64,000 nucleotides of DNA from an uncultured Candidatus Actinomarina sp. (GTDB lineage: Bacteria > Actinomycetota > Acidimicrobiia > Actinomarinales > Actinomarinaceae), in contig CACLXG010000004.1 in assembly GCA_902610815.1 (NCBI GenBank), positions 1-64,000 on the forward strand, read 5' to 3'. Made by a program: the position numbers and the translations under genes. A model generated the notes under the pieces. The model had not been told where the DNA came from and searched no databases. It was given only the letters and a program-made list of their open reading frames with translations. The number at the start of each line of letters is the position of its first letter. Within the stretch, counting starts at the first letter, position 1. Of this stretch, positions 1 to 64,000 are shown in pieces.

Positions 1-2
1 AT

Positions 3-161
3 AAATACAAACAAAAATTACAAACACTCGGGAAAATTGTGGAGTACCCCGAAGGTAGAGGATGGGCTGAAGACATTAACGAAGACGGATCCCTAAAAAT
101 AAAATCAATTGATGGAGATTATATAAATTTAACCTCACCCTTAATTTCCGAAGTAAATTAG
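3..161 (+). CDS. C-terminal end of a probable biotin-protein ligase (partial)
   Basis: An open frame enters from the left edge and stops with TAG at 159-161, giving about 52 residues. The segment TLGKIVEYPE (residues about 8-18) followed by WAEDINEDGSLKI resembles the small C-terminal SH3-like domain of BirA-type biotin-protein ligases, which usually reads LG..V.......G.A..ID.dG.L. The family attaches biotin to acyl-CoA carboxylases. The catalytic domain lies outside the window, so the assignment rests on this short domain only. The next gene begins 21 nt downstream on the same strand. Confidence 0.5.
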   Translation, partial: KYKQKLQTLGKIVEYPEGRGWAEDINEDGSLKIKSIDGDYINLTSPLISEVN

Positions 162-182
162 TTATTATTAAACAGGAGATAA

Positions 183-467
183 ATGAAACAGTTAGTAGTT
201 GAAAAAAACAATCCTACACCGATTTTATGGGATACTCCTATTCCAAATCCTGGTCCTGGAGAGATACTTATAAAAAACCATTATTCAGTTGTATCTTCAG
301 GAACAGAGCTAGCTGCTATTGAAGTTGCAAATACCTCTGTCACTGATAAGCTTCAAAACAGTTCAAATATTGATAAAGGATTAGATCTTTTAAAGAAAGA
401 GGGATTTGGAGCAGTCTGGAATGCTGTGTTCCCAAAAAAATCTTCTTCCCCTTCAGCTTGGATATAG
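183..467 (+). CDS. N-terminal fragment of frameshifted Zn-dehydrogenase/Gfo-Idh-MocA fusion protein
   Basis: The ATG at 183 has a good ribosome site (AGGAG at 174-178). The first 84 or so residues match the start of a medium-chain Zn-type dehydrogenase (PGPGEILIKNHYSVVSSGTE, the GroES-like fold). The frame then runs through an A7 tract (434-440) and ends in unrelated residues with TAG at 465-467. The continuation of the same protein lies one frame over from about 442. Taking one A out of the run would join both halves into a single 696 aa protein. So this is the front end of one broken gene, or the break is a base-call error in a homopolymer. Confidence 0.7.
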   Translation: MKQLVVEKNNPTPILWDTPIPNPGPGEILIKNHYSVVSSGTELAAIEVANTSVTDKLQNSSNIDKGLDLLKKEGFGAVWNAVFPKKSSSPSAWI

Positions 468-2274
468 TTCAGCAGGTGAAGTGGTCAAAGTTGGAAAAAA
501 TGTTAGCGCGTACCATGTTGGAGATAAAGTTGTATCTAATGGAGGTCACGCTGAATATGTTGTTGTTAGTGAAAATCTATGTAGTCGAATTGATGAAAAT
601 ACTGACATCAAAGAAGCAGCTTTCACTGTTTTAGGAAGTATTGCATTGCATGGTCTTAGGCTATCTCAAACAACCCTTGGTTCAAAAGTAGTTGTTATAG
701 GCCTTGGGGTCATAGGACAATTAGTATCTAGGCTAGCTGAAGCACAAGGCTCAGAAGTAACTGGAATAGATCCTGATCCTGAAAGATCTAAATATGGAGA
801 AAATTTTTTTACTTCTGCAGATGATATTGAACTGTACGATGTTGATACTGTAATTATTACTGCGGCAACTAGCAGTAATGAACCTATAGAGCTAGCTACA
901 AAAATTGCACGCAATAAAGCAAAGATTGTTGTTATTGGTGACATTCCCTTAAACATTTCTAGAAATGATTTTTATTATAAAGAATTAGAACTTGTTGTTT
1001 CAAAGTCTTATGGACCTGGAAGGTACGATAAACAGTACGAAGCACTAGGAAATGATTATCCAATTGAATATGTGCGATGGACAGAAAATAGAAACTTTGA
1101 GACATTTACAAAACTTTTGTCTCAACAACAAATTCATTTACTTGACTTAGTATCTGAAGAGATAGCATTTGAAGATGCACCAAGTGTTTATAAAAAATTT
1201 GATGATGAGATTAAGCCATTATCAGTGGTACTAAGATACAACATTGATGCTGAACCGAAAATTGAAATAGAAAATGATTTTCAGCCAGAACCAAAAACAT
1301 CAAAAGTAAATTTAGGAATATTGGGTGCTGGAAATTTTGCAGCTACAACAATAATGCCAATTCTTAAAGAGCTGAAAAGAGAATGTAAAGTTCTTGGGAT
1401 AGCATCATCAAAGGGTTTAAGTGCAGAGTCGCTTGCTAAAAGTTTTAAAATTAAAAATAAATATTCTACTGAAGAAGACATATTAAATTCTGAAGAAATA
1501 GATGCGGTTCTTATATTAACCCCACACTACAACCATTCTGATTTAGTTATTAAAGCATTAAATAAAGGAAAAGCTGTATATGTCGAAAAACCATTAGCTT
1601 TAGACATGCAGTCGATTACAGATATTGAAGAGAGTATTTACAGGTCTGAAAATCCAAAATTGTTTATTGGATTTAACAGACGATTTTCTAAATCGTCTCA
1701 ATTTATTAAACAAAAATTAATTGATAGTCCAGCAAATAGTATAAATTTACGATTTAGTGTCCCACCACTTGACAGCGATCATTGGACAAATATAAAGGAA
1801 ATTGGTGGAGGAAGAATTGTTGGTGAAGCAGTGCATGGCATTGATTTAGCTTGTTATTTGTTTGATTCTCTTCCCCAAAGTATTTCAGCATCTGCGCCAG
1901 TTGACAAATCAAATAATGTGGTAAAAGATAATCAAGTTTTCTTGAACATTAATTTTGCAAATGGATCTCATGCTTCTTTACAATATTTTTCTGAAGCAAA
2001 TCAAATATTAAGTAAAGAACGTATAGAAGTCCATGGCGAGGGCAACTCCTATATTCTTGAAGATTTTAAAATGTTAAGGTTTCTAGAAGGCTCACAAGAT
2101 AGAAGTAAAACATTTTCATCAGGCAAAGGACACAAAGAATCTCTAAGTATCTTTTTTGATTATGTAAGAGATAAATCACAGAACCCTTTTACTTGGGAAG
2201 AAATTAAAACTGTTTCTAAAGCAGCAATTATTGCGCAAGATCATATTAATTCAGGACAACAGCACAACGTTTAG
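406..2274 (+). CDS. Zn-dependent dehydrogenase / Gfo-Idh-MocA bidomain oxidoreductase (main part, frameshifted)
   Basis: This frame carries most of a bidomain NAD(P)-dependent oxidoreductase. True homology starts near LGYSSAGEVV (about residue 18, base 457). The dehydrogenase Rossmann motif GLGVIG is at residues 99-104. A second Rossmann fold, GAGNFA, begins near residue 308, and the Gfo/Idh/MocA motif EKP is at 394-396. Such fusions are usually found with sugar-nucleotide or surface-polysaccharide genes, so a role in sugar-derivative metabolism is likely but the substrate is unknown. The first dozen residues in this frame are out-of-frame translation; the genuine N-terminus is the fragment at 183-467. 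A tRNA gene follows on the other strand. Confidence 0.75.
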   Translation: MEQSGMLCSQKNLLPLQLGYSSAGEVVKVGKNVSAYHVGDKVVSNGGHAEYVVVSENLCSRIDENTDIKEAAFTVLGSIALHGLRLSQTTLGSKVVVIGLGVIGQLVSRLAEAQGSEVTGIDPDPERSKYGENFFTSADDIELYDVDTVIITAATSSNEPIELATKIARNKAKIVVIGDIPLNISRNDFYYKELELVVSKSYGPGRYDKQYEALGNDYPIEYVRWTENRNFETFTKLLSQQQIHLLDLVSEEIAFEDAPSVYKKFDDEIKPLSVVLRYNIDAEPKIEIENDFQPEPKTSKVNLGILGAGNFAATTIMPILKELKRECKVLGIASSKGLSAESLAKSFKIKNKYSTEEDILNSEEIDAVLILTPHYNHSDLVIKALNKGKAVYVEKPLALDMQSITDIEESIYRSENPKLFIGFNRRFSKSSQFIKQKLIDSPANSINLRFSVPPLDSDHWTNIKEIGGGRIVGEAVHGIDLACYLFDSLPQSISASAPVDKSNNVVKDNQVFLNINFANGSHASLQYFSEANQILSKERIEVHGEGNSYILEDFKMLRFLEGSQDRSKTFSSGKGHKESLSIFFDYVRDKSQNPFTWEEIKTVSKAAIIAQDHINSGQQHNV

Positions 2275-2285
2275 TTTATAAAGAG

Positions 2286-2358
2286 CGGCCTCGGCAGGAT
2301 TCGAACCTGCGACACCAGGTTTAGGAAACCTGTGCTCTATCCCCTGAGCTACGAGGCC
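2286..2358 (-). tRNA. tRNA-Arg (anticodon CCU)
   Basis: Read on the minus strand from 2358, the sequence folds as a standard 73 nt cloverleaf. The acceptor stem GGCCTCG pairs with CGAGGCC, the anticodon stem is CAGGT/ACCTG with loop TTCCTAA, and the T loop is TTCGAAT. The anticodon is CCT, which reads AGG arginine codons. The discriminator base is G and the CCA end is not encoded. It sits alone between two plus-strand genes. Confidence 0.95.
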
Positions 2359-2412
2359 AATTAAATTCTGATACCATTAGTATCAAAATATATTACGGCT
2401 TATAGGTACATT

Positions 2413-3384
2413 ATGTTAGCAGTAGACGTTAAAAATATTAAGAAAACTTTTATCAGTAAACAAGACACTGTTGAAGCTGTAAAAGATGTTAGTTTTCAGG
2501 TAAAACAAGGTGAAATCTTTGGGTTACTTGGTCCAAATGGTGCGGGTAAATCCACAACAATCTTAATGCTCACAACTCTATTAAGTATTACTGATGGAAG
2601 GGCCTCTGTTTTAGGAATAGATGTTGCTACTAAAGATAAAGAAGTTAGAGAAAAAATTGGTGTCGCTCTTCAAGATACAGGTATAGATAATTTGCTAACA
2701 GGCAGGGAATTATTTTTTACAACATGCAGACTTTGGGGGTATTCAAAAAAAGATTCTGAAAAGAGAACAACAGAGATTTTAGAACTTGTTGGTTTAGTGG
2801 AAGCAGCTGATAGAAGAGTAAAAACTTATTCGGGAGGTATGAAGCGAAGGCTAGACCTTGGTTTAAGCTTAGTTCACTCTCCAGAAATCCTTTTTTTAGA
2901 TGAACCAACAACGGGTTTAGATCCAGGATCTAGACGAGTTTTATGGGATGAAATTAAACGACTTCGTGATAATGGAGTAACTATTATTCTTACAACACAA
3001 TATCTTGAAGAAGCTGATGAGTTAGCTGACAGGATTGCAATTATTGACGAGGGTTTAGTTGTTGCAGAAGGAACATCAGATGAATTAAAAGCAGGTATTG
3101 GTGGTGATGTTATAACTTTTGCATTTGAAAATAATGATTTTTTAGAAGATGCAAAAAATATTTTAAAGAACACAGTCCAAGATAAAAATGAATTAAGAAT
3201 AACAGTTGAGGATGGTGCATCAAAAATTCCAGGATATTTGAAAGACCTCACCAGTAATGGGGTAGAAGTAAGTTCAGTTTCAGCAAGTAAGCCTACTTTA
3301 GATGACGTATTTCTTGAAGTAACCGGTTATAGACTTGAGGGTTCAGAAGATATTAAAAATGAAGAAGAAAAGAGTAAGAGATAA
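2413..3384 (+). CDS. ABC transporter ATPase, DrrA (drug/antibiotic exporter) type
   Basis: A 323 aa ATP-binding subunit of a two-component ABC-2 exporter. Walker A GPNGAGKST lies at 40-48, the signature SGGMKRRLDLG near residue 141, and Walker B LFLDEPTTGLDP near residue 161. The length and the extended C-terminal domain after residue 230 fit the DrrA/daunorubicin-resistance subfamily, which powers export of lipids or lipophilic compounds. The stop codon TAA overlaps by one base the ATG of the permease gene, so the two are translationally coupled. The cargo cannot be read from sequence. Confidence 0.9.
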   Translation: MLAVDVKNIKKTFISKQDTVEAVKDVSFQVKQGEIFGLLGPNGAGKSTTILMLTTLLSITDGRASVLGIDVATKDKEVREKIGVALQDTGIDNLLTGRELFFTTCRLWGYSKKDSEKRTTEILELVGLVEAADRRVKTYSGGMKRRLDLGLSLVHSPEILFLDEPTTGLDPGSRRVLWDEIKRLRDNGVTIILTTQYLEEADELADRIAIIDEGLVVAEGTSDELKAGIGGDVITFAFENNDFLEDAKNILKNTVQDKNELRITVEDGASKIPGYLKDLTSNGVEVSSVSASKPTLDDVFLEVTGYRLEGSEDIKNEEEKSKR

Positions 3385-4181
3385 TGGAATCAAATAGGTC
3401 TTTTCTTATACAGTTACAAATTTTAACAAAACGAATGGTTTTGAGAGTTGTAAGAAGACCACTTGCTGAACTTCCAAATTTAATTATTTCAGCATTTTTC
3501 TTATTTGTATACGATGGTGCCTTAGGGGGTGTTTTTGGTGGATCTGCTAGTGGAACCCCTTTTGATTTTGCAAAAGGAAATTTTATAAATTTTATTCTTC
3601 CAGTTTCAATAGTATCAGCCTCTTTGAGTGGTGCAGCATCAGGAATTTATTTAGTTGAAGATATTGAATCTGGTGTTTTTAAACGTTATCAAAGTATGCC
3701 AATCTCTAGGTGGGCTATTATTTTGGCACCAATGAATGTGGGTGCCTTCAGAGTTTTATTACAATCAGGTCTTATATTATTTATCGGAATAATAATTGGT
3801 GCAGATCCTGCAGTGGGTAATATTGGATTTTTGATAGTTCTGTCGCTTGCTTTTCTTTGGGGAATGGGCTTTGCTGGATATTCAGTAGCAGCAGGTGTTA
3901 AATCGGGCTCTTCACAGGGAGCACAAGCAGCTACTTTTTTATTTTTCCCCGCTATTTTTCTTGCGCCAACATTTGTTCCACGGGAAGCTTTAAAAGGGTG
4001 GCTTGAAACAGCTGCAGCATATAACCCAACAACATATGTTATTGAAGCTATGAGGGCAGTTATGGTTGATGGTTGGGAGCTGGATGTTTTATTTAGAGGA
4101 TATCTATCCGCTGGATTATTTGCTGCACTAACTCTTACCCTTGCAGTTCTTTCAGCTCGAAAGGCTACAGAAAAAGCATAA
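3384..4181 (+). CDS. ABC-2 type permease, DrrB type
   Basis: A 265 aa integral membrane protein with about six hydrophobic segments and a cytoplasmic N-terminus (residues 1-25 rich in K/R). It is the membrane partner of the ATPase encoded immediately upstream, with a one-base TAATG overlap. The pattern fits the ABC-2 permease family (DrrB, NodJ-like): the sequence YQSMPISRWAI after the second helix and AAAYNPTTYVIEAMR before the last helix are typical. It should form the translocation path of a small exporter in the inner membrane. Function beyond that is inference. Confidence 0.88.
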   Translation: MESNRSFLIQLQILTKRMVLRVVRRPLAELPNLIISAFFLFVYDGALGGVFGGSASGTPFDFAKGNFINFILPVSIVSASLSGAASGIYLVEDIESGVFKRYQSMPISRWAIILAPMNVGAFRVLLQSGLILFIGIIIGADPAVGNIGFLIVLSLAFLWGMGFAGYSVAAGVKSGSSQGAQAATFLFFPAIFLAPTFVPREALKGWLETAAAYNPTTYVIEAMRAVMVDGWELDVLFRGYLSAGLFAALTLTLAVLSARKATEKA

Positions 4182-4238
4182 ATATTGCTTTGAGTAGCAA
4201 ATAAAATTTATTACTCTATATAATTCGTAGGGATAAAA

Positions 4239-4922
4239 ATGGAAACAAGTCTAAAAGCAACTGTAAGAAACAATACTGGATCTGCTCAATCAAGAAGAAG
4301 CAGGGGTGAAGGCAGTATTCCAGCTGTTGTTTATGGTTTGGGGATGGATCCCGTCTCTGTAGAAATAGATGCTAGAGAATTTACAAATGCTTTAAAAACT
4401 GAAGCTGGCTCTAACGTAATTTTTAATTTAGAAGTTGGCAAGGATAAATACACAGCATTAGCTAGAGAAATACAAAAACATGTATATCGCAATGAATTTT
4501 TACATGTTGACTTCATTCAAATAGACCTAACAAAGACTGTTGATGCTGACGTACAAGTTAACTTTATAGGAACTCCAATGGGAGTTAAAGAAGAAGGTGG
4601 AATTGTTCAAACAATTAACTCTTCCATCACTATTACAGCTCTTCCTACAAACATTCCTACTTCTCTTGATTTAGATATTTCTGAGTTAAATGTTGGAGAT
4701 AACTTAGCTGCTAGAGATGTCTCGTTGCCAGAAAGTGTAGAGCTAGCGGATGCAGAAGACGATTCAATTTTGATTACAATTACTGTACCAAGAGCAATAA
4801 TTGAAGAGGAAGAAGATATTGAAGATCTTGAGGGTGAAGAAGTAGAAGGTGAAGAGGGAGACGAGAGTGAATCCTCTGAAGAGACTGTTGAGGAAGAGTC
4901 CTCAGATGAATCTGGAGAATAA
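4239..4922 (+). CDS. rplY: Large ribosomal subunit protein bL25, Ctc form
   Basis: A 227 aa protein of the long (TL5/CTC) form of ribosomal protein L25, which binds 5S rRNA. The N-terminal 5S-binding domain covers about residues 1-95 (RGEGSIPAVVYG near residues 24-35) and a C-terminal beta domain follows. It ends in a strongly acidic tail (residues 190-227, almost all E, D and S). The start has an AGGGAT ribosome site 5 nt upstream and a TATAAT-like hexamer at 4219-4224. It overlaps the pth start by 17 nt. The rplY-pth pairing is a common bacterial order, including in actinobacteria. Confidence 0.95.
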   Translation: METSLKATVRNNTGSAQSRRSRGEGSIPAVVYGLGMDPVSVEIDAREFTNALKTEAGSNVIFNLEVGKDKYTALAREIQKHVYRNEFLHVDFIQIDLTKTVDADVQVNFIGTPMGVKEEGGIVQTINSSITITALPTNIPTSLDLDISELNVGDNLAARDVSLPESVELADAEDDSILITITVPRAIIEEEEDIEDLEGEEVEGEEGDESESSEETVEEESSDESGE

Positions 4923-5505
4923 CAAAACTCTATTTGTTGGACTCTGGAATCCACAAGATAAATATTCAAAGACACGACATAATATAGGTGCAGATATTCT
5001 GATTCGTTTCTGTAAGAAAAATGATTTAGAATTTAAACTCGATAAAAATAGTATTTACAATTTTTCTTTTGCCGAAATTAACGGATCTAATGTTGAGATT
5101 ATCCTACCGATGGTCTCGATGAACAATTCTGGAGATGCACTAAAAAGCTATTTTAAATATAACAATAAAGAAAACACAGAAATACTTATTGTTCATGATG
5201 ATATTGATCTTGCATTCGGACGTTTAAGAATTAAAAAAGGAAGTTCGGATGGTGGTCATAATGGAATTAAATCAACAAACAGATTTTTAAATCCTGCGGA
5301 TTATTACAAACTAAAAGTAGGAGTTGGGAGACCACCTCAAGGAATTGACCCAGCTGATTTTGTACTATCAAAGTTTTATAATGAAGAAAAGGAAGAGGTT
5401 GATTTCTTGATAGAAGATTCTGTTGATATTTTAAATACCTTTTTAATGGATAAAGAATTAGCGATTAAAGATGCTTCTGAGCGAAGAATTATTGATGTGA
5501 TTTGA
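4906..5505 (+). CDS. pth: Peptidyl-tRNA hydrolase
   Basis: Releases tRNA from prematurely dropped peptidyl-tRNA in the cytoplasm. I chose the ATG at 4906 (199 aa) because family similarity starts at once (LFVGLWNP), and the longer frame from 4849 would only add residues encoded inside rplY. The catalytic histidine is H25 in TRHN. The substrate-groove motif SMNNSG and the HDDIDLAFGRLR and GGHNGIKS motifs are all present. One oddity is VGLWNP where the family nearly always has VGLGNPG. It overlaps rplY upstream by 17 nt and ends in TGATG with pgsA. Confidence 0.93.
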   Translation: MNLENNKTLFVGLWNPQDKYSKTRHNIGADILIRFCKKNDLEFKLDKNSIYNFSFAEINGSNVEIILPMVSMNNSGDALKSYFKYNNKENTEILIVHDDIDLAFGRLRIKKGSSDGGHNGIKSTNRFLNPADYYKLKVGVGRPPQGIDPADFVLSKFYNEEKEEVDFLIEDSVDILNTFLMDKELAIKDASERRIIDVI

Positions 5506-6047
5506 TGAAAAAATATATACCAGACTTATTAGCTTTATTTCGTATTTTTTCTTCTCCGGTAATTTTATATTTGTTATTACTCGATGGAACTAATGAAGGG
5601 TTAATGTTAGTTCCAGCAATAATTGCTTTTATTGCTGCTTGGACAGACTTTTTTGATGGCCGACTAGCAAGAAAATGGGATGTATCTTCAAAAACTGGAG
5701 CATTTTTAGATACAATTGCAGATAAAATTTTTATAACTTTCATATTTGTTGGTTTTACTTATATTGAAAGAGTTAGTATCTGGATTACAGTTTTACTAAT
5801 TGCTAGAGAATTTATTATTACTGGTTTAAGAGCTCTTGCAGGTAATGAGGGAATAATGATTCCGCCTAGCAAATTTGGTAAAGCAAAAGCAAGCCTTCAA
5901 TTTTGGGCTGTTGGTTTTGTAATGATGGATTTTCCACTCAATATCCTAAGTTTTACAATTGCAGATTTAATTGTTCTGCATGCTTTAATTTTTTCATATA
6001 TATCTGGTTATCAATATATATCTGGTTATCTGAAGCAAACTAAATGA
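5505..6047 (+). CDS. pgsA: CDP-diacylglycerol--glycerol-3-phosphate 3-phosphatidyltransferase (CDP-alcohol phosphotransferase)
   Basis: A 180 aa membrane enzyme that makes phosphatidylglycerol phosphate, the first step to phosphatidylglycerol and cardiolipin. The family signature DG..AR........G...D...D is complete (DGRLARKWDVSSKTGAFLDT then IADK) at about residues 48-70. About five hydrophobic helices follow. The ATG at 5505 shares its A with the TGA of pth; a TTG one codon earlier is possible. The 3-prime end carries a perfect 17 bp repeat that duplicates YISGYQ. It overlaps the next gene by ATGA. Confidence 0.88.
   Translation: MKKYIPDLLALFRIFSSPVILYLLLLDGTNEGLMLVPAIIAFIAAWTDFFDGRLARKWDVSSKTGAFLDTIADKIFITFIFVGFTYIERVSIWITVLLIAREFIITGLRALAGNEGIMIPPSKFGKAKASLQFWAVGFVMMDFPLNILSFTIADLIVLHALIFSYISGYQYISGYLKQTK
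5996..6030 (+). repeat. Direct repeat, two copies of a 17 nt unit, 18 nt apart, inside pgsA
   Basis: The 17 bases at 5996-6012 recur exactly at 6014-6030. The period of 18 keeps frame and duplicates six codons (YISGYQ) at the C-terminal end of PgsA. It looks like a recent in-frame slippage duplication in a region outside the catalytic core. Confidence 0.7.
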
Positions 6048-7039
6048 AATATAACAATATTTTTATTACAGGCTCAACTGGGGTTGTAGGTAAACCACTT
6101 CTTAAAAAAATAGTTGATCAGGGTCATAGTATCTTTGCACTTTCTAGATCAAAAAACAACGATCATTTGTTTACAGACCTTGGTGTAAAAAAGATTGAAG
6201 GCGATCTTTTTACAGAATCACTATATGATGATTTATCTGATTGCAACATAGATGCAATTTTTCATATTGCAGGTGTTAATAAAATGTGTTCCAAGAATCC
6301 TAAATGGATGTTTAAAGCAAATATTGAAGGAACTAAAGAAATGCTTCAACTTGGAAACAGGCTGAAAATTAAAAAATTTATTTATACATCTTCTGCAGTA
6401 ACTTTAGGTGAGAAATTAGGATCTTTAGGTAATGAATTGTCGAATCATAGAGGTTACTTTCTTAGCAAATACGAAGAATCCAAGTACTTAGCAGAAAAAG
6501 AAGCATTTGATTATGACAAAGATTTTGAGTTTGTATCAGTTAATCCCTCTTCAGTTCAGGGCCCGGGGCGTGTGTCTGGTACAGCCAAGTTGTTAATTTC
6601 AACACTAAATAAAATGTACCCACCTTTAATTAAGAATAATATTTCAATTGTTGATATTGACGATTGCACAGATGGGCATTATCAAGCCTTACTTAATGGA
6701 GAAGACAATCAGAGATATGTTTTAAATAGTTTTCAAACAACTAGTGAAGAGTTGCTCTCTAAGCTAAAGTCTATATCGGAATGGTCAGGCAGGCCAATGT
6801 ACATTCCAAAATTAGGTCTGAAAATTATTGCACCACTCGGAGACCTTTATAAGCTAGTGTCTAATTCAACCCCATTAATATGTAGTGAGTCAGCAAGAGT
6901 TTTAACACATGGACATATTTATGATGGTTCTAAAGCTAGGGATAAATTAAACATAAGTTATATTAATTTAGAAATGTTCATGAAGAAAACAATCAATTGG
7001 TTAATTGATGAAAGCTACGTAAATTTAAAAAAAATTTAA
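6044..7039 (+). CDS. NAD(P)-dependent epimerase/dehydratase (extended SDR)
   Basis: A 331 aa extended short-chain dehydrogenase/reductase. The nucleotide-binding motif ITGSTGVVGKP is at residues 8-18, the downstream motif IFHIAGVN near residue 75, and a YxxxK-type active site (YFLSK) near residue 142. It resembles dihydroflavonol-4-reductase-like or sterol-dehydrogenase-like SDRs. The substrate is not evident. The start overlaps the pgsA stop (ATGA), and the stop lies 3 nt before mfd, so it is probably co-transcribed with housekeeping genes. Confidence 0.82.
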   Translation: MKYNNIFITGSTGVVGKPLLKKIVDQGHSIFALSRSKNNDHLFTDLGVKKIEGDLFTESLYDDLSDCNIDAIFHIAGVNKMCSKNPKWMFKANIEGTKEMLQLGNRLKIKKFIYTSSAVTLGEKLGSLGNELSNHRGYFLSKYEESKYLAEKEAFDYDKDFEFVSVNPSSVQGPGRVSGTAKLLISTLNKMYPPLIKNNISIVDIDDCTDGHYQALLNGEDNQRYVLNSFQTTSEELLSKLKSISEWSGRPMYIPKLGLKIIAPLGDLYKLVSNSTPLICSESARVLTHGHIYDGSKARDKLNISYINLEMFMKKTINWLIDESYVNLKKI

Positions 7040-7042
7040 GTC

Positions 7043-10000
7043 ATGAATGTAGAAACATTCAATTATTATTTTGAATCTCTTGCACCATTCTTTTATTTAA
7101 ATAAAAGGGATAGAAAAAATATCTATATTTTTCCTACAGAAAAAAAAGTTTTAGAGTTTTATAATAATTTTTCTAATTTTGTATCTGAGTCATCTCATTT
7201 TCCGGCATGGGATACTTTGTCCTATGACTCATTTACACCATCTTTAGAGATACAAGGGAAAAGACTTCAAACGCTTCACAACCTACTTGTCAGTGATTCT
7301 TTTGATATTGCAATGAGTATGAAATCATTTACTCAAAAAATATTTATTAATGATTTAGACGTAATAGATTTGCAAATTGGACAAGAAGTAGATTTTGAAA
7401 ATTTAATAGAGAACCTTGCTTATCTTGGGTATGTAAATAAAGACAGAGTTGAGTCTAGAGGAACCTTTTCTATTCGTGGTGGGCAGATTGATATTTATCC
7501 GCTCAACAATGAATACCCAATAAGAGTTATTTTTAATGGTGACGAAGTGGTCGAATTAAAATTATTTGATTACATTACTCAAAGATCAATAAAAACTACA
7601 AAAAAAGTATTAATAACCCCTTCGTCTGAATTGTTTCAAACAAATCAAGAAGATATTTACAAATCACTAGAAGTAGAATCAAAAAAAGATTTAGATGAAT
7701 ATGAATTATTTCAATTTTCGCAAAATCTAGAAAACTTTAAGTCTTTACTAGATTTTGTACCAGATGAAGTAAGCATTAACATAATCGATTTCAATTCATG
7801 CAAAGAAACTTTTAATGATCTTCAAAAGATTGAAGAGGATAGTTTTAATAATTTACAAAAGTTTTTTTCTTTGAATGTATCAGAAATGAAATCAAGATAT
7901 GTAGATATATTTACAGAAATAAATAAATTTGAAACGTTTTTTTATGCCACAAATGATTTAGAGAACATTAGCAATGTACCACAATTTTTAGATGGCTTAA
8001 GTGCTGATAATGTTATACAAAAAATTAATAATTTAGCAAAGGTGTATTTATCTAGTAGTAATGAAAAAATTACAGGAAAGTTTTCAGGAATAAATAATTT
8101 ACAAATCGTTGATCATCCGTTTTCATACTCAGCAGTGTTTCCAGAGATGAGTATTGCAGTTATTGATGAATCATTATTTACTAATAGAAAACAAAAAGAT
8201 AAAAAAGTTAAACACAGGAAATTAAATGAGGAATCAATCCTTGTCCCAAATACTTATGTTGTTCACAAGTTTCACGGCATAGGGCTCTATGAGGGAACTG
8301 AAGTTAAGAAAATTAAAGATGTGGATAAAGATTACTTATCAATTAAGTTTGGCGGAACAGACAGGCTTTATGTTCCATCAGATCAAATTAATGAACTTGA
8401 GGTTTATGTAGGGGGTGAAAATCCAAGATTATCTAGATTAGGTGGCGGAGAATGGGAGCGTGCTAAAGAAAAAGCAAGACAAAACGCAAAGGTTATAGCT
8501 GATAGAGTTTTGAATCTCTATAAATTAAGAAAAGTTGAAAACAATAGCCTAATTATTGATGATGATACTCCATGGCAGGCAGAAATAGAAAGTGATTTTG
8601 AATATGTCGAAACTCCAGATCAGTTAACTGCAATAAATGATGTAAAAGAAGATTTAAGTAAAAATACTCCAATGGATAGATTAATTTTTGGAGATGTTGG
8701 GTATGGAAAAACAGAAGTTGCGCTAAGAGCAGCAGTAAAAGTAGCTTTTTCAGGAGGACAAGTTGCAGTTCTTGCACCAACGACAATTCTTGTCCAACAG
8801 CATATTGAAACTTTTGTAAATAGATTAGAAAATTACCCATTAAATATTAAACACCTAAGTAGATTTGTAAAAAAGAAAGACTTAAATGAAATTATTAAAG
8901 GGGTCAATGATGGGTCTGTGGATATTGTTATAGGAACACACAGACTCTTAAGTGATGATGTTACATTCAACAACTTGAAATTAATCGTAATTGATGAAGA
9001 ACATAGGTTTGGAGTTGAAGCAAAAGATAGACTGCAGAATTTAGCAACTCAAGTCCACAAGCTAACATTAACTGCAACACCAATTCCAAGAACACTTGAA
9101 CAATCTCTTATGGGAATTAGAGAAACATCAAGAATCGAAACACCACCAGAAAACAGATTAGAAACATTAACTCATGTAGGTAATGTAGATGAATCAGCTA
9201 TTGCTCTTGCTATTCAGAGAGAGATTTCAAGAGGAGGTCAAGTTTTCTTTGTACTCAATAGAATCAGTGAGCTTGAAGAGTGGATGAAGATTATCTCAAA
9301 ACAATTTACAAACTTTAATCATAAAATTCTGCACGGCCAATTATCTGCAGAACAAATTGAAAATACAATGCAAGATGTTTGGGATCGTAAAGTAGATGTT
9401 TTATTTGCTACCACAATTGTGGAAGCTGGAATTGATCTGCCAAAAGTGAATACTCTCATAACTCTTAGGTCGGAGTTGTTAGGTATGTCCCAACTTTATC
9501 AACTTAAAGGAAGGGTTGGAAGAAGAGGAGATCAAAGTTTTGCTTATTTCTTTCATTCAAGTAATTTAGGGGTAGATGCAGAATTAAGGTTAGATGCAAT
9601 TAAATCCACTGGACAGACCGCTACTGGATACTCATTGGCTATGAAGGATTTACAACTCAGGGGTTCTGGAAGTATTTTAGGAGATATACAATCTGGCTTT
9701 ATAGCAAATGTTGGACTAAATATTTTTAACCAATATGTTTTAGAATCTTTAGATGAATCAATAGAGTCAATAAAGCCTGATATAAAACCTGATATAAAAT
9801 TAGATTGTTTCTGGGGATCCTCAATTCCTAAAAGCTATGTAGATGCTGACTCTGAAAGAATAGATATTTATAAAAGGCTTGAACACACTCACCATACAAA
9901 AGTTGATAAAGTCAGAGATGAAATCATTGATAGGTTTGGTATGCTTCCTGAAGTATCTAATAACTTGTTTATTACTGCAAAAATAAGATCTGTATTAAGT

Positions 10001-10195
10001 GAAAAAAATATTTTAAGGTGCAAAATAAGAGAATCTCAGATTGAACTATTTCCAGTTGACTTAACTGAAGAAATAAATTTGAGGATTAAAACATTAGATA
10101 AAAAGTTTATCTTTAGAAATAAACGCTTGGTTTTAAATTTTAAGGATGTCTTAACTCCAGACAGCGTATACGGAATATTAAATAGTAATCTTTAA
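7043..10195 (+). CDS. mfd: Transcription-repair coupling factor Mfd
   Basis: A 1050 aa ATP-dependent translocase that removes stalled RNA polymerase at DNA lesions and recruits UvrA. The N-terminal UvrB-like part is divergent and short, so the protein is about 100 residues shorter than typical Mfd. The RNA polymerase-interacting domain spans about residues 390-480 (HKFHGIGLYEG). The helicase core has Walker A GDVGYGKTE at about 550-558, Walker B VIDEEHRFG near residue 650 and TATPIPRTL near 680. A tandem 12 nt duplication gives PDIKPDIK near residue 912. It sits next to mazG and eno, the usual actinobacterial arrangement. Confidence 0.96.
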   Translation: MNVETFNYYFESLAPFFYLNKRDRKNIYIFPTEKKVLEFYNNFSNFVSESSHFPAWDTLSYDSFTPSLEIQGKRLQTLHNLLVSDSFDIAMSMKSFTQKIFINDLDVIDLQIGQEVDFENLIENLAYLGYVNKDRVESRGTFSIRGGQIDIYPLNNEYPIRVIFNGDEVVELKLFDYITQRSIKTTKKVLITPSSELFQTNQEDIYKSLEVESKKDLDEYELFQFSQNLENFKSLLDFVPDEVSINIIDFNSCKETFNDLQKIEEDSFNNLQKFFSLNVSEMKSRYVDIFTEINKFETFFYATNDLENISNVPQFLDGLSADNVIQKINNLAKVYLSSSNEKITGKFSGINNLQIVDHPFSYSAVFPEMSIAVIDESLFTNRKQKDKKVKHRKLNEESILVPNTYVVHKFHGIGLYEGTEVKKIKDVDKDYLSIKFGGTDRLYVPSDQINELEVYVGGENPRLSRLGGGEWERAKEKARQNAKVIADRVLNLYKLRKVENNSLIIDDDTPWQAEIESDFEYVETPDQLTAINDVKEDLSKNTPMDRLIFGDVGYGKTEVALRAAVKVAFSGGQVAVLAPTTILVQQHIETFVNRLENYPLNIKHLSRFVKKKDLNEIIKGVNDGSVDIVIGTHRLLSDDVTFNNLKLIVIDEEHRFGVEAKDRLQNLATQVHKLTLTATPIPRTLEQSLMGIRETSRIETPPENRLETLTHVGNVDESAIALAIQREISRGGQVFFVLNRISELEEWMKIISKQFTNFNHKILHGQLSAEQIENTMQDVWDRKVDVLFATTIVEAGIDLPKVNTLITLRSELLGMSQLYQLKGRVGRRGDQSFAYFFHSSNLGVDAELRLDAIKSTGQTATGYSLAMKDLQLRGSGSILGDIQSGFIANVGLNIFNQYVLESLDESIESIKPDIKPDIKLDCFWGSSIPKSYVDADSERIDIYKRLEHTHHTKVDKVRDEIIDRFGMLPEVSNNLFITAKIRSVLSEKNILRCKIRESQIELFPVDLTEEINLRIKTLDKKFIFRNKRLVLNFKDVLTPDSVYGILNSNL
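9776..9799 (+). repeat. Tandem duplication of a 12 nt unit inside mfd
   Basis: The unit CCTGATATAAAA occurs twice in tandem without a gap (9776-9787 and 9788-9799). It adds four codons (PDIK) in the linker before the C-terminal domain of Mfd. Like the repeat in pgsA it is in frame and probably neutral slippage. Confidence 0.7.
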
Positions 10196-10197
10196 TT

Positions 10198-10938
10198 ATG
10201 AATGAGTTTGACGAACTTGTAGGTATTGTAAAAAAGCTCAGAGAAGAATGTCCTTGGGATATGGAGCAGACACATGAATCGTTAGCAAGACATTTAATTG
10301 AAGAAGCTTATGAACTGTTGGACTCTCTTGCAAGTATTGAAGAAAAAGATTCAAATTATGAACATGTAAAAGATGAATTGGGTGACCTGCTGCTACAAAT
10401 TTTACTTCATTCAAAAATTGCTGAGGAAAATAATAAATTTGCAATAGTTGATGTAATAAACTCACTTCAAGCAAAATTAATCGAACGCCACCCACATGTA
10501 TTTGGTGATATAAAACTCGATAGTGCAGATGACGTAGAAAAACAATGGGAGGCATTAAAACAAAAAGATAGTGACACCTCTATATTTGATGATATCAATA
10601 GTAAATTACCATCTATAACAAGAGCTTTCAAAACACAAAGAAAAGCAAAAAAACTTAACCTTACCTATTCAAGCTATGAAGAAGCACTTGAGGATTTACT
10701 TTCTGAAGTAAAAGAATTAGAAGAGGCTGAAAATTTGGATGAACGTAAAAGTGAGATAGGCGATGTTTTATTTGCCATTATTAATGTATGTAGATATTTA
10801 GATGCTGATCCAGAAATACAACTAAATAAATCAACTCAAAGATTTGTTAAAAGAGCACAATATGTTGAGAAACATATTGAAGATGATTCTGACTTAGAAA
10901 AATTGTGGGTAGAAGCTAAGAAAACCGAAGAAAAGTAA
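10198..10938 (+). CDS. mazG: Nucleoside triphosphate pyrophosphohydrolase MazG
   Basis: A 246 aa house-cleaning enzyme that hydrolyses (d)NTPs to the monophosphate and pyrophosphate. Two MazG repeats are visible. The first has the hallmark CPWDMEQTHESL near residues 19-30 and the metal-binding EEAYELLDS and DELGDLLLQ helices. The second is at about 140-215, with the acidic pattern EVKELEEAE and EIGDVLFAIINV. It starts 2 nt after the mfd stop and probably shares its transcript. The length is close to that of the two-domain family. Confidence 0.93.
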   Translation: MNEFDELVGIVKKLREECPWDMEQTHESLARHLIEEAYELLDSLASIEEKDSNYEHVKDELGDLLLQILLHSKIAEENNKFAIVDVINSLQAKLIERHPHVFGDIKLDSADDVEKQWEALKQKDSDTSIFDDINSKLPSITRAFKTQRKAKKLNLTYSSYEEALEDLLSEVKELEEAENLDERKSEIGDVLFAIINVCRYLDADPEIQLNKSTQRFVKRAQYVEKHIEDDSDLEKLWVEAKKTEEK

Positions 10939-10978
10939 CAAATCAAGCAATTTGTGCTAGATTTTAAGTAACAGGGTT

Positions 10979-12247
10979 ATGAATAAAAAAATTACACACA
11001 TATTTGCTAGGTATATCCTAGATTCTCGAGCAAATCCTACTGTTGAGGCTGAAGTTACACTTGATGATGGAAGCTGGGGCCGTGCAGCTGTTCCTTCAGG
11101 AGCATCAACAGGTAGCTTAGAATCTCATGAATTAAGAGACGAATCAAAAGACTTTAACGGAAAAGGTGTTAACAAAGCAGTTGAAAATATAAACTCTTTA
11201 ATAGCTGACACATTAATTGGAAGTGATGCCGGTGATCAGTTAAAAATCGATCAAGTTCTACTTGAACTAGATGGAACAAAAAATAAAAGCAAACTTGGCG
11301 CTAATGCAATACTTGCTGTTTCAATGGCAAATATGGTTGCATATGCAAAATCTTCAAAAAAATATGTTTATGAACTTATTCCAAATATTTATGGCAAACC
11401 ATCTTTGCCTGTGCCTTTTATGAATATTCTAAATGGCGGTGCACATGCTGATAATTCTGTTGATATTCAAGAGTTTATGATTGTCCCTCATGGTTTTACA
11501 AGATTTGATGACGGTTTAAAGGCAGGTGTTGAGGTCTATCACACATTAAAGAAAAGACTTAAAGATAGAGGATTAGCAACAAACGTAGGAGATGAAGGAG
11601 GTTTCGCTCCAAACTTTACATCATCAAAAGAAGTTTTAGATGAAATAATGCTTTCAATTGAAGAAGCTGGCTACAAACCTTCTGACCAAATTTCTCTAGC
11701 ATTAGATGCTGCAGCATCTGAGTTCTATAAAGATGGTAAATATAAGATTGAAGGCAACAGTTTGACCAATAAAGAGATGTCTGACTATTTAGTAGACCTT
11801 ACAGAGTATTACCCAATAGTATCTATTGAAGATGGGTTAGCAGAAGATGATTGGGATGGCTGGAAATACTTAACCTCTAGAATAAATGACTCTACACAAC
11901 TTGTTGGTGACGATTTATTTGTTACACAGGAAGAAGTACTACAAAAAGGGATTGATGAAAATTGTGGGAATGCAATCTTAATTAAAGTAAACCAAGTTGG
12001 AACAGTAACTGAAACTTTAAATACTATGAAGTTAGCAAGCAAGAATGCATACTCAAGCATGGTTTCACACAGATCTGGTGAAACAGAGGATTCATTTATT
12101 AGCCATCTAGTTGTAGGAACTTCTAGCGGGCAGATTAAGACTGGTGCACCAGCTCGTTCAGAGCGAACAGCAAAATATAATGAGCTTTTAAGAATTGCTG
12201 AGACAATTGGATTCGAAAACTTTAATAATTCAAAATGGCAAATTTAA
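10979..12247 (+). CDS. eno: Enolase (phosphopyruvate hydratase)
   Basis: A 422 aa glycolytic enzyme that interconverts 2-phosphoglycerate and phosphoenolpyruvate with Mg2+. Family motifs are intact: the N-terminal SRANPTVEAEV and GASTGSLE, the active-site DEGGFAP near residue 208, the metal ligand segment GDDLFVTQ, the signature ILIKVNQVGTVTET and SHRSGETED. Its stop overlaps the start of the FtsB-like gene by 13 nt. The order eno - divIC - DUF501 - ppx is conserved in actinobacteria. Confidence 0.97.
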   Translation: MNKKITHIFARYILDSRANPTVEAEVTLDDGSWGRAAVPSGASTGSLESHELRDESKDFNGKGVNKAVENINSLIADTLIGSDAGDQLKIDQVLLELDGTKNKSKLGANAILAVSMANMVAYAKSSKKYVYELIPNIYGKPSLPVPFMNILNGGAHADNSVDIQEFMIVPHGFTRFDDGLKAGVEVYHTLKKRLKDRGLATNVGDEGGFAPNFTSSKEVLDEIMLSIEEAGYKPSDQISLALDAAASEFYKDGKYKIEGNSLTNKEMSDYLVDLTEYYPIVSIEDGLAEDDWDGWKYLTSRINDSTQLVGDDLFVTQEEVLQKGIDENCGNAILIKVNQVGTVTETLNTMKLASKNAYSSMVSHRSGETEDSFISHLVVGTSSGQIKTGAPARSERTAKYNELLRIAETIGFENFNNSKWQI

Positions 12248-12627
12248 AATCTATAGGTAATAATATATTTTCGAGATTATTAATTTTTACGCTTATTTCA
12301 TTCTTCCTTTTCTTTTTATTTGATACATATCAGGAAAATTATGAAAAATTAAAAGTTCTACAAAGCTCGCTAGAGGACAGGCAGGAAGAAGTTGTTTTTC
12401 TCCAGAATCAAATAGATGATTGGAATCAAGAAATTTCAGATTTAGATGATCCAAAAAAAGCTGAGCTTATTCTAAGAAAGAGAGGATATGGAGAGACAGG
12501 TGAAGTTCTATATAGATTTGAAGTTCCTGAACCAGTAACTCCAATTGAAGAAACCTTAAAGTCAGATAGAAGCAAAAGTTTAATTGAGTATGTAATTGAT
12601 TATATGATCGGTAAAGAAGGTGAATAG
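12235..12627 (+). CDS. FtsB/DivIC-type cell division protein
   Basis: A 130 aa bitopic membrane protein. A short cytoplasmic N-terminus is followed by one transmembrane helix (about residues 14-33, SRLLIFTLISFFLFFLFDTY), a coiled coil (about 36-62, leucine/isoleucine heptads) and a short extracytoplasmic tail with the ELILRKRGYGETGE motif typical of septum-formation initiators. The family bridges FtsQ and FtsL in the divisome. The start lies inside the end of eno and the stop overlaps the DUF501 gene by 8 nt. Confidence 0.88.
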   Translation: MANLKSIGNNIFSRLLIFTLISFFLFFLFDTYQENYEKLKVLQSSLEDRQEEVVFLQNQIDDWNQEISDLDDPKKAELILRKRGYGETGEVLYRFEVPEPVTPIEETLKSDRSKSLIEYVIDYMIGKEGE

Positions 12628-13138
12628 CGATCATATAATCGTACAGCAACAAATAGGCAGAGAGCTAAGAAACGATTCAGAAGTAAGTTGTAGATGTCAT
12701 CTTGATATTCCAGCAGTTATAAAAGTTCCGCCAAAATTAAACGATGGAACGCCATTTCCCACAACATATTGGCTTACTTGTCCCATGTACAATAAAAAAA
12801 TTGGATCTTTAGAATCTCAGGGTTTAATTAAAGAGTTAGACAAAGAATTAGAAAACAATCCTGAGCTAAAAGAGAAGTGGCAATCTCGACAAAAATCATA
12901 TCAAGCTGAAAGAGAAAAGTTAGTTACTGATAATTCTGTGCCACAAGCTTCAGGTGGAGTTGGTGGTGCTACGGAATCAATTAAATGTCTACACTCTCAT
13001 ACTGCTGACGAACTTTCGACTGGAAAGAACGCAATAGGAAAAATTGTTGTTGAATCTATAGGAAGTTTTAATTGTGAAGAAGTATGTATAAATCCAAAGA
13101 CATTTGAAAAAAACAAAAATTGGAAAGTAATTTGGTAA
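12620..13138 (+). CDS. DUF501 domain protein
   Basis: A 172 aa protein of unknown function belonging to the DUF501 family, found mainly in actinobacteria between the divIC-like gene and ppx. The start is GTG at 12620, inside the end of the upstream gene. Recognisable family blocks are CRCHLDIPAVIKVPP, DGTPFPTTYWLTCPMYN and KCLHSHTADEL, with several conserved cysteines and histidines that could bind metal. No signal peptide or membrane helix is seen. Its function is not known; the locus suggests a link to division or polyphosphate metabolism. Confidence 0.9.
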   Translation: MNSDHIIVQQQIGRELRNDSEVSCRCHLDIPAVIKVPPKLNDGTPFPTTYWLTCPMYNKKIGSLESQGLIKELDKELENNPELKEKWQSRQKSYQAEREKLVTDNSVPQASGGVGGATESIKCLHSHTADELSTGKNAIGKIVVESIGSFNCEEVCINPKTFEKNKNWKVIW

Positions 13139-14031
13139 AAGTAGCATCAATTGATCTTGGATCTAACTCTACAAGGTTGCTTATTGCAGACATAACCAAG
13201 GGAACTTTAACTACAATTTGTAAGGAACATCAAGTCACAAGAATGGCTGATAAGTTATCAGAATCAAAAATTATATCAAAAGAAGCTACAAAGAGGGTTT
13301 TAAAGGCACTTGCAGGTTACTTTAAAACTATAAACAGAAACAACATTGAAAATATTCAAATTGTTGGCACAGCAGCTCTTAGGGATGCCACAAACAGTCA
13401 AGAAATTACAAAAAAAATAGAAAAGAGATTCGGATATGAAGTTGAAATTGTCTCAGGTGAAGAAGAGGGGATATTGACCAGCATAGGTGTTTTAAATTCT
13501 CTAGGCAGTTTGGATAATTTTCTTATTGTAGATATAGGTGGAAGAAGTACAGAGTTTATTTACGACTTTGACAAAAAAATAATTTCAAAGTCACTCAATA
13601 TTGGTGTTGTAAGTCTTAGCGAGCTATTTTTTAATGAACTACCACCTTTAAAGGAAACAGTATTATTAGCTAAAGAGTACATAGAAAGTAATCTATTCGA
13701 ATCTAATATTTTTAATGAAAGAGTGCTAGTTGGAGTAGCAGGTACGTTTACATCTCTTGCATCAATTTTTTTAGAACAGACTCAATTTAATGATAAGGAA
13801 ATACACCTAACTGAGTTAAAAAATGAAGATGTTTATGCAATAAATGAAGAATTATTACAATTAAATGAACCTCAAATAATTACTAGCTACAAGGGATTAG
13901 ATCCAAAAAGAGCTAGAACTATCCAGGCTGGAATACTGTTAGCAAAAGAAATTATTTCTAAATATAATGTAAATTCAATTAAAGTTTCAAATAGTGATAT
14001 TTTAGAAGGTCTAATATTAAAAAAATATTAG
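13132..14031 (+). CDS. ppx: Exopolyphosphatase / guanosine pentaphosphatase (Ppx/GppA)
   Basis: A roughly 300 aa member of the ASKHA Ppx/GppA family, which hydrolyses polyphosphate or pppGpp. It shows the phosphate-1 motif SIDLGSNSTRLLI, the GTAALRDA block, GEEEG, the phosphate-2 motif VDIGGRSTEF and GVAGTFTSLA. It is the short single-module form. I chose TTG at 13132 because GGAAAG lies just upstream; a TTG at 13120 would add four residues. It overlaps the DUF501 stop. It closes the actinobacterial eno-divIC-DUF501-ppx block and is followed by tRNA-Leu. Confidence 0.92.
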   Translation: MVKVASIDLGSNSTRLLIADITKGTLTTICKEHQVTRMADKLSESKIISKEATKRVLKALAGYFKTINRNNIENIQIVGTAALRDATNSQEITKKIEKRFGYEVEIVSGEEEGILTSIGVLNSLGSLDNFLIVDIGGRSTEFIYDFDKKIISKSLNIGVVSLSELFFNELPPLKETVLLAKEYIESNLFESNIFNERVLVGVAGTFTSLASIFLEQTQFNDKEIHLTELKNEDVYAINEELLQLNEPQIITSYKGLDPKRARTIQAGILLAKEIISKYNVNSIKVSNSDILEGLILKKY

Positions 14032-14042
14032 ATTAGATATTA

Positions 14043-14126
14043 GCCCGGGTGGCGGAATTGGTAGACGCGACGGACTTAAAATCCGTTATTCGAAAGGATG
14101 TGGGGGTTCGAGTCCCCCCCCGGGCA
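14043..14126 (+). tRNA. tRNA-Leu (anticodon UAA)
   Basis: An 84 nt class II tRNA. The acceptor GCCCGGG pairs with CCCGGGC, the anticodon stem ACGGA/TCCGT encloses loop CTTAAAA (anticodon TAA), there is a long variable arm, and the T arm is GGGGG-TTCGAGT-CCCCC. The discriminator base is A, as expected for leucine, and CCA is not encoded. It starts 11 nt after the ppx stop. Confidence 0.96.
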
Positions 14127-14216
14127 CATATAAAAATTTTTCAAAAAATCAAGTTAAAATTCAATTTTTTTTATTTTATTATGTAAAACATATTTGAAAC
14201 ACATAAAATAATAACA

Positions 14217-14251
14217 GCTAAAAATTCCTTATTTTTAGCATACGTACGTAT
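14217..14251 (+). promoter_or_regulatory. Two adjacent palindromes before the sugar-binding-protein gene (operator candidates)
   Basis: A perfect 9 bp inverted repeat with 5 nt spacer (GCTAAAAAT at 14217-14225, ATTTTTAGC at 14231-14239) abuts a 12 bp perfect palindrome ATACGTACGTAT (14240-14251). The ribosome site AAAGGGG follows, then the ATG at 14267. The 140 nt between tRNA-Leu and this gene hold nothing else recognisable. A palindrome with a central CG step is the usual shape of LacI-family operators, and sugar loci are often under LacI control, but no such regulator gene lies in the window. Confidence 0.5.
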
Positions 14252-14266
14252 ACACAAAGGGGAAAA

Positions 14267-15565
14267 ATGAAGAAACCATTATTGGTTAGTTTCTTACTCT
14301 TAACTCTAATTCTTGGAGCTTGTGGTGGCGGAAGCCTAGAAGGCGAAGAAGTCACTATCACAGGTGCTTTGATCGGTTCCGATCAAGATGGATTTAGAGC
14401 TGCGTTCGAACCATTTATGGAGGAAACTGGAATTATTGTTTCCTATCAAGGTTCTGACAACTTTGAGCAAGAAATTCAAATTCAAATGGAGTCCGGTGAT
14501 ACACCTGACTTCGCATTATGGCCGCAGCCAGGTGCTGTTGTCGATGCCGCTAATAGAGGATACCTTACACCTTTGGCCGATCTAGACATTGATTTAGATC
14601 AGTATCAAAGTGATTTCTCATCCTATCTTGTAGGATTAGGAACTGTTGATGGTGTTATCTATGGTGGAGCTAATGCAGCTAACCTCAAGAGTATCGTTTG
14701 GTACCAACCAGCAGAATTCGAAGCAAGAGGATATAGCGTTCCAACAACTTGGGATGATATGATTGCGCTTGCTGATCAAATTGTTGCTGACGGAATGAAT
14801 CCATTCTGTTTTGGTATGTACTCAAATGGTGCATCAGGTTGGTTAGCAACTGACTGGATGGAAGACATCATGCTTCGAACCGGAGACGGTGTTGCTTCCT
14901 ACGATAAGTGGGTAAGCCATGATATGCCTTTCAATGATCCAATAGTTAAAAATGCTGCAACCCTTTTGAGCACAATCATGCATACTGAAGGTTATGTTGT
15001 AGGTGGTACAGATGCTATCGTCTCAACTTACTTTGGTAATGCACAAGATCCTATGTTCTCAAAAGATGCAAATGGCAACCCAGGTTGTTTCATGCATAGG
15101 CAAGCATCCTTTATTACAGGATTCTGGCCAGAGGGTGAAAAAGAAGGTGCGGGTACAATTACAACTGTATTCCCATTCCCTTCAATCGACCCATCATTAC
15201 CAGCTGCTGCTTTAGGTGGTGGTGATATGTGGGGTGCATTTAATGATAGAGATGCAACAAAAGCTGTTGCAGAATTTATGTTAAGTGCAGAATTCTACAA
15301 CAATGTAGCTCCTAGACCAGACAATGCAAGATTAAGTGCACATACTGGTTTTGATACATCGTTGTATGCAGCTCCAATCAACAAAATTCTTGGAGATACA
15401 ATCGCTGCAGCATTAAGTGCAAACTCATTTAGATTTGATGCGTCTGACTTAATGCCACCAGAGGTTGGTGCTGGTTCATTCTGGAAAGAAATGATGAACT
15501 TAGCAGTTGAAGGTCCAGGATATATTGACACTGCATTAGACACTGTCGAAAATTCTTGGCCATAA
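14267..15565 (+). CDS. Sugar ABC transporter solute-binding lipoprotein (alpha-glucoside / AglE-like)
   Basis: A 432 aa extracellular binding protein of the CUT1 type. A lipoprotein signal peptide ends in the lipobox LGAC with C19 as the lipid anchor, followed by a GGGS linker. The body has features of the AglE branch: the ASGWLATDWMEDIMLR segment and the C-terminal FRFDASDLMP. It should capture an oligosaccharide or alpha-glucoside outside the membrane and hand it to the two permeases downstream. It has a strong ribosome site (AAAGGGG). A perfect hairpin terminator follows 24 nt after the stop, suggesting this gene is made in excess over the permeases. A diverged paralogue sits at 19239-20549. 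Confidence 0.92.
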   Translation: MKKPLLVSFLLLTLILGACGGGSLEGEEVTITGALIGSDQDGFRAAFEPFMEETGIIVSYQGSDNFEQEIQIQMESGDTPDFALWPQPGAVVDAANRGYLTPLADLDIDLDQYQSDFSSYLVGLGTVDGVIYGGANAANLKSIVWYQPAEFEARGYSVPTTWDDMIALADQIVADGMNPFCFGMYSNGASGWLATDWMEDIMLRTGDGVASYDKWVSHDMPFNDPIVKNAATLLSTIMHTEGYVVGGTDAIVSTYFGNAQDPMFSKDANGNPGCFMHRQASFITGFWPEGEKEGAGTITTVFPFPSIDPSLPAAALGGGDMWGAFNDRDATKAVAEFMLSAEFYNNVAPRPDNARLSAHTGFDTSLYAAPINKILGDTIAAALSANSFRFDASDLMPPEVGAGSFWKEMMNLAVEGPGYIDTALDTVENSWP

Positions 15566-15588
15566 ACCAGGGCTTTTTTAAGTAAATT

Positions 15589-15620
15589 GATAGCCACCCT
15601 ATTTGGGTGGCTATCTTTTA
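15589..15620 (+). terminator. Hairpin terminator between binding-protein and permease genes
   Basis: A perfect 11 bp stem (GATAGCCACCC at 15589-15599, GGGTGGCTATC at 15605-15615) with a 5 nt loop is followed by TTTTATA. It lies after the solute-binding-protein stop and 24 nt before the permease start, so it probably acts as a partial terminator or 3-prime mRNA stabiliser. Confidence 0.88.
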
Positions 15621-15643
15621 TAAGCTAAAATAAAACAATTGAA

Positions 15644-16879
15644 ATGAAACAACAAACACTTCAAGAAAAATTAAAATCAATAGGTATTTCAATGCTTGCT
15701 TTAGGAATCTTTCCTTTAATTTGGTTTTTATTTCAAGCTATATTATTCAGGGAATTAACTGAAATTATTTCTAGGAATTTACTTGTTGTTTTTGCTTTAA
15801 TTATTGGTTCTACATTTGTCTTCTTACTTTTTTGGGGTATGGATAAAATTATTAAATTGTCACCTAAAGAAAATAGAGAATCTTTAGAAGCAAGAATGTT
15901 TGCTGGACCCTCATTATTTATGATTTCCCTTTTTCTTTTTTATCCAGCAATTAGAACTTTTTACATTAGTTTTAAAGATAGATACAGCAATGATTTTGTT
16001 GGTATCGAAAATTATTTATGGGCATTTTCTGATCCCGAAATGTTGGTAACTATTAGAAATCAAGTAATTTGGTTGGTTTTTGTTGTTTTTTTTGTTTTGT
16101 TAATTGGATTAGTTGTAGGTTGGTTATCAGACAGATTAAATAAAGGTGAGGCGTTTTTTAAGTCAATAGTTTTTATGCCTATGGCAATATCAGCTGTTGG
16201 AGCTAGTGCAATATTTAAATTTATTTACGAATATAGGCCACCTCCATTAACTCAAATTGGAATAATTAATGGTATTAGAGTTTCTGTTGACCGCCTTGGT
16301 ACAAAATGTATGAACAACAGAATAATTGATGGGGTTTTTAATGGTTTTGATGATCCTAACTGTCTTAGACCTATTGGTTGGTTGCAACAGAGAGATATGT
16401 CAAACTTACCTTTTGCTGAAAACTTAAATCCAGATGGTTTTTTAAGCAGTATATTGATAAACCTTCCTGTAAACACAATGCTTCTTATGGTTATTATGAT
16501 TTGGATGTTTACAGGATTTGCTGCTGTCGTTTTTTCAGCAGGTATTAAAGCTATTCCTTCAGAAATAATGGAAGCTGGACAAATTGATGGTGCTTCTGAA
16601 TTAAGAGTTTTTAGATCTATTGTTATTCCATATATCAAAAGTACAATAATTGTTGTAGGAACTTATATGGTAGTTACTGTTCTAAAAGCGTTCGATATCA
16701 TCTATGTTTCTACTAGGGGAGATCTAGAAACAAATTTATTAGCTGTAAAAATGCTAGATGAGTTCTCTAAATATAGAAACTTTGGAAGATCTGCAACTGT
16801 TGCAGTTTTAATTTTTGTTTGCGTACTACCAATAATTGTTGGAACAGCTATTAGGGAAAGAGAAAACACACAATCATGA
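15644..16879 (+). CDS. Sugar ABC transporter permease (AglF/MalF type)
   Basis: A 411 aa inner-membrane subunit of the CUT1 importer. Two N-terminal helices (about residues 13-33 and 44-64) precede the core. The EAA loop EAGQIDGASELRVFRSIVIP, which docks the ATPase, is near residues 309-328. A hydrophilic insertion with two cysteines (about 195-255) lies between core helices, as in AglF-like permeases. The ATG overlaps nothing, but the gene ends in ATGA overlap with the second permease. It works with the binding protein upstream and probably with the MsmK-type ATPase at 20554-21729. Confidence 0.92.
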   Translation: MKQQTLQEKLKSIGISMLALGIFPLIWFLFQAILFRELTEIISRNLLVVFALIIGSTFVFLLFWGMDKIIKLSPKENRESLEARMFAGPSLFMISLFLFYPAIRTFYISFKDRYSNDFVGIENYLWAFSDPEMLVTIRNQVIWLVFVVFFVLLIGLVVGWLSDRLNKGEAFFKSIVFMPMAISAVGASAIFKFIYEYRPPPLTQIGIINGIRVSVDRLGTKCMNNRIIDGVFNGFDDPNCLRPIGWLQQRDMSNLPFAENLNPDGFLSSILINLPVNTMLLMVIMIWMFTGFAAVVFSAGIKAIPSEIMEAGQIDGASELRVFRSIVIPYIKSTIIVVGTYMVVTVLKAFDIIYVSTRGDLETNLLAVKMLDEFSKYRNFGRSATVAVLIFVCVLPIIVGTAIRERENTQS

Positions 16880-17778
16880 GTCGTAATACACAAAAATGGT
16901 ACGATAAACCTCTTACAAAATTGATATTGATAACTATTGCACTTACTTGGATATTTCCTGTTTTTGGTTTTGTATTGAGTTCATTTAGACCTGGAGAAGC
17001 TATAAAAAGAGAATCTTGGTGGGATGCAATATATACTGGAAAACTTTGGACAGAGCTTACTTTATCAAACTATTCAGAAATATTTTTTGCTGATAATTTA
17101 GATAGATCATTTTATAATTCGTTTGCAGTAACTATTCCATCTACAATTATCCCTATTACAATTGCTGCTTTTGCAGCTTATGCTTTTGCTTTTATGGAAT
17201 TTAGAGGTAAAGAGGTATTGTTTTTGTTTGTAGTGGCATCAATGATAATACCACTACAAATGTCTCTTATACCCCTTGTTCAACTATTTAAAAGTGGGAT
17301 AGAAGTCTTTGGCATACCAATTATTCCAGCATTAGATATTAACGGTACATTTGTAGCTACCTGGTTTGCTCATTCAGGTTTTGGTTTGCCGTTGGCTACT
17401 TTTTTATTGAGGGACTTTATGATGAGCTTACCTAAAAGCGTTATAGAGTCAGCAAGAATTGATGGTGCAAGCAATATGACTACCTTCTTTAGGTTAGTTT
17501 TACCTCTATCTGTTGCAGGTATAGCTGCATTTGCAACTTTTCAATTTTTGTGGGTTTATAATGATTTTCTTGTTGCCAATGTATTTTTAGGAGTTTATAA
17601 ACCAGAAAATCTTGTAGTAACTTCTCACGTTTCACAACTAGCTGTTGGTGCATACGGTGAGGCATGGCACTTAAGAACTTCAGGTGCGATTATTTCAATG
17701 ATTGTACCCTTGGCTGTATTTTTTAGCCTTCAAAGATTTTTCATTAGAGGTTTAATAGGGGGAGCAGTTAAGGGTTGA
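16876..17778 (+). CDS. Sugar ABC transporter permease (AglG/MalG type)
   Basis: A 300 aa second permease of the CUT1 importer with about six membrane helices. The EAA motif ESARIDGASNMTTFFRLVLP lies near residues 192-211. The first helix follows residues KLILITIALTWIFPVFGF. It starts in an ATGA overlap with the first permease. Its last codons form the left arm of a terminator hairpin (17766-17774) whose loop contains the start of the next gene. Confidence 0.92.
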   Translation: MSRNTQKWYDKPLTKLILITIALTWIFPVFGFVLSSFRPGEAIKRESWWDAIYTGKLWTELTLSNYSEIFFADNLDRSFYNSFAVTIPSTIIPITIAAFAAYAFAFMEFRGKEVLFLFVVASMIIPLQMSLIPLVQLFKSGIEVFGIPIIPALDINGTFVATWFAHSGFGLPLATFLLRDFMMSLPKSVIESARIDGASNMTTFFRLVLPLSVAGIAAFATFQFLWVYNDFLVANVFLGVYKPENLVVTSHVSQLAVGAYGEAWHLRTSGAIISMIVPLAVFFSLQRFFIRGLIGGAVKG

Positions 17779-17797
17779 GACCCTTAACTATTTTTTT
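17766..17797 (+). terminator. Hairpin terminator overlapping the end of the second permease gene and the start of the next
   Basis: A perfect 9 bp stem (AGTTAAGGG at 17766-17774, CCCTTAACT at 17781-17789) with loop TTGAGA is followed by ATTTTTTTATT. By form it is a good intrinsic terminator. The permease stop TGA and the TTG that begins the following reading frame both fall in the loop, and the T tract encodes the hydrophobic core of that protein's signal peptide. Confidence 0.85.
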
Positions 17798-18353
17798 ATT
17801 AATTTTTATAGCTTTTTGTACAGGCATTGATTCTAATTTATATCAAATTGAGTCAGTAGATGGAACAGACCTAATTACTACTCGGATATCTATTGATGTT
17901 GAAAAAAATAGAAACGGAAATATTTCTATCTCCATACAAGCTTTTCCAAAAAAAGCAGATCAAATTAAAAATTACAACCTAGTATTTGATATGAAATTTA
18001 GAGAAGATTATGAAGGTGACTTTTTAGGAGTTTGTGTCGGCCCCTCTTGGGAAGATTTTGGTCCAGGAGAATTTTCAATTAATTTGAATAACAAAAATAA
18101 TTTTAAAAACTCTATAACTGGTAAATTTTTAGAAGATAATGACGATGGCTGTGATATATACCATTATTATGTTAGATTCTTTGAAATGGAAACTATTGAT
18201 GGAGTAGTTTATCTGATGGGTGTTGCAACTGATTATGCAGAAGAATATCCTGACGCACCATATATTTGGAGGCAAAATATAAATAATGATTTAGAAATTA
18301 TTGGCACTAGTAATATAGAGAAATATAGTCTTAATTTTGAATTGAGTAAGTAA
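17775..18353 (+). CDS. Unknown exported protein, possible lipoprotein
   Basis: I do not recognise this 192 aa protein. The long open frame and protein-like composition support it being real. The N-terminus is a signal peptide (residues 2-14 hydrophobic) ending near C15 in IAFC; this is an imperfect lipobox because F precedes the cysteine. The mature part looks beta-rich and acidic, with aromatic residues and several Asp/Asn. The TTG start sits in the loop of a terminator hairpin, and no better start is visible before the signal peptide. Its place between a sugar permease and a ROK kinase suggests a cell-surface role in sugar handling, which is inference. Confidence 0.65.
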   Translation: MRPLTIFLLIFIAFCTGIDSNLYQIESVDGTDLITTRISIDVEKNRNGNISISIQAFPKKADQIKNYNLVFDMKFREDYEGDFLGVCVGPSWEDFGPGEFSINLNNKNNFKNSITGKFLEDNDDGCDIYHYYVRFFEMETIDGVVYLMGVATDYAEEYPDAPYIWRQNINNDLEIIGTSNIEKYSLNFELSK

Positions 18354-18354
18354 T

Positions 18355-19245
18355 ATGAAAATTGGTCTTGATTGGGGTGGTACAAAGCTAGAAGCTATTG
18401 CTTTAGATCCAATAACTAATGAAGAACTAGCAAGAAATAGAATTGACTCGCCTAAAGATGACTATCGAAAAATTTTAAGTACAGTTTGCAGCTTAATAAG
18501 TGACACTGCTGGTCAAACAAAAGATATAACAGTCGGTATTGGGATGCCAGGATCTCTTCATCCAAAAACTGGGCTTGTCCAAGTTTCAAACTCCAAAGCA
18601 CTTGAGGGAAAAGATGTTAAAACTGATATAGAAAAAAAACTTGGTATTGAGGTAAAAATTGCAAATGATGCAGATTGTCTTGCTTTATCAGAAGCAATTG
18701 ATGGGGCTGGAAAAAACTACAACTCAGTTTTTGCAGTAATTATGGGTACTGGTGTCGGAGCAGGCTATGTTGTAGACAAACAACTTGTTGTTGGACCTAA
18801 TAAACTAACCGGAGAGTGGGGTCAGAATCCAATTCCAGGTCCAATGGATGATTATGAAAAGTCCATGAAACGACATTGTGGACGAATTGGTGCTATTGAG
18901 GTATTTTTATCAGGACCAGGACTAGAAAATTGGTTTGAATATACATCGGGTATTAAAAAAAATTCAAGAGAAGTAGTAAACCTTTTTAAAAACGGTGACA
19001 AAGTAGCTGTAAAAGTAATGAAAAAATATTTTGAAAGAACAGCAAGAGCATTCAGTACTTTTGTAAATATTTTAGATCCAGATATTATTGTTTGTGGAGG
19101 AGGAATGTCTGAAATTGATGAAATATACTCAGAATTACCTCAACTTATTATTCCTTATTTAGCATCTGATATCTTTCTTACACCTGTAACAAAAGCAGAA
19201 CACGGTGCTTCAAGTGGAGTAAGAGGGGCAGCACACCTTTGGTAA
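18355..19245 (+). CDS. ROK family sugar kinase
   Basis: A 296 aa kinase of the ROK family (glucokinase/fructokinase-like) that would phosphorylate the imported sugar. The ATP phosphate motif DWGGTK is at residues 6-11, the catalytic aspartate lies in NDADCLA near residue 104, and the MGTGVGAG block follows. The zinc-binding segment usually reads CxCGxxGCxE; here it is RHCGRIGAIE, with only one of the three cysteines, so structural zinc is probably lost. There is no N-terminal winged-helix domain, so it is a kinase and not a NagC-type repressor. It shares the operon with the transporter. Confidence 0.88.
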   Translation: MKIGLDWGGTKLEAIALDPITNEELARNRIDSPKDDYRKILSTVCSLISDTAGQTKDITVGIGMPGSLHPKTGLVQVSNSKALEGKDVKTDIEKKLGIEVKIANDADCLALSEAIDGAGKNYNSVFAVIMGTGVGAGYVVDKQLVVGPNKLTGEWGQNPIPGPMDDYEKSMKRHCGRIGAIEVFLSGPGLENWFEYTSGIKKNSREVVNLFKNGDKVAVKVMKKYFERTARAFSTFVNILDPDIIVCGGGMSEIDEIYSELPQLIIPYLASDIFLTPVTKAEHGASSGVRGAAHLW

Positions 19246-20549
19246 GTAATAAAAGTTTATTTTATCTTATTTTTATTCTAGTAACTTTCGTTTTTAGTAT
19301 TATTGGCAATACTCAAACAGATGTAGTGATTGTAGGTCCTGACTTCGAACAACAAGATTATTTTATTGAAGAGTTAGAAGCAATCTCTATTAAAACAGGT
19401 TACAAAATAACATACATTCCATTGAATGATGTTCACGCATATTTAAACAATAATTTAAATGAACCAGATATGGCGATACTGACTGACATTCAATCCTTGA
19501 AAATATTGGGCGAATCTGAAACTCTCCTTCCAGTAAATCAATTTTATAGCCAATTAGAAATAGAAAATTATTCTCAGCATCTGATTGATTTAGTCTCATC
19601 AGAAGACAACTCTGAGCTATATGGGCATTGGATTAGGTTATTTAATAATTCACTTATTTGGTTTAACGTAGACCGTTATAACCAATATGGTGCACCAGAA
19701 TTTAAGACATTTGATGAGATTATTGAATTCACTAAAGAAAACTCAAAAGAAGGAAATGAGTTATGGTGTTTAACAATAGACAGTGCTGAAAATCAACCTT
19801 TGCTTGATTATGAATATGGGGAATCATCAGGTTGGATAATTTCAAATTGGTTGGAAAGTATAGTTCTTTCAAATTATGGTCCAGAGATTTATGACCTATG
19901 GTCTCAAAATGAGCTTAAATTTTCAGATCAGGAAATAATATTATCTCTTCTGGATGTTGGGAAGATAATTCACAATGAAAACCAAATATTCAAAGGAAAA
20001 GAATATTTTATCCGTTCCCAAGTTAGCAACAGTCCTAAAAACTTAGCATCAGATAGTTCAACATGTGTATTTAGTTTATCAGGTCATCACAGCATAAATG
20101 ATTTTCCATCTGATAAAAATTTTGGCGAGGATTATGATTTTTTTAATTTTCCATCTGATGAATACTCAGAAATGGTAATTGGCTTTGGAGACACACTTTC
20201 GTTGCTAAATTATGACATACCAACAGTTGAAGTTTATAAATCGTTAATTTCAAGTGATTTTGGGGAAGTATGGGCTTCAAAACAAGATACACTATTTATT
20301 TCTTCAAGGTCAGATTTTAATTTAGAAGCTTATAATAACCCTCTAGCTAGTAAACAATTTATTCAAATTAGAGATAGTCTTAAATCAAACTTATTCAGAT
20401 ATGACGCTTCAATGTTGATGCTAAATGGTACAGGGAAAAAAATTCTATGGACTTCTTTAAGAAAGTTTGCAACTCTTTCTAATGATTATTTACCAGAAAT
20501 AACAGAGGAAATAGACATGAAAATAAAAAGAGAAATTTTTGGCAAATAA
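19239..20549 (+). CDS. Diverged solute-binding-protein paralogue without lipobox
   Basis: A 436 aa exported protein related to the sugar-binding lipoprotein at 14267-15565. Shared landmarks include SGWIISNWLESIVLSNYG against SGWLATDWMEDIMLRTGD, and FRYDASMLM against FRFDASDLM. The TTG start overlaps the ROK stop. A signal sequence (about residues 6-23) is present but no lipobox cysteine, so the protein is probably secreted free or held by an uncleaved anchor. It contains far fewer small residues than its paralogue. It may bind another ligand, act as a sensor, or be decaying; no permease pair of its own is adjacent. Confidence 0.8.
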   Translation: MVSNKSLFYLIFILVTFVFSIIGNTQTDVVIVGPDFEQQDYFIEELEAISIKTGYKITYIPLNDVHAYLNNNLNEPDMAILTDIQSLKILGESETLLPVNQFYSQLEIENYSQHLIDLVSSEDNSELYGHWIRLFNNSLIWFNVDRYNQYGAPEFKTFDEIIEFTKENSKEGNELWCLTIDSAENQPLLDYEYGESSGWIISNWLESIVLSNYGPEIYDLWSQNELKFSDQEIILSLLDVGKIIHNENQIFKGKEYFIRSQVSNSPKNLASDSSTCVFSLSGHHSINDFPSDKNFGEDYDFFNFPSDEYSEMVIGFGDTLSLLNYDIPTVEVYKSLISSDFGEVWASKQDTLFISSRSDFNLEAYNNPLASKQFIQIRDSLKSNLFRYDASMLMLNGTGKKILWTSLRKFATLSNDYLPEITEEIDMKIKREIFGK

Positions 20550-20553
20550 AGAT

Positions 20554-21729
20554 TTATGTAATAGCTAAACCTGAATCAGGATCAAAGTAATGCAGCTTTG
20601 TAGGATCTATTGCAAGATTTATATTTTGACCTTCTTCAACAGTAGAGTTTGGATTGATTCTTGCAATAAATTTTGTCTCATTTCCAAGAACTGAAATATC
20701 CTCTCCTTCGTCAGCTAATATTTCTTCAATAGCTTCAGTTTGCACTGGATTTATGTCTTTGTAAAAATGAACATATGTATCTGAACCTAATTGTTCAAGA
20801 AGAGAAATTTCAATACCAACCTGTTCACTAAATTCTTTTTCGTTGGCGTATACTGAATCTTCAAATGCCTCTGGTCTAATTCCAATAACAATTTCTTTTC
20901 CTTCATAAGCAGATAACGCTTCTGGAGCATTTGTTACTTTAATTTCGTTATCACCAAATTTAATTTTCATACCTTTTCCTGCTTTTGTTGCAGTTCCATA
21001 GACAAAATTCATTGATGGACTTCCTATGAAGCCAGCTACAAAAATATTTTTTGGATGCAAATATATTTCACGAGGTGTATCTATTTGTTGCAAAACACCT
21101 TTTCGGATAACTGCAACTCTATCACCCATAGTCATTGCTTCAACTTGATCATGAGTTACGTATAATGTTGTAGTTTCTAACTGGGTATGAAGTTGTCCTA
21201 ATTCTGCTCTCATTTGAACTCTTAATTTAGCATCTAGGTTAGAAAGTGGTTCGTCCATTAAAAATGCTTGCGGACTTCTAACTATTGCTCTACCCATTGC
21301 TACTCTTTGTCTTTGACCACCTGACAAAGCTTTTGGCTTTCTTTCAAGTAATTCATCTATTTCTAATGTTTTTGCAGCATCTTTAACTTTTTTATCAATT
21401 TCATCTTTAGGTAACTTACGTAATTTAAGCGAAAAAGCCATATTGTCATACACAGACATATGAGGATACAAAGCGTAATTCTGGAAAACCATTGCTATGT
21501 CTCTGTCTTTAGGTGCAACTTCATTTACTATATTTTCAGCAATAGAAATTTCTCCTTCTGTGATATCTTCCAATCCTGCAACCATTCTTAGAAGTGTTGT
21601 TTTACCACAACCAGAAGGACCGACTAATACTACAAACTCGCCATCATTAATTAAAATATTGACATCTTCTAAAGCTCGAGTTCCATTTGGATAGATTTTT
21701 CCAACGTTAGATATTTTTATTGCACCCAT
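20554..21729 (-). CDS. Sugar ABC transporter ATPase (MsmK/UgpC/MalK type)
   Basis: A 391 aa energy-coupling ATPase of CUT1 sugar importers. Walker A GPSGCGKTT at about 38-46, signature LSGGQRQRVAMGRA near residue 135, Walker B FLMDEPLSNLDAKLR near 155 and the H-loop VTHDQ near 192 are all intact. The C-terminal regulatory TOBE/OB domain (about 235-391) is present, as in MalK and MsmK. It faces the transporter genes tail to tail with only 4 nt between. It may energise this importer and others in the genome. An AAGGT ribosome site precedes the ATG. Confidence 0.93.
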   Translation of the reverse strand: MGAIKISNVGKIYPNGTRALEDVNILINDGEFVVLVGPSGCGKTTLLRMVAGLEDITEGEISIAENIVNEVAPKDRDIAMVFQNYALYPHMSVYDNMAFSLKLRKLPKDEIDKKVKDAAKTLEIDELLERKPKALSGGQRQRVAMGRAIVRSPQAFLMDEPLSNLDAKLRVQMRAELGQLHTQLETTTLYVTHDQVEAMTMGDRVAVIRKGVLQQIDTPREIYLHPKNIFVAGFIGSPSMNFVYGTATKAGKGMKIKFGDNEIKVTNAPEALSAYEGKEIVIGIRPEAFEDSVYANEKEFSEQVGIEISLLEQLGSDTYVHFYKDINPVQTEAIEEILADEGEDISVLGNETKFIARINPNSTVEEGQNINLAIDPTKLHYFDPDSGLAIT

Positions 21730-21739
21730 AATTTAAACC

Positions 21740-21758
21740 TTTTTAGTGTAGCTAAAAA
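21740..21758. promoter_or_regulatory. Inverted repeat in the divergent promoter region of the sugar ATPase and photolyase genes
   Basis: TTTTTAG (21740-21746) and CTAAAAA (21752-21758) form a 7 bp inverted repeat with 5 nt spacer. The 11-mer AGCTAAAAATT at 21750-21760 is also found at 14216-14226 before the sugar-binding-protein gene. Shared control of the two sugar-transport units is possible, but the motif is A/T-rich and could be chance. Confidence 0.3.
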
Positions 21759-21829
21759 TTGTAAAATTTAAAACTATTTTACTCGTTATTATTATGTAAT
21801 AATTCAATTTGAATTTAAAATATTTATGT

Positions 21830-23332
21830 ATGGTACAAGTTCCACTTACACGTGTTACTACGCTTAAAGATATCAATCCTGAATCAATTTCAGATTCAAA
21901 GTATGTTGTTTACTGGATGATTTCCTTTAAAAGAATTGGATATAACTTTGCATTACAACGTGCAGTCGAATGGGCAAATCAACTTTCTCAACCACTGATA
22001 ATTTTGGAACCCTTAATCCTTGATTATCCGATGTCAAGTATACGATTTCATAAGTTCACTCTTGAAGGAATGAAAGAAGTGGATGAAATGGTTTCAGGCA
22101 CTAAGGCTTATTACTATCCTTTTGTTGAGCAATCAGCGGGAGAATCGGAAGGACTTTTAAAAGAGGTTTCAAAGCACGCCTCGGTAGTTGTTACAGACGA
22201 TTATCCAACTTACTTTGTACCACAAATGACAGCAAAAGCTTCAGGTGAGATTAACACAAGATATGAACTGGTTGACTCAAATGGTATTGTACCCATTCGG
22301 CTTTCAGAAAAAGAGTACGTAAGAGCCCATGACTTCAGAAGGTACCTACATAAAAACTTAGAAGATTTTATTATTGAAACTCCTCTTGAAAATCCTCTTG
22401 ATTTCCTTAACAAAGAATTTGATAGCTCACTTGTTAAAGTTATGCAAAACAAATGGGCTCCCTATAATTTTCAAAGTCAAGACATTGATGAATTTCTTGC
22501 AAATTTGAATATAGATAAATCTGTTGAGACAAGTTCTATTAGAGGCGGCTATTCAAATGCTTTAAAACAATTAAATAAATTTATTGAAGTTGGATATCAA
22601 GATTATGCAAAATATAGAAGTGATCCTTCAAAAGAAGCAAGTAGTAAGCTTTCACCTTATTTTCACCATGGTCAAATTTCTACCCATGAAGTTTTTGAAA
22701 AAATATCTGAGTTGGAATCTTGGTCTCCAGAATTTGTAAATCCAAAAATGGTTGGAAGGAGAGAAGGATGGTGGGGGAGCTCTGATAATTTTGAAAGTTT
22801 TATGGATGAATTAATTACATGGAGAGAGCTTGGTTACCACACCTGTGTTAGGCGAGCTAATTACAATCAATATTCTAGTTTGCCTGAATGGGCCATAAAA
22901 ACTTTAGATGAACACTCTTCAGATGAAAGAGAGCACATTTACTCTCTAGATGAATTAACTTACTCTCAAACACATGATGAGATTTGGAATGCAGCTCAAA
23001 ATCAATTACGAACTCAAGGCGTAATTCAAAATTACTTAAGAATGTTGTGGGGGAAGAAAATTCTTGAATGGACACCAAATCCACAAACTGCACTTTCTTA
23101 TATGATCACGCTTAATGATAGATATTCCTTAGATGGCAGAGATCCAAACTCTTATTCAGGAGTTTTTTGGATCCTTGGGAGGTACGATAGAGCGTGGGGA
23201 CCAGAACGCAGTATTTTTGGAAAAATTAGATACATGACTTCTGACTCTACAGCTAGAAAGTTTAACTTAAAACCATATCTTGAAGAATGGGGCAATGAAG
23301 CAGTAGGCATCTTTAGTAGTGTTTCAAAATAA
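21830..23332 (+). CDS. phr: Class II cyclobutane pyrimidine dimer photolyase
   Basis: A 500 aa flavoprotein that repairs UV-induced pyrimidine dimers using light. I chose ATG at 21830, where similarity begins; an earlier ATG at 21809 adds seven residues. The C-terminal FAD domain has the class II pattern: ITWRELGYH, LRTQGVIQNYLRMLWGKKIL, then LDGRDPNSYSGVFWILGRYD and FGKIRYMTSDSTARKF. The antenna domain occupies the first 180 residues or so. It lies just upstream of rhodopsin on the same strand, and both genes make sense in sunlit surface water. Confidence 0.94.
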   Translation: MVQVPLTRVTTLKDINPESISDSKYVVYWMISFKRIGYNFALQRAVEWANQLSQPLIILEPLILDYPMSSIRFHKFTLEGMKEVDEMVSGTKAYYYPFVEQSAGESEGLLKEVSKHASVVVTDDYPTYFVPQMTAKASGEINTRYELVDSNGIVPIRLSEKEYVRAHDFRRYLHKNLEDFIIETPLENPLDFLNKEFDSSLVKVMQNKWAPYNFQSQDIDEFLANLNIDKSVETSSIRGGYSNALKQLNKFIEVGYQDYAKYRSDPSKEASSKLSPYFHHGQISTHEVFEKISELESWSPEFVNPKMVGRREGWWGSSDNFESFMDELITWRELGYHTCVRRANYNQYSSLPEWAIKTLDEHSSDEREHIYSLDELTYSQTHDEIWNAAQNQLRTQGVIQNYLRMLWGKKILEWTPNPQTALSYMITLNDRYSLDGRDPNSYSGVFWILGRYDRAWGPERSIFGKIRYMTSDSTARKFNLKPYLEEWGNEAVGIFSSVSK

Positions 23333-23398
23333 AGTTACACCGATTTTTAAAAAAAATTTAAAAACACAATCACAATTGTAAAAAATCAATATCATAAT

Positions 23399-23418
23399 AT
23401 TGTGATTAATTTCACAAT
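23399..23418. promoter_or_regulatory. Crp/GlxR-like operator before rhodopsin
   Basis: The 20 bp sequence ATTGTGATTAATTTCACAAT is a perfect inverted repeat (7 bp arms, 6 nt centre). It contains TGTGA-N6-TCACA, the operator pattern of Crp and of the actinobacterial Crp homologue GlxR. It lies 31 nt before the rhodopsin ATG. A possible -10 (CATAAT, 23393-23398) overlaps its left edge, which would put the operator on the transcription start. A related site occurs at 27465-27482. Confidence 0.7.
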
Positions 23419-23448
23419 GTAATATTAAAAAAAAAGGAGTAAGCTAAA

Positions 23449-24108
23449 ATGGCTGAACTTACTTATAGACTCTTTATGGTTGCAACAGTGGGTATGCTCG
23501 CTGGAACAGTATTTTTACTTGCATCATCAAGAGAAGTAGATCCAAAACACAGAAGAGGAGTATACATCTCCGCTCTTGTGACAGGAATAGCTTGGTATCA
23601 CTATAACAAAATGACTGGCTCATGGGCTGGTGGTGATTATGATACAGGCTTAAGATATGTCGACTGGATCCTAACAGTACCATTAATGTTTGTAGAGGTG
23701 CTTGCTGTGACATCTTCAGGTGCAGAGTATAACGAAAAAGTTAGAAACTGGGGACTCGCTGCAACAGTGATGATCGGAGCTGGTTATTACGGTGAAACAT
23801 CATCTGCAGGCAGTGATCAATACTGGGTAGGATTTGTTATTGCTATGGCTGCATATGCATACTTGATGAGAAATCTTCAAGCAGAAGGTGCAGGACTAAA
23901 AGCTGCAGAAGCTGATCAGTTTGAGAAAATTAAAAATCTCATTCTTGTTGGTTGGATAATCTATCCATTAGGTTATTTAGCTCCAGTAGCAGGCGACTTT
24001 GATGCTATTAGAGAAGTTCTTTACACAATTGCTGACATTATTAATAAAGTTGGTCTTGGTGTATTGGTACTTGGAATGGCAAGAATCAAGTCAGGAGAAA
24101 AAGTCTAA
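23449..24108 (+). CDS. Proton-pumping rhodopsin (marine actinobacterial type)
   Basis: A 219 aa seven-helix light-driven proton pump, one of the shorter members of the family. The Schiff-base lysine is K200 in NKVGLG. The pump motif is D72-T76-E83 (proton acceptor D, T, proton donor E), within RYVDWILTVPLMFVE. M80 sits at the spectral tuning position (L105 of proteorhodopsin), which predicts green absorption. H51 corresponds to the histidine that pairs with the acceptor aspartate. There is no signal peptide. The ATG has a strong AAGGAG ribosome site, a Crp-like operator upstream and a perfect terminator downstream, so it is a single-gene unit. Carotenoid and retinal synthesis genes are not in the window. 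Confidence 0.96.
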   Translation: MAELTYRLFMVATVGMLAGTVFLLASSREVDPKHRRGVYISALVTGIAWYHYNKMTGSWAGGDYDTGLRYVDWILTVPLMFVEVLAVTSSGAEYNEKVRNWGLAATVMIGAGYYGETSSAGSDQYWVGFVIAMAAYAYLMRNLQAEGAGLKAAEADQFEKIKNLILVGWIIYPLGYLAPVAGDFDAIREVLYTIADIINKVGLGVLVLGMARIKSGEKV

Positions 24109-24130
24109 AACTTTTTCATACAAAAACTTT

Positions 24131-24166
24131 AATGATAGGCGGCATTGACCGCCTATCATTTTTTTT
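24131..24166 (+). terminator. Intrinsic terminator after rhodopsin
   Basis: A perfect 12 bp stem (AATGATAGGCGG at 24131-24142, CCGCCTATCATT at 24149-24160) with loop CATTGA, followed by a run of T to 24166. It begins 22 nt after the rhodopsin stop and ends 15 nt before the DsbB-like gene. It is one of the strongest terminators in the window. Confidence 0.95.
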
Positions 24167-24181
24167 AGGGTAAAATTCTTT

Positions 24182-24700
24182 ATGGACTTAATTATTTTTT
24201 TTAATACTTTATTTGGCTTCTTTACTTTTGTTGCCTGGGCTATATGTTTACTTATATTATTTTTTATTTTTACAAAAAAAAGGTTTAGCAAAGTAATTAA
24301 TGATCAGTTTTATAACTTTGCAACTTTGGTAGCTATTGTTTGTTCTATTGGAAGTTTGGTGTATTCAGAAGTAGTTGGATTTATTCCATGTAAATTCTGT
24401 TGGTATCAGCGTTATTTGATGTATCCCATTGCTTTAATTTTGATCATTGGATTATTTAATAAAAGATTTTTTCGTGCTGGATACTTAAGTCTTGTAGGCG
24501 TTGCAGTTGGAGCTTATCACATTTATCTTCAAAATGGTGGAGGTGGTGGAGGTTCCTGCGCTATAGACGTGCCATGTAATTTAAAATATGTTGATATCTT
24601 CGGATTCATATCAATACCTGTAATGGCCTCCTCAGGGTTTTTGACGATATTTTTAGCTTTGTTGTATTATGATTTATCGAGGAAGGAAATAGTTGAATAA
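24182..24700 (+). CDS. DsbB/BdbC-like disulfide bond formation membrane protein
   Basis: A 172 aa membrane protein with about four or five helices. The redox-active pairs C70-x-x-C73 (PCKFCWYQR) and C126/C132 (after a GGGGGG stretch) are those of DsbB/BdbC, which reoxidises a thiol oxidase with electrons passed to quinone. It probably works with the thioredoxin-fold protein encoded next, whose TTG start overlaps the end of this gene by 8 nt. The nearby menaquinone genes make menaquinone a likely electron acceptor, which is inference. Confidence 0.87.
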   Translation: MDLIIFFNTLFGFFTFVAWAICLLILFFIFTKKRFSKVINDQFYNFATLVAIVCSIGSLVYSEVVGFIPCKFCWYQRYLMYPIALILIIGLFNKRFFRAGYLSLVGVAVGAYHIYLQNGGGGGGSCAIDVPCNLKYVDIFGFISIPVMASSGFLTIFLALLYYDLSRKEIVE

Positions 24701-25301
24701 AAACTTTATAATCGCTGGAGGAGTAGTTTTAGCAATTGGATTATCTGTTGCGATTGGTGTGACACTTGTTGACGAACCAATTGATGGTAATTTACCAGAA
24801 GGTGAAACAACAGTAAATGGTGATTTTCTTCCTGAATATGCTTCAGAAAATGATGACAATATAGCTAGAGGTTTGGTTGCTCCAACTTTCTCTGCTCCTA
24901 ATCAAAACTCAGAAATTGTAACAATTGAAAAGAATGGTAATGCTAAAGCAATAATCTTCCTTGCTCACTGGTGTGGATACTGTCAAAAAGAAGTACCAGT
25001 AGTCCAAGAATACGTTGATCTAATAGGTGTACCTGACGGCATTGATTTAATCGCAATTGCAACTTCAATAGACAGAGCAAGAGACAATTATCCTCCACAT
25101 GATTGGTTAGCAAGTGAGGGTTGGTCAGAAACACAGCTATATGATCTAGATAAAGAGATTGCTACAGCATATGGATTAAATGCATTTCCATATTGGGTAT
25201 TTTTAGATAAAGATTTAAACGTTGTTGCAAGAAGAACTGGTAATTTGCCACAAGACCAAGTGGGTCAACTAATAACATCCTTAGCTTTACAAAGCAGATA
25301 A
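24693..25301 (+). CDS. Membrane-anchored thioredoxin-fold protein (TlpA/DsbE-like)
   Basis: A 202 aa extracytoplasmic thiol-disulfide protein. One N-terminal helix (residues 5-24) anchors or exports it. The thioredoxin fold holds the active site W-C94-G-Y-C97 (AHWCGYCQKEVP), and a cis-proline is in NAFPYWVFLD. It starts with TTG inside the end of the DsbB-like gene, which argues that the two form an oxidation pair for folding secreted proteins. The stop lies 2 nt from the convergent methyltransferase gene. Confidence 0.87.
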   Translation: MNKNFIIAGGVVLAIGLSVAIGVTLVDEPIDGNLPEGETTVNGDFLPEYASENDDNIARGLVAPTFSAPNQNSEIVTIEKNGNAKAIIFLAHWCGYCQKEVPVVQEYVDLIGVPDGIDLIAIATSIDRARDNYPPHDWLASEGWSETQLYDLDKEIATAYGLNAFPYWVFLDKDLNVVARRTGNLPQDQVGQLITSLALQSR

Positions 25302-25303
25302 AT

Positions 25304-25927
25304 TTATTTTTCAAATACAGCTTGATATACAAAGTTAAACAAACCCATTCTTTGTATCTTGCAATTCTGGAAAGGGTGGGTTTTAAAATATTCTTCAGGT
25401 TGGGGATATTTATCTAATGATTTATGAAGAAATCTGTACTCTTTTAAGTTAAAGGTTAACAATCCAATTAATAGAGTTACTTTGAATGTGCCAATCTTAT
25501 GCAGTAATTTAAGAAACTTATTTTTAGGCCTGGTCATATCAAGAAGAATAAATTTTCCACCTGGTCGTAAAACTCTATACACCTCTTCAATTCCTTTTGT
25601 TGGATCGTTTACATTTCTCCAGACAAAAGCACAATAAACACTATCAAAAGAGTTATCTGGAAAAGGAAGGTTTTCAGCACCACCAATAATTTTGTTTTTA
25701 AATTTATTAAGCTGCAGCATCTTTTCATCAGGGTCTATAGCTGTTACTTGGAGATTTTGAAGCTGTTGAAAAGCAGCACCAGTTCCACTTCCAAGATCTA
25801 GAACCCTTGTTCCAGTTATTTGATTACTTGCTTTGTTTCTCCAAGATTTATCAAACCCAAGCGTTATGACAGAATTGATCAAGTCATAGAACTTGTGTAT
25901 GTTTGAAAAGTTAGCTTTTTCTGCCAA
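25304..25927 (-). CDS. ubiE: Demethylmenaquinone methyltransferase (UbiE/MenG)
   Basis: A 207 aa SAM-dependent methyltransferase that would carry out the last step of menaquinone synthesis. The SAM motif VLDLGSGTGAAF is near residues 43-54, then VTAIDPDEKML, and the UbiE block FDSVYCAFVWRNVNDPTKGI. The start is TTG at 25927, directly after the stop of the prenyltransferase fusion gene, so both are co-transcribed and cover the last two steps of the pathway. It is shorter than typical UbiE (about 230-250 aa), mainly at the N-terminus. Confidence 0.88.
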   Translation of the reverse strand: MAEKANFSNIHKFYDLINSVITLGFDKSWRNKASNQITGTRVLDLGSGTGAAFQQLQNLQVTAIDPDEKMLQLNKFKNKIIGGAENLPFPDNSFDSVYCAFVWRNVNDPTKGIEEVYRVLRPGGKFILLDMTRPKNKFLKLLHKIGTFKVTLLIGLLTFNLKEYRFLHKSLDKYPQPEEYFKTHPFQNCKIQRMGLFNFVYQAVFEK

Positions 25928-27445
25928 TTAGAAAATGTATGCCACTGCTAGCAAAATACCTGTTAGGAAATGAATTCCTATTGTAGATACATTTACTAAA
26001 AGAAGTTCGTAAGGAACTTTTTGACGGTCAGCATCAGGATTGTTCCACTTAATCATCCATTCATCTGCCATCTTAAAAGCTTTCCAAACAAGCGCTAGGG
26101 GGAGTAACGCCATGAAAGCATAAACTGTACCGTAATCTGTAAAAAAACTAATAATACCTACAAAAGCAACTGCAACAAATGCTTCAATCATGAATTGCTT
26201 ATACAACTTCATTGGTTTTTCAAGCTTCATCCACTCACCTTGTTCTGCAGTTCTCACAACCCAGGTATTTTTACCTACTGCAGCATCTGAAGGAGCATCT
26301 TGAAACTGATTAATCCAGACAATGAGCATTACAAGAATTGCTATTGGAACAGATGCAATCAATGCTTCAATCCAATTCCATTCTGAAACTACATTGTTAT
26401 GAATTGACGCTGTCAATACGTAATGTGCTCCCATTACCATAACTGGACCAAATCCAAGTGCAATTGCGATTTCTCCTAAACCTTTGTATCCAAGTCTTAC
26501 TGGGTCACCTGTATAACCAAGGGCTAAAAATGTTCCAATTATACCTGTCCATAAAATTGGAGTATTACCAAAAAACTCTCCACTAACTTGTTGATTTAAA
26601 TGAAGACCTATGGCAACAGTTCCAGCAATACTCACTAATGCAGTTAAAAGAACTTGTCCAGGGGTCATTAAGCCGACTTGTATAACCCTACTACCACCAT
26701 TAAATGGACTTGCTACCTTATTTATTTCGTCGGCGTTTGAAGTGTGATCGAAATAATCATTTGATGAATTTGTTGCAACTTGAGCTAATGATGCTCCACC
26801 AAGAACAAGCCAAAACATTCTCCATGACCAACTTGAATCTAAACCAGCTTCTTTTAAATCATTCCATGCAACTGCTGCACCAATAAAAATTGGGGCAAAA
26901 GTAGCTGTCAAAAATGGTGCACGAATTGTCCTAAGCCAAAGTCCAATTCTTTTTAATCCAAGTTTAAAAGCCATTTTTACTGCAGATGTCTTATTTGCAG
27001 GGTATGTCTTCCACTCAAACTTTTCTTCTTGATAAAAGTTCACATATTTAATAGTTGTTGGTTTAATTCTGTAATAACCGACAACATCATTTTTGATTAA
27101 AAACTCATCTTCCATGAACTCTTTAAAAGCTTCAGTAGTATTTAAGACTAATTCGTAAGCTTTTTTCTTTTCATCTTCGTCTTTAATTTTGTAGCACTCA
27201 CCATCTATTTGCAATCCTTCGATTCCTTCTTGACCTTTTGGCCAGATTACAACGTGCACTCTGGGGTTTAATCTTATTTGTTCAGCTTTACGGGTAGGGT
27301 GGAAGGTAAAGAAAACTAGATCTTCTCCATCTCTACTAAAAAATACGGAAGCTCCTGAAGAGTTACCTCCTACACTTGTAGCTATAAACATCCGATCAGC
27401 TTGATCTAAAACATTCTCAATTTTTTTATCTAAAACATCATTCAT
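25928..27445 (-). CDS. Split-barrel (PNPOx-like) / UbiA prenyltransferase fusion, probable MenA
   Basis: A 505 aa two-domain protein from the ATG at 27445; a TTG at 27517 would add 24 residues without family character. Residues 1-140 resemble the pyridoxamine 5-phosphate oxidase-like flavin split-barrel fold (FIATSVGG...SVFFSRDG...PRVHVVIWP). Residues about 165-505 form a UbiA-type prenyltransferase with about eight helices, the aspartate motif NDYFDHTSNAD at 229-239 and a second motif DAPSDAA near residue 380. The C-terminal part fits MenA, which prenylates dihydroxynaphthoate. The adjacent ubiE supports menaquinone synthesis. The function of the split-barrel domain is unknown; it could bind flavin, F420 or heme. 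Confidence 0.82.
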   Translation of the reverse strand: MNDVLDKKIENVLDQADRMFIATSVGGNSSGASVFFSRDGEDLVFFTFHPTRKAEQIRLNPRVHVVIWPKGQEGIEGLQIDGECYKIKDEDEKKKAYELVLNTTEAFKEFMEDEFLIKNDVVGYYRIKPTTIKYVNFYQEEKFEWKTYPANKTSAVKMAFKLGLKRIGLWLRTIRAPFLTATFAPIFIGAAVAWNDLKEAGLDSSWSWRMFWLVLGGASLAQVATNSSNDYFDHTSNADEINKVASPFNGGSRVIQVGLMTPGQVLLTALVSIAGTVAIGLHLNQQVSGEFFGNTPILWTGIIGTFLALGYTGDPVRLGYKGLGEIAIALGFGPVMVMGAHYVLTASIHNNVVSEWNWIEALIASVPIAILVMLIVWINQFQDAPSDAAVGKNTWVVRTAEQGEWMKLEKPMKLYKQFMIEAFVAVAFVGIISFFTDYGTVYAFMALLPLALVWKAFKMADEWMIKWNNPDADRQKVPYELLLVNVSTIGIHFLTGILLAVAYIF

Positions 27446-27464
27446 ATCGATCACGATAATATGC

Positions 27465-27501
27465 TTGTGAAATAATGCACAAAGTATTTGGTGCATTATT
27501 T
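27465..27501. promoter_or_regulatory. Crp-like site overlapping a 32 nt near-perfect palindrome, divergent promoter region
   Basis: Between the menA-like gene (minus) and the ABC exporter (plus), TTGTG-N8-CACAA lies at 27465-27482, the same arrangement as before rhodopsin. It overlaps a longer palindrome at 27470-27501: AAATAATGCAC and GTGCATTATTT pair perfectly, and 14 of 16 positions pair over the full 32 nt. The long palindrome could be an operator for a dimeric repressor. A possible -10 (TAAAAT, 27502-27507) for the exporter would place the Crp-like centre near -40. Confidence 0.6.
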
Positions 27502-27532
27502 TAAAATTTTTATCCAATTATCATGGTAAAAC

Positions 27533-29287
27533 ATGTTTAAAGTCTTTAAAACGCCAGAATTTAAAAAAGCAATAGCCTTTTTTGTAGAAGGCATAAAAGA
27601 AAATAAAAAAAGCTTTTATATTTCCAACATTTCAGCTCTTCTTTGGTGTTTTTTAGTAATCATTCAACCATATTTAATAAAAAGAATTATTGATGATGGT
27701 ATTGTTGCTGAAGATCAGAGATCTGTAATTGTATTTATTTCTTTTATGGTCATTGCGGGATATACAAGGGCAGTTTCAATTGGCACAAGACGATACTTCA
27801 GTATGGATGTTTCTTACAATGTAGAAGCTGGAATTAGGAATCGAATTTTTACACACATGCAAAAACTAGCATTTAATTATCACGATCAAGTACCTACTGG
27901 TGATCTGATGGCAAGAGCATCAAGTGATGCCTCACAAGTAAGGCTAGCTTTTGCTATTGCACCACTTGCATCTGCCAATATATTTTTACTTTTCATTTTA
28001 AGCATCACCTTATTAAGCCTGAGTCTTCCACTTGGAGGAATCGTGCTTCTATCTATTCCAGCAGTTTTACTGTTAGCGTCTAATTTTTCTTCAAAAGCTA
28101 TGGGGGTTTCGTTAAAAGTAAAAGAAGCAGAAGCAAACATGACTACTGAAGTCGAAGAGCAGTTAGGAGGAATTAGGGTTGTAAAAGCATTCGGAAATGA
28201 AGAGCAAGCTTCTAACAGAGTAGAAAATGCGGTTCAAAAAATTTATGATACTTCACTTGGTTACCTTAAGTTGAGGACAAGATTCGTTCCTTTATTTGAA
28301 CTTATACCAATGGTCATAACACTTGCTGTGTTGCTTTTAGGAGGATATCTAACAATTAATAATTATCTCTCTCTTGGTGAATTTATTGCTTTTACACAAT
28401 ATGTATTTTTATTAATTTGGCCTCTAAGAATTACAGCTTGGTTTTTATCTGAGATACCTTCAAGTGTTGCTGCTGGAAATAGAATTCTCGAGTTATTAAA
28501 TGAAATACCAACAATTACTGATGAAGAAACACCCAATGAATTGCCTGCAAATGGAGACGGATCATTAAAGTTTTCTAACGTAAATTTTAAATATGGGAAT
28601 GAAAAAATATTTGATGATCTCACATTTGAAATTGAAGGAAAAAAAACTGTAGCAATAGTTGGCTCTACAGGTTCAGGAAAGTCTACGTTAGCATATCTTC
28701 TTCCTAGATTGTATGAAATTGAGTCTGGTTCAATCGAAATTGATGGAGTGGATATTAAGAATTTAAGATTGAGTGAATTAAGAAGCAATGTAAGCCTTGC
28801 GTTTGAAGAAAGTTTTTTATTTTCTAATACAGCAAGAGAAAACATATCTCTAGGTTTAGATGATGCATCACAAGAAGAAATAGAAGATGCAGCACTTATT
28901 GCTAGAGCTCATGATTTTATTTCACAACTTCCAGAATCTTATGAAACAAAAGTAGGGGAAAGAGGTTATGGCTTGTCTGGAGGTCAGAGGCAAAGGATTG
29001 CATTAGCTCGAGCTATTTTAAGAAAGCCACGCGTTCTTATTCTTGACGACGCCCTTTCGGCTGTAGATGCTAGTACTGAAGAAGAGATTCGAAACGAATT
29101 GAATCAAGTAATGTCAAATATGACGACTTTAATAATAACAAATAGAGTCCCAACTATAGAGCTGTGTGATGAAGTGGTGTTTCTCGAAAATGGAAAAGTT
29201 AAATCCCAAGGAAAACATCAAGAGCTTATGGAGTCAGTAGATACTTACAAGTCTTTGTTTCTAGAAAATGAAACTTCGGAAATATAG
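27533..29287 (+). CDS. ABC exporter half-transporter, degenerate ATPase subunit
   Basis: A 584 aa half-transporter with a six-helix membrane domain (about 1-320) and an ATPase domain. Walker A GSTGSGKST starts at G377 and the signature LSGGQRQR is canonical. The catalytic glutamate after Walker B is replaced by D506 (LILDDAL), and the H-loop histidine is N537 (IITNRVP). Its own ATP site should therefore hydrolyse poorly. The partner encoded 3 nt downstream has the opposite pattern, as in TmrAB, BmrCD and TM287/288. The substrate is unknown; drugs, lipids or peptides are typical of the family. Confidence 0.92.
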   Translation: MFKVFKTPEFKKAIAFFVEGIKENKKSFYISNISALLWCFLVIIQPYLIKRIIDDGIVAEDQRSVIVFISFMVIAGYTRAVSIGTRRYFSMDVSYNVEAGIRNRIFTHMQKLAFNYHDQVPTGDLMARASSDASQVRLAFAIAPLASANIFLLFILSITLLSLSLPLGGIVLLSIPAVLLLASNFSSKAMGVSLKVKEAEANMTTEVEEQLGGIRVVKAFGNEEQASNRVENAVQKIYDTSLGYLKLRTRFVPLFELIPMVITLAVLLLGGYLTINNYLSLGEFIAFTQYVFLLIWPLRITAWFLSEIPSSVAAGNRILELLNEIPTITDEETPNELPANGDGSLKFSNVNFKYGNEKIFDDLTFEIEGKKTVAIVGSTGSGKSTLAYLLPRLYEIESGSIEIDGVDIKNLRLSELRSNVSLAFEESFLFSNTARENISLGLDDASQEEIEDAALIARAHDFISQLPESYETKVGERGYGLSGGQRQRIALARAILRKPRVLILDDALSAVDASTEEEIRNELNQVMSNMTTLIITNRVPTIELCDEVVFLENGKVKSQGKHQELMESVDTYKSLFLENETSEI

Positions 29288-29289
29288 AT

Positions 29290-31011
29290 ATGAAAGAGAA
29301 CACCTTATTAAGATCATTCAAACTAGTACCAGAAGTTCATAGACCCTTCTTCTTTGCTTCAATGATTGCAATGGTTGGAACTGGCGTGCGGATGATTGGT
29401 CCTCAGTTAATATCCAGAGGAATTGACAATGGTGTAATGCAGTATGACTATCAGTACTTACTTATTCAGTGCCTCTTTTATTTCTTAACACTTGTCGTGT
29501 TGTATTTTGTGACAAGTAAGGCACTTCTTTCTATTGGCCTTGTTGGTGAGTCTTATGTAAAAAGCATAAGAGAAAAATTATTTAGACATATGTCATCTTT
29601 AGACATTAATTATTTTGAAAAAAATAAAACAGGAGTACTGGTGGCAAGAATGACTTCTGACATGCAAAGCTTGAATGAATTTGCAAGGGAAGGAGCTAGT
29701 AGTATTTTGACTTCTTTACTCACCATATTTGGTGCTACCATTGCAGTATTTTTGGTAGACGTACAGCTTTCGTTACTATCATTTCTGATTCTTCCGTTAC
29801 TTGGAATTGCAACTAAGATATTTAGAAACCATGCGGATAAAACATACTGGTCAGTGAGGGAATGGATAGGACAAGTCTTATCATCTCTACAAGAGGGAAT
29901 ATCAGGCGTAAGAATTATTCAAGCTTACGCAGATGAATCCAAGCAATTAAAAAGATTTAAAGAAGTTAATAATGAACACCTAAAAGCAAATATGCAGTCC
30001 GCCAAAAATATTGCAATATACTTTCCTTTTTTAGAGATTACAAGAGTCACTTCAATTGCGGTAGTTATTTGGTTTGCAGCTGCAAGAATAGAGCAGGGTA
30101 CATTAACAGTTGGTGAACTGGTTGCATTATTGTTTTATCTAAATTATTTTTTTGATCCTCTAATTCAACTTTCTTTTAACTATGATCTTTTAAGGTCTGC
30201 AGGCTCTTCAATGAAGAAAGTTTTTTCAATTTTAGATGAAGAACCTGTATTGAGTAAAACAGGAACTCTTTCGCCAGAGGTAGATTCAAATAATGTAATA
30301 AAATTCGAAAATGTTGATTTTTCATATGGTAGAGAAACCGTACTTCACGATGTTTCTTTCTCAATCGATAGAGGAGAAAAAATTGCTATTGTTGGAGAAA
30401 CAGGTGCTGGAAAAAGCACAATTGCAAAATTAATTTTAAGATTTTATCTCCCAAATAAAGGGGATGTAAAATTTTATGGAGAATCTTCAAAAGACATATC
30501 ACAAAAATGGGCAAGGAAAAATATTGCCTACGTTCCTCAGGAAAGCTTTCTATTTAGAGGTTCAATTCGAGATAATTTAATTTACTCTAATCCTGAAAAA
30601 ATAGATTTAAAAAGTGAGTTAGAAAATATTGGTTTGATCGATTGGTTTGAAAGATATGAAAATGGGTTAGAACAAGACGTAGGAGAAAGAGGAGCAAATG
30701 TTTCAGCAGGAGAGAGGCAGTTTATTGCTTTACTTAGAGCCGTACTTGCTAAAAGACAAATTATTGTATTCGATGAGGCTACAGCTAACTTAGATATTGA
30801 ATCTGAAAGTTCCATTCTTGACGCAACTGATACATTGCTTGATTATCAAACATCTGTTGTTATTGCTCATAGACTGGAAACTATTTTAAATGCAGAAAAG
30901 ATACTTGTAATGAGTGAAGGAAAATTAGTTGGTTTTGACAATCATAAAACTTTACTTGCAAATAATGAAATTTATCAACAATTATTTTCAGCTTGGAATT
31001 TAGTTAATTAA
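29290..31011 (+). CDS. ABC exporter half-transporter, catalytic ATPase subunit
   Basis: A 573 aa partner of the preceding half-transporter. The membrane domain spans about residues 15-310. The ATPase domain has Walker A GETGAGKST near residues 372-380, Walker B with catalytic E496 (IVFDEAT) and H-loop H527 (IAHRLET), all competent. Its signature is non-canonical (VSAGERQF instead of LSGGQ). This is the exact complement of the other subunit, so the pair should form one active and one degenerate ATP site. The 3-prime end overlaps the convergent DNA methyltransferase gene by 8 nt. Confidence 0.92.
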   Translation: MKENTLLRSFKLVPEVHRPFFFASMIAMVGTGVRMIGPQLISRGIDNGVMQYDYQYLLIQCLFYFLTLVVLYFVTSKALLSIGLVGESYVKSIREKLFRHMSSLDINYFEKNKTGVLVARMTSDMQSLNEFAREGASSILTSLLTIFGATIAVFLVDVQLSLLSFLILPLLGIATKIFRNHADKTYWSVREWIGQVLSSLQEGISGVRIIQAYADESKQLKRFKEVNNEHLKANMQSAKNIAIYFPFLEITRVTSIAVVIWFAAARIEQGTLTVGELVALLFYLNYFFDPLIQLSFNYDLLRSAGSSMKKVFSILDEEPVLSKTGTLSPEVDSNNVIKFENVDFSYGRETVLHDVSFSIDRGEKIAIVGETGAGKSTIAKLILRFYLPNKGDVKFYGESSKDISQKWARKNIAYVPQESFLFRGSIRDNLIYSNPEKIDLKSELENIGLIDWFERYENGLEQDVGERGANVSAGERQFIALLRAVLAKRQIIVFDEATANLDIESESSILDATDTLLDYQTSVVIAHRLETILNAEKILVMSEGKLVGFDNHKTLLANNEIYQQLFSAWNLVN

Positions 31012-31843
31012 CTTCTTTTTTTAATCTATTTTTAGCTATTTGAATGTACTCTGCTTCAATTTCATAACCTACAAAATTTCGTTCCAATAATTTTGCAGCT
31101 ATAGCTGTTGTTCCGCTTCCTATAAAAGGATCAAGAATTAAATCATTTTTGTATGTGTATAGGTTTATAAATTTTTGTGGCAGTTCTATTGGAAATGGAG
31201 CAGGATGACCTATTTTCTTTGCTCTCGCTGGATTAATATTCCATATAGAAAGTGTAGATTCCATAAACTCTTCTTTTTCAAGAGAAGATTCACCTTGAGT
31301 AGATTTTTTAAGTGAATCTTTTGAAAATACTAAACAATACTCGTGAATATCTCTAATAACTGGATTGGACGCTGATAGCCAGCTACCCCAGGCAAAATTA
31401 GCATTAGCTCCTTTGGATTTTTGCCAAATGATTTCACCACGCATAATAAAACCCGTCTCAATTAAAAGCTCTGTGAAGTATTTTGAAAAAGGAATATAAG
31501 GTTTCCTGCCTAAATTAGCAACATTTACAACAAGTCTTCCCCCGGATTCAGTGACTCTATATGTTTCTTTAAAAATATTTTCCATCATTGACCAGTACTC
31601 ATCATCAGTTAAATCTAAGTCGCTCTCCTTACCAATGTTGTAAGGAGGGGAAGTGACGGTGAGGCTAACAGAATTATTTTCAAGTTCCTTCATATTTTCA
31701 GAACTTTTGTGAAAAATTTCATCTATTATTTTTGATTTATTGTTTGAGTATATGACTTCCTTTAATTCTGTTTTATCTTGGAAGGTAGAAACAAATGCTT
31801 TTCGAGATCCGGAACCAGATTTAAAAAATGAATTTTTCTTCAT
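31004..31843 (-). CDS. Orphan DNA methyltransferase, N4-cytosine or N6-adenine type
   Basis: A 279 aa site-specific DNA methyltransferase. The catalytic motif TSPPYN (S65-Y68) precedes the SAM motif LDPFIGSGTT (about 237-246), the beta-class order. SPPY is usually associated with N4-cytosine methylation, although N6-adenine enzymes with this motif exist. The target-recognition segment would lie between about residues 120 and 215. No restriction enzyme or specificity subunit is nearby, so it is probably a housekeeping or regulatory orphan enzyme. It overlaps the convergent ABC gene by 8 nt. Confidence 0.9.
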   Translation of the reverse strand: MKKNSFFKSGSGSRKAFVSTFQDKTELKEVIYSNNKSKIIDEIFHKSSENMKELENNSVSLTVTSPPYNIGKESDLDLTDDEYWSMMENIFKETYRVTESGGRLVVNVANLGRKPYIPFSKYFTELLIETGFIMRGEIIWQKSKGANANFAWGSWLSASNPVIRDIHEYCLVFSKDSLKKSTQGESSLEKEEFMESTLSIWNINPARAKKIGHPAPFPIELPQKFINLYTYKNDLILDPFIGSGTTAIAAKLLERNFVGYEIEAEYIQIAKNRLKKEVN

Positions 31844-31891
31844 AAGAGAATTTTACAACTTTACAATGTAGTAATCTAAATTCAAAGTTTT

Positions 31892-32326
31892 TTACGATAA
31901 ATCAATAAATTTGTCACTAACTTCATCAATTTCTTCTAATTTCAAAACAGTATCTTCATAATTTGAATCTTTGTTACAAAAAATATAAATTAAATTATCT
32001 ACTTCTATGATTTCAACCGATTTTTTTTGATTAGATATCCATAAAATTCTTTTTAACGATGACTGTTTAATTGCCTTTATAAATACTTCTCTTAAAGAAT
32101 TTTCAGAGCCTTCATAAAATATTCCGCAAAACGCTCCTTCAGAAGCTGTATATATATGTGAATCATCGTAAATATCGCCTATTGCTTTTTTTCCAGGTAA
32201 TTTTTCTATAAACTCTTTTTCAATTTTGTCTGATATAAAAACTCTTAAATCTTGATTCTGTTCTTTTAGACGATTCAATAAATTTATGTGTTCTTCAGTA
32301 TTTGGATTTATAAAAATTGCTGGCAT
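31892..32326 (-). CDS. Hypothetical protein, weakly Rossmann/SDR-like
   Basis: A 144 aa protein I cannot name. It looks soluble, with alternating strands and helices: MPAIFINP at the start, then FISDKIEKEF, GDIYDDSHIYTASEGAFCGIFYEG and LKRILWISN. The GD..D..........G....FYEG pattern followed by RILWIS is like the middle of an NAD-binding atypical SDR, but there is no glycine-rich nucleotide loop. It lies 48 nt upstream of the methyltransferase on the same strand, which may mean co-transcription, and is divergent from sufB. Confidence 0.6.
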   Translation of the reverse strand: MPAIFINPNTEEHINLLNRLKEQNQDLRVFISDKIEKEFIEKLPGKKAIGDIYDDSHIYTASEGAFCGIFYEGSENSLREVFIKAIKQSSLKRILWISNQKKSVEIIEVDNLIYIFCNKDSNYEDTVLKLEEIDEVSDKFIDLS

Positions 32327-32407
32327 ATAAAAAATAATAACTACTTACGAAAATAAATTAAATCAATACTTTTTATGATTGAACCAGCACATTATTAATA
32401 TGAAAGT

Positions 32408-33817
32408 ATGGCAAATGTTGATATAGATTTAGGTAAGTATTCTCTCGGGTGGTCTGACCCTGAAAAAAATGTTTTTAAACCTGAAAAAGGTTTAAGTGAA
32501 GAGATTATTCGTAAGATGTCCGAAATTAAGGAAGAACCTGAATGGATGTTAGAGTTCAGACTTAAAGCATATAAAAGATTTCTTGACAAGCCTATGCCAG
32601 AATGGGTTGCAAAGGAAAAATTAAGTCAATTAGATTTTGATGATATTTATTACTACATAAAACCTACTGAAAATCAAGCAGACTCATGGGATGAAGTACC
32701 AGAAGAAATAAAACAAACCTATGAAAAACTAGGTATTCCAGAGGCCGAAAGAACCTATCTTGCCGGAGTTACAGCACAATACGAAAGCGAAGTTGTTTAT
32801 CACAAAAATAGAGAAGATTTAGAAAAATTAGGCGTATTATTTTGCGATATGGACACAGCAGTTAGAGAGTATCCGGAATTAGTTAAAGAATATTTTGGAA
32901 CGGTTATTCCTCCAGGTGACAATAAATTTGCTGCACTTAACTCAGCAGTTTGGTCAGGTGGATCATTCATTTATGTTCCAAAAGGTGTACATGTAGAAGA
33001 TCCTTTGCAGGCATATTTTAGAATTAATGCAGAAAATATGGGTCAATTTGAGAGAACATTAATTCTTGTCGATGAAGGCGCTTCTGTACATTATATTGAA
33101 GGTTGTTCTGCACCTGTTTATACAACGGATGCTTTACATTCCGCAGTTGTAGAAATAGTTGTCAAAGCATCTGGGACTTGTAGATACACAACAATTCAAA
33201 ACTGGTCAAATGATGTTTATAACTTGGTTACAAAAAGAGCGCAAGCTTATGGAAATGCAACAATGGAATGGATTGATGCAAATCTTGGTTCAGGTTTAAC
33301 GGTTAAATATCCTTCTGTTTATTTAATGGAACCAGGTGCGCATGGTGAAGTCTTATCTGTAGCTTTTGCAAATTCTGGCCAACATCAAGATACAGGAGCA
33401 AAAATGGTTCATCTTGCTCCAGATACAACCTCTTTGATTACATCAAAATCGGTTTCTAAAGGTGGTGGAAGAGGTGCATACAGAGGATTAGTTAGAGTTG
33501 AAGATGGCTCAGAAACAGCAAAAAGTTTTGTAAGATGTGATGCTTTGATTCTTGATGATGAATCAAGATCTGACACTTATCCTTATATGGAGATCGAAGA
33601 AGCATCAGCAGTTATAGGTCACGAGGCTACAGTTTCAAAAGTAGGAGAAGATCAACTGTTCTATCTTATGAGCAGAGGTCTTTCTGAATCTGAAGCAACT
33701 TCTATGATCGTCGCAGGTTTTGTAGAAGAGTTTACTAAAACGTTACCGATGGAGTATGCCATGGAATTCAATCAACTGATTGAATTAAACATGATAGAAG
33801 CTGGCGCCGTTGGTTAA
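32408..33817 (+). CDS. sufB: Fe-S cluster assembly scaffold SufB
   Basis: A 469 aa core scaffold subunit that forms SufBC2D and builds Fe-S clusters in the cytoplasm. Family blocks present are [18 protein letters not shown], the beta-helix core with [23 protein letters not shown], and the C-terminal [20 protein letters not shown]. The length is standard. It opens the first suf cluster (sufB-sufD-Rieske-sufC), with the Rieske gene in the middle. The 80 nt upstream are shared with a divergent unknown gene and show no clear SufR or IscR site. Confidence 0.97.
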
Positions 33818-33831
33818 TGAATAGGTAAAAA

Positions 33832-34995
33832 TTGAACAATAAATTATTTGAAAAAAAATTAAAGTCGCTTTCATCAAAAGATTTCGAAAACATTACTGCT
33901 AAAGACGAAGATTGGAAGTATCTTGGTAAAAAGATATTCGAACTCAATGATATTGAAATTGGCAAAACTGGTAATATACAGGCTTCTAAAACTTTTGATA
34001 TTGACTCGAACTGTTTTACTTATGAAATTAATTCAGAGCATAGTCATATTGAAATCGTTGACATTAATGAAATTAAAAAACCCATAATCAAAGAGTCAAT
34101 TAAAAGACCGTTTGATAAATTTAATATTGAACAATTTGAAAAAGTGACGGGTGGCTTTCAATTAAATATAAAAGAAGATAGCGAACAATATTTTTCAGTA
34201 AATTTTCAATCAGATGATAACGCGATTCCTTACATTGGAATTAGTGTAGATAAGAACAAATCCGGAAAATTATATTTGAATTTTGAAGAATTAGTCATTG
34301 GAAACATCTATCCAATTATTGAAATTTTGCTAAACGATAATTCAAATTTGGAAATAATACTTTCTGTAACTACTTCACAGGAGGTCAATATCATAAATTC
34401 TATATATGCGCAGCTAGAAAAAGACTCCAATTTAACTATACATAATATAAGTACAGGGGCAGGATTATCTCGTTCGAGAATGGATATAGATCTTTTAGGC
34501 AATGGTTCAGAATTTTATTTAGATGGAATTTACTTTGGTGAAGACAATCAGATTCATGACAATAGAGTATTTGTAAACCACCTAGGAAAAAATACATCAT
34601 CAAATATGATTACAAAAGGTGTACTAGGTGACGAAAGTAGTTCAATATTTACTGGAACAATACACATAGCTGAAGGTGCAGAAAAAACAGAATCTCATCA
34701 GGAAAATAGAAATATACTACTCAGCGAAGAGGCTACTGCTCAATCTGTGCCTAATCTAGAAATATTATGTGATGACGTGATCTGCAGCCACGGCTCATCA
34801 GTTGGCCCAATTGAAGAAAATTTATATCATTACGCTATGTCTAGGGGCATTAATAAAGTTGATGCAGACAAATTACTTATTAAGGGATTTTTTAATGAAG
34901 TAATTAATAACAGTAAGTGGGAAATAGTTTATGATAAAGTTTCTGAAATTATTGATTCTAAATATATGAATTTAATTGGAAGTAAAAATGGTTAG
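33832..34995 (+). CDS. sufD: Fe-S cluster assembly protein SufD
   Basis: A 387 aa partner of SufB in the SufBC2D scaffold. The N-terminal helical region (about 1-60) and central beta-helix are divergent. The C-terminal core is typical: HQENRNILLSEEATAQSVPN, then CDDVICSHGSSVGPIEE and AMSRGINKVDADKLLIKGF. The conserved cysteine and histidine in ICSHG are those thought to accept sulfur or iron. The start is TTG at 33832, 14 nt after sufB. The end overlaps the Rieske ferredoxin gene by 8 nt. Confidence 0.93.
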   Translation: MNNKLFEKKLKSLSSKDFENITAKDEDWKYLGKKIFELNDIEIGKTGNIQASKTFDIDSNCFTYEINSEHSHIEIVDINEIKKPIIKESIKRPFDKFNIEQFEKVTGGFQLNIKEDSEQYFSVNFQSDDNAIPYIGISVDKNKSGKLYLNFEELVIGNIYPIIEILLNDNSNLEIILSVTTSQEVNIINSIYAQLEKDSNLTIHNISTGAGLSRSRMDIDLLGNGSEFYLDGIYFGEDNQIHDNRVFVNHLGKNTSSNMITKGVLGDESSSIFTGTIHIAEGAEKTESHQENRNILLSEEATAQSVPNLEILCDDVICSHGSSVGPIEENLYHYAMSRGINKVDADKLLIKGFFNEVINNSKWEIVYDKVSEIIDSKYMNLIGSKNG

Positions 34996-35305
34996 AGTAA
35001 AAACTTTTCACACAGCAGATATAATGCAAAATGCTTCAAAAGTTTTCAAAATCAATGACAAAGAAATAGCTATAGTCAATTTCGATAATACATACTATGC
35101 AATTGACGACCTTTGTTCACATTCCGAAGCTAGTTTGTCAGATGGGGAAGTATATAACTGTAAAGTTGAGTGCCCACTACATGGAGCAGAGTTTGATCTT
35201 ACCACAGGAGAGGCACTAACATTACCCGCAACAAAACCTGTAAAAACATATCCCGTTTCAATTGAAGACGGTTATTTATTTTTAGAAATCGATAACAATG
35301 CTTAA
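34988..35305 (+). CDS. Rieske-type [2Fe-2S] ferredoxin
   Basis: A 105 aa small ferredoxin. Both halves of the Rieske cluster motif are present: CSH (near residue 44) and CPLH (near residue 63), giving two Cys and two His ligands. It resembles the NirD/BphF-like ferredoxins, which are often placed in actinobacterial suf operons. I chose the ATG at 34988, with GGAAG just upstream. It overlaps sufD by 8 nt and sufC by 8 nt. A role as electron donor for cluster assembly is inferred from context. Confidence 0.92.
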   Translation: MVRVKTFHTADIMQNASKVFKINDKEIAIVNFDNTYYAIDDLCSHSEASLSDGEVYNCKVECPLHGAEFDLTTGEALTLPATKPVKTYPVSIEDGYLFLEIDNNA

Positions 35306-35987
35306 TATAAAGAATCTTAAAGCTTCGGTAGGAGATGTTGAAATACTTAAAGGTATTGATTTATCAATTAAACCGGGGGAGCTCCATGCAATTATGGGGC
35401 CAAATGGATCTGGTAAATCAACTCTTTGTCATGTAGTTATGGGTAACGAAAATTTTACACATGAAGGAGTCATCGAAGTAGATAATAAAGATATCACAAA
35501 AATGAAACAGAACGAACGATATAAATCTGGAGTTTTTCAATCATTTCAGTATCCAGTAGGACTTCCAGGGGTTACATTATTAGAGTTTTCACAAAACATT
35601 AATCCAGAACTTACTGAGGAAGAAATCTCAGAAATAGCAAAAAAATTCAATGTGGATGAATTTTTAGATAGAGAAGTTAATGTTGACTTATCTGGTGGTG
35701 AAAAAAAGCGATGTGAACTTTTTCAACTTGCTTTAAGCAATCCTAACATAGCAATGCTCGATGAAATAGACTCAGGATTAGATATTGACGCAATCAAAAC
35801 TGTTGCAGAATTGATTAATAAAAATAGAAATTCCAAAACATCTTATTTAATCGTTACGCACTATAGCAGAATTCTTAAATATCTTGAAGTAGATCAAGTA
35901 CATGTAGTTGTAAATGGGAAAATTGCAAAGTCAGGATCTAAAGAACTCATTGAAGAAGTCGATTCTGGTGGATATACTCAGTATTAG
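35298..35987 (+). CDS. sufC: Fe-S cluster assembly ATPase SufC (copy 1)
   Basis: A 229 aa ABC-type ATPase that drives SufBD. Walker A GPNGSGKST at about 35-43, the Q-loop FQSFQYPVGLPGV, signature LSGGEKKRCELFQLA, Walker B IAMLDEIDSGLD and H-loop VTHYSR are all intact. It is shorter than the second SufC at 52935-53660 (about 241 aa), lacking some residues around position 100-115. It overlaps the Rieske gene by 8 nt. Being next to sufBD it is the likely cognate subunit, yet a second sufC is encoded with sufS and sufE. Confidence 0.94.
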   Translation: MLNIKNLKASVGDVEILKGIDLSIKPGELHAIMGPNGSGKSTLCHVVMGNENFTHEGVIEVDNKDITKMKQNERYKSGVFQSFQYPVGLPGVTLLEFSQNINPELTEEEISEIAKKFNVDEFLDREVNVDLSGGEKKRCELFQLALSNPNIAMLDEIDSGLDIDAIKTVAELINKNRNSKTSYLIVTHYSRILKYLEVDQVHVVVNGKIAKSGSKELIEEVDSGGYTQY

Positions 35988-35994
35988 GGCATAA

Positions 35995-37362
35995 ATGACA
36001 AAAGAATTTAGAACTGAAAAAGACTCAATGGGAGAGTTTCAAGTTCCAATAGGTGCTAAATACGGAGCCTCCACTGCAAGAGCAGTAGAAAATTTTCCAA
36101 TATCAAAACTTAGATTTTCTAGGTCGTTTATTAAAGCTTTGGGGGAGATTAAAAAAGCTTGTGCAAAAGTTAATCTAAATAATAAATTATTAGATAAAAA
36201 TTTTGCAAACTCTATTATCGATGCAGCACAACAAGTAATTGGTGGCGATCATGATAAAGACTTTGTTGTTGATATATTTCAAACTGGATCAGGAACCTCA
36301 ACAAATATGAATGCTAATGAAATAATTTCAAAAATTGCATCTGAAAGTGCAAATGCAAACATTCATCCAAATGACCATGTAAATATGAGTCAATCATCAA
36401 ACGATGTAATTCCGACAGCTACTAATGTTGCTGCTGTTACAGAAATCGTTGAAAGGTTAATTCCAGCTGTTGAAAGTTTAATTCAATCACTCGACGCTAA
36501 GGGCAAAAAATGGGATAAAGTATATAAAAATGGACGAACCCATTTAATGGACGCAACTCCTGTTTCTCTTGGACAAGAATTTAGCGGATATTCAGCACTT
36601 TTATCAGAGAGACTAGAAGATATTAAATTATCACTAGTAAATGCCAGTAAATTGGCTATTGGTGGTACAGCAGTTGGTACAGGAATCAATGCACCAGATA
36701 ACTTTGGTAAAGATGTAGCAAAAGAGATTTCAAAATCATTAGGTATTAATTTTGTTGAAGTAGAAAACCATTTTACTCGTCAAGGGTCTAGAGAAGAAGT
36801 TGTTCATTTGTCAGGATGCTTAAAAGCATTTGCTGTATCTATGTTTAAAATAGCAAACGATATTAGGTGGATGGGTAGTGGACCTGCCTCTGGACTAAAT
36901 GAGTTAATTATTCCTGCATTGCAGCCCGGCTCTTCAATAATGCCTGGCAAAGTTAATCCTGTAATACCTGAAATGGTTATGCAAGTTTCTGCACAAGTAA
37001 TAGGAAATGACAATACAATTACCTTTTCTTCATCAAATGGGAACTTTGAATTGAATACAATGTTACCTGTTATGGCACACAATCTACTCGAAAGTATTGA
37101 GCTTTTGACTACTAGTACCGATGTATTTGAAAAAAAATTAATTAATCATTTAGAAGCAAATACAGAAAAGCTTGATGAAAATATTCAAAAAAATTCAATT
37201 TTAGTCACCGCTTTGGTGCCTGTAATTGGTTATGACAAATCTGCTGAAGTCGCTAAAGAAGCAATGTCACAAAACAAAACTATTAAAGAAGTTTTAATTG
37301 AGAAAAACTTGATCTCAAGTGCAGAAATTGATGAGCTTTTAAATATAGAAAAATTAATTTAA
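35995..37362 (+). CDS. fumC: Fumarate hydratase class II
   Basis: A 455 aa TCA-cycle enzyme that interconverts fumarate and malate, without a metal centre. The signature GSSIMPGKVNP is complete, with the SQSSNDVIPTA block, TGSGTSTNMNANE and GRTHLMDATPVSLGQE. This is the class II (oxygen-stable) type, as expected for an aerobic surface organism. The start lies 7 nt after sufC, and the stop overlaps rpiB by one base, so it may be transcribed with the suf genes. Confidence 0.97.
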   Translation: MTKEFRTEKDSMGEFQVPIGAKYGASTARAVENFPISKLRFSRSFIKALGEIKKACAKVNLNNKLLDKNFANSIIDAAQQVIGGDHDKDFVVDIFQTGSGTSTNMNANEIISKIASESANANIHPNDHVNMSQSSNDVIPTATNVAAVTEIVERLIPAVESLIQSLDAKGKKWDKVYKNGRTHLMDATPVSLGQEFSGYSALLSERLEDIKLSLVNASKLAIGGTAVGTGINAPDNFGKDVAKEISKSLGINFVEVENHFTRQGSREEVVHLSGCLKAFAVSMFKIANDIRWMGSGPASGLNELIIPALQPGSSIMPGKVNPVIPEMVMQVSAQVIGNDNTITFSSSNGNFELNTMLPVMAHNLLESIELLTTSTDVFEKKLINHLEANTEKLDENIQKNSILVTALVPVIGYDKSAEVAKEAMSQNKTIKEVLIEKNLISSAEIDELLNIEKLI

Positions 37363-37796
37363 TGATTCAAAATTTAGCAATTGCATCTGACCATGCTGGA
37401 TACAAACTAAAAAATTATATTGTTAACAACCTTAAAAAAGAAATTAACATAAAAGATTTTGGAACTAATAATGAAGAAAGTTGCGACTTTCCAGACTTTG
37501 CAAAAGAAGCTTGTGATTTTGTACTAAATAATGAATCCTCTAGAGGATTATTGATTTGTGGAAGCGGTGTAGGCATGTCAATTTCTGCTAATAAAATTAA
37601 AGGAATAAGAGCTTCAAATGTAGTTGATAAAGAGACTGCAATACAAAGTGTTGAACATAATGATGTAAATGTTTTATGTTTAGGTGCAAATAATATGAAT
37701 GAAGAAAATGTTTTAGATATTATTGAAAGTTTTTTAGACGCTACATTAATTCTAGAAGAAAGATATTTAAGGAGAATTAGTAAATTAGAAGACTAG
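37362..37796 (+). CDS. rpiB: Ribose-5-phosphate isomerase B
   Basis: A 144 aa isomerase that interconverts ribose 5-phosphate and ribulose 5-phosphate in the non-oxidative pentose phosphate pathway. The N-terminal SDHAGYKLKNYI and the active-site loop CGSGVGMSISANKIKGIRA are typical of RpiB/LacAB. The ATG overlaps the fumC stop by one base. Its 3-prime end overlaps the convergent PRTase gene by 4 nt. It supplies ribose 5-phosphate for nucleotide synthesis, which fits the pyrimidine operon that meets it here. Confidence 0.95.
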   Translation: MIQNLAIASDHAGYKLKNYIVNNLKKEINIKDFGTNNEESCDFPDFAKEACDFVLNNESSRGLLICGSGVGMSISANKIKGIRASNVVDKETAIQSVEHNDVNVLCLGANNMNEENVLDIIESFLDATLILEERYLRRISKLED

Positions 37797-38149
37797 ATTG
37801 ACATTTGCCAAATTGCTTTAATCCAATCGTCTGTAATCTGATTTCTTGCAAAAACCACAATACCAATTGCACCCTCTTGATAAACCTCTCTCATGGATGT
37901 TCCAGTTGTATATACATCGTCGCAAATTAACAAAGGATCATTTTCATCATTAGATGCATATTGTTTCAGAGCGTTTTCAAAAGGAATACCTCCACGAGGT
38001 ATACCAACAACATCTTTAAATTTAATTTTTTCGCTTACTATTTTTGCAAGTGCTTCGTAATCACTCTCACTTAATGCATCACATTCGACCTTCCAAGTCA
38101 ATGGCAAACCTGCGTGTGAAATAAAATCTTCTCTTATAAATAAACTCAT
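37793..38149 (-). CDS. Very short phosphoribosyltransferase-fold protein in the pyrE position
   Basis: A 118 aa protein with a PRPP-binding motif LLICDDVYTTGTSM near residues 72-85 and the loop GIPRGGIPF near 49-57, the two PRTase hallmarks. It begins FISHAGLPLTWKVECDAL, which resembles the SGxxS segment at the start of orotate phosphoribosyltransferase. It is the last gene of the pyr operon, where pyrE would be expected, and no other pyrE is in the window. Normal PyrE is about 180-215 aa, so the flexible-loop and dimer regions are much reduced. It may be a minimal OPRTase or a regulatory relative; the assignment is inference from motif and position. Confidence 0.65.
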   Translation of the reverse strand: MSLFIREDFISHAGLPLTWKVECDALSESDYEALAKIVSEKIKFKDVVGIPRGGIPFENALKQYASNDENDPLLICDDVYTTGTSMREVYQEGAIGIVVFARNQITDDWIKAIWQMSI

Positions 38150-38823
38150 ATTAGTTTTCTTAATTTTAGTGGATTGAAGCAGACTGTTCCAAAACTTACA
38201 TGATCTGCACCGATTTCTTTGTAGTATTCGATGTCTTTTATGCTATCAATACCTCCACCAGCAATTACTTCTATCTCTGGATAGTTTTCTTTAATTTGTT
38301 TTACAAATTTTGTTGTATAGGGTGTTAATTCTTTTCCACTGAGTCCACCTTTTTCTACAGGAAGAGTATTGCAGGCATGAATCTGTTTAAATTTAAAAGA
38401 ATTTATATAGATATCTAACTCTTCAAACGAAGTTAATGGAGAGATTTTTCCAATAAACCATTCTCTAGTATCTGGATTAAAATCTTGGATTCCTTCAATA
38501 TGATGTTCGTCAATATTTGGACATGACATATTTACTTCTACATTAAAATCTTGAGGAATTTTTTCTGCAAAAATTCTCCAGTCTTCTTTTTCTATCCCTG
38601 CAATTGAAAAAACTTCATTCTCTTTATGTTTTGGCAAACCAATAGTAATTCCAGGGTTTCTAAGGCCTATTTTGTTTACCCATCCCCGTTTTGTGTATCT
38701 TAGAGTCTTTACTATTTGTATAATTCGACCAGTTCTTTTTTCTACCGTCCAACTGCCAGATACAGAGATAGTATTTTTTGTTTTTATATAATTACCAAAA
38801 GGCGCAGCAATAAATTTTTTCAT
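38146..38823 (-). CDS. pyrD: Short dihydroorotate dehydrogenase-like protein
   Basis: A 225 aa TIM-barrel flavoenzyme candidate for oxidation of dihydroorotate to orotate. DHOD landmarks in order are VNMSCPN (near 98-104), the lysine strand FIGKISPL, IHACNTLP, the FMN loop GGLSGKEL, VIAGGGI and the phosphate-binding SFGTV. Usual class 1 and 2 enzymes have 300-350 residues, so about a third is missing, mostly from the N-terminal half and connecting loops. It overlaps its neighbours by 4 nt each side in the pyr operon, which supports the pathway role. It could act with menaquinone or another acceptor; this cannot be told. Confidence 0.75.
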   Translation of the reverse strand: MKKFIAAPFGNYIKTKNTISVSGSWTVEKRTGRIIQIVKTLRYTKRGWVNKIGLRNPGITIGLPKHKENEVFSIAGIEKEDWRIFAEKIPQDFNVEVNMSCPNIDEHHIEGIQDFNPDTREWFIGKISPLTSFEELDIYINSFKFKQIHACNTLPVEKGGLSGKELTPYTTKFVKQIKENYPEIEVIAGGGIDSIKDIEYYKEIGADHVSFGTVCFNPLKLRKLI

Positions 38824-39458
38824 ATAGTTAAGTTATTTATTACATAGTCCAGGTTATTTTTAATCGATCTTCCCATAACAATATATTTTGCTCCTAATTC
38901 AATGGCTTTTTCTGGAGTTGTGGTGTTTCTTTGATCATCTTTACTATCACTTTCTAACCTAATTCCAGGGGTAACAATTAGATCAAAGAGTTCTTTAGTG
39001 GAACTAATCTCTGAAGCTGGACAGATAACACCATCAATTCCTGATTCTTTAGCGATTATAAAATCTTTTTCAACATTATTGCTAGTTTCTTCATCCATTG
39101 CCTTACTTGTTAAAGCACTACTAACACCGAGAAGTTTAATATTGTCTGTTTTATTTTCACTTGCTGCAAGCAAAGCTTCTTTTTCTGATGCTATATGAAT
39201 AGTCAAATAATCAGCACCAATATTTCCTGCACTTACTGTTGCTGCTTGTACAGTATTTGGAATGTCGTGTAATTTAAGATCTAAAAATACTTTCCAACCA
39301 TCATTTTTTAGCTTTTCAACTGAAGAAGGGCCTTCGGCGGTAAACATTTCTAATCCAACTTTTACTCCATGAATCACTCCTTTCAGTTTTTCAAGGGTTT
39401 GTGTAAATTTGCTTAGCTCTTTGCCATCCAATGCAAAGAAAATAGGTTTAACTGACAT
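38820..39458 (-). CDS. pyrF: Orotidine 5-phosphate decarboxylase
   Basis: A 212 aa enzyme for the last step of UMP synthesis. The catalytic array [12 protein letters not shown] (D-x-K-x-x-D) is near residues 57-68. The phosphate-binding end VTPGIRLES...DDQRNTTTP and YIVMGRSI are present. Length and motif order are those of the type 1 family. It overlaps carB by 11 nt upstream and the pyrD-like gene by 4 nt downstream on the minus strand. Confidence 0.95.
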
Positions 39459-42400
39459 TTTGTATTACTTCCATATCCTCTAATACTTTTTCTTGTAATA
39501 AGAAAGCTTCTAGAAACGCTTCAGCTTCTCTAACTGAAGAAACAACAGCAACACCTGTCTCATGAGATAGTCTTCTAATTTTCCAACCATCGGTATATTC
39601 ATTTGCAAATGTAGGTGTGTTGATGACTATAGAGATTAATTTCTCCTCAATAATTGTTAATGAAGTTGGTGATTCATCGTCCGCTCTTCCAACAATTATG
39701 GATTCTATATTATTTTCTTTTAGGAAGCGTGCTGTTCCCTCAGTTGCATAAATAGAAAACTCTAAATCAATATATTTATTCACTACCTCAATGAAATTTG
39801 GTTTTTCAGTGTCACTTAATGTAACAAAAACACCTTTCTCTTTATCACCGATTTCGACACCAGCTGCAGCGTATGCTTTATTTAATGCTGTTCCAAAATC
39901 TTTACCTATTCCTAAAACCTCTCCTGTTGCTTTCATCTCTGGTCCCAACATTGTGTCCTCGGCAGGAAACCTTGACCAAGGGAAAATAGCCTTTTTAATA
40001 GCAATTTTCTTTGTTGAGCTATTTAAGTAATTTGTTTTATTTTTTATTTCATTAATTGTGTACCCAAGCATTAAAAGAGTTCCAGCTTTAATTATTTGAT
40101 TTCCAGTTACTTTAGCTACAAAAGGCATTGTTCTTGAAGCCCTTGGGTTTGCTTCAAGGATAAATAGCTCGTTATCTTTTATTGCAAACTGTATGTTAAG
40201 TAACCCTTGAACATTCAGTCCCAATGCAAGCTTTGTACTTTTATCTTCAATTTCTTTAATCATTTCTTTATCAATACTGTAGGGAGGAATAACAGCAGTA
40301 GAGTCTCCGCTGTGAACACCAGCAGGTTCCAAATGTTCCAGAATTCCAGCTATAAATACATCTTTTCCATCAGAGATAAGATCAACGTCTATTTCAACTG
40401 TTTCTGTTAAAAATTGGTCAACCAATAATGGTCCTGACTTAAATGGATTTCCATCTTCATCAGCGCTTGCAAGAATATTAAGGTAATTATTTAGTTCTTG
40501 ATCAGTTTGTACTACCCTCATAGCCCTTCCTCCAAGAACATAACTAGGTCTAAGTAAAACAGGAAACTCTATTTCTTTGACTGATGCGACCAATTCTTTT
40601 TCGTTATTGGCAATTTTTGAAATTGGTTGTTTTATATCTTGAGATGTGCATAATTTTTGAAATAAATCTCTATCTTCTGTTGAGTCAATTACATCTAATG
40701 AAGAACCCGCAATATTAAATCCTGCATTGTGAATTTCTTCTGCAAGCTTAAGAGGAGTCTGACCTCCAAGCTGAATAATTACTGAATCAGGCTTTTCCCT
40801 ATTTAATATAGATTTTACCTCTCTCCATGTAAGAGGTTCAAAATAAAGTTTGTCTGCAGTATCATAATCTGTAGAGACCGTTTCTGGATTAGAATTAATC
40901 ATAATTGCTTCAAATCCATTTTCTTTTAATGAACTAATCCCATGAACACAGCAATAGTCAAACTCAATTCCTTGGCCAATTCTATTTGGACCTGATCCAA
41001 TAACTACAACCTTCTTTTTGTCAGTTGTCGTATCGTCATTGCTTACGCCATTTGTAGAATACAAATAAGGTGTTTTGGACTCGAATTCTGCAGAACATGT
41101 ATCAACTAATTTATAAACTCTATTTTTTTCTAATTCGTTTTTAGATTCTTTATTATCAAGATCTTCCTCAGTCCATCCAAGCATTTTAAGAACTGTGGAG
41201 GGTGTATGTTCAGGATTAACATTAAAGCTCTTTTCAATTTCTTGTAAAAACCATATATCCACAGAAGAAATTTTCGCTATGTCTTGAAGTGGCCAGTTTC
41301 TTCTAATTGCTTCAAGAATTGCAAATATTCTTCTAGGCCTAGGTGTTCTGATTTCATTTTGTAGAATCTCTTTTGGCATTCCAATAAACCTATTGTCTAT
41401 ATTTCTTATTCCTGATTTACCGATTTCAAGAGATCTAATGGCTTTAGTTAAGCTTTCTGTAAAAGTGGAAGCTATAGACATAACTTCACCCACACTTTGC
41501 ATTGATGTACCCAAAACATCATCTGTTGATGGAAATTTTGGAAAATCAAATCGTGGAATTTTAACTACGACATAATCTTGAACGGGTTCAAAACTAGCAG
41601 GTGTTGTTCCAGTTATGTCATTTTCAAGTTCAGTCAGGTTATAACCCACTGCTAATAAGGCAGCGAACTTGGCAATAGGAAATCCAGTTGCTTTTGAAGC
41701 TAGAGCAGATGATCTAGATACCCTTGGATTCATTTCAATTATTCTTCGATCTCCATTTTTAGGGTTTACAGCAAATTGAACATTGCTACCACCAGTCGCT
41801 ATTCCAATAGTATCCAAACATCGTAGCGCCTCGTCCCTCATAATTTGATATTCTTTATCAGATAATGTTTGAATAGGAGCAACTGTTATTGAGTCTCCAG
41901 TATGTATACCCATTGGATCAAAATTTTCTATTCCACAAACGATTACCCCATTACCATCACTGTCTCTCATTACTTCAAGTTCGAATTCTTTCCATCCGTA
42001 AATTGATTCTTCAATTAAGACTTCCTGTGTAGGAGATGCATTAAATGCATCAGATAATTTTGATTTAAAGTCTTCTTCATTATTCACTACACTTGTTCCA
42101 CCACCTCCGAGAATGAATGATGGTCTTAGCATTAATGGAAAACCAATTTCTTTACTTGCATTTATTCCCTCATCAAAAGATTTAGCATAAGTTGCTTTAA
42201 GTGTTTTAATACCAACGCCATCCATAGCTTTTTTAAATTTCCATCGATTTTCTGCAATCTCAATAGCATTGGCTGAGGCTCCAAGAAGTGTCGCATTATT
42301 TTCTTTTAAAACACCACTTTTTTCTAATTCAATCGATAAGTTAAGTGCAGTTTGTCCACCTAATGTTGGTAAGACTGCATCTGGTTTTTCTATTTCAATT

Positions 42401-42630
42401 ATTTTTTTGAGATAGCTGTGAGTCAAAGGCTCGATGTATGTAGCATCTGCCATTTCCGGATCTGTCATAATGGTTGCTGGATTTGAGTTAACAAGAATTA
42501 CTCGATAACCTTCTTTTTTAAGTGCTTTTGCTGCTTGAGATCCTGAATAATCAAACTCGCAAGCCTGACCAATAACAATTGGTCCTGAACCAATTATCAA
42601 AATACTCTTGATTTCTTTATTTTTTGGCAT
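39448..42630 (-). CDS. carB: Carbamoyl-phosphate synthase large subunit
   Basis: A 1060 aa enzyme that makes carbamoyl phosphate from bicarbonate, ATP and ammonia channelled from CarA. The duplicated ATP-grasp halves each start with an N-terminal GSGP motif ([17 protein letters not shown] and [15 protein letters not shown]). The C-terminal allosteric MGS-like domain spans about 930-1060. I chose ATG at 42630; a TTG four codons earlier is possible. It overlaps carA by 14 nt. The product feeds PyrB and probably arginine synthesis. Confidence 0.97.
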
Positions 42631-43717
42631 AGTTTTTCTCAATCATTTCAAAAAAAGGGTTAAAAATTTGCAATCCATCAGTTGTACCAGGCCCAGATTC
42701 TGGATGAAATTGGACCGAATACGCCATAGATTCCCATAGACTGATTCCTTCATTTGTTCCATCATTTAAATTTTTTGCAAAAACACCAATGTTTCCAAAA
42801 CTTTTATGCTCAAACCCATCTCCAAACTCCTCAATAGAGAAACCATGGTTCTGTGCGGTTATGAGAGCCTTTTTTATGCCCTCTATTTCAACTGGATGAT
42901 TTGAACCATGATGTCCAAACTGCATTTTTTTGACTTTAAGACCACAAGCTAAACCAAGTATTTGATGACCAAGACAAATTCCAAATATTGGTAGTTTTCC
43001 TATAAGACCCTGAACTGTATCAATGACTGTAAGTAATGATCTAGGGTCACCTGGTCCGTTTGAAATTAAAAGACCTTTAAGATTCATTTCTAATATCTCA
43101 TTTGATGTTGTAGAGGGTGAGATCATTACAACTTTGTAATCATGGTCTTCAAGGACTTTTATAATGCTTCTTTTAGCTCCAAGATCTATAATTCCAATTT
43201 TTCCTTCAGTTGGAGTGTTTTTATTATTCTGGTTACCTGCAGTCATTGCTGAGCTATCACCAAGAATATTTTTTGCTTTTGATAAAATTTCTTTTAAATC
43301 TTTTGTATCAACATCAATACCAAGCACAAACATACTCGAACCATTGTCTCTTAGATATTTTGTTATATTTCTAACATCAAATCCACCACTGTATGGAATC
43401 TCATATTCTTTCAACCACGACGTTATTGATTTCTCAGATCTCCATGAAGATGGAGAGCTTGTAAAAGAATTTCCAATGGCTGCTTCAATTTTTGGTTTAT
43501 TGGATTCAAAATCATTTTTTGACATACCATAATTACCTATGTGTGAGGAAGTAAAAGTTACAATCTGATTTATATATGATGGATCACTTAATATTTCGAC
43601 AAACCCAGTCATTGCTGTATTGAATATAAGTTCTCCGGTTGTTGGCTGAAATGTTTCAGTTGTCCAACCAAGAAATTCATCACCGTTTTGATTCAGAAGT
43701 ATCGCTTTTTTATACAC
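42617..43717 (-). CDS. carA: Carbamoyl-phosphate synthase small subunit (glutaminase)
   Basis: A 366 aa glutamine amidotransferase subunit. The N-terminal domain (about 1-150) is CarA-specific. The class I amidotransferase domain contains the nucleophile in [14 protein letters not shown] and the His-Glu pair in [12 protein letters not shown] chose GTG at 43717 because AAAGGG lies at a suitable distance; a TTG at 43735 would add six residues. It overlaps pyrC by 8 nt and carB by 14 nt, giving translational coupling of the two subunits. Confidence 0.95.
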
Positions 43718-44765
43718 TTGATAGAACCCTTTCAATTTCTATATTTTCATTTTCAAATAATGAATTTTTGAATTTTGATTTTGTGATAAAGACTGACTTT
43801 GATTTTTTCCATGTATTTACTGTTTTGGATATTTCATAACCAAGTTCATTGAGTATTTTTGTTGGATTTATTACTAAAAATTTTAATATTTGATCCATAT
43901 CAAAAATATTTGCACTATAAATTAAGGGAAAAGCCGATTCAAGACCAACAACACCACGATTAGCATCCTTAAAGGGTACATTTTTAGTTTCTGCCTTATG
44001 AGGTGCGTGATCTGTAGCAATGACATCAATAATTTTTGACTGTAAGCCTTCAACCAATCCTTCTCTATCTTTTTCTGTTCTTATGGGTGGGTACATCTTA
44101 AAAAGCCCATTATTTGTGTCTAAATTTTCATTATTTAGAAGTATGTGATGTGGTGTTACTTCCGCAGTGACAGGAAGACCTTCTTGTTTTGCTTTTTTTA
44201 TCAGTTCAACACTTTCAAAAGTTGATAGGTGCTGAGCATGGTATCTTGTACCGTATTTTTCAGATAATCTTAAGTCTCTTTCAAGAACTTCAAGCTCCTC
44301 ATCATTGTTTATTGGAATCAAGTCAGTATCACTATTTGGGGGAGCAATATCACCAGGCTTAGAGTGACAACTTTTTTCACAATGTTGAAAGACTGCACCA
44401 CCAAGTTTGCCAATTTGTTTAAATGCCTCATCAGCTAGATGATTATCAATAAGAGATTTTCCATCATCTGAAAAAATTGTGATACCGTTTTCAACGAATT
44501 TTTTATAGTTTACAAGCTCTTTTCCTTCTAAATTTTTTGTTAATGAGGCAACACGGTGTACCTTTGTTTTTAATTTTTTATCTATTTCCTCTGCAATTCT
44601 TAAGTTTTTGACTGAGTCAATGGGTATTTCAGAATTTGGCATTGCAAGTATTGTTGAGAATCCACCGTTAATTGCTGAATCATCTATATCGATGAAAGGA
44701 AATTTATCATTGTCAGGATATCTTGTGTGGGTGTGGAGATCGATAAATCCAGGAATTTCAATCAT
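43710..44765 (-). CDS. pyrC: Dihydroorotase, short form
   Basis: A 351 aa amidohydrolase that cyclises carbamoyl aspartate. It begins almost directly with the metal motif PGFIDLHTHTRYP (residues 5-17); usual class I dihydroorotases have about 45-55 residues of beta-sandwich before this. The FSDDG motif (aspartate metal ligand of class I enzymes), QHCE, HAQHLS, EVTPHH and ATDHAPH are present in order, so the catalytic set looks complete. The C-terminal strands of the sandwich are also short. It overlaps pyrB by 4 nt and carA by 8 nt. Confidence 0.9.
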   Translation of the reverse strand: MIEIPGFIDLHTHTRYPDNDKFPFIDIDDSAINGGFSTILAMPNSEIPIDSVKNLRIAEEIDKKLKTKVHRVASLTKNLEGKELVNYKKFVENGITIFSDDGKSLIDNHLADEAFKQIGKLGGAVFQHCEKSCHSKPGDIAPPNSDTDLIPINNDEELEVLERDLRLSEKYGTRYHAQHLSTFESVELIKKAKQEGLPVTAEVTPHHILLNNENLDTNNGLFKMYPPIRTEKDREGLVEGLQSKIIDVIATDHAPHKAETKNVPFKDANRGVVGLESAFPLIYSANIFDMDQILKFLVINPTKILNELGYEISKTVNTWKKSKSVFITKSKFKNSLFENENIEIERVLSSV

Positions 44766-45640
44766 ATTTCATCCCTTACATATTTGAATGCTACAATTCG
44801 TGAAGGTATTGCGTGTGAAAGCTGGTCCTTGTATTTTATTTTGCTATCCTCAATAGCATCTTCAGAAATCTCAATGCCAATATTGATTGGCATTGGATGA
44901 AGAACAGCCATATCACTTTGAGATTTATTTAAAACTTCTTTTGTAAGCTGATATCTATTTATATATTCATCAAAGTTTATTTCTTCATTATCTTGTAATC
45001 TTTCTTTCTGTACTCTTAGAAGTTCAATTGCGTTAGAATTTTCAAATACCTCATCCCATGATTCATAAATTTCAAGGTCATTTTTATTGTCAGGTAATAG
45101 ATTTTTATCTGTAAAGACGCCAACTTTGAATCCTAATAAATTTAGAAGCTGTCTTCCCGATTCAAACACTCTTGAATGTTTTACATCTCCAACATAAGTT
45201 ACTGGGGTACGTTTTTCATTTATTTTATTTAAACTATACAGTGTAGATATATCAACCAGAGCTTGAGTTGGATGAGATTTATTCCCAAAACCAGCACTTA
45301 TAACAGCGATATCTTTAAATTCTCGATAATCATCAATATTATTTTCTTTTGTCCTCAATACTAGAATTTCAATACCCATAGAAACGTATGTCTCTACTTC
45401 ATGCTTAAGAATCTCCCCTTTTTGTTTTGCCGATATAACATCTGAAGATTCGAAAGTTTTGATTCCAAGTTTTTCTGCTGCTACTGCAAAAGAGAGTCTT
45501 GTTCTTGTTGAAGGTTCGTCAAACTTTAAGAGGGCCATACAGTCTAGATTTTCTAGTTTAACTTCAAGACTTCTGGTTCTTTCAATTAGATTTTCTATAT
45601 GATTTTTATTTACATCTTGAAAATCTAAAAGATGTCTCAT
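44762..45640 (-). CDS. pyrB: Aspartate carbamoyltransferase catalytic subunit
   Basis: A 292 aa enzyme that joins carbamoyl phosphate and aspartate, the committed step of pyrimidine synthesis. The carbamoyl-phosphate motif EPSTRTRLSF is near residues 40-49, HPTQALVD near 126-133, GDVKHSRVF and the aspartate-binding HPMPIN are present. It is slightly shorter than the family norm of about 305. No pyrI regulatory gene is in the window. It starts 3 nt after pyrR on the minus strand and overlaps pyrC. Confidence 0.95.
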   Translation of the reverse strand: MRHLLDFQDVNKNHIENLIERTRSLEVKLENLDCMALLKFDEPSTRTRLSFAVAAEKLGIKTFESSDVISAKQKGEILKHEVETYVSMGIEILVLRTKENNIDDYREFKDIAVISAGFGNKSHPTQALVDISTLYSLNKINEKRTPVTYVGDVKHSRVFESGRQLLNLLGFKVGVFTDKNLLPDNKNDLEIYESWDEVFENSNAIELLRVQKERLQDNEEINFDEYINRYQLTKEVLNKSQSDMAVLHPMPINIGIEISEDAIEDSKIKYKDQLSHAIPSRIVAFKYVRDEI

Positions 45641-45642
45641 TT

Positions 45643-46119
45643 CTATATAACCTCGACCTTGTCTTCATTATCTATTTCTTTCAAAAAAACGGAAACATAC
45701 TCATCTTGATTTGTCGGTATATTTTTACCCACAAATTTAGGGGTAATAGGTAATTCCCTGTGTCCTCGGTCAATTAGACATAGAAGTGAAATAGACTTCG
45801 GTCGACCAGAGTACATTACAGCTTCAATAGATGCCCTCAATGTTCTACCTGTATAGATAACATCGTCTATTAATATGACTTCTCTACCTTCAGGCGATAT
45901 ATCAAGAATATTTTTTTCTAGGTTCTTATCTAAATCATCTCTGAATGGTAAGTAATCTACTTTTCCTAAGTCATGTTTAAAGCTTTCGCTTAATAAATTA
46001 TTAGATATCCTTTGGGCTAAAAGATCTCCTCTTTTTGGTATGCCTAATAAATAAGGATTATCTGTATTTGATTCAATAATTTCTTTACTGAGGCGGAATA
46101 GAATTTTATCTATTGTCAT
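45643..46119 (-). CDS. pyrR: PyrR bifunctional regulator / uracil phosphoribosyltransferase
   Basis: A 158 aa PRTase-fold protein. The PRPP motif VILIDDVIYTGRTLRA is near residues 90-105 and GIPKRGDLLA near 26-35. In other bacteria PyrR binds the pyr mRNA leader when UMP is high and also has uracil PRTase activity. It is the first gene of the pyr operon. The leader is short: 76 nt separate it from the upstream permease gene, with AAAGGA before the ATG, and I see no match to the known PyrR binding-loop consensus. Confidence 0.93.
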   Translation of the reverse strand: MTIDKILFRLSKEIIESNTDNPYLLGIPKRGDLLAQRISNNLLSESFKHDLGKVDYLPFRDDLDKNLEKNILDISPEGREVILIDDVIYTGRTLRASIEAVMYSGRPKSISLLCLIDRGHRELPITPKFVGKNIPTNQDEYVSVFLKEIDNEDKVEVI

Positions 46120-46195
46120 ATTGTCCTTTCAATGCTCACTGACATTGTTTAAAGCTATATTTATATTAGCAAATTTGTTAAATAGATTTGATTAA

Positions 46196-47122
46196 TTATC
46201 TATTTTCTCGAAAAAACGGCACTCCAATATTTTTAGGCGCTCCTGTCTTTCCTCCTTTGTAGATTGTAAGAATCACTAAAACTAAAATCGTAATTACGTA
46301 AGGAGTTATTTTTACAATGTAAGGACTCAATTCAAAACCATAAGTCTGCAATCTTGGAACCAAAGCTTCTAGAAATCCAAATAAAATTGCACCCAGAGCA
46401 GTCCTATATGGCTTCCATCCTCCAAATATTACAAGTGCTAAAGCAATCCAGCCTCTTCCTGACGTCATGTTGTCAGTCCAATAAGGAACATAACTTAGTG
46501 TGAGATAAACCCCTGAAAGCCCTGCAAATGCCCCTCCAACACAAGTTGCAATAAATTGTGTTTTTGCAACTTTTAAACCCATTGAATCTGATGATTTAGA
46601 GTCTTCTCCAACAGCTTCGAGCCTTCTTCCAAACATTGTTCGTTTTAATAAAAAGGATGTACCTATCATTAAAACAATAGCTACATAAAAAATAATATTT
46701 TGGCTGATTAAGACTTCAATTATATTTGAAGGTTCTGTTATTGAGGTAACGCTTTCTAATTTTGTAACTAGTTTTCTTCCAACATAATTTTTTCCAAGTA
46801 ATGACGATAGTGCTAGACCTAAAATTGTAAGAATCAATCCCGAGACTGTTTGGTCTTGCTTCAAAACGACAGTAACAAGTGCATGTATTGATGCAAACAC
46901 AGACGACGACAACACACCAACTAAAACGGCAAAGAATATATTTTCTGTATTAATTGCTGTCATAAAGCCAGTTACTGCACCAACTGAGATCATACCTTCT
47001 ACACCAAGGTTGAGTATTCCAGATTTTTCGGTAATTAACTCTCCCAAAGCAGCAATGAATAATAAAGTTGCTGCTTGTAATGTTGCATTTAAAAGTCCGA
47101 TAAGTTGAATATCAATCATCAT
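46196..47122 (-). CDS. Nucleoside ABC transporter permease (YufQ/NupQ-like)
   Basis: A 308 aa integral membrane subunit of the BMP-type nucleoside importer, with about eight to ten helices. The N-terminal GELITEKSGILNLGVEGMI is a hallmark of these permeases (BPD_transp_2 family), and the GLSGVYLTLSYVPYW and FGGWKPYRTALGAILFG segments are also typical. It overlaps the other permease by 11 nt. The set of binding protein, ATPase and two permeases lies directly before the pyr operon on the same strand, so nucleoside salvage and pyrimidine synthesis sit together. Confidence 0.92.
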   Translation of the reverse strand: MMIDIQLIGLLNATLQAATLLFIAALGELITEKSGILNLGVEGMISVGAVTGFMTAINTENIFFAVLVGVLSSSVFASIHALVTVVLKQDQTVSGLILTILGLALSSLLGKNYVGRKLVTKLESVTSITEPSNIIEVLISQNIIFYVAIVLMIGTSFLLKRTMFGRRLEAVGEDSKSSDSMGLKVAKTQFIATCVGGAFAGLSGVYLTLSYVPYWTDNMTSGRGWIALALVIFGGWKPYRTALGAILFGFLEALVPRLQTYGFELSPYIVKITPYVITILVLVILTIYKGGKTGAPKNIGVPFFRENR

Positions 47123-48170
47123 CTACTCTCTTTATTTGATAATTAAAGAAAAATTGAATAATAAGCGCACCAAAAAGTGTCGAAGCCTGAATTATATCTG
47201 CAATATAAGTACTTACTCCAATTGTTTGAATTACAGATCCACCAATTGAGAGAGCACCAAATAAAGACCCAACCAAGAAAATTCCAAATGGTCTCATGCC
47301 AGTAATTGCGGCAACAATTATTGCAGTGTATCCAAAACCTTGCGAAATTCCAGTTGAGACTCTGTGTGTTTGGCTTAACAATTCAATAGCACCAGCAAGT
47401 CCAGCAAAACCTCCGCCAATCAACATGGCAATAAAAGCTTTTTGTTTTGCATTAATTCCTGCATAAACAGCAGTCATTGCAGACCCACCTGCAATTCTCA
47501 TTTCAAAACCAAATACAGATTTATTTTTTAGATAATGAGCTAAGAAAGTAAAAAGTATACATATCAAAAATCCAAAACTCAGCTTTCCAAATATTGTCGG
47601 TAAAAATACTTCCTCACCGACATATGCTGCTGCTGGAAAATTTAAAGACTTAGGATCTTTCCATGGACCATTAATAAGATAAATTGTCACACCAAAAACT
47701 ATATAGTTTGTTAATAGTGTCGTAATAATTTCATTTACTCCAAAAACTACTTTTGTAATTGCTGGTATCAGTATGCAAACTGATCCACCAACAAAACCAG
47801 CTAATAGCAGAACGAGAATATGAAATGAGGGGCTGTTAAATTGAGTATTTATGTAAATAAAGTTTACTGCAATCGCTCCTAGGAAAATTTGGCCTTCTGC
47901 ACCGATATTCCATAACTTGACAGAATTAATAATTGAAATTCCCAGACCAGCAAGTATAAGTGGTATCGCTTTATTTAAAGATGAGCTTAAGCTCTTAATA
48001 CTTCCCACAGAAAGTCTTAACATTAATGAAAAAGTATCAATTGGATTTTTGTCCTGTATTAGTAAAATTATCGAACCAATAATTATTGCAATTATAAATC
48101 CTATTAAAAAAGAGTAAAAAGTTGATAGTTCATTTACTGTTTGTCGTTTAAAAAGTTTTAAGTTATTCAA
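47112..48170 (-). CDS. Nucleoside ABC transporter permease (YufP/NupP-like)
   Basis: A 352 aa integral membrane permease, the first of two in the nucleoside importer. About ten hydrophobic helices are visible. KLWNIGAEGQIFLGAIAV and the downstream GGGFAGLAGAIELL and GQ..GYTAIIVA-like segments mark the BPD_transp_2 family used by RbsC- and YufP-type transporters. It overlaps the ATPase gene by 8 nt and the second permease by 11 nt, so the operon is tightly coupled. Confidence 0.92.
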   Translation of the reverse strand: MNNLKLFKRQTVNELSTFYSFLIGFIIAIIIGSIILLIQDKNPIDTFSLMLRLSVGSIKSLSSSLNKAIPLILAGLGISIINSVKLWNIGAEGQIFLGAIAVNFIYINTQFNSPSFHILVLLLAGFVGGSVCILIPAITKVVFGVNEIITTLLTNYIVFGVTIYLINGPWKDPKSLNFPAAAYVGEEVFLPTIFGKLSFGFLICILFTFLAHYLKNKSVFGFEMRIAGGSAMTAVYAGINAKQKAFIAMLIGGGFAGLAGAIELLSQTHRVSTGISQGFGYTAIIVAAITGMRPFGIFLVGSLFGALSIGGSVIQTIGVSTYIADIIQASTLFGALIIQFFFNYQIKRVDDD

Positions 48171-49659
48171 TTACACCTGCCATCGCAAGACCAACATTAT
48201 TAATATCTGCAGTATCAATGTCTAATGATTTTACAATTTTTCCTTCATACATAACATGGAGACGATTGCTTAATTTGAATAATTCATCAAGATCCTCTGA
48301 AATCAATAAAATAGCCGATCCCATATCTCTTTGATCCACTAGCAAGGTATGAATAGCCTCTACAGCATTTACATCTAGACCTCTCGTTGGTTGTGATGCA
48401 ATAATTACTTCTGGATTACTGACCAACTCTCTTCCCATTAATAACTTCTGCATATTTCCACCTGATAAAGTTGATATTTCGGCTTTTGAATTGGGGGCTT
48501 TAATTGAAAATTTTTTAATCAAACTTTCAAGATAAGTTTCAGTTTTAGATCTAGAGAGATGTGGACCCAGTCTTGTTTTGAAATAGTCTCTCACTATTGA
48601 ATTGTCTAAAACAGAAACACCTGGTGCTAATCCTACACCAAGCCTATTTTCAGGAATGTAAGACAAATTAAGTTTTTTTCGAGACTTAACACCTTTTTGA
48701 GAAACATCTTTATTATTAATGATTATTTTTCCAGAATAATCACTCTCAATACCACTAATAATATTTGCAAGTTCTACTTGTCCATTTCCAGATACTCCTG
48801 CAATGCCAAGAATTTCACCTGCTTTTATTTCTAAATTAATGTCTTCTAAAATTTTATAGTTACTTACTTTATCGATATATTCGATTGACTCAACACTTAA
48901 TTTTGTATCTCCAGTCTTATTTGATTTATCGATAATTGATTTTTGTATTCTCCCCATCATTAATTCAACAAGATTATCGTCAGTAACATTTACTGTTGAA
49001 AGATCTTCAGCAACCATCTTTCCATTTTTCATTACAAAAACTTTTTCTGTAAAATCTCTGATTTCTTTAAGTTTATGAGAAATCAATACAATTGTTTTTT
49101 CATCTTCCTCTGATAATCTTTCTAGAGAAATCCTTAGTTGGTCTGTTTCTTGAGGTGTCAAAACAGCAGTTGGTTCGTCCAAAAGCATTATGTTGCTATT
49201 TTTAAAAATTAATTTCATTATTTCAATTTTCTGTTTTTCTCCAACTGAAAGTTGTGCAATTAATTTTTCAGGGCTTACAGACAAAGAAAATATTTCACAA
49301 TATTTCTCATATGCTTCTTTGAAATTATCTTTATATATATTTGCTTTTGAAAGTGTTAAGTTGTCTTTAATACTAAAACTTTCTATCAGTCTAAATTCTT
49401 GGTGTACCATTCCAATTCCAAGTTCTGATGCAGACTCAGGATCAAGACTTTTTTGTTTAATATCATTAATGAATATGCTTCCTTTTTCAGGTTGATAAAT
49501 TCCAGAAAGTATATTCATTAATGATGATTTACCTGCACCATTTTCACCAAGTAAACCGTGAATTTTTCCTTTTTGAAGATAGAAGTTTACATCCTCAAGA
49601 GCTTTTACATTTCCAAATGATTTTGAAATATTTTTTACTTCGAGAATATATTTTTTCAT
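48163..49659 (-). CDS. Nucleoside ABC transporter ATPase (double-NBD, YufO/RbsA-like)
   Basis: A 498 aa ATPase with two nucleotide-binding domains in one chain. The first has Walker A GENGAGKSS, signature LSVGEKQK and Walker B MLLDEPTAVL. The second has a degenerate Walker A (GVSGNGQ), signature LSGGNMQK and Walker B with SQPTRGLD, as usual for sugar/nucleoside importers of the RbsA-YufO class. It is separated from the binding-protein gene by a hairpin terminator at 49675-49706, and overlaps the first permease gene. Confidence 0.94.
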   Translation of the reverse strand: MKKYILEVKNISKSFGNVKALEDVNFYLQKGKIHGLLGENGAGKSSLMNILSGIYQPEKGSIFINDIKQKSLDPESASELGIGMVHQEFRLIESFSIKDNLTLSKANIYKDNFKEAYEKYCEIFSLSVSPEKLIAQLSVGEKQKIEIMKLIFKNSNIMLLDEPTAVLTPQETDQLRISLERLSEEDEKTIVLISHKLKEIRDFTEKVFVMKNGKMVAEDLSTVNVTDDNLVELMMGRIQKSIIDKSNKTGDTKLSVESIEYIDKVSNYKILEDINLEIKAGEILGIAGVSGNGQVELANIISGIESDYSGKIIINNKDVSQKGVKSRKKLNLSYIPENRLGVGLAPGVSVLDNSIVRDYFKTRLGPHLSRSKTETYLESLIKKFSIKAPNSKAEISTLSGGNMQKLLMGRELVSNPEVIIASQPTRGLDVNAVEAIHTLLVDQRDMGSAILLISEDLDELFKLSNRLHVMYEGKIVKSLDIDTADINNVGLAMAGVIE

Positions 49660-49674
49660 TTATTAAAAGTAGTA

Positions 49675-49706
49675 AAAACACTCCAGCATTAAAGCTGGAG
49701 TGTTTT
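49675..49706 (-). terminator. Hairpin terminator between nucleoside-binding-protein and ATPase genes
   Basis: A perfect 13 bp stem (AAAACACTCCAGC at 49675-49687, GCTGGAGTGTTTT at 49694-49706) with a 6 nt loop. On the minus strand it is followed by TACTACTTTT, so the U tract is made of the stem end plus interrupted T. It starts 11 nt after the binding-protein stop and ends 15 nt before the ATPase start, the same placing as the hairpin at 15589 in the sugar operon. Confidence 0.85.
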
Positions 49707-49717
49707 AAAAATAATTG

Positions 49718-50725
49718 TTATGGGTTAACTGTACCAATAACGTTATCGATAAACTCTTCCTCAATTATTGGAGGATCAAATTCTCCAGCAATCATTGCAA
49801 GAACTTTACTTCTTATGTCACCCGAGACGACTCCATCAACAGTTCCTTGCTCTTCATACCAAGATACAAGTCCTGTTTCCATTCCGCCCCAGTATGCGCC
49901 ACCTGCAAATTCATCATTGATAATTGAATTTACAACATCAACATAATATGGACCCCAGTCCCAAACAGGTGCTCCAACAAATGCTCCTGGAGCTGCTTCT
50001 TTTCCATAAACAGTGTTGTATGAAATCCACTTTGCTCCATTAGCTTCAGCAACTACACCAGTTGATGGTGAGTCTTGATGTTGTGCTAATACGTCTACAC
50101 CAGTTTCAATTAAAGCATTTGCTGCTTGTGTTTCTTCTTCTGGACCAAACCAGGTAAAAGTCCAAACAACTTCTACTGTTGCATCAGGATTTACTTCCTT
50201 AACCCCAGTAGCAAAAGCATTAATTCCTCTTATAACTTCTGGAATTGGGAAAGCTGCTACATAGCCAATTTTGTTGGTTTCTGTTAATGAACCAGCAGCC
50301 ATACCTGAAGCGTATCTTGGTTGATACATCTTTCCAAAGTAGTTTCCAAAGTTACTATCGTTACTTAAATAACCTGAGCAATGTAAAAATATGACGTCTG
50401 GATATTCCTCAGCCATTTCTGCCATTGCATCAATGTAACCAAATGTTGTTCCAAAAATTATATTGTAACCTTGCTCAATATAGGCTTCTGCAACTGTTCT
50501 GAATTCTGTAGCATCTTCTGGGATAAGCTCTGTATAAGCTGTTTCAATTCCAGTTTCATCCGCTAAGAACTGTCTTCCTACATCATGTGCTTGTGACCAG
50601 CCACCATCGTCTGCTGGACCTACATACACAAATGCAGCTTTGTAATCGTCTACGTCTGCGGCTCCCCCGCAGGCCATAGCAAGAATACTGATAATAAGTA
50701 GGCCTACCGCCCAACTTCTTCGCAT
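49718..50725 (-). CDS. BMP-family nucleoside-binding lipoprotein
   Basis: A 335 aa extracytoplasmic binding protein of the BMP (Med/TmpC/PnrA) family. The lipobox LAMAC ends a signal peptide with C19 as lipid anchor. AAFVYVGPADDGGWSQAHDVGR and GTTFGYIDAMAEMA match the family start, where an aspartate and aromatic residues hold the nucleoside. It has an ideal AAAAGGAGG ribosome site. It opens the nucleoside importer operon on the minus strand, and a possible -10 (TATACT) lies about 20 nt before the ribosome site. A hairpin after the stop suggests it is made in excess. Confidence 0.92.
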   Translation of the reverse strand: MRRSWAVGLLIISILAMACGGAADVDDYKAAFVYVGPADDGGWSQAHDVGRQFLADETGIETAYTELIPEDATEFRTVAEAYIEQGYNIIFGTTFGYIDAMAEMAEEYPDVIFLHCSGYLSNDSNFGNYFGKMYQPRYASGMAAGSLTETNKIGYVAAFPIPEVIRGINAFATGVKEVNPDATVEVVWTFTWFGPEEETQAANALIETGVDVLAQHQDSPSTGVVAEANGAKWISYNTVYGKEAAPGAFVGAPVWDWGPYYVDVVNSIINDEFAGGAYWGGMETGLVSWYEEQGTVDGVVSGDIRSKVLAMIAGEFDPPIIEEEFIDNVIGTVNP

Positions 50726-50852
50726 CCTTACCTCCTTTTCATACGATTAGTATAGAACAAGCTCAATCTACGCCTTTGATTTTGGATTAAAAATTTATTA
50801 AATAATTTCGCCGTTCACTTTTAAATCTTTGATAAAATTAACACTTACGAAA

Positions 50853-51314
50853 ATGGATAAATTAATTTACACATGGGAACAACAAATCGAAGACACAAAT
50901 TTAATTTGTGAAAAAATTGCTGAAGATAATTTTAAACCAGATGTAATTGTTGGTATAAGTAGAGGTGGATTAATTCCTGGGGTAATGATATCTCACAAAT
51001 TAAACATTCCATTCAAGCCAGTACATGCATCAACGAGAGATTTTCCGCACTGGGAAAATTATCTTCCAAAATCAAATGATTCCAAAGTTTTAATAGTTGA
51101 TGATATATGTGACAGTGGAGAAACGTTTGTACGCTTATCAAATTACATAAAAGAGAATATCAATCATGAGTGCGAGGTTCGATTTTCAGCATTATGGTGG
51201 AATAACGAATGCGATTTTGAACCCCATTACTACACAAGAGATATAGCAAAAGATACTTCACCAGTATGGATATTTTTCCCACATGAAAATTGGTGGGAAG
51301 GCTCAATCAGCTAA
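50853..51314 (+). CDS. Purine-type phosphoribosyltransferase
   Basis: A 153 aa type I PRTase. The PRPP motif VLIVDDICDSGETF is near residues 84-97 and the loop VGISRGGLIPGVM near 34-46. The C-terminal VWIFFPHENWWEG resembles hypoxanthine/xanthine PRTases that end in a PW-E pattern. It would salvage a purine base using PRPP. I chose the ATG at 50853; a TTG at 50829 is weaker. A TGATAAAAT -10-like stretch directly upstream (50830-50838) could give a nearly leaderless mRNA. It is divergent from the nucleoside importer. It overlaps convergent sufE by 12 nt. Confidence 0.82.
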   Translation: MDKLIYTWEQQIEDTNLICEKIAEDNFKPDVIVGISRGGLIPGVMISHKLNIPFKPVHASTRDFPHWENYLPKSNDSKVLIVDDICDSGETFVRLSNYIKENINHECEVRFSALWWNNECDFEPHYYTRDIAKDTSPVWIFFPHENWWEGSIS

Positions 51315-51716
51315 TTTTTGGGAAACTTCCTTAATAGTTTTAAGCATACTGAAAGCACCGTTTCTTCTAGCAGGACTTAAAATTACACCAAGTTCGAATT
51401 CTTCCATCAGGTCAATATTAGAATTAGCGATATCACTGGGAGATTCATCAGAGTAAATTGAAGCTATTAAGGTGACAAGCCCTTTAGCAATTAATGCATC
51501 TGAATCACTTTTAAAAAATATTTTGTCTTCTTTTTCTTCAGGAACTAACCAAACTTGGCTTTGACATCCATTAACTTTAAATTCATCAATTCTAAGTTCC
51601 TCAGGAAAATCTTCGCTATTTTTTGCTTGTTCGATTAAATACTGATACTTTTCTTGCGCATTTGGAAACAAAGCAAGCATTTTTTTGTAATCATCAACTT
51701 TTTCTTGAATACTCAT
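51303..51716 (-). CDS. sufE: Sulfur acceptor protein SufE
   Basis: A 137 aa protein that takes persulfide sulfur from SufS and delivers it to SufBCD. The active cysteine is in VNGCQSQVW near residue 50, followed by the conserved FKSDSDALIAKGL block. This cell uses SufE and not the Zn-dependent SufU that many actinobacteria encode in suf operons. It starts 1 nt after sufS on the minus strand and overlaps the convergent PRTase gene by 12 nt. Confidence 0.95.
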   Translation of the reverse strand: MSIQEKVDDYKKMLALFPNAQEKYQYLIEQAKNSEDFPEELRIDEFKVNGCQSQVWLVPEEKEDKIFFKSDSDALIAKGLVTLIASIYSDESPSDIANSNIDLMEEFELGVILSPARRNGAFSMLKTIKEVSQKLAD

Positions 51717-51717
51717 G

Positions 51718-52938
51718 TTATGTTAATATTTTTATACTTTCCTCAATTGCATCAGACAAAATATCAAAATCTTCTTCATTATTATAAATATAGCCAGTAG
51801 CTCTAAAGGTAGCGTCAAGATTTAATTTCCTGTGAAATGGTTGAACACAGTGGTGCCCTGCACGCACTGCAACTCCAAATGTGTCTAACATTAAAGAAAC
51901 ATCAGTAGAATGAACCCCCTCCACACTCATTGCAAAAGTACAGCCAGCTAAATTAGAGTTTGTATGAACAATATTCAAGCGATCGATATTTTCTAATTTA
52001 TTTTTTGCATATAGTCGCAGCTCATCTGAATGTTTTTCAACATTTTTCATATCTAATTTAGTCAAATAATCGACTGCAGCCCCTAAGCCAATCGCTTCTA
52101 CGTATGGAGGAGTGCCAGCTTCAAATTTATGTGGAATTGGAGCCCAAGTCGCAGTTTCATAGAAAACTTCTTCAATCATATCTCCACCACCATAAACTGG
52201 ATCTAATTTCTCAAGCAATTCTTTCCTGCCCCAAACAACGCCAATCCCAGTTGGCCCCAACATTTTATGTCCTGATACACAAATAAAATCAATTCCTAAA
52301 TCTTGTACATCAATTTTTCTGTGTGGAACTAGTTGAGCACCATCAACTATATATAGTGCATTTGTTTTTTCTCTAATTAGTGAATTTAGTTTTTTTATGT
52401 CTGGGAGCATTCCTGACATATTTGATTCTCCAACTATAGAAACTACTTTAGTGTTTGAACTTAAGAGATTTTCAAAATGCTCAATGTCTAAGGTAAATGA
52501 CTCAGTTATATTTACATATTTGATTTTTAGATTATATTTATCTGCAGCCATTTGCCATGGAATTATATTTGCATGATGTTCAATTTCTGAAAGAATGATT
52601 TCATCTCCGGGATTTAAATCTTTACAAATAGAATTTGCTAAAAAATTAAACCCCTCTGTACAACCTTTTGTAAAAATAATTTCATCTGAGGAATAAGCAT
52701 TAATAAAATCTTTAAGCTTGTTTCTCACATCTTCATATTTTGCCGTAGTTTCTGATGAGAGAACATAGGTACCCCTATGAACATTTGCGTTAATATTTGA
52801 ATATACATTTGACATTTCATTAATAACAACTTCTGGTTTTTGAGACGTTGCACCAGAATCTAAATAAGTCAATCTTTTTCCATTAATTTCTCTTTCAAAA
52901 ATTGGGAAATCTTTTTTAAGATCAGTTACTTTTATCAT
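51718..52938 (-). CDS. sufS: Cysteine desulfurase SufS
   Basis: A 406 aa PLP-dependent enzyme that strips sulfur from cysteine. The PLP lysine is in SGHKMLGPTGIGVVWG near residue 224, and the active cysteine is in RAGHHCVQP near residue 361, the group II (SufS) arrangement. SATSQKPEVV and DGAQLVPH are also typical. It overlaps sufC copy 2 by 4 nt and precedes sufE, forming the second suf cluster. No sufU is present. Confidence 0.96.
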   Translation of the reverse strand: MIKVTDLKKDFPIFEREINGKRLTYLDSGATSQKPEVVINEMSNVYSNINANVHRGTYVLSSETTAKYEDVRNKLKDFINAYSSDEIIFTKGCTEGFNFLANSICKDLNPGDEIILSEIEHHANIIPWQMAADKYNLKIKYVNITESFTLDIEHFENLLSSNTKVVSIVGESNMSGMLPDIKKLNSLIREKTNALYIVDGAQLVPHRKIDVQDLGIDFICVSGHKMLGPTGIGVVWGRKELLEKLDPVYGGGDMIEEVFYETATWAPIPHKFEAGTPPYVEAIGLGAAVDYLTKLDMKNVEKHSDELRLYAKNKLENIDRLNIVHTNSNLAGCTFAMSVEGVHSTDVSLMLDTFGVAVRAGHHCVQPFHRKLNLDATFRATGYIYNNEEDFDILSDAIEESIKILT

Positions 52939-53660
52939 AAGTATGTTTCATATCCTTCTTTTTCAAGTTTTTCAGATAATTCAACTCCACCAGATTCAAC
53001 AATTGACCCATCGACAAAAACATGGACGAAGTCAGGTTTTATATATTCCAATAGTCTCTGATAGTGGGTTACAACTAAATAGCCTTTATCATCAGTTTTT
53101 AATTTACTTACACCCTCACCAACAACTTTTAACCCATCTACATCTAATCCAGAATCAGTTTCATCTAAAACTGCGAGCTTTGGATTGAGTACAGCTAGTT
53201 GAAGAATTTCATTTCTCTTTCTTTCTCCACCAGAAAATCCTTCATTTAAATATCTATCAGCGAAATCTGCAGACAAGCCTAGCTGTTCCATTGCTTCTGC
53301 AACTTTTAATCTAAGTTCAAGTGTCGTGTACTCAGTTTCTTCAATATTAGAAAGTGCTGTTTTAAGCATATTTACTATTGTTACTCCTGGAATTGATTCC
53401 GGATATTGAAATGCGAGAAACATACCTAACTTTGCTCTGTTGTCTACAGGTTCTTCAGTGATATCTTCACCTTCAAATATTACAGATCCTTCAGTAACCT
53501 CATAAACTGGATTTCCCATAACGACATTTGCCAAGGTAGATTTACCGGAACCATTTGGTCCCATAATTGCGTGTACTTCGCCTGGGTTAATTTTTAAGTC
53601 AACACCTTTTAAAATTTCGGCACCTTCAACTTCTGCGTGTAAATTTTTAATTTCTAACAT
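52935..53660 (-). CDS. sufC: Fe-S cluster assembly ATPase SufC (copy 2)
   Basis: A 241 aa ABC ATPase, the more canonical of the two SufC proteins. Walker A GPNGSGKST at about 35-43, FQYPESIPGV, the signature EGFSGGERKRNEILQLA, Walker B LAVLDETDSGLDVDGL and VTHYQR are intact. I chose the ATG at 53660, where similarity begins; an upstream start would add ten residues. It is co-transcribed with sufS and sufE, about 17 kb from sufB and sufD. A short palindrome covers its start codon. Confidence 0.94.
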   Translation of the reverse strand: MLEIKNLHAEVEGAEILKGVDLKINPGEVHAIMGPNGSGKSTLANVVMGNPVYEVTEGSVIFEGEDITEEPVDNRAKLGMFLAFQYPESIPGVTIVNMLKTALSNIEETEYTTLELRLKVAEAMEQLGLSADFADRYLNEGFSGGERKRNEILQLAVLNPKLAVLDETDSGLDVDGLKVVGEGVSKLKTDDKGYLVVTHYQRLLEYIKPDFVHVFVDGSIVESGGVELSEKLEKEGYETYL

Positions 53661-53736
53661 AACATCTATGTTAATTATGATTTGAAACAAGTTAAATATG
53701 ATTAGCGAAATAAAAAATAAAAATTACAATTAGATA

Positions 53737-54858
53737 ATGCAATTTACATTAACTGATCTGCAAAATGAAATTAAAGAGAACTCAAATAAACTTTTAAAAG
53801 AAAACATAGACCTTCTAGAAACAATCCAAAAAGTTGATGATAACTGCAGAATTGATAAAAAAGTATGGGATTTAGTCATTGACCAAGGTTGGTTAGCCTT
53901 AGATGTGCCTGAAGAGGACGGTGGACTTGGTTTTTCTAATACTGATACAGCTATACTCTCTGAGGTTCTTGGTTACTATATGCCAATAATTCCAATATTT
54001 AGCTCAGGTGTCGTTTTTAAACACATATTAATGAATTCAAAAAAAGAAAAAAAAGACGAGTTATTACCTGATATCATAAGCGGTCAAAAAATAGGAACTT
54101 TTGCTGTATATGAAAGTGATAAATATGAAATTAATCATGACACAACAAACACTCAGCTAACTACTGTTGATTCGGGTTATATTCTTAGTGGAAATAAAAA
54201 ATATGTTATGTTTGGTGATGTTTCAGATTACATTGCTGTTTTAGCAAAACATGAAGATGGGTATAAGTTTGTGTTAGTTTCTTCAGATTCTGAAGGAGTA
54301 ATAATTAAAGAAACTACTTCTCTTGATCAAACACGACCAATGTGTGAAGTTGAAATGTCAGAAGTTGCATTAGATAGTGATGCAGTTTTGATTGAATTAG
54401 ACACAAATTTGTCTGAATGGAATAAAGTTAAAAATATTGCGCTCGGCTACTTAGCGATGGAACAGGTAGGTGCATCTCAGGCATGTTTAGATATGTCTAC
54501 AAAGTATGCAAAAGAAAGGATACAATTTGGAAGACCAATTGGATCCTTTCAAGCAATTCAACATATATGTGCCAATATGCTTATGGAATTGGAAAGTGCA
54601 AAATCTGTTGCCTATAGTGCAGTGAGGATTGACTATTCAGATGATATAGAGACTGAAATGAGCTCAATGCTTGCAAAATCGTACTGTTCTGAGGTTTTTA
54701 ATAAAATAGCTGGTGACAATATTCAGGTTCATGGTGGAATTGGTTTTACATGGGAACATCCAGCACATTTATACTTTAAAAAAGCTAAGTCCGACTCACT
54801 CTTATTAGGAACTCCGAAACTAGCAAGAGATAAAATAGCAGAACTTCTCAACCTTTAA
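53737..54858 (+). CDS. Acyl-CoA dehydrogenase
   Basis: A 373 aa FAD enzyme of the acyl-CoA dehydrogenase family that desaturates an acyl-CoA. DVPEEDGGLGFS (near 45-56) belongs to the N-terminal helical domain, GYLAMEQVGASQACLDMSTKYAKERIQFGRPIGSF-type sequence to the third domain, and VHGGIGFTWEHPAHLYFKKA to the C-terminal FAD-binding region. It looks like the FadE-type enzymes of actinobacterial lipid or sterol breakdown. The physiological substrate is unknown. The next small frame starts one base after its stop. Confidence 0.9.
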   Translation: MQFTLTDLQNEIKENSNKLLKENIDLLETIQKVDDNCRIDKKVWDLVIDQGWLALDVPEEDGGLGFSNTDTAILSEVLGYYMPIIPIFSSGVVFKHILMNSKKEKKDELLPDIISGQKIGTFAVYESDKYEINHDTTNTQLTTVDSGYILSGNKKYVMFGDVSDYIAVLAKHEDGYKFVLVSSDSEGVIIKETTSLDQTRPMCEVEMSEVALDSDAVLIELDTNLSEWNKVKNIALGYLAMEQVGASQACLDMSTKYAKERIQFGRPIGSFQAIQHICANMLMELESAKSVAYSAVRIDYSDDIETEMSSMLAKSYCSEVFNKIAGDNIQVHGGIGFTWEHPAHLYFKKAKSDSLLLGTPKLARDKIAELLNL

Positions 54859-54859
54859 A

Positions 54860-55063
54860 TTGAAGAGATTAGATAGGTTCGAAAATTTTAGGTTTGTTGG
54901 ATATAGAAAAAATATGAAAGTTTATGATTGTGACAACGAAGAACAGTTTGAAAAATTAACCACTTTGACCAACAAAGTTGATTACATCAAATTAAATCTG
55001 ATTCAGTCATTTTCACCAGATAATATTGATGAAGCAAAAAATAGAGGTTTTAAACCAGCCTAA
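54860..55063 (+). CDS. Small hypothetical protein (67 aa)
   Basis: I do not recognise this protein. It starts with TTG at 54860, one base after the acyl-CoA dehydrogenase stop, and its end overlaps the convergent hydrolase gene by 14 nt. It is soluble-looking, charged and without cysteine pairs or membrane segments. The tail SFSPDNIDEAKNRGFKPA may be helical. Tight placement after the dehydrogenase is the main reason to think it is real. Confidence 0.5.
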   Translation: MKRLDRFENFRFVGYRKNMKVYDCDNEEQFEKLTTLTNKVDYIKLNLIQSFSPDNIDEAKNRGFKPA

Positions 55064-56018
55064 CTTTCTCCCAGTAATTTCTGTCTGAATCTAAGACATG
55101 TTTAATCAAACCCTTGTTTTCTAAATATATTAAATGAGCCATAGTTTCTTGAAATGCAAGTCTTAGGTTGAGCTCATCAAGCTTTCTTGGAAAAAGTAAA
55201 TTTACAATCTCCCATCCTGTAAATTTTGAGCTCCCAATTAGGTTGATGATTTTATCAGATCTTTTTTTATGATGAAGTTGCATTTGCTCAATGCGTGAAT
55301 AAGGTTTTTCAATTAAAGCTCCATGACCAGGAGCAATTAATTTTTGTTCTAAGTTGTAAACCTTATCCAGTGATGAGGTATATTTTTCTAGCATATCATC
55401 ACCAGCGTCTTCTAGAGGAATGAATGGAGTAATTTTTGGAAGAATATGATCACCAGAAAATAATATATGGGATAGATTATCAAGGATTGAGATTTCCGTT
55501 CTATCATGTCCAGGGGTAAATATAATTTCAATATTTCTATTTACATCTTTAATATTTCCTTCTTCAAGCAAAACGTCTGGTTTTGCAATTTTTCCTGCAT
55601 ATATTGGAGTTTCTATTTGGTCAAGGTCATCTAAGAAGCTTTTTGGGGCCCCTTCTTGTTTTGCAATTTCTTTAAGTTTCTTAAACCTAATTGACCAATT
55701 GTTGTAGCCCTCAATAAAATCTACAGAATTTTTATATAATGCAAATGGTATATCTTTTTCTCTCAGTGTTGATGACAAACCTATATGATCAGAATGCATA
55801 TGGGTACCAATTAATAGCTTGACATTTTCATATGACAAGCCAAATGACTTCATTTTGGCTTCTAATAATTCTCGATACTCGTTTCCGTTAACTCCACAAT
55901 CAATCATCACATATCCGTCTTTGTCCTCAATGAAATATATATTTACAAAACCAGGAGAGCTCCACGGAAGTTCCATTGGTATATGTATAATGCCGTGTTG
56001 TAGATTAAAGTTTTTCAA
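55050..56018 (-). CDS. Metallo-beta-lactamase-fold hydrolase
   Basis: About 322 aa from a TTG at 56018; similarity begins around residue 8. The dinuclear metal motif H73-x-H75-x-D77-H78 (THMHSDHIG) is complete, with the later ligands in TPGHDRTEIS, FSGDHIL and GHG. A C-terminal helical domain (about 235-322, IEQMQLHHKKRSDKI) is like that of LACTB2-type or glyoxalase-II-like enzymes acting on thioesters or nucleic acid. The substrate is unknown. It sits divergently from the lipoyl dehydrogenase operon. An even longer frame to 56183 overlaps a small membrane-peptide frame and is unlikely. Confidence 0.85.
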   Translation of the reverse strand: MKNFNLQHGIIHIPMELPWSSPGFVNIYFIEDKDGYVMIDCGVNGNEYRELLEAKMKSFGLSYENVKLLIGTHMHSDHIGLSSTLREKDIPFALYKNSVDFIEGYNNWSIRFKKLKEIAKQEGAPKSFLDDLDQIETPIYAGKIAKPDVLLEEGNIKDVNRNIEIIFTPGHDRTEISILDNLSHILFSGDHILPKITPFIPLEDAGDDMLEKYTSSLDKVYNLEQKLIAPGHGALIEKPYSRIEQMQLHHKKRSDKIINLIGSSKFTGWEIVNLLFPRKLDELNLRLAFQETMAHLIYLENKGLIKHVLDSDRNYWEKVRLV

Positions 56019-56020
56019 TT

Positions 56021-56107
56021 CTAAAAAGTTAATAGCCAAGCACCAAAGGCTACAAGTATCAATAAACCTGTTAAAAGAGATGCAATTATTAAATGTCTTG
56101 TCTGCAT
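56021..56107 (-). CDS. Possible single-helix membrane microprotein (28 aa)
   Basis: On the minus strand an ATG at 56107 opens a 28-codon frame ending TAG at 56021-56023, 2 nt before the TTG of the hydrolase gene. The product begins MQTRHLIIAS and continues as one strongly hydrophobic helix ending LLTF. A positively charged N-terminus followed by one membrane span is a typical microprotein shape. No clear ribosome site is seen, so support comes from position and composition only. Confidence 0.45.
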   Translation of the reverse strand: MQTRHLIIASLLTGLLILVAFGAWLLTF

Positions 56108-56142
56108 AGTTACATTCTACTTGAATATAAAACAATCTTAAT

Positions 56143-56159
56143 TTTGAACTTTGTTCAAA
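56143..56159. promoter_or_regulatory. 17 bp perfect palindrome in the divergent promoter region before lpdA
   Basis: TTTGAAC-TTT-GTTCAAA is a perfect 7+3+7 palindrome lying between the minus-strand microprotein/hydrolase genes and the plus-strand lpdA operon. It has the size and symmetry of operators used by TetR-like regulators of lipid and central carbon genes. The rest of the 163 nt gap (56108-56270) contains only an AAAGAGG ribosome site for lpdA. Confidence 0.5.
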
Positions 56160-56270
56160 CTTTAGTAGATTTAGAAGTGACAATAACTATTATCATTTTT
56201 TTTGGGAACCCCTTGTAAAAGTGTAGTTATTATCTCGATTTGATAGAAACCCTATCTAGAAAGAGGTAAT

Positions 56271-57635
56271 TTGAAAAAATTGACCATTATTGGTGGAGGG
56301 CCGGCAGGATATGCTGCCGCACTTTACGCAAGCAATTTTGATTTAGAAATTACTTTAATTGAATCCGACACTCTAGGTGGAACTTGTTTAAACAGAGGTT
56401 GTATACCGGCAAAATACTGGCTACATGTTGCGGAATTAAATCATGAAATTGAGACCTCAAGTGAATTTGGTATTGATATAGATAAAAAAAGTATTAACTG
56501 GGCTAAAACAGCTGAAAAAAGATACGATATTGTCAATAAGCTTGTAGGTGGAATTGGCATGCTACTTAACTCTAAAAAGGTAAATGTAATTGAAGGCTGG
56601 GGCTTGATTAAAGACAAAAATAATGTCCTAGTTAAAAAAGCAGATGGTGAAGAATTAGTAATTGAATCAGATTTTATACTTCTTGCAACTGGTTCAAAAC
56701 CAAGATCACTTCCAAGTATTGAAATTGATAATGAATTTGTAATCACATCTGACACAGCATTGAATTGGGAGATGCCACCAAAAAAAGTATGCGTAATCGG
56801 GGCGGGAGCCATTGGTTGTGAATTTGCAAGCCTATTAAATGATTTAGATTCTGAGGTTGTAGTTGTTGAGCTGGCTAATGAAATTTTACCTGGATTAGAC
56901 AAAAGAACATCTGGTGAATTAAGAAAACAACTCTCTAAAAGAGGGGTAAGTTTTAAATTAGGCACATCTGTAGATTCGATTAGTGATAAAAAAGTTAGCT
57001 TTTCTGATGGTGAGAGTGACAGCTTTGATTGTGTATTAGTTGCTGTAGGAAGAGAACCTTTAACTCAAAATATTGGACTTGAGGAAGTAGGGATAAAAGT
57101 TAATAAAGGCTTTGTACAAACTAACTTAGAAACTTTACAAACCGAGATAGAAAATATTTATGCACTAGGTGATATTGTTGATGGCACTCCTCAACTAGCT
57201 CATGTAGCTTTTGCTGAAGCAGTAAGTTCTATTACTCATATTGCAACTGGTGAAAATAATCCCGTAAATTACAACGCAATACCTTACGTTGTATATACCA
57301 GGCCAGAACTTGCTGAAGTAGGTATCAACTCTCATAAAGCAAAAAAGCTTGGAATGAAAATTAATCAATCTCAACATAGCTTCGCTGGTATAGGTAGAGC
57401 TATGATTCAAAATCAAAATGAGGGATTAGTAAAAGTTTACTCAGAAGAAAATGGCCCTATAGTAGGTGCAAGTGTATGTGGTCCAGCAGCTGGTGAAATG
57501 ATACATGAATTAATGTATATGGTTGGCTGGGAAGCGCTTCCAGATGAAGCAGCAGAGTTTATACATGCACACCCAACACTGAGTGAAGCAATAGGTGAAT
57601 CATTAATGAGTTTAAGTGGTAAGGGGTTACATTAA
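56271..57635 (+). CDS. lpdA: Dihydrolipoyl dehydrogenase (E3)
   Basis: A 454 aa flavoenzyme that reoxidises the lipoyl groups of 2-oxoacid dehydrogenases. FAD motif GGGPAGYAAAL at 8-18, redox disulfide C39/C44 in GGTCLNRGCIPAK, NAD motif GAGAIGCEFASL near 178-189, and the C-terminal HAHPTLSEA with the active His-Glu pair. The start is TTG at 56271 with AGAGG upstream. The stop lies 1 nt before the E1 start. The operon lpdA-E1-E2-lipBA contains all parts of a complete lipoylated complex. Confidence 0.96.
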   Translation: MKKLTIIGGGPAGYAAALYASNFDLEITLIESDTLGGTCLNRGCIPAKYWLHVAELNHEIETSSEFGIDIDKKSINWAKTAEKRYDIVNKLVGGIGMLLNSKKVNVIEGWGLIKDKNNVLVKKADGEELVIESDFILLATGSKPRSLPSIEIDNEFVITSDTALNWEMPPKKVCVIGAGAIGCEFASLLNDLDSEVVVVELANEILPGLDKRTSGELRKQLSKRGVSFKLGTSVDSISDKKVSFSDGESDSFDCVLVAVGREPLTQNIGLEEVGIKVNKGFVQTNLETLQTEIENIYALGDIVDGTPQLAHVAFAEAVSSITHIATGENNPVNYNAIPYVVYTRPELAEVGINSHKAKKLGMKINQSQHSFAGIGRAMIQNQNEGLVKVYSEENGPIVGASVCGPAAGEMIHELMYMVGWEALPDEAAEFIHAHPTLSEAIGESLMSLSGKGLH

Positions 57636-57636
57636 T

Positions 57637-59643
57637 ATGCAAATTGAAAAAATAACCAGACAAGGATATTCAGCAACACTTTCAAAAGAAGTTTTGTGGG
57701 ATATATACAAATCTATGAAAACACAAAGATTATTGGAAGATAGATTGTTAAAAATGTACAAAGGTGGACAATTAAGCGGAGCAGTTTATCCAGGAATTGG
57801 TCAAGAAGCATGTATGGCCGGAATAGCTGCTGGTATGGATTCAAAGGATATTTTTGGTGGAACGCATCGTGATCTTGGTGTACAAATTAAAAAAGGTGTA
57901 ACTCTTAAAGAAATTGCATTAAATTTCTTTGGTAAAAATGATGGTCCTTCTAAAGGACGAGATGGAAATAGCCACTTTGGCATTGTTGATAAAGGAACTT
58001 TAATGGTGGTCTCGCCACTTCCTGACTCAGCTCCTGTAGCAGTTGGTTGGGCTCTAGCATCTCAACAAAGTGGTTCTGGAGTAGTTGCAGTTGCAAATTG
58101 TGGTGAAGGAGCTACTGCAACAGGCACTTGGCACGAAAGTGTCAACATGGCAGCAGTACTTAATTTACCTATAGTTTTCACAGTACAAAATAATCAGTTC
58201 GCCTACTCATCACCAAATGATACAGAATTTGGAACACCCAATGTAGCTGACAGAGCTGCAGGTTATGGAATTCCAGCAAAGATTATTGATGGAAATGATA
58301 TATATGAAGTAATAGATGCAATTCATGAATCGTGTGAAGTAGCTAGGAACGGAAATGGTCCTACACTAATTGAATTAGTCACCTTTCGTCATTATGGTCA
58401 CGCAGGACATGACCCAGCTGAATACGTAAATGATGAGGTGAGAGATTTCTGGATGAAAAGAGATCCTATTGCAAGATTTGAAGATTCCCTATTAGAAGAA
58501 GGGTTATTCACAACTGAACATTTTATAAACCTAACAGATGAGTTAGAAGCTGAAATAAAAGAAACTTTAGATTGGGCAAAAAATCAGGATGATCCAGATC
58601 CAAATAATGAGGAAGCAGATATGTTTGCTTTAAGAACAACTCCAAAGATTGAAAATAATAAAGATAATAAAAAAACAATGAATTACATTGAAGCAATTAC
58701 TAATGGATTAGACGAGTTAATGGAAAATGATGAAAACGTCTTTATGATGGGTGAAGATATTGGAGTTTTTGAAGGTGCGTTTAAAGCAACAAAAGGTCTT
58801 TTTGATAAATATGGACCATTTAGAGTTTTAGATACATCAATTTCAGAGGGTGGCTTTACAGGCGCAGCAGTTGGAGCAGCTCTTGCGGGTAAAAAACCAA
58901 TAGTAGAGTTGCAGTTTTATGATTTTGTATATCCAGCACTTGATCAGATAACAACAGAAGCAGCTAAATATCATTGGAAAGCTGGAAAAGCTGTCCCTAT
59001 GGTTGTTAGGGGTCCAACAGGAGCAGGTACAAGATCTGGTCCGTTTCACTCAATAAGTCCTGAATCATTGTTAGCTCATCATCCTGGAATAAAGGTAGTT
59101 GCTCCATCTAATCCATATGATGCAAAAGGACTTCTAGTAGCTGCTGTGAATGACCCAAACCCAGTTATGTATTTGGAGCATAAAAAACTCTATAGAAAAC
59201 CTGACATAAAAATGGATGTGCCGCTTGGACTGTACGAAGTTGAAATTGGTAAGGGGAAAATTGTCAGAGAAGGCTCAGACGTAACAATTGTTACATGGTC
59301 AGGAATGGTATCAGTAGCAGAACAATCTGCTCAAGAATTAGAAAAGGAAGACATTTCCGTTGAGATTATTGACATTAGAACAATTGTTCCTCTTGATGAA
59401 GAAATTATTCTTAAATCTGTAGAAAAAACATCAAATTTGTGCGTTTTACAAGAGGATGTTCCTTTCTCATCAGTAGCATCTGAAATTTCATCTATGGTAG
59501 CTGAAAAAGGTTTTTGGAACTTAGACAATCCAATTGTTAAAGTTACGCCTCCAAATACTCATATTCCTTTTGCTCCTGTGCTTGAGGATGCTTTCATACC
59601 GAGTGCTGAAAAAGTCATAAAAGCTATAAAAGAATTACAATAA
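57637..59643 (+). CDS. 2-oxoacid dehydrogenase E1, alpha-beta fusion
   Basis: A 668 aa thiamine-diphosphate enzyme joining E1 alpha (about 1-335) and E1 beta (from M348) through an Asn/Lys-rich linker (KIENNKDNKKT). In alpha, GGTHRDLGVQI and the TPP pair CGEGATATG ... NNQFAYSS are seen, with E in place of the usual D in GDG. In beta, GEDIGVFEGAF, the RVLDTSISEGGFTGAAVGAALAG-type segment and GPTGAGTRSGPFHS are typical. It could be pyruvate or branched-chain 2-oxoacid dehydrogenase; sequence alone does not settle this. I chose the ATG at 57637 because it follows lpdA by 1 nt. Confidence 0.93.
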   Translation: MQIEKITRQGYSATLSKEVLWDIYKSMKTQRLLEDRLLKMYKGGQLSGAVYPGIGQEACMAGIAAGMDSKDIFGGTHRDLGVQIKKGVTLKEIALNFFGKNDGPSKGRDGNSHFGIVDKGTLMVVSPLPDSAPVAVGWALASQQSGSGVVAVANCGEGATATGTWHESVNMAAVLNLPIVFTVQNNQFAYSSPNDTEFGTPNVADRAAGYGIPAKIIDGNDIYEVIDAIHESCEVARNGNGPTLIELVTFRHYGHAGHDPAEYVNDEVRDFWMKRDPIARFEDSLLEEGLFTTEHFINLTDELEAEIKETLDWAKNQDDPDPNNEEADMFALRTTPKIENNKDNKKTMNYIEAITNGLDELMENDENVFMMGEDIGVFEGAFKATKGLFDKYGPFRVLDTSISEGGFTGAAVGAALAGKKPIVELQFYDFVYPALDQITTEAAKYHWKAGKAVPMVVRGPTGAGTRSGPFHSISPESLLAHHPGIKVVAPSNPYDAKGLLVAAVNDPNPVMYLEHKKLYRKPDIKMDVPLGLYEVEIGKGKIVREGSDVTIVTWSGMVSVAEQSAQELEKEDISVEIIDIRTIVPLDEEIILKSVEKTSNLCVLQEDVPFSSVASEISSMVAEKGFWNLDNPIVKVTPPNTHIPFAPVLEDAFIPSAEKVIKAIKELQ

Positions 59644-59647
59644 AACT

Positions 59648-60919
59648 ATGAGTCAAATTGTAACTATGCCCCAATTGGGTGAAACGGTAACTGAAGGAAC
59701 AATACTTCGCTGGCTAGTTCAGGTTGGTGATGAAGTAAAAGAAGATGATCCTATTTTAGAAATATCAACTGATAAAGTTGATACTGAAGTTCCATCTCCA
59801 TTTACTGGTCAGGTAACATCTTTACTAGTTGAAGAAGGTGAGACTGTTGAAGTTGGCGCATCTCTTTTGGAGCTTGATGGAGACTCAAATAGCAGCACTG
59901 CTAGCGAAGAGACATCGAACGAAGTAGAGATAGTCAGCGCGCCAGTCGAAGAAGTTGATGTCAAAGTTGAAGAAGTTAAATCTTCACCAGTTGCTAAAAG
60001 TACTGATTTAAAGTTATCACCTGTTGTTAGAAAATTGGCATCTGAAAATAATTTAGATCTTAATGATGTTACGGGTACTGGATCAGGTGGAAGGATTACA
60101 AGGAAAGATATTGAAAGTTTTATTACTTCTGGAAGTAAAACTGTTCAAAAACCAAAAGAAGTACCTGGCCAACAAAATGACAAGCAAGTACAAGCGGGCA
60201 AACCTTCAAGTGGTGAAATTTCTAGATTAAGAAGAAGAATTGCAGATAATATGATTATGTCAAAGCAGACTTCTGCTCATGTAATGACTTCTATTGAAGT
60301 TGATTATGAAAATGTTGAAATACTCAGAAGCAAGCACAAAAAATCATTTAAAAAAGAGAATGGTTTTTCTTTAACTTATCTTCCTTTTATATCTCTAGCC
60401 ACAATATATGCCTTAAGAGAATATCCAGTTGTAAATAGTTCATTTGATCTTGATAAAGATATTCACAGTTTTCACAGCAACATTAATTTAGGTATAGCTG
60501 TTGACCTTAATCAAGAGGGCTTATTAGTCGGAACTATTCGTGAAGCAGATTCATTTAGTTTGAAAGGTTTAGCAAGAAAAATATCCGATACATCAGCAAA
60601 GCTAAGAGAAGGATCTTATGAATTGGACGATGTTTCTGGAAGTACATTTACCATCTCTAACAATGGTTCATTCAATTCATTTTTAACTTCTCCAATAATT
60701 AATCAGCCAAACGTAGCAATATTGTCTACTGAGTCAGTTAAAAAAAGACCAGTAGTTATTGAAGCACAGGATGGTACTGATTCTATAGCGATTAGGCATA
60801 CCGGAATATTAAGTTTGACCTGGGATCATAGAGCTTTTGATGGATCAGTTGCGTTATTATTTTTAAATTCCATAGGAGAGAAATTAGAAAACTCCGACTG
60901 GTCGCAGGAATTAAACTAG
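59648..60919 (+). CDS. 2-oxoacid dehydrogenase E2 (dihydrolipoyl acyltransferase)
   Basis: A 423 aa E2 core protein. One N-terminal lipoyl domain (1-78) has the lipoylated K43 in STDKVDTEVPSP. A flexible acidic linker follows, then the E3/E1-binding domain (about 118-155, KLSPVVRKLASENN and GTGSGGRITRKDI). The catalytic domain (about 190-423) ends with H394-R-A-F-D398-G, the acyltransferase signature. It starts 4 nt after the E1 stop and ends 2 nt before lipBA. Only one lipoyl domain is present. Confidence 0.95.
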   Translation: MSQIVTMPQLGETVTEGTILRWLVQVGDEVKEDDPILEISTDKVDTEVPSPFTGQVTSLLVEEGETVEVGASLLELDGDSNSSTASEETSNEVEIVSAPVEEVDVKVEEVKSSPVAKSTDLKLSPVVRKLASENNLDLNDVTGTGSGGRITRKDIESFITSGSKTVQKPKEVPGQQNDKQVQAGKPSSGEISRLRRRIADNMIMSKQTSAHVMTSIEVDYENVEILRSKHKKSFKKENGFSLTYLPFISLATIYALREYPVVNSSFDLDKDIHSFHSNINLGIAVDLNQEGLLVGTIREADSFSLKGLARKISDTSAKLREGSYELDDVSGSTFTISNNGSFNSFLTSPIINQPNVAILSTESVKKRPVVIEAQDGTDSIAIRHTGILSLTWDHRAFDGSVALLFLNSIGEKLENSDWSQELN

Positions 60920-60921
60920 TT

Positions 60922-62550
60922 TTGAGAAAATTAAATACTAGGTGGCTTGGTAAACTTCCGTATTCTGAAGCTTATGACCTACAACTTGGTTTACACAAAT
61001 CTGTATCAAATAATTTAGACAATGACGACTACCTTATACTACTTGAACATGACAATGTTATTACTTCAGGAAGAACATCAAAAGATGGCAATTTACTTGT
61101 TTCACTTGACCATTTAAAAGAAATGAAAATAGATTATTTTGAGACGGACAGAGGTGGAGATATAACTTTTCACGGTGAAGGTCAATTGATTGGATATCCC
61201 ATAATTAGGCTTGAAGATCCAAAAAAAGTTGTTCCATTTGTGAGATTGATTGAGAATACTTTAATCGACTCTCTAAAAGAGTTATTTATTGACTCGTTCA
61301 CCAAAGAAGATAATACAGGAGTTTGGACTGAAAAGGGCAAGATTGCTTCAATAGGAATAAAAGTTAGTAAGTGGACCACATATCATGGTTTTTCATTAAA
61401 TATATTTGATAAATTAGAAGGCTTCCAGCTTATAAACCCATGTGGGAATCAACTAGAAAATATTACCTCGATTCAAAACTTTAATAATGAAGTCTCTTTC
61501 GAAGAAGTTTCAAAAATTGTATCTAAAAATTTCTCGAGGATGTTTCAATATAAAAACATTGATGAACAATTTTCACAATTTACACCTAAACAACTTAAGT
61601 CAAAAAAAGAGTTCAATATAGACAAAATGGTTGCGGATGGAGTTTTCAAACCAACCAGTAAAGGAATTCCAATTACTATCAAAGGAGTTCTACCAAATGA
61701 GCCAAAAAGACCTGAATGGATGAAGGTTAAAGCAAATTTAGGAAGTGATTACAGGTCTTTAAAAAATCTATTAAAAGAACAAAAGCTAAACACAGTTTGT
61801 GAAGAGGCATCATGTCCAAACATATATGAATGCTGGTCCATGGGAACTGCAACATTTATGATTATGGGTGATGTTTGCACAAGGGCTTGTGGATTTTGTG
61901 ATGTAAAAACTGGAAAACCGGGAAGTTTAGATTGGGAAGAACCAAAAAGAGTAGCTGAAAGTGTTAAGAGCATGAAACTTTCACATGCAGTAATTACATC
62001 AGTAAATAGAGATGATTTAAATGATGGCGGTTCTTTATTTTTTGCAGAAACAATAAGAGAAGTCAAAAAATTAAACAATAGTTGTGATGTTGAAGTTTTG
62101 ATACCTGATTTTAAAGGCGATAGAGCAGCGATCAACAATATAATTGAAGCCTCCCCAGAAGTAATCAACCATAATCTTGAAACTGTACCAAGGTTACAAA
62201 GAGAAATACGAACATCTGCATCCTACGGAAGATCCTTATCTTTATTACATTATGTAAAATCTCAGGGATTTGAAGGAAAAACAAAAACAGGTTTAATTGT
62301 TGGTATGGGAGAAAGCAAGGAAGAAGTAGTGGCTGTGTTAAAAGATATTTCAAAATTAGACGTTGATATTGTGACTATCGGTCAATATTTGCGTCCTACT
62401 GCAAAACATCGACCAATAGATAGATATGCACCTGAAGATGAATTTGAACACTATAAATTTATTGGTGAGTCTTATGGAATACCTCATGTAGAGTCTGGTC
62501 CTTTAGTTAGATCCTCATACCACGCAAAAGATTCTTTTGCGTCTGTATAG
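60922..62550 (+). CDS. LipB-LipA fusion: octanoyltransferase and lipoyl synthase in one chain
   Basis: A 542 aa protein doing both steps of lipoate assembly. The LipB half (about 1-215) has RGGDITFHGEGQLIGYP, the lysine in IASIGIK and the catalytic C174 in INPCGNQ. The LipA half (about 240-542) has the auxiliary cluster motif C293-x4-C298-x5-C304, the radical-SAM motif C319-x3-C323-x2-C326 and the C-terminal RSSYHA serine ligand. The usual separate proteins are about 210-230 and 290-320 aa. The TTG start lies 2 nt after E2, so substrate and modifying enzyme are made together. Confidence 0.94.
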   Translation: MRKLNTRWLGKLPYSEAYDLQLGLHKSVSNNLDNDDYLILLEHDNVITSGRTSKDGNLLVSLDHLKEMKIDYFETDRGGDITFHGEGQLIGYPIIRLEDPKKVVPFVRLIENTLIDSLKELFIDSFTKEDNTGVWTEKGKIASIGIKVSKWTTYHGFSLNIFDKLEGFQLINPCGNQLENITSIQNFNNEVSFEEVSKIVSKNFSRMFQYKNIDEQFSQFTPKQLKSKKEFNIDKMVADGVFKPTSKGIPITIKGVLPNEPKRPEWMKVKANLGSDYRSLKNLLKEQKLNTVCEEASCPNIYECWSMGTATFMIMGDVCTRACGFCDVKTGKPGSLDWEEPKRVAESVKSMKLSHAVITSVNRDDLNDGGSLFFAETIREVKKLNNSCDVEVLIPDFKGDRAAINNIIEASPEVINHNLETVPRLQREIRTSASYGRSLSLLHYVKSQGFEGKTKTGLIVGMGESKEEVVAVLKDISKLDVDIVTIGQYLRPTAKHRPIDRYAPEDEFEHYKFIGESYGIPHVESGPLVRSSYHAKDSFASV

Positions 62551-62570
62551 ATTCTTATATACTTAAAGCA

Positions 62571-64000
62571 ATGTTTGATAAAGTAACAAAATCTATTCGA
62601 GTCATATCGGCAGCAGCTGTTGAAAAAGCAAACTCTGGACATCCAGGAATGCCTATGGGAATGGCAGAAGTAGGAACTGTTTTATTCAAGAATGCACTAA
62701 AAATTTCAAATAAATACCCCGAATGGATTAACAGAGACAGGTTTGTCTTGAGTGCTGGACATGGGTCGATGCTACTTTATAGCCTGCTTCATTTCAGTGG
62801 GTTTGATATTTCAATTGATGATATTAAACAATTTAGACAATTGGGTTCAAAAACTGCCGGTCATCCTGAAGTTGATACTACATTGGGCATTGACATCACA
62901 ACAGGTCCACTCGGCCAAGGATTTGCAACTGGAGTTGGGCTAGCTTTAGCTGAGTCTTATTTGTCTGAAGTATTAGGAAAAGATGTTATTGACCACTATG
63001 TGTATGGAATAGTTTCAGATGGAGATTTGATGGAAGGAGTTTCTTTTGAAGCTGCAGAATTAGCTGGTGTATGGAAATTAGGAAAATTGATATATATTTT
63101 TGATGATAACAACATATCAATTGACGGCAGTGTAGATAAAGTATCTATTACTAATCAAAAGAAAAAATTTGAATCAGTAGGGTGGCAAGTTTTAGAAATT
63201 GATGGTCACAATGAATCTGAAATTACTGAAGCTATAAACTTATCAAAAGAAGAAACTGATAAGCCTTCTTTAATTATTGCAAAAAGCATAATTGGTAAAT
63301 ACGCACCAAACAAACAAAACACGAGCTCAATTCATGGTGCACCGCTTGGTGGTAAAGAGATGGAATTATTTTTAAATGAAGTTGGTTGGGAGGGAGATCT
63401 TTTTGAGTATGACGATGATGTTTATAAATATTTTACAGAAAAAAGACTAGAAGACGAAAAAAAATATGAAGATTGGAAAAGTAATTTAGATAAAAAATTA
63501 AAAAATGACGAATCATTCAAAATAATGTGGGACCAATTTTGTTCAAATGAATTAATATTTCCAGAAGAATTTGAAATATCTGATGGTGCGACCAGGGCAA
63601 CAGGCGGAAATTACTTAAATTTAATTGGTTCAGAAAATAAATTTGTGGTCGGAGGCTCTGCTGATCTTGCAGCTTCTACTAAGCAGGTTGTAAGCGATAA
63701 AACTTATTCAAGTGAAAATAGAGCTGGACAAAATATTGATTTTGGAATTAGGGAACACAGCATGGCTGCTGTAGTAAATGGAATTAATCTTCACAGTAAG
63801 TTGTTTGCTTATGGATCAACTTTTTTAGTGTTTTCAGATTATATGAGACCAAGTATGAGACTAGCTTCTCTTATGAATTTAAATTCTTCATATATATTTA
63901 CACATGATTCAGTTTATTTAGGAGAGGATGGTCCTACTCATCAACCTATTGAACATCTTATGTCCTTGAGGTTAATTCCTGGTTTAGATGTCATAAGACC
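62571..64000 (+). CDS. tkt: Transketolase (partial, runs off the right edge)
   Basis: An ATG at 62571 opens a frame that stays open to the window edge (476 codons seen). It begins MFDKVTKSIRVISAAAVEKA, then NSGHPGMPMG, AGHGSMLLYSLLHFSG, TTGPLGQGFATGVG and the TPP motif SDGDLMEGVSFEA ... DDNN. The second domain starts near residue 335 (GATRATGGNYLN) and includes GGSADLAAS and FGIREHSM. Transketolase moves two-carbon units in the pentose phosphate pathway. It lies 20 nt after lipBA on the same strand and may be in the same transcript. About 200 C-terminal residues are missing. Confidence 0.96.
   Translation, partial: MFDKVTKSIRVISAAAVEKANSGHPGMPMGMAEVGTVLFKNALKISNKYPEWINRDRFVLSAGHGSMLLYSLLHFSGFDISIDDIKQFRQLGSKTAGHPEVDTTLGIDITTGPLGQGFATGVGLALAESYLSEVLGKDVIDHYVYGIVSDGDLMEGVSFEAAELAGVWKLGKLIYIFDDNNISIDGSVDKVSITNQKKKFESVGWQVLEIDGHNESEITEAINLSKEETDKPSLIIAKSIIGKYAPNKQNTSSIHGAPLGGKEMELFLNEVGWEGDLFEYDDDVYKYFTEKRLEDEKKYEDWKSNLDKKLKNDESFKIMWDQFCSNELIFPEEFEISDGATRATGGNYLNLIGSENKFVVGGSADLAASTKQVVSDKTYSSENRAGQNIDFGIREHSMAAVVNGINLHSKLFAYGSTFLVFSDYMRPSMRLASLMNLNSSYIFTHDSVYLGEDGPTHQPIEHLMSLRLIPGLDVIR

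Follow-up and report, generated by a model that had tools for sequence, protein, structure and literature searches.

A conserved palindrome before the rhodopsin gene of Candidatus Actinomarina most probably brings a proton-pumping rhodopsin into the Rex regulon

The redox-sensing repressor Rex binds DNA and represses its targets when it carries NAD+, and NADH releases it (PMC5355995, PMC8836258). In Streptomyces avermitilis, the Rex consensus is TTGTGAANNNNTTCACAA, the operators overlap the -35 element or the start site, and nuoA1-N1 and the WhiB gene wblE are under direct Rex control (PMC5355995). The same protein binds TTGTGATACGGTTCACGA before atpI, a site whose left half reads TTGTGAT (PMC5355995). 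On the side of the light pumps, Vibrio proteorhodopsin is under starvation control, linked to RpoS and carbon limitation (PMC9040609), and the MACR/MAR rhodopsin has been described for Candidatus Actinomarinales (PMC7771536). Our literature search found no paper joining a rhodopsin with Rex, though one may exist beyond its reach. Here, we compare with these systems a palindrome that stands before a rhodopsin gene of Candidatus Actinomarina and argue that it is most probably the mark of a new, proton-pumping member of the Rex regulon.

The locus lies in a 64-kb window (the whole stretch of DNA analysed, 64,000 nucleotides) of a 1.1-Mb genome that is 94% complete. The rhodopsin gene (23449 to 24108, plus strand; PF01036) encodes a 219-aa protein of the marine actinobacterial clade and of the outward proton pump type, whose nearest solved relative is the MACR/MAR proton pump 5JSI (E=1.9e-119). 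A photolyase-like gene is found 5' of it, and a strong intrinsic terminator with a 12-bp stem and a T run follows it (24131 to 24160, plus strand), which suggests that the rhodopsin unit is monocistronic. Upstream of the gene, ATTGTGATTAATTTCACAAT occupies positions 23399 to 23418 exactly (no strand assigned), so the palindrome reported by the first-pass annotation is real. Its description there as a perfect inverted repeat is right for the 7-nt arms, ATTGTGA and TCACAAT, which are fully complementary, and wrong for the 6-nt centre TTAATT, which is not self-complementary; similarly, the palindrome does precede the rhodopsin ATG at 23449, at a spacing of 30 bases and not 31.

Such a sequence is not expected by chance in this DNA. 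The core TGTGA-N6-TCACA, which is the Crp pattern without any mismatch, occurs a single time in the window (23401 to 23416), for which base-composition arithmetic predicts ~0.07 perfect copies of this core and <0.01 of the longer TTGTGA-N6-TCACAA. Loose versions of the core, with at most two mismatches, are not enriched in the 64 kb (24 found versus 38 expected). A count of the 18-mer TTGTGA-N6-TCACAA in 42 genomes of the order gave 125 copies versus 16 for its reversed control. Altogether, the rhodopsin gene is preceded by a genuine palindrome that is both rare and conserved.

Among forward promoter-like sequences ahead of the gene, the best match (23369 to 23398, plus strand) agrees with 9 of the 12 consensus positions, by consensus match only, and is composed of a -35 ATCACA (23369 to 23374), an 18-nt spacer, and a -10 CATAAT (23393 to 23398). 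The first-pass annotation had already singled out this -10 and a repressor geometry on the start site; the candidate promoter is consistent with both, since it would place the transcription start inside the operator, at a predicted position near 23403 to 23406. Start sites of Actinomarina rhodopsin were not found in the text of the metatranscriptomic start-site paper PMC5069720. Farther upstream, comparison of the loci revealed an invariant AATAAAGTTACA block (23328 to 23339, plus strand), which overlaps the photolyase-like gene at its stop codon. This block, which comes after a TA[CG]TA-like element, is identical in 23 rhodopsin loci (13 of subclade 1 and 10 of subclade 2), about 118 nt upstream of the ATG, and is missing from deeper branches; it may serve as a distal promoter or as a site for an activator.

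Motif, target genes, and predicted operator positions all agree with Rex, and we consider it highly probable that the palindrome is a Rex operator (ROP), at which Rex-NAD+ would repress and NADH would release a rhodopsin gene sharing its regulon with respiratory genes. As for the motif, the rhodopsin palindrome matches 12/12 positions of TTGTGA-N6-TCACAA and 13/14 of TTGTGAA-N4-TTCACAA, its left half ending in T. As for the targets, the window's genome contains four perfect copies of TTGTGA-N6-TCACAA: (i) 13 nt before nuoA, at the head of the complex I operon, (ii) 19 nt before a WhiB1/WblE-type gene, the product of which is closest to WhiB1, (iii) upstream of a 64-aa ORF, itself followed by copZ and a Cu-ATPase gene, and (iv) before rhodopsin. 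The nuoA site is kept in 30/30 relatives and the whiB site in 29/29 relatives with readable sequence.

A second putative Rex operator of the window, TTGTGAAATAATGCACAA (27465 to 27482, no strand assigned), deviates by one mismatch, overlaps a probable -35, and lies before a menA-like gene (25928 to 27450, minus strand), which encodes, by its domain matches, a MenA-like UbiA prenyltransferase with an N-terminal PNPOx domain. This gene would start at an internal ATG near 27446, the mechanical TTG start at 27517 being probably too far upstream, and a UbiE/MenG-type methyltransferase gene (25304 to 25927) comes after it; the pair is a putative menaquinone synthesis unit and Rex co-target. The menA site, TTGTGCATTATTTCACAA, is kept in 17/17 relatives, one of them with a single centre-base change. 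Thus, conserved sites of this type are found at respiratory genes, as a Rex regulon would have it.

We also scanned the positions of the window with a matrix trained on the nuoA and whiB sites, from which rhodopsin and menA were excluded, the genome-wide search being made by pattern. The menA site ranked first (20.4 bits) and the rhodopsin site second (17.4 bits, versus a training minimum of 23.7), the latter falling below the sites of nuoA and whiB in strength because its left half is TTGTGAT and not TTGTGAA. The rhodopsin sites of three deep-branching loci (L030, L061, and L062) reach 25.9 bits with the same matrix. A further matrix site, at 31706, was set aside as it falls inside a DNA methyltransferase-like ORF. 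Concerning the third perfect copy, TTGTGAATATATTCACAA is a perfect palindromic operator before a Cys/His-containing ORF of 64 aa (L057, 5553 to 5783) that has no Pfam or NCBIfam match; its 18-mer recurs in many relatives, and its gene context is taken from the window's genome alone.

The repressor itself is encoded in 38/42 genomes of the order, according to a profile search. The four absences are probably assembly gaps, since three of these genomes (G015, G022, and G032) also lack the main nuoA, the neighbor of rex, and in the fourth (G016) nuoA is 1.5 kb from a contig end. In the window's genome, rex is a 219-codon frame (contig C5, 12595) two genes from nuoA, and its product matches the NCBIfam equivalog NF003992 (270.8 bits versus a cut-off of 226), carries the Pfam domains PF06971 and PF02629, and aligns with a Rex of known structure (E=2.7e-47). 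Its recognition helix QVRRDLSYLG and wing GTRGVGY are identical in ten relatives. The base-contacting residues of Thermotoga Rex, including Lys49, have been reported (PMC8836258); by our matching of the residues, the Actinomarina protein shares with it the first Arg of the recognition helix and, in the wing, Arg-Gly and Tyr, and has Arg in place of Lys49.

We propose that Rex-NAD+ would sit on the rhodopsin promoter, overlapping the transcription start, and would block RNA polymerase there. When NADH rises, Rex would bind it and leave the DNA, and the proton-pump gene would be transcribed. As a common repressor of the nuoA operon, menA, the WhiB1/WblE-type regulator gene, the small-ORF gene, and rhodopsin, Rex would make the light pump part of a small respiratory and proton-motive-force regulon, with rhodopsin produced at high NADH alongside complex I and menaquinone synthesis. 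Moreover, the proton-motive force made by the pump in light would slow complex I and raise NADH, which would keep Rex off the DNA and yield more pump and more complex I; by this further step, Rex may act as an indirect sensor of light and proton-motive force in a positive loop. The full scheme, in which rhodopsin belongs to the NADH/NAD+ regulon of Rex with complex I and menaquinone, light is read indirectly via NADH, and the promoter descends from an ancestral one with two operators, is put forward tentatively, as possible rather than probable in all its parts.

The first-pass annotation had suggested looking for the palindrome before orthologous rhodopsin genes. Among the 32 loci with a readable rhodopsin promoter, 21 possess the operator with at most one mismatch, 10 carry instead the 15-nt variant TGTGAACGTTTCACA, and one, that of genome G014 (L025), has no operator. 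In the 13 genomes of subclade 1, to which the window belongs, the operator arms are 97% conserved versus 82% for the remaining upstream intergenic region. The variant TGTGAACGTTTCACA is that of subclade 2 (L015 to L024): its spacer is one base shorter, it lies about 30 to 45 nt before the rhodopsin ATG, and it occurs once per genome, before rhodopsin only. The Rex dimer may be unable to bind this shorter-spaced palindrome.

The rhodopsin promoter of three deep-branching loci (L030, L061, and L062) has two perfect operators around it, whose starts lie 41 bp from each other. The upstream operator alone is full in L026 to L029, and the downstream one alone in the window's subclade, where the upstream spot is reduced to a TCACAA half-site. 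In the window, locus comparison places this isolated half-site at 23370 to 23375 (no strand assigned), 24 bp upstream of the operator, and it recurs at the same spacing in 10/13 subclade-1 loci; it is probably a remnant of the upstream operator that is intact in L030, L061, and L062. These three layouts suggest an ancestral rhodopsin promoter with two operators, followed by one-sided decay. When the rhodopsin tree is rooted with outgroups, all of them very distant, L030 and L062 come out as sister to the rest. Since a different gene stands upstream of rhodopsin in these two loci, both with two perfect operators nonetheless, the operators travel with rhodopsin and not with its neighborhood. Beyond the genus, about 690 genome searches supplied 46 rhodopsin loci from other Actinomycetota, none with a perfect operator and a single one (L242, TAGTGAAAGGAATCACAA) with a one-mismatch site; hence, the wiring of rhodopsin to Rex looks genus-specific and gains no support from elsewhere. 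Nine genomes of the genus in which no rhodopsin was found have kept perfect Rex-type sites; as they are only 60 to 86% complete, they do not demonstrate a real loss of rhodopsin.

The erosion of one operator to a half-site, the weaker left half of the other, the altered spacer of one subclade, and the bare promoter of G014 could also be read as the traces of a former Rex control of rhodopsin that is now disappearing from the lineage of the window and from related ones. We regard such a relic as unlikely, as the arms are among the most conserved upstream blocks in the 13 subclade-1 genomes (the 97% versus 82% given above). Slightly further from our expectations is another dimeric repressor, so far unrecognised, governing the same regulon: Rex was put forward as the regulator from motif, gene content, and location, and the shorter spacer of subclade 2 would be odd for Rex. 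This is improbable in view of the coincidence of the motif, the targets (nuo and the WhiB1/WblE-type gene), and the predicted operator positions with experimentally established Streptomyces Rex targets (PMC5355995), and the place of rex, two genes from nuoA, also speaks against it.

The Crp/GlxR operator proposed by the first-pass annotation, at which a cAMP-responsive Crp-family protein bound to TGTGA-N6-TCACA would couple rhodopsin to carbon supply, has in its favor that the core fits the Crp consensus and that the left half TGTGAT is Crp-like. On the other hand, none of the order's 42 genomes encodes the cNMP-binding domain PF00027 (0/42), in a search whose control was positive in 10/14 known genomes, including Corynebacterium glutamicum, and the class III adenylate cyclase PF00211 is equally absent (0/42, control positive). 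Candidates for a Crp-type protein were provided by matches to HTH_Crp_2, and these were rejected: they are weak and partial, and the one of the window's genome is a DtxR-type protein with an iron-repressor dimerisation domain. Moreover, TTGTGAA-N4-TTCACAA is the form that the site takes in its other copies, which are found at complex I, whiB, and menA. The absence of both PF00027 and PF00211 from the 42 genomes, together with the DtxR identity of the HTH_Crp_2 match, makes this operator very hard to sustain, short of a highly diverged Crp protein that escapes the profiles. The annotation had itself called for a search for the Crp-family homologue and named its absence as refuting, and none was found in the 42 genomes. 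Its broader idea of carbon- or energy-state control survives in part: a Rex-type site argues for energy-state control of the stand-alone rhodopsin gene, and Crp/GlxR is dropped as the regulator. The gene of the DtxR-type iron-dependent repressor with the weak HTH_Crp_2 score (L155, 1405 to 2091) is located on contig C7, which it shares with a second nuoA copy. Finally, an RNA hairpin in the 5' leader, whose arms could pair if transcription began upstream of them, has next to nothing to recommend it, given an AU-rich stem of 7 bp, the lack of any matching Rfam family for the palindrome, and the occurrence of the same sequence at the place of a promoter -35, both before menA and in L026 to L030.

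Little is known of how marine photoheterotrophs control rhodopsin production, and regulators are few in streamlined lineages. Rex, the most probable regulator here and one of those retained in this uncultured and highly streamlined ocean actinobacterium, seems to link the light pump with the NADH/NAD+ balance and with complex I. The pump would then answer to the redox state of respiration instead of a Crp-type sugar or cAMP signal.

Compared with the systems described so far, the window's rhodopsin is of the same protein family as the MACR/MAR rhodopsin (5JSI; PMC7771536), an outward proton pump as well; the available part of that paper does not discuss transcriptional control or contain the term Rex, and this is where our analysis differs from it. 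With Crp/GlxR operators, the palindrome shares core sequence and spacing, whereas Actinomarina has neither a Crp-family protein nor a class III cyclase. The resemblance to the Streptomyces Rex regulon (PMC5355995) extends to the operator TTGTGAANNNNTTCACAA, to the nuoA operon and a WhiB gene as targets, and, by the candidate promoter, probably to the placement of operators at the -35 or start; even the TTGTGAT left half of the rhodopsin operator has its counterpart in the Streptomyces atpI site. In contrast, rhodopsin is not among the targets reported for Streptomyces, menA and rhodopsin being putative targets in Actinomarina, and the Actinomarina rex gene is near nuoA and not before hemA. Like Vibrio proteorhodopsin (PMC9040609), the Actinomarina rhodopsin would respond to the energy or nutrient state more than to light; unlike the RpoS and carbon-limitation control of Vibrio, the predicted device is an NADH/NAD+ repressor, with derepression at high NADH.
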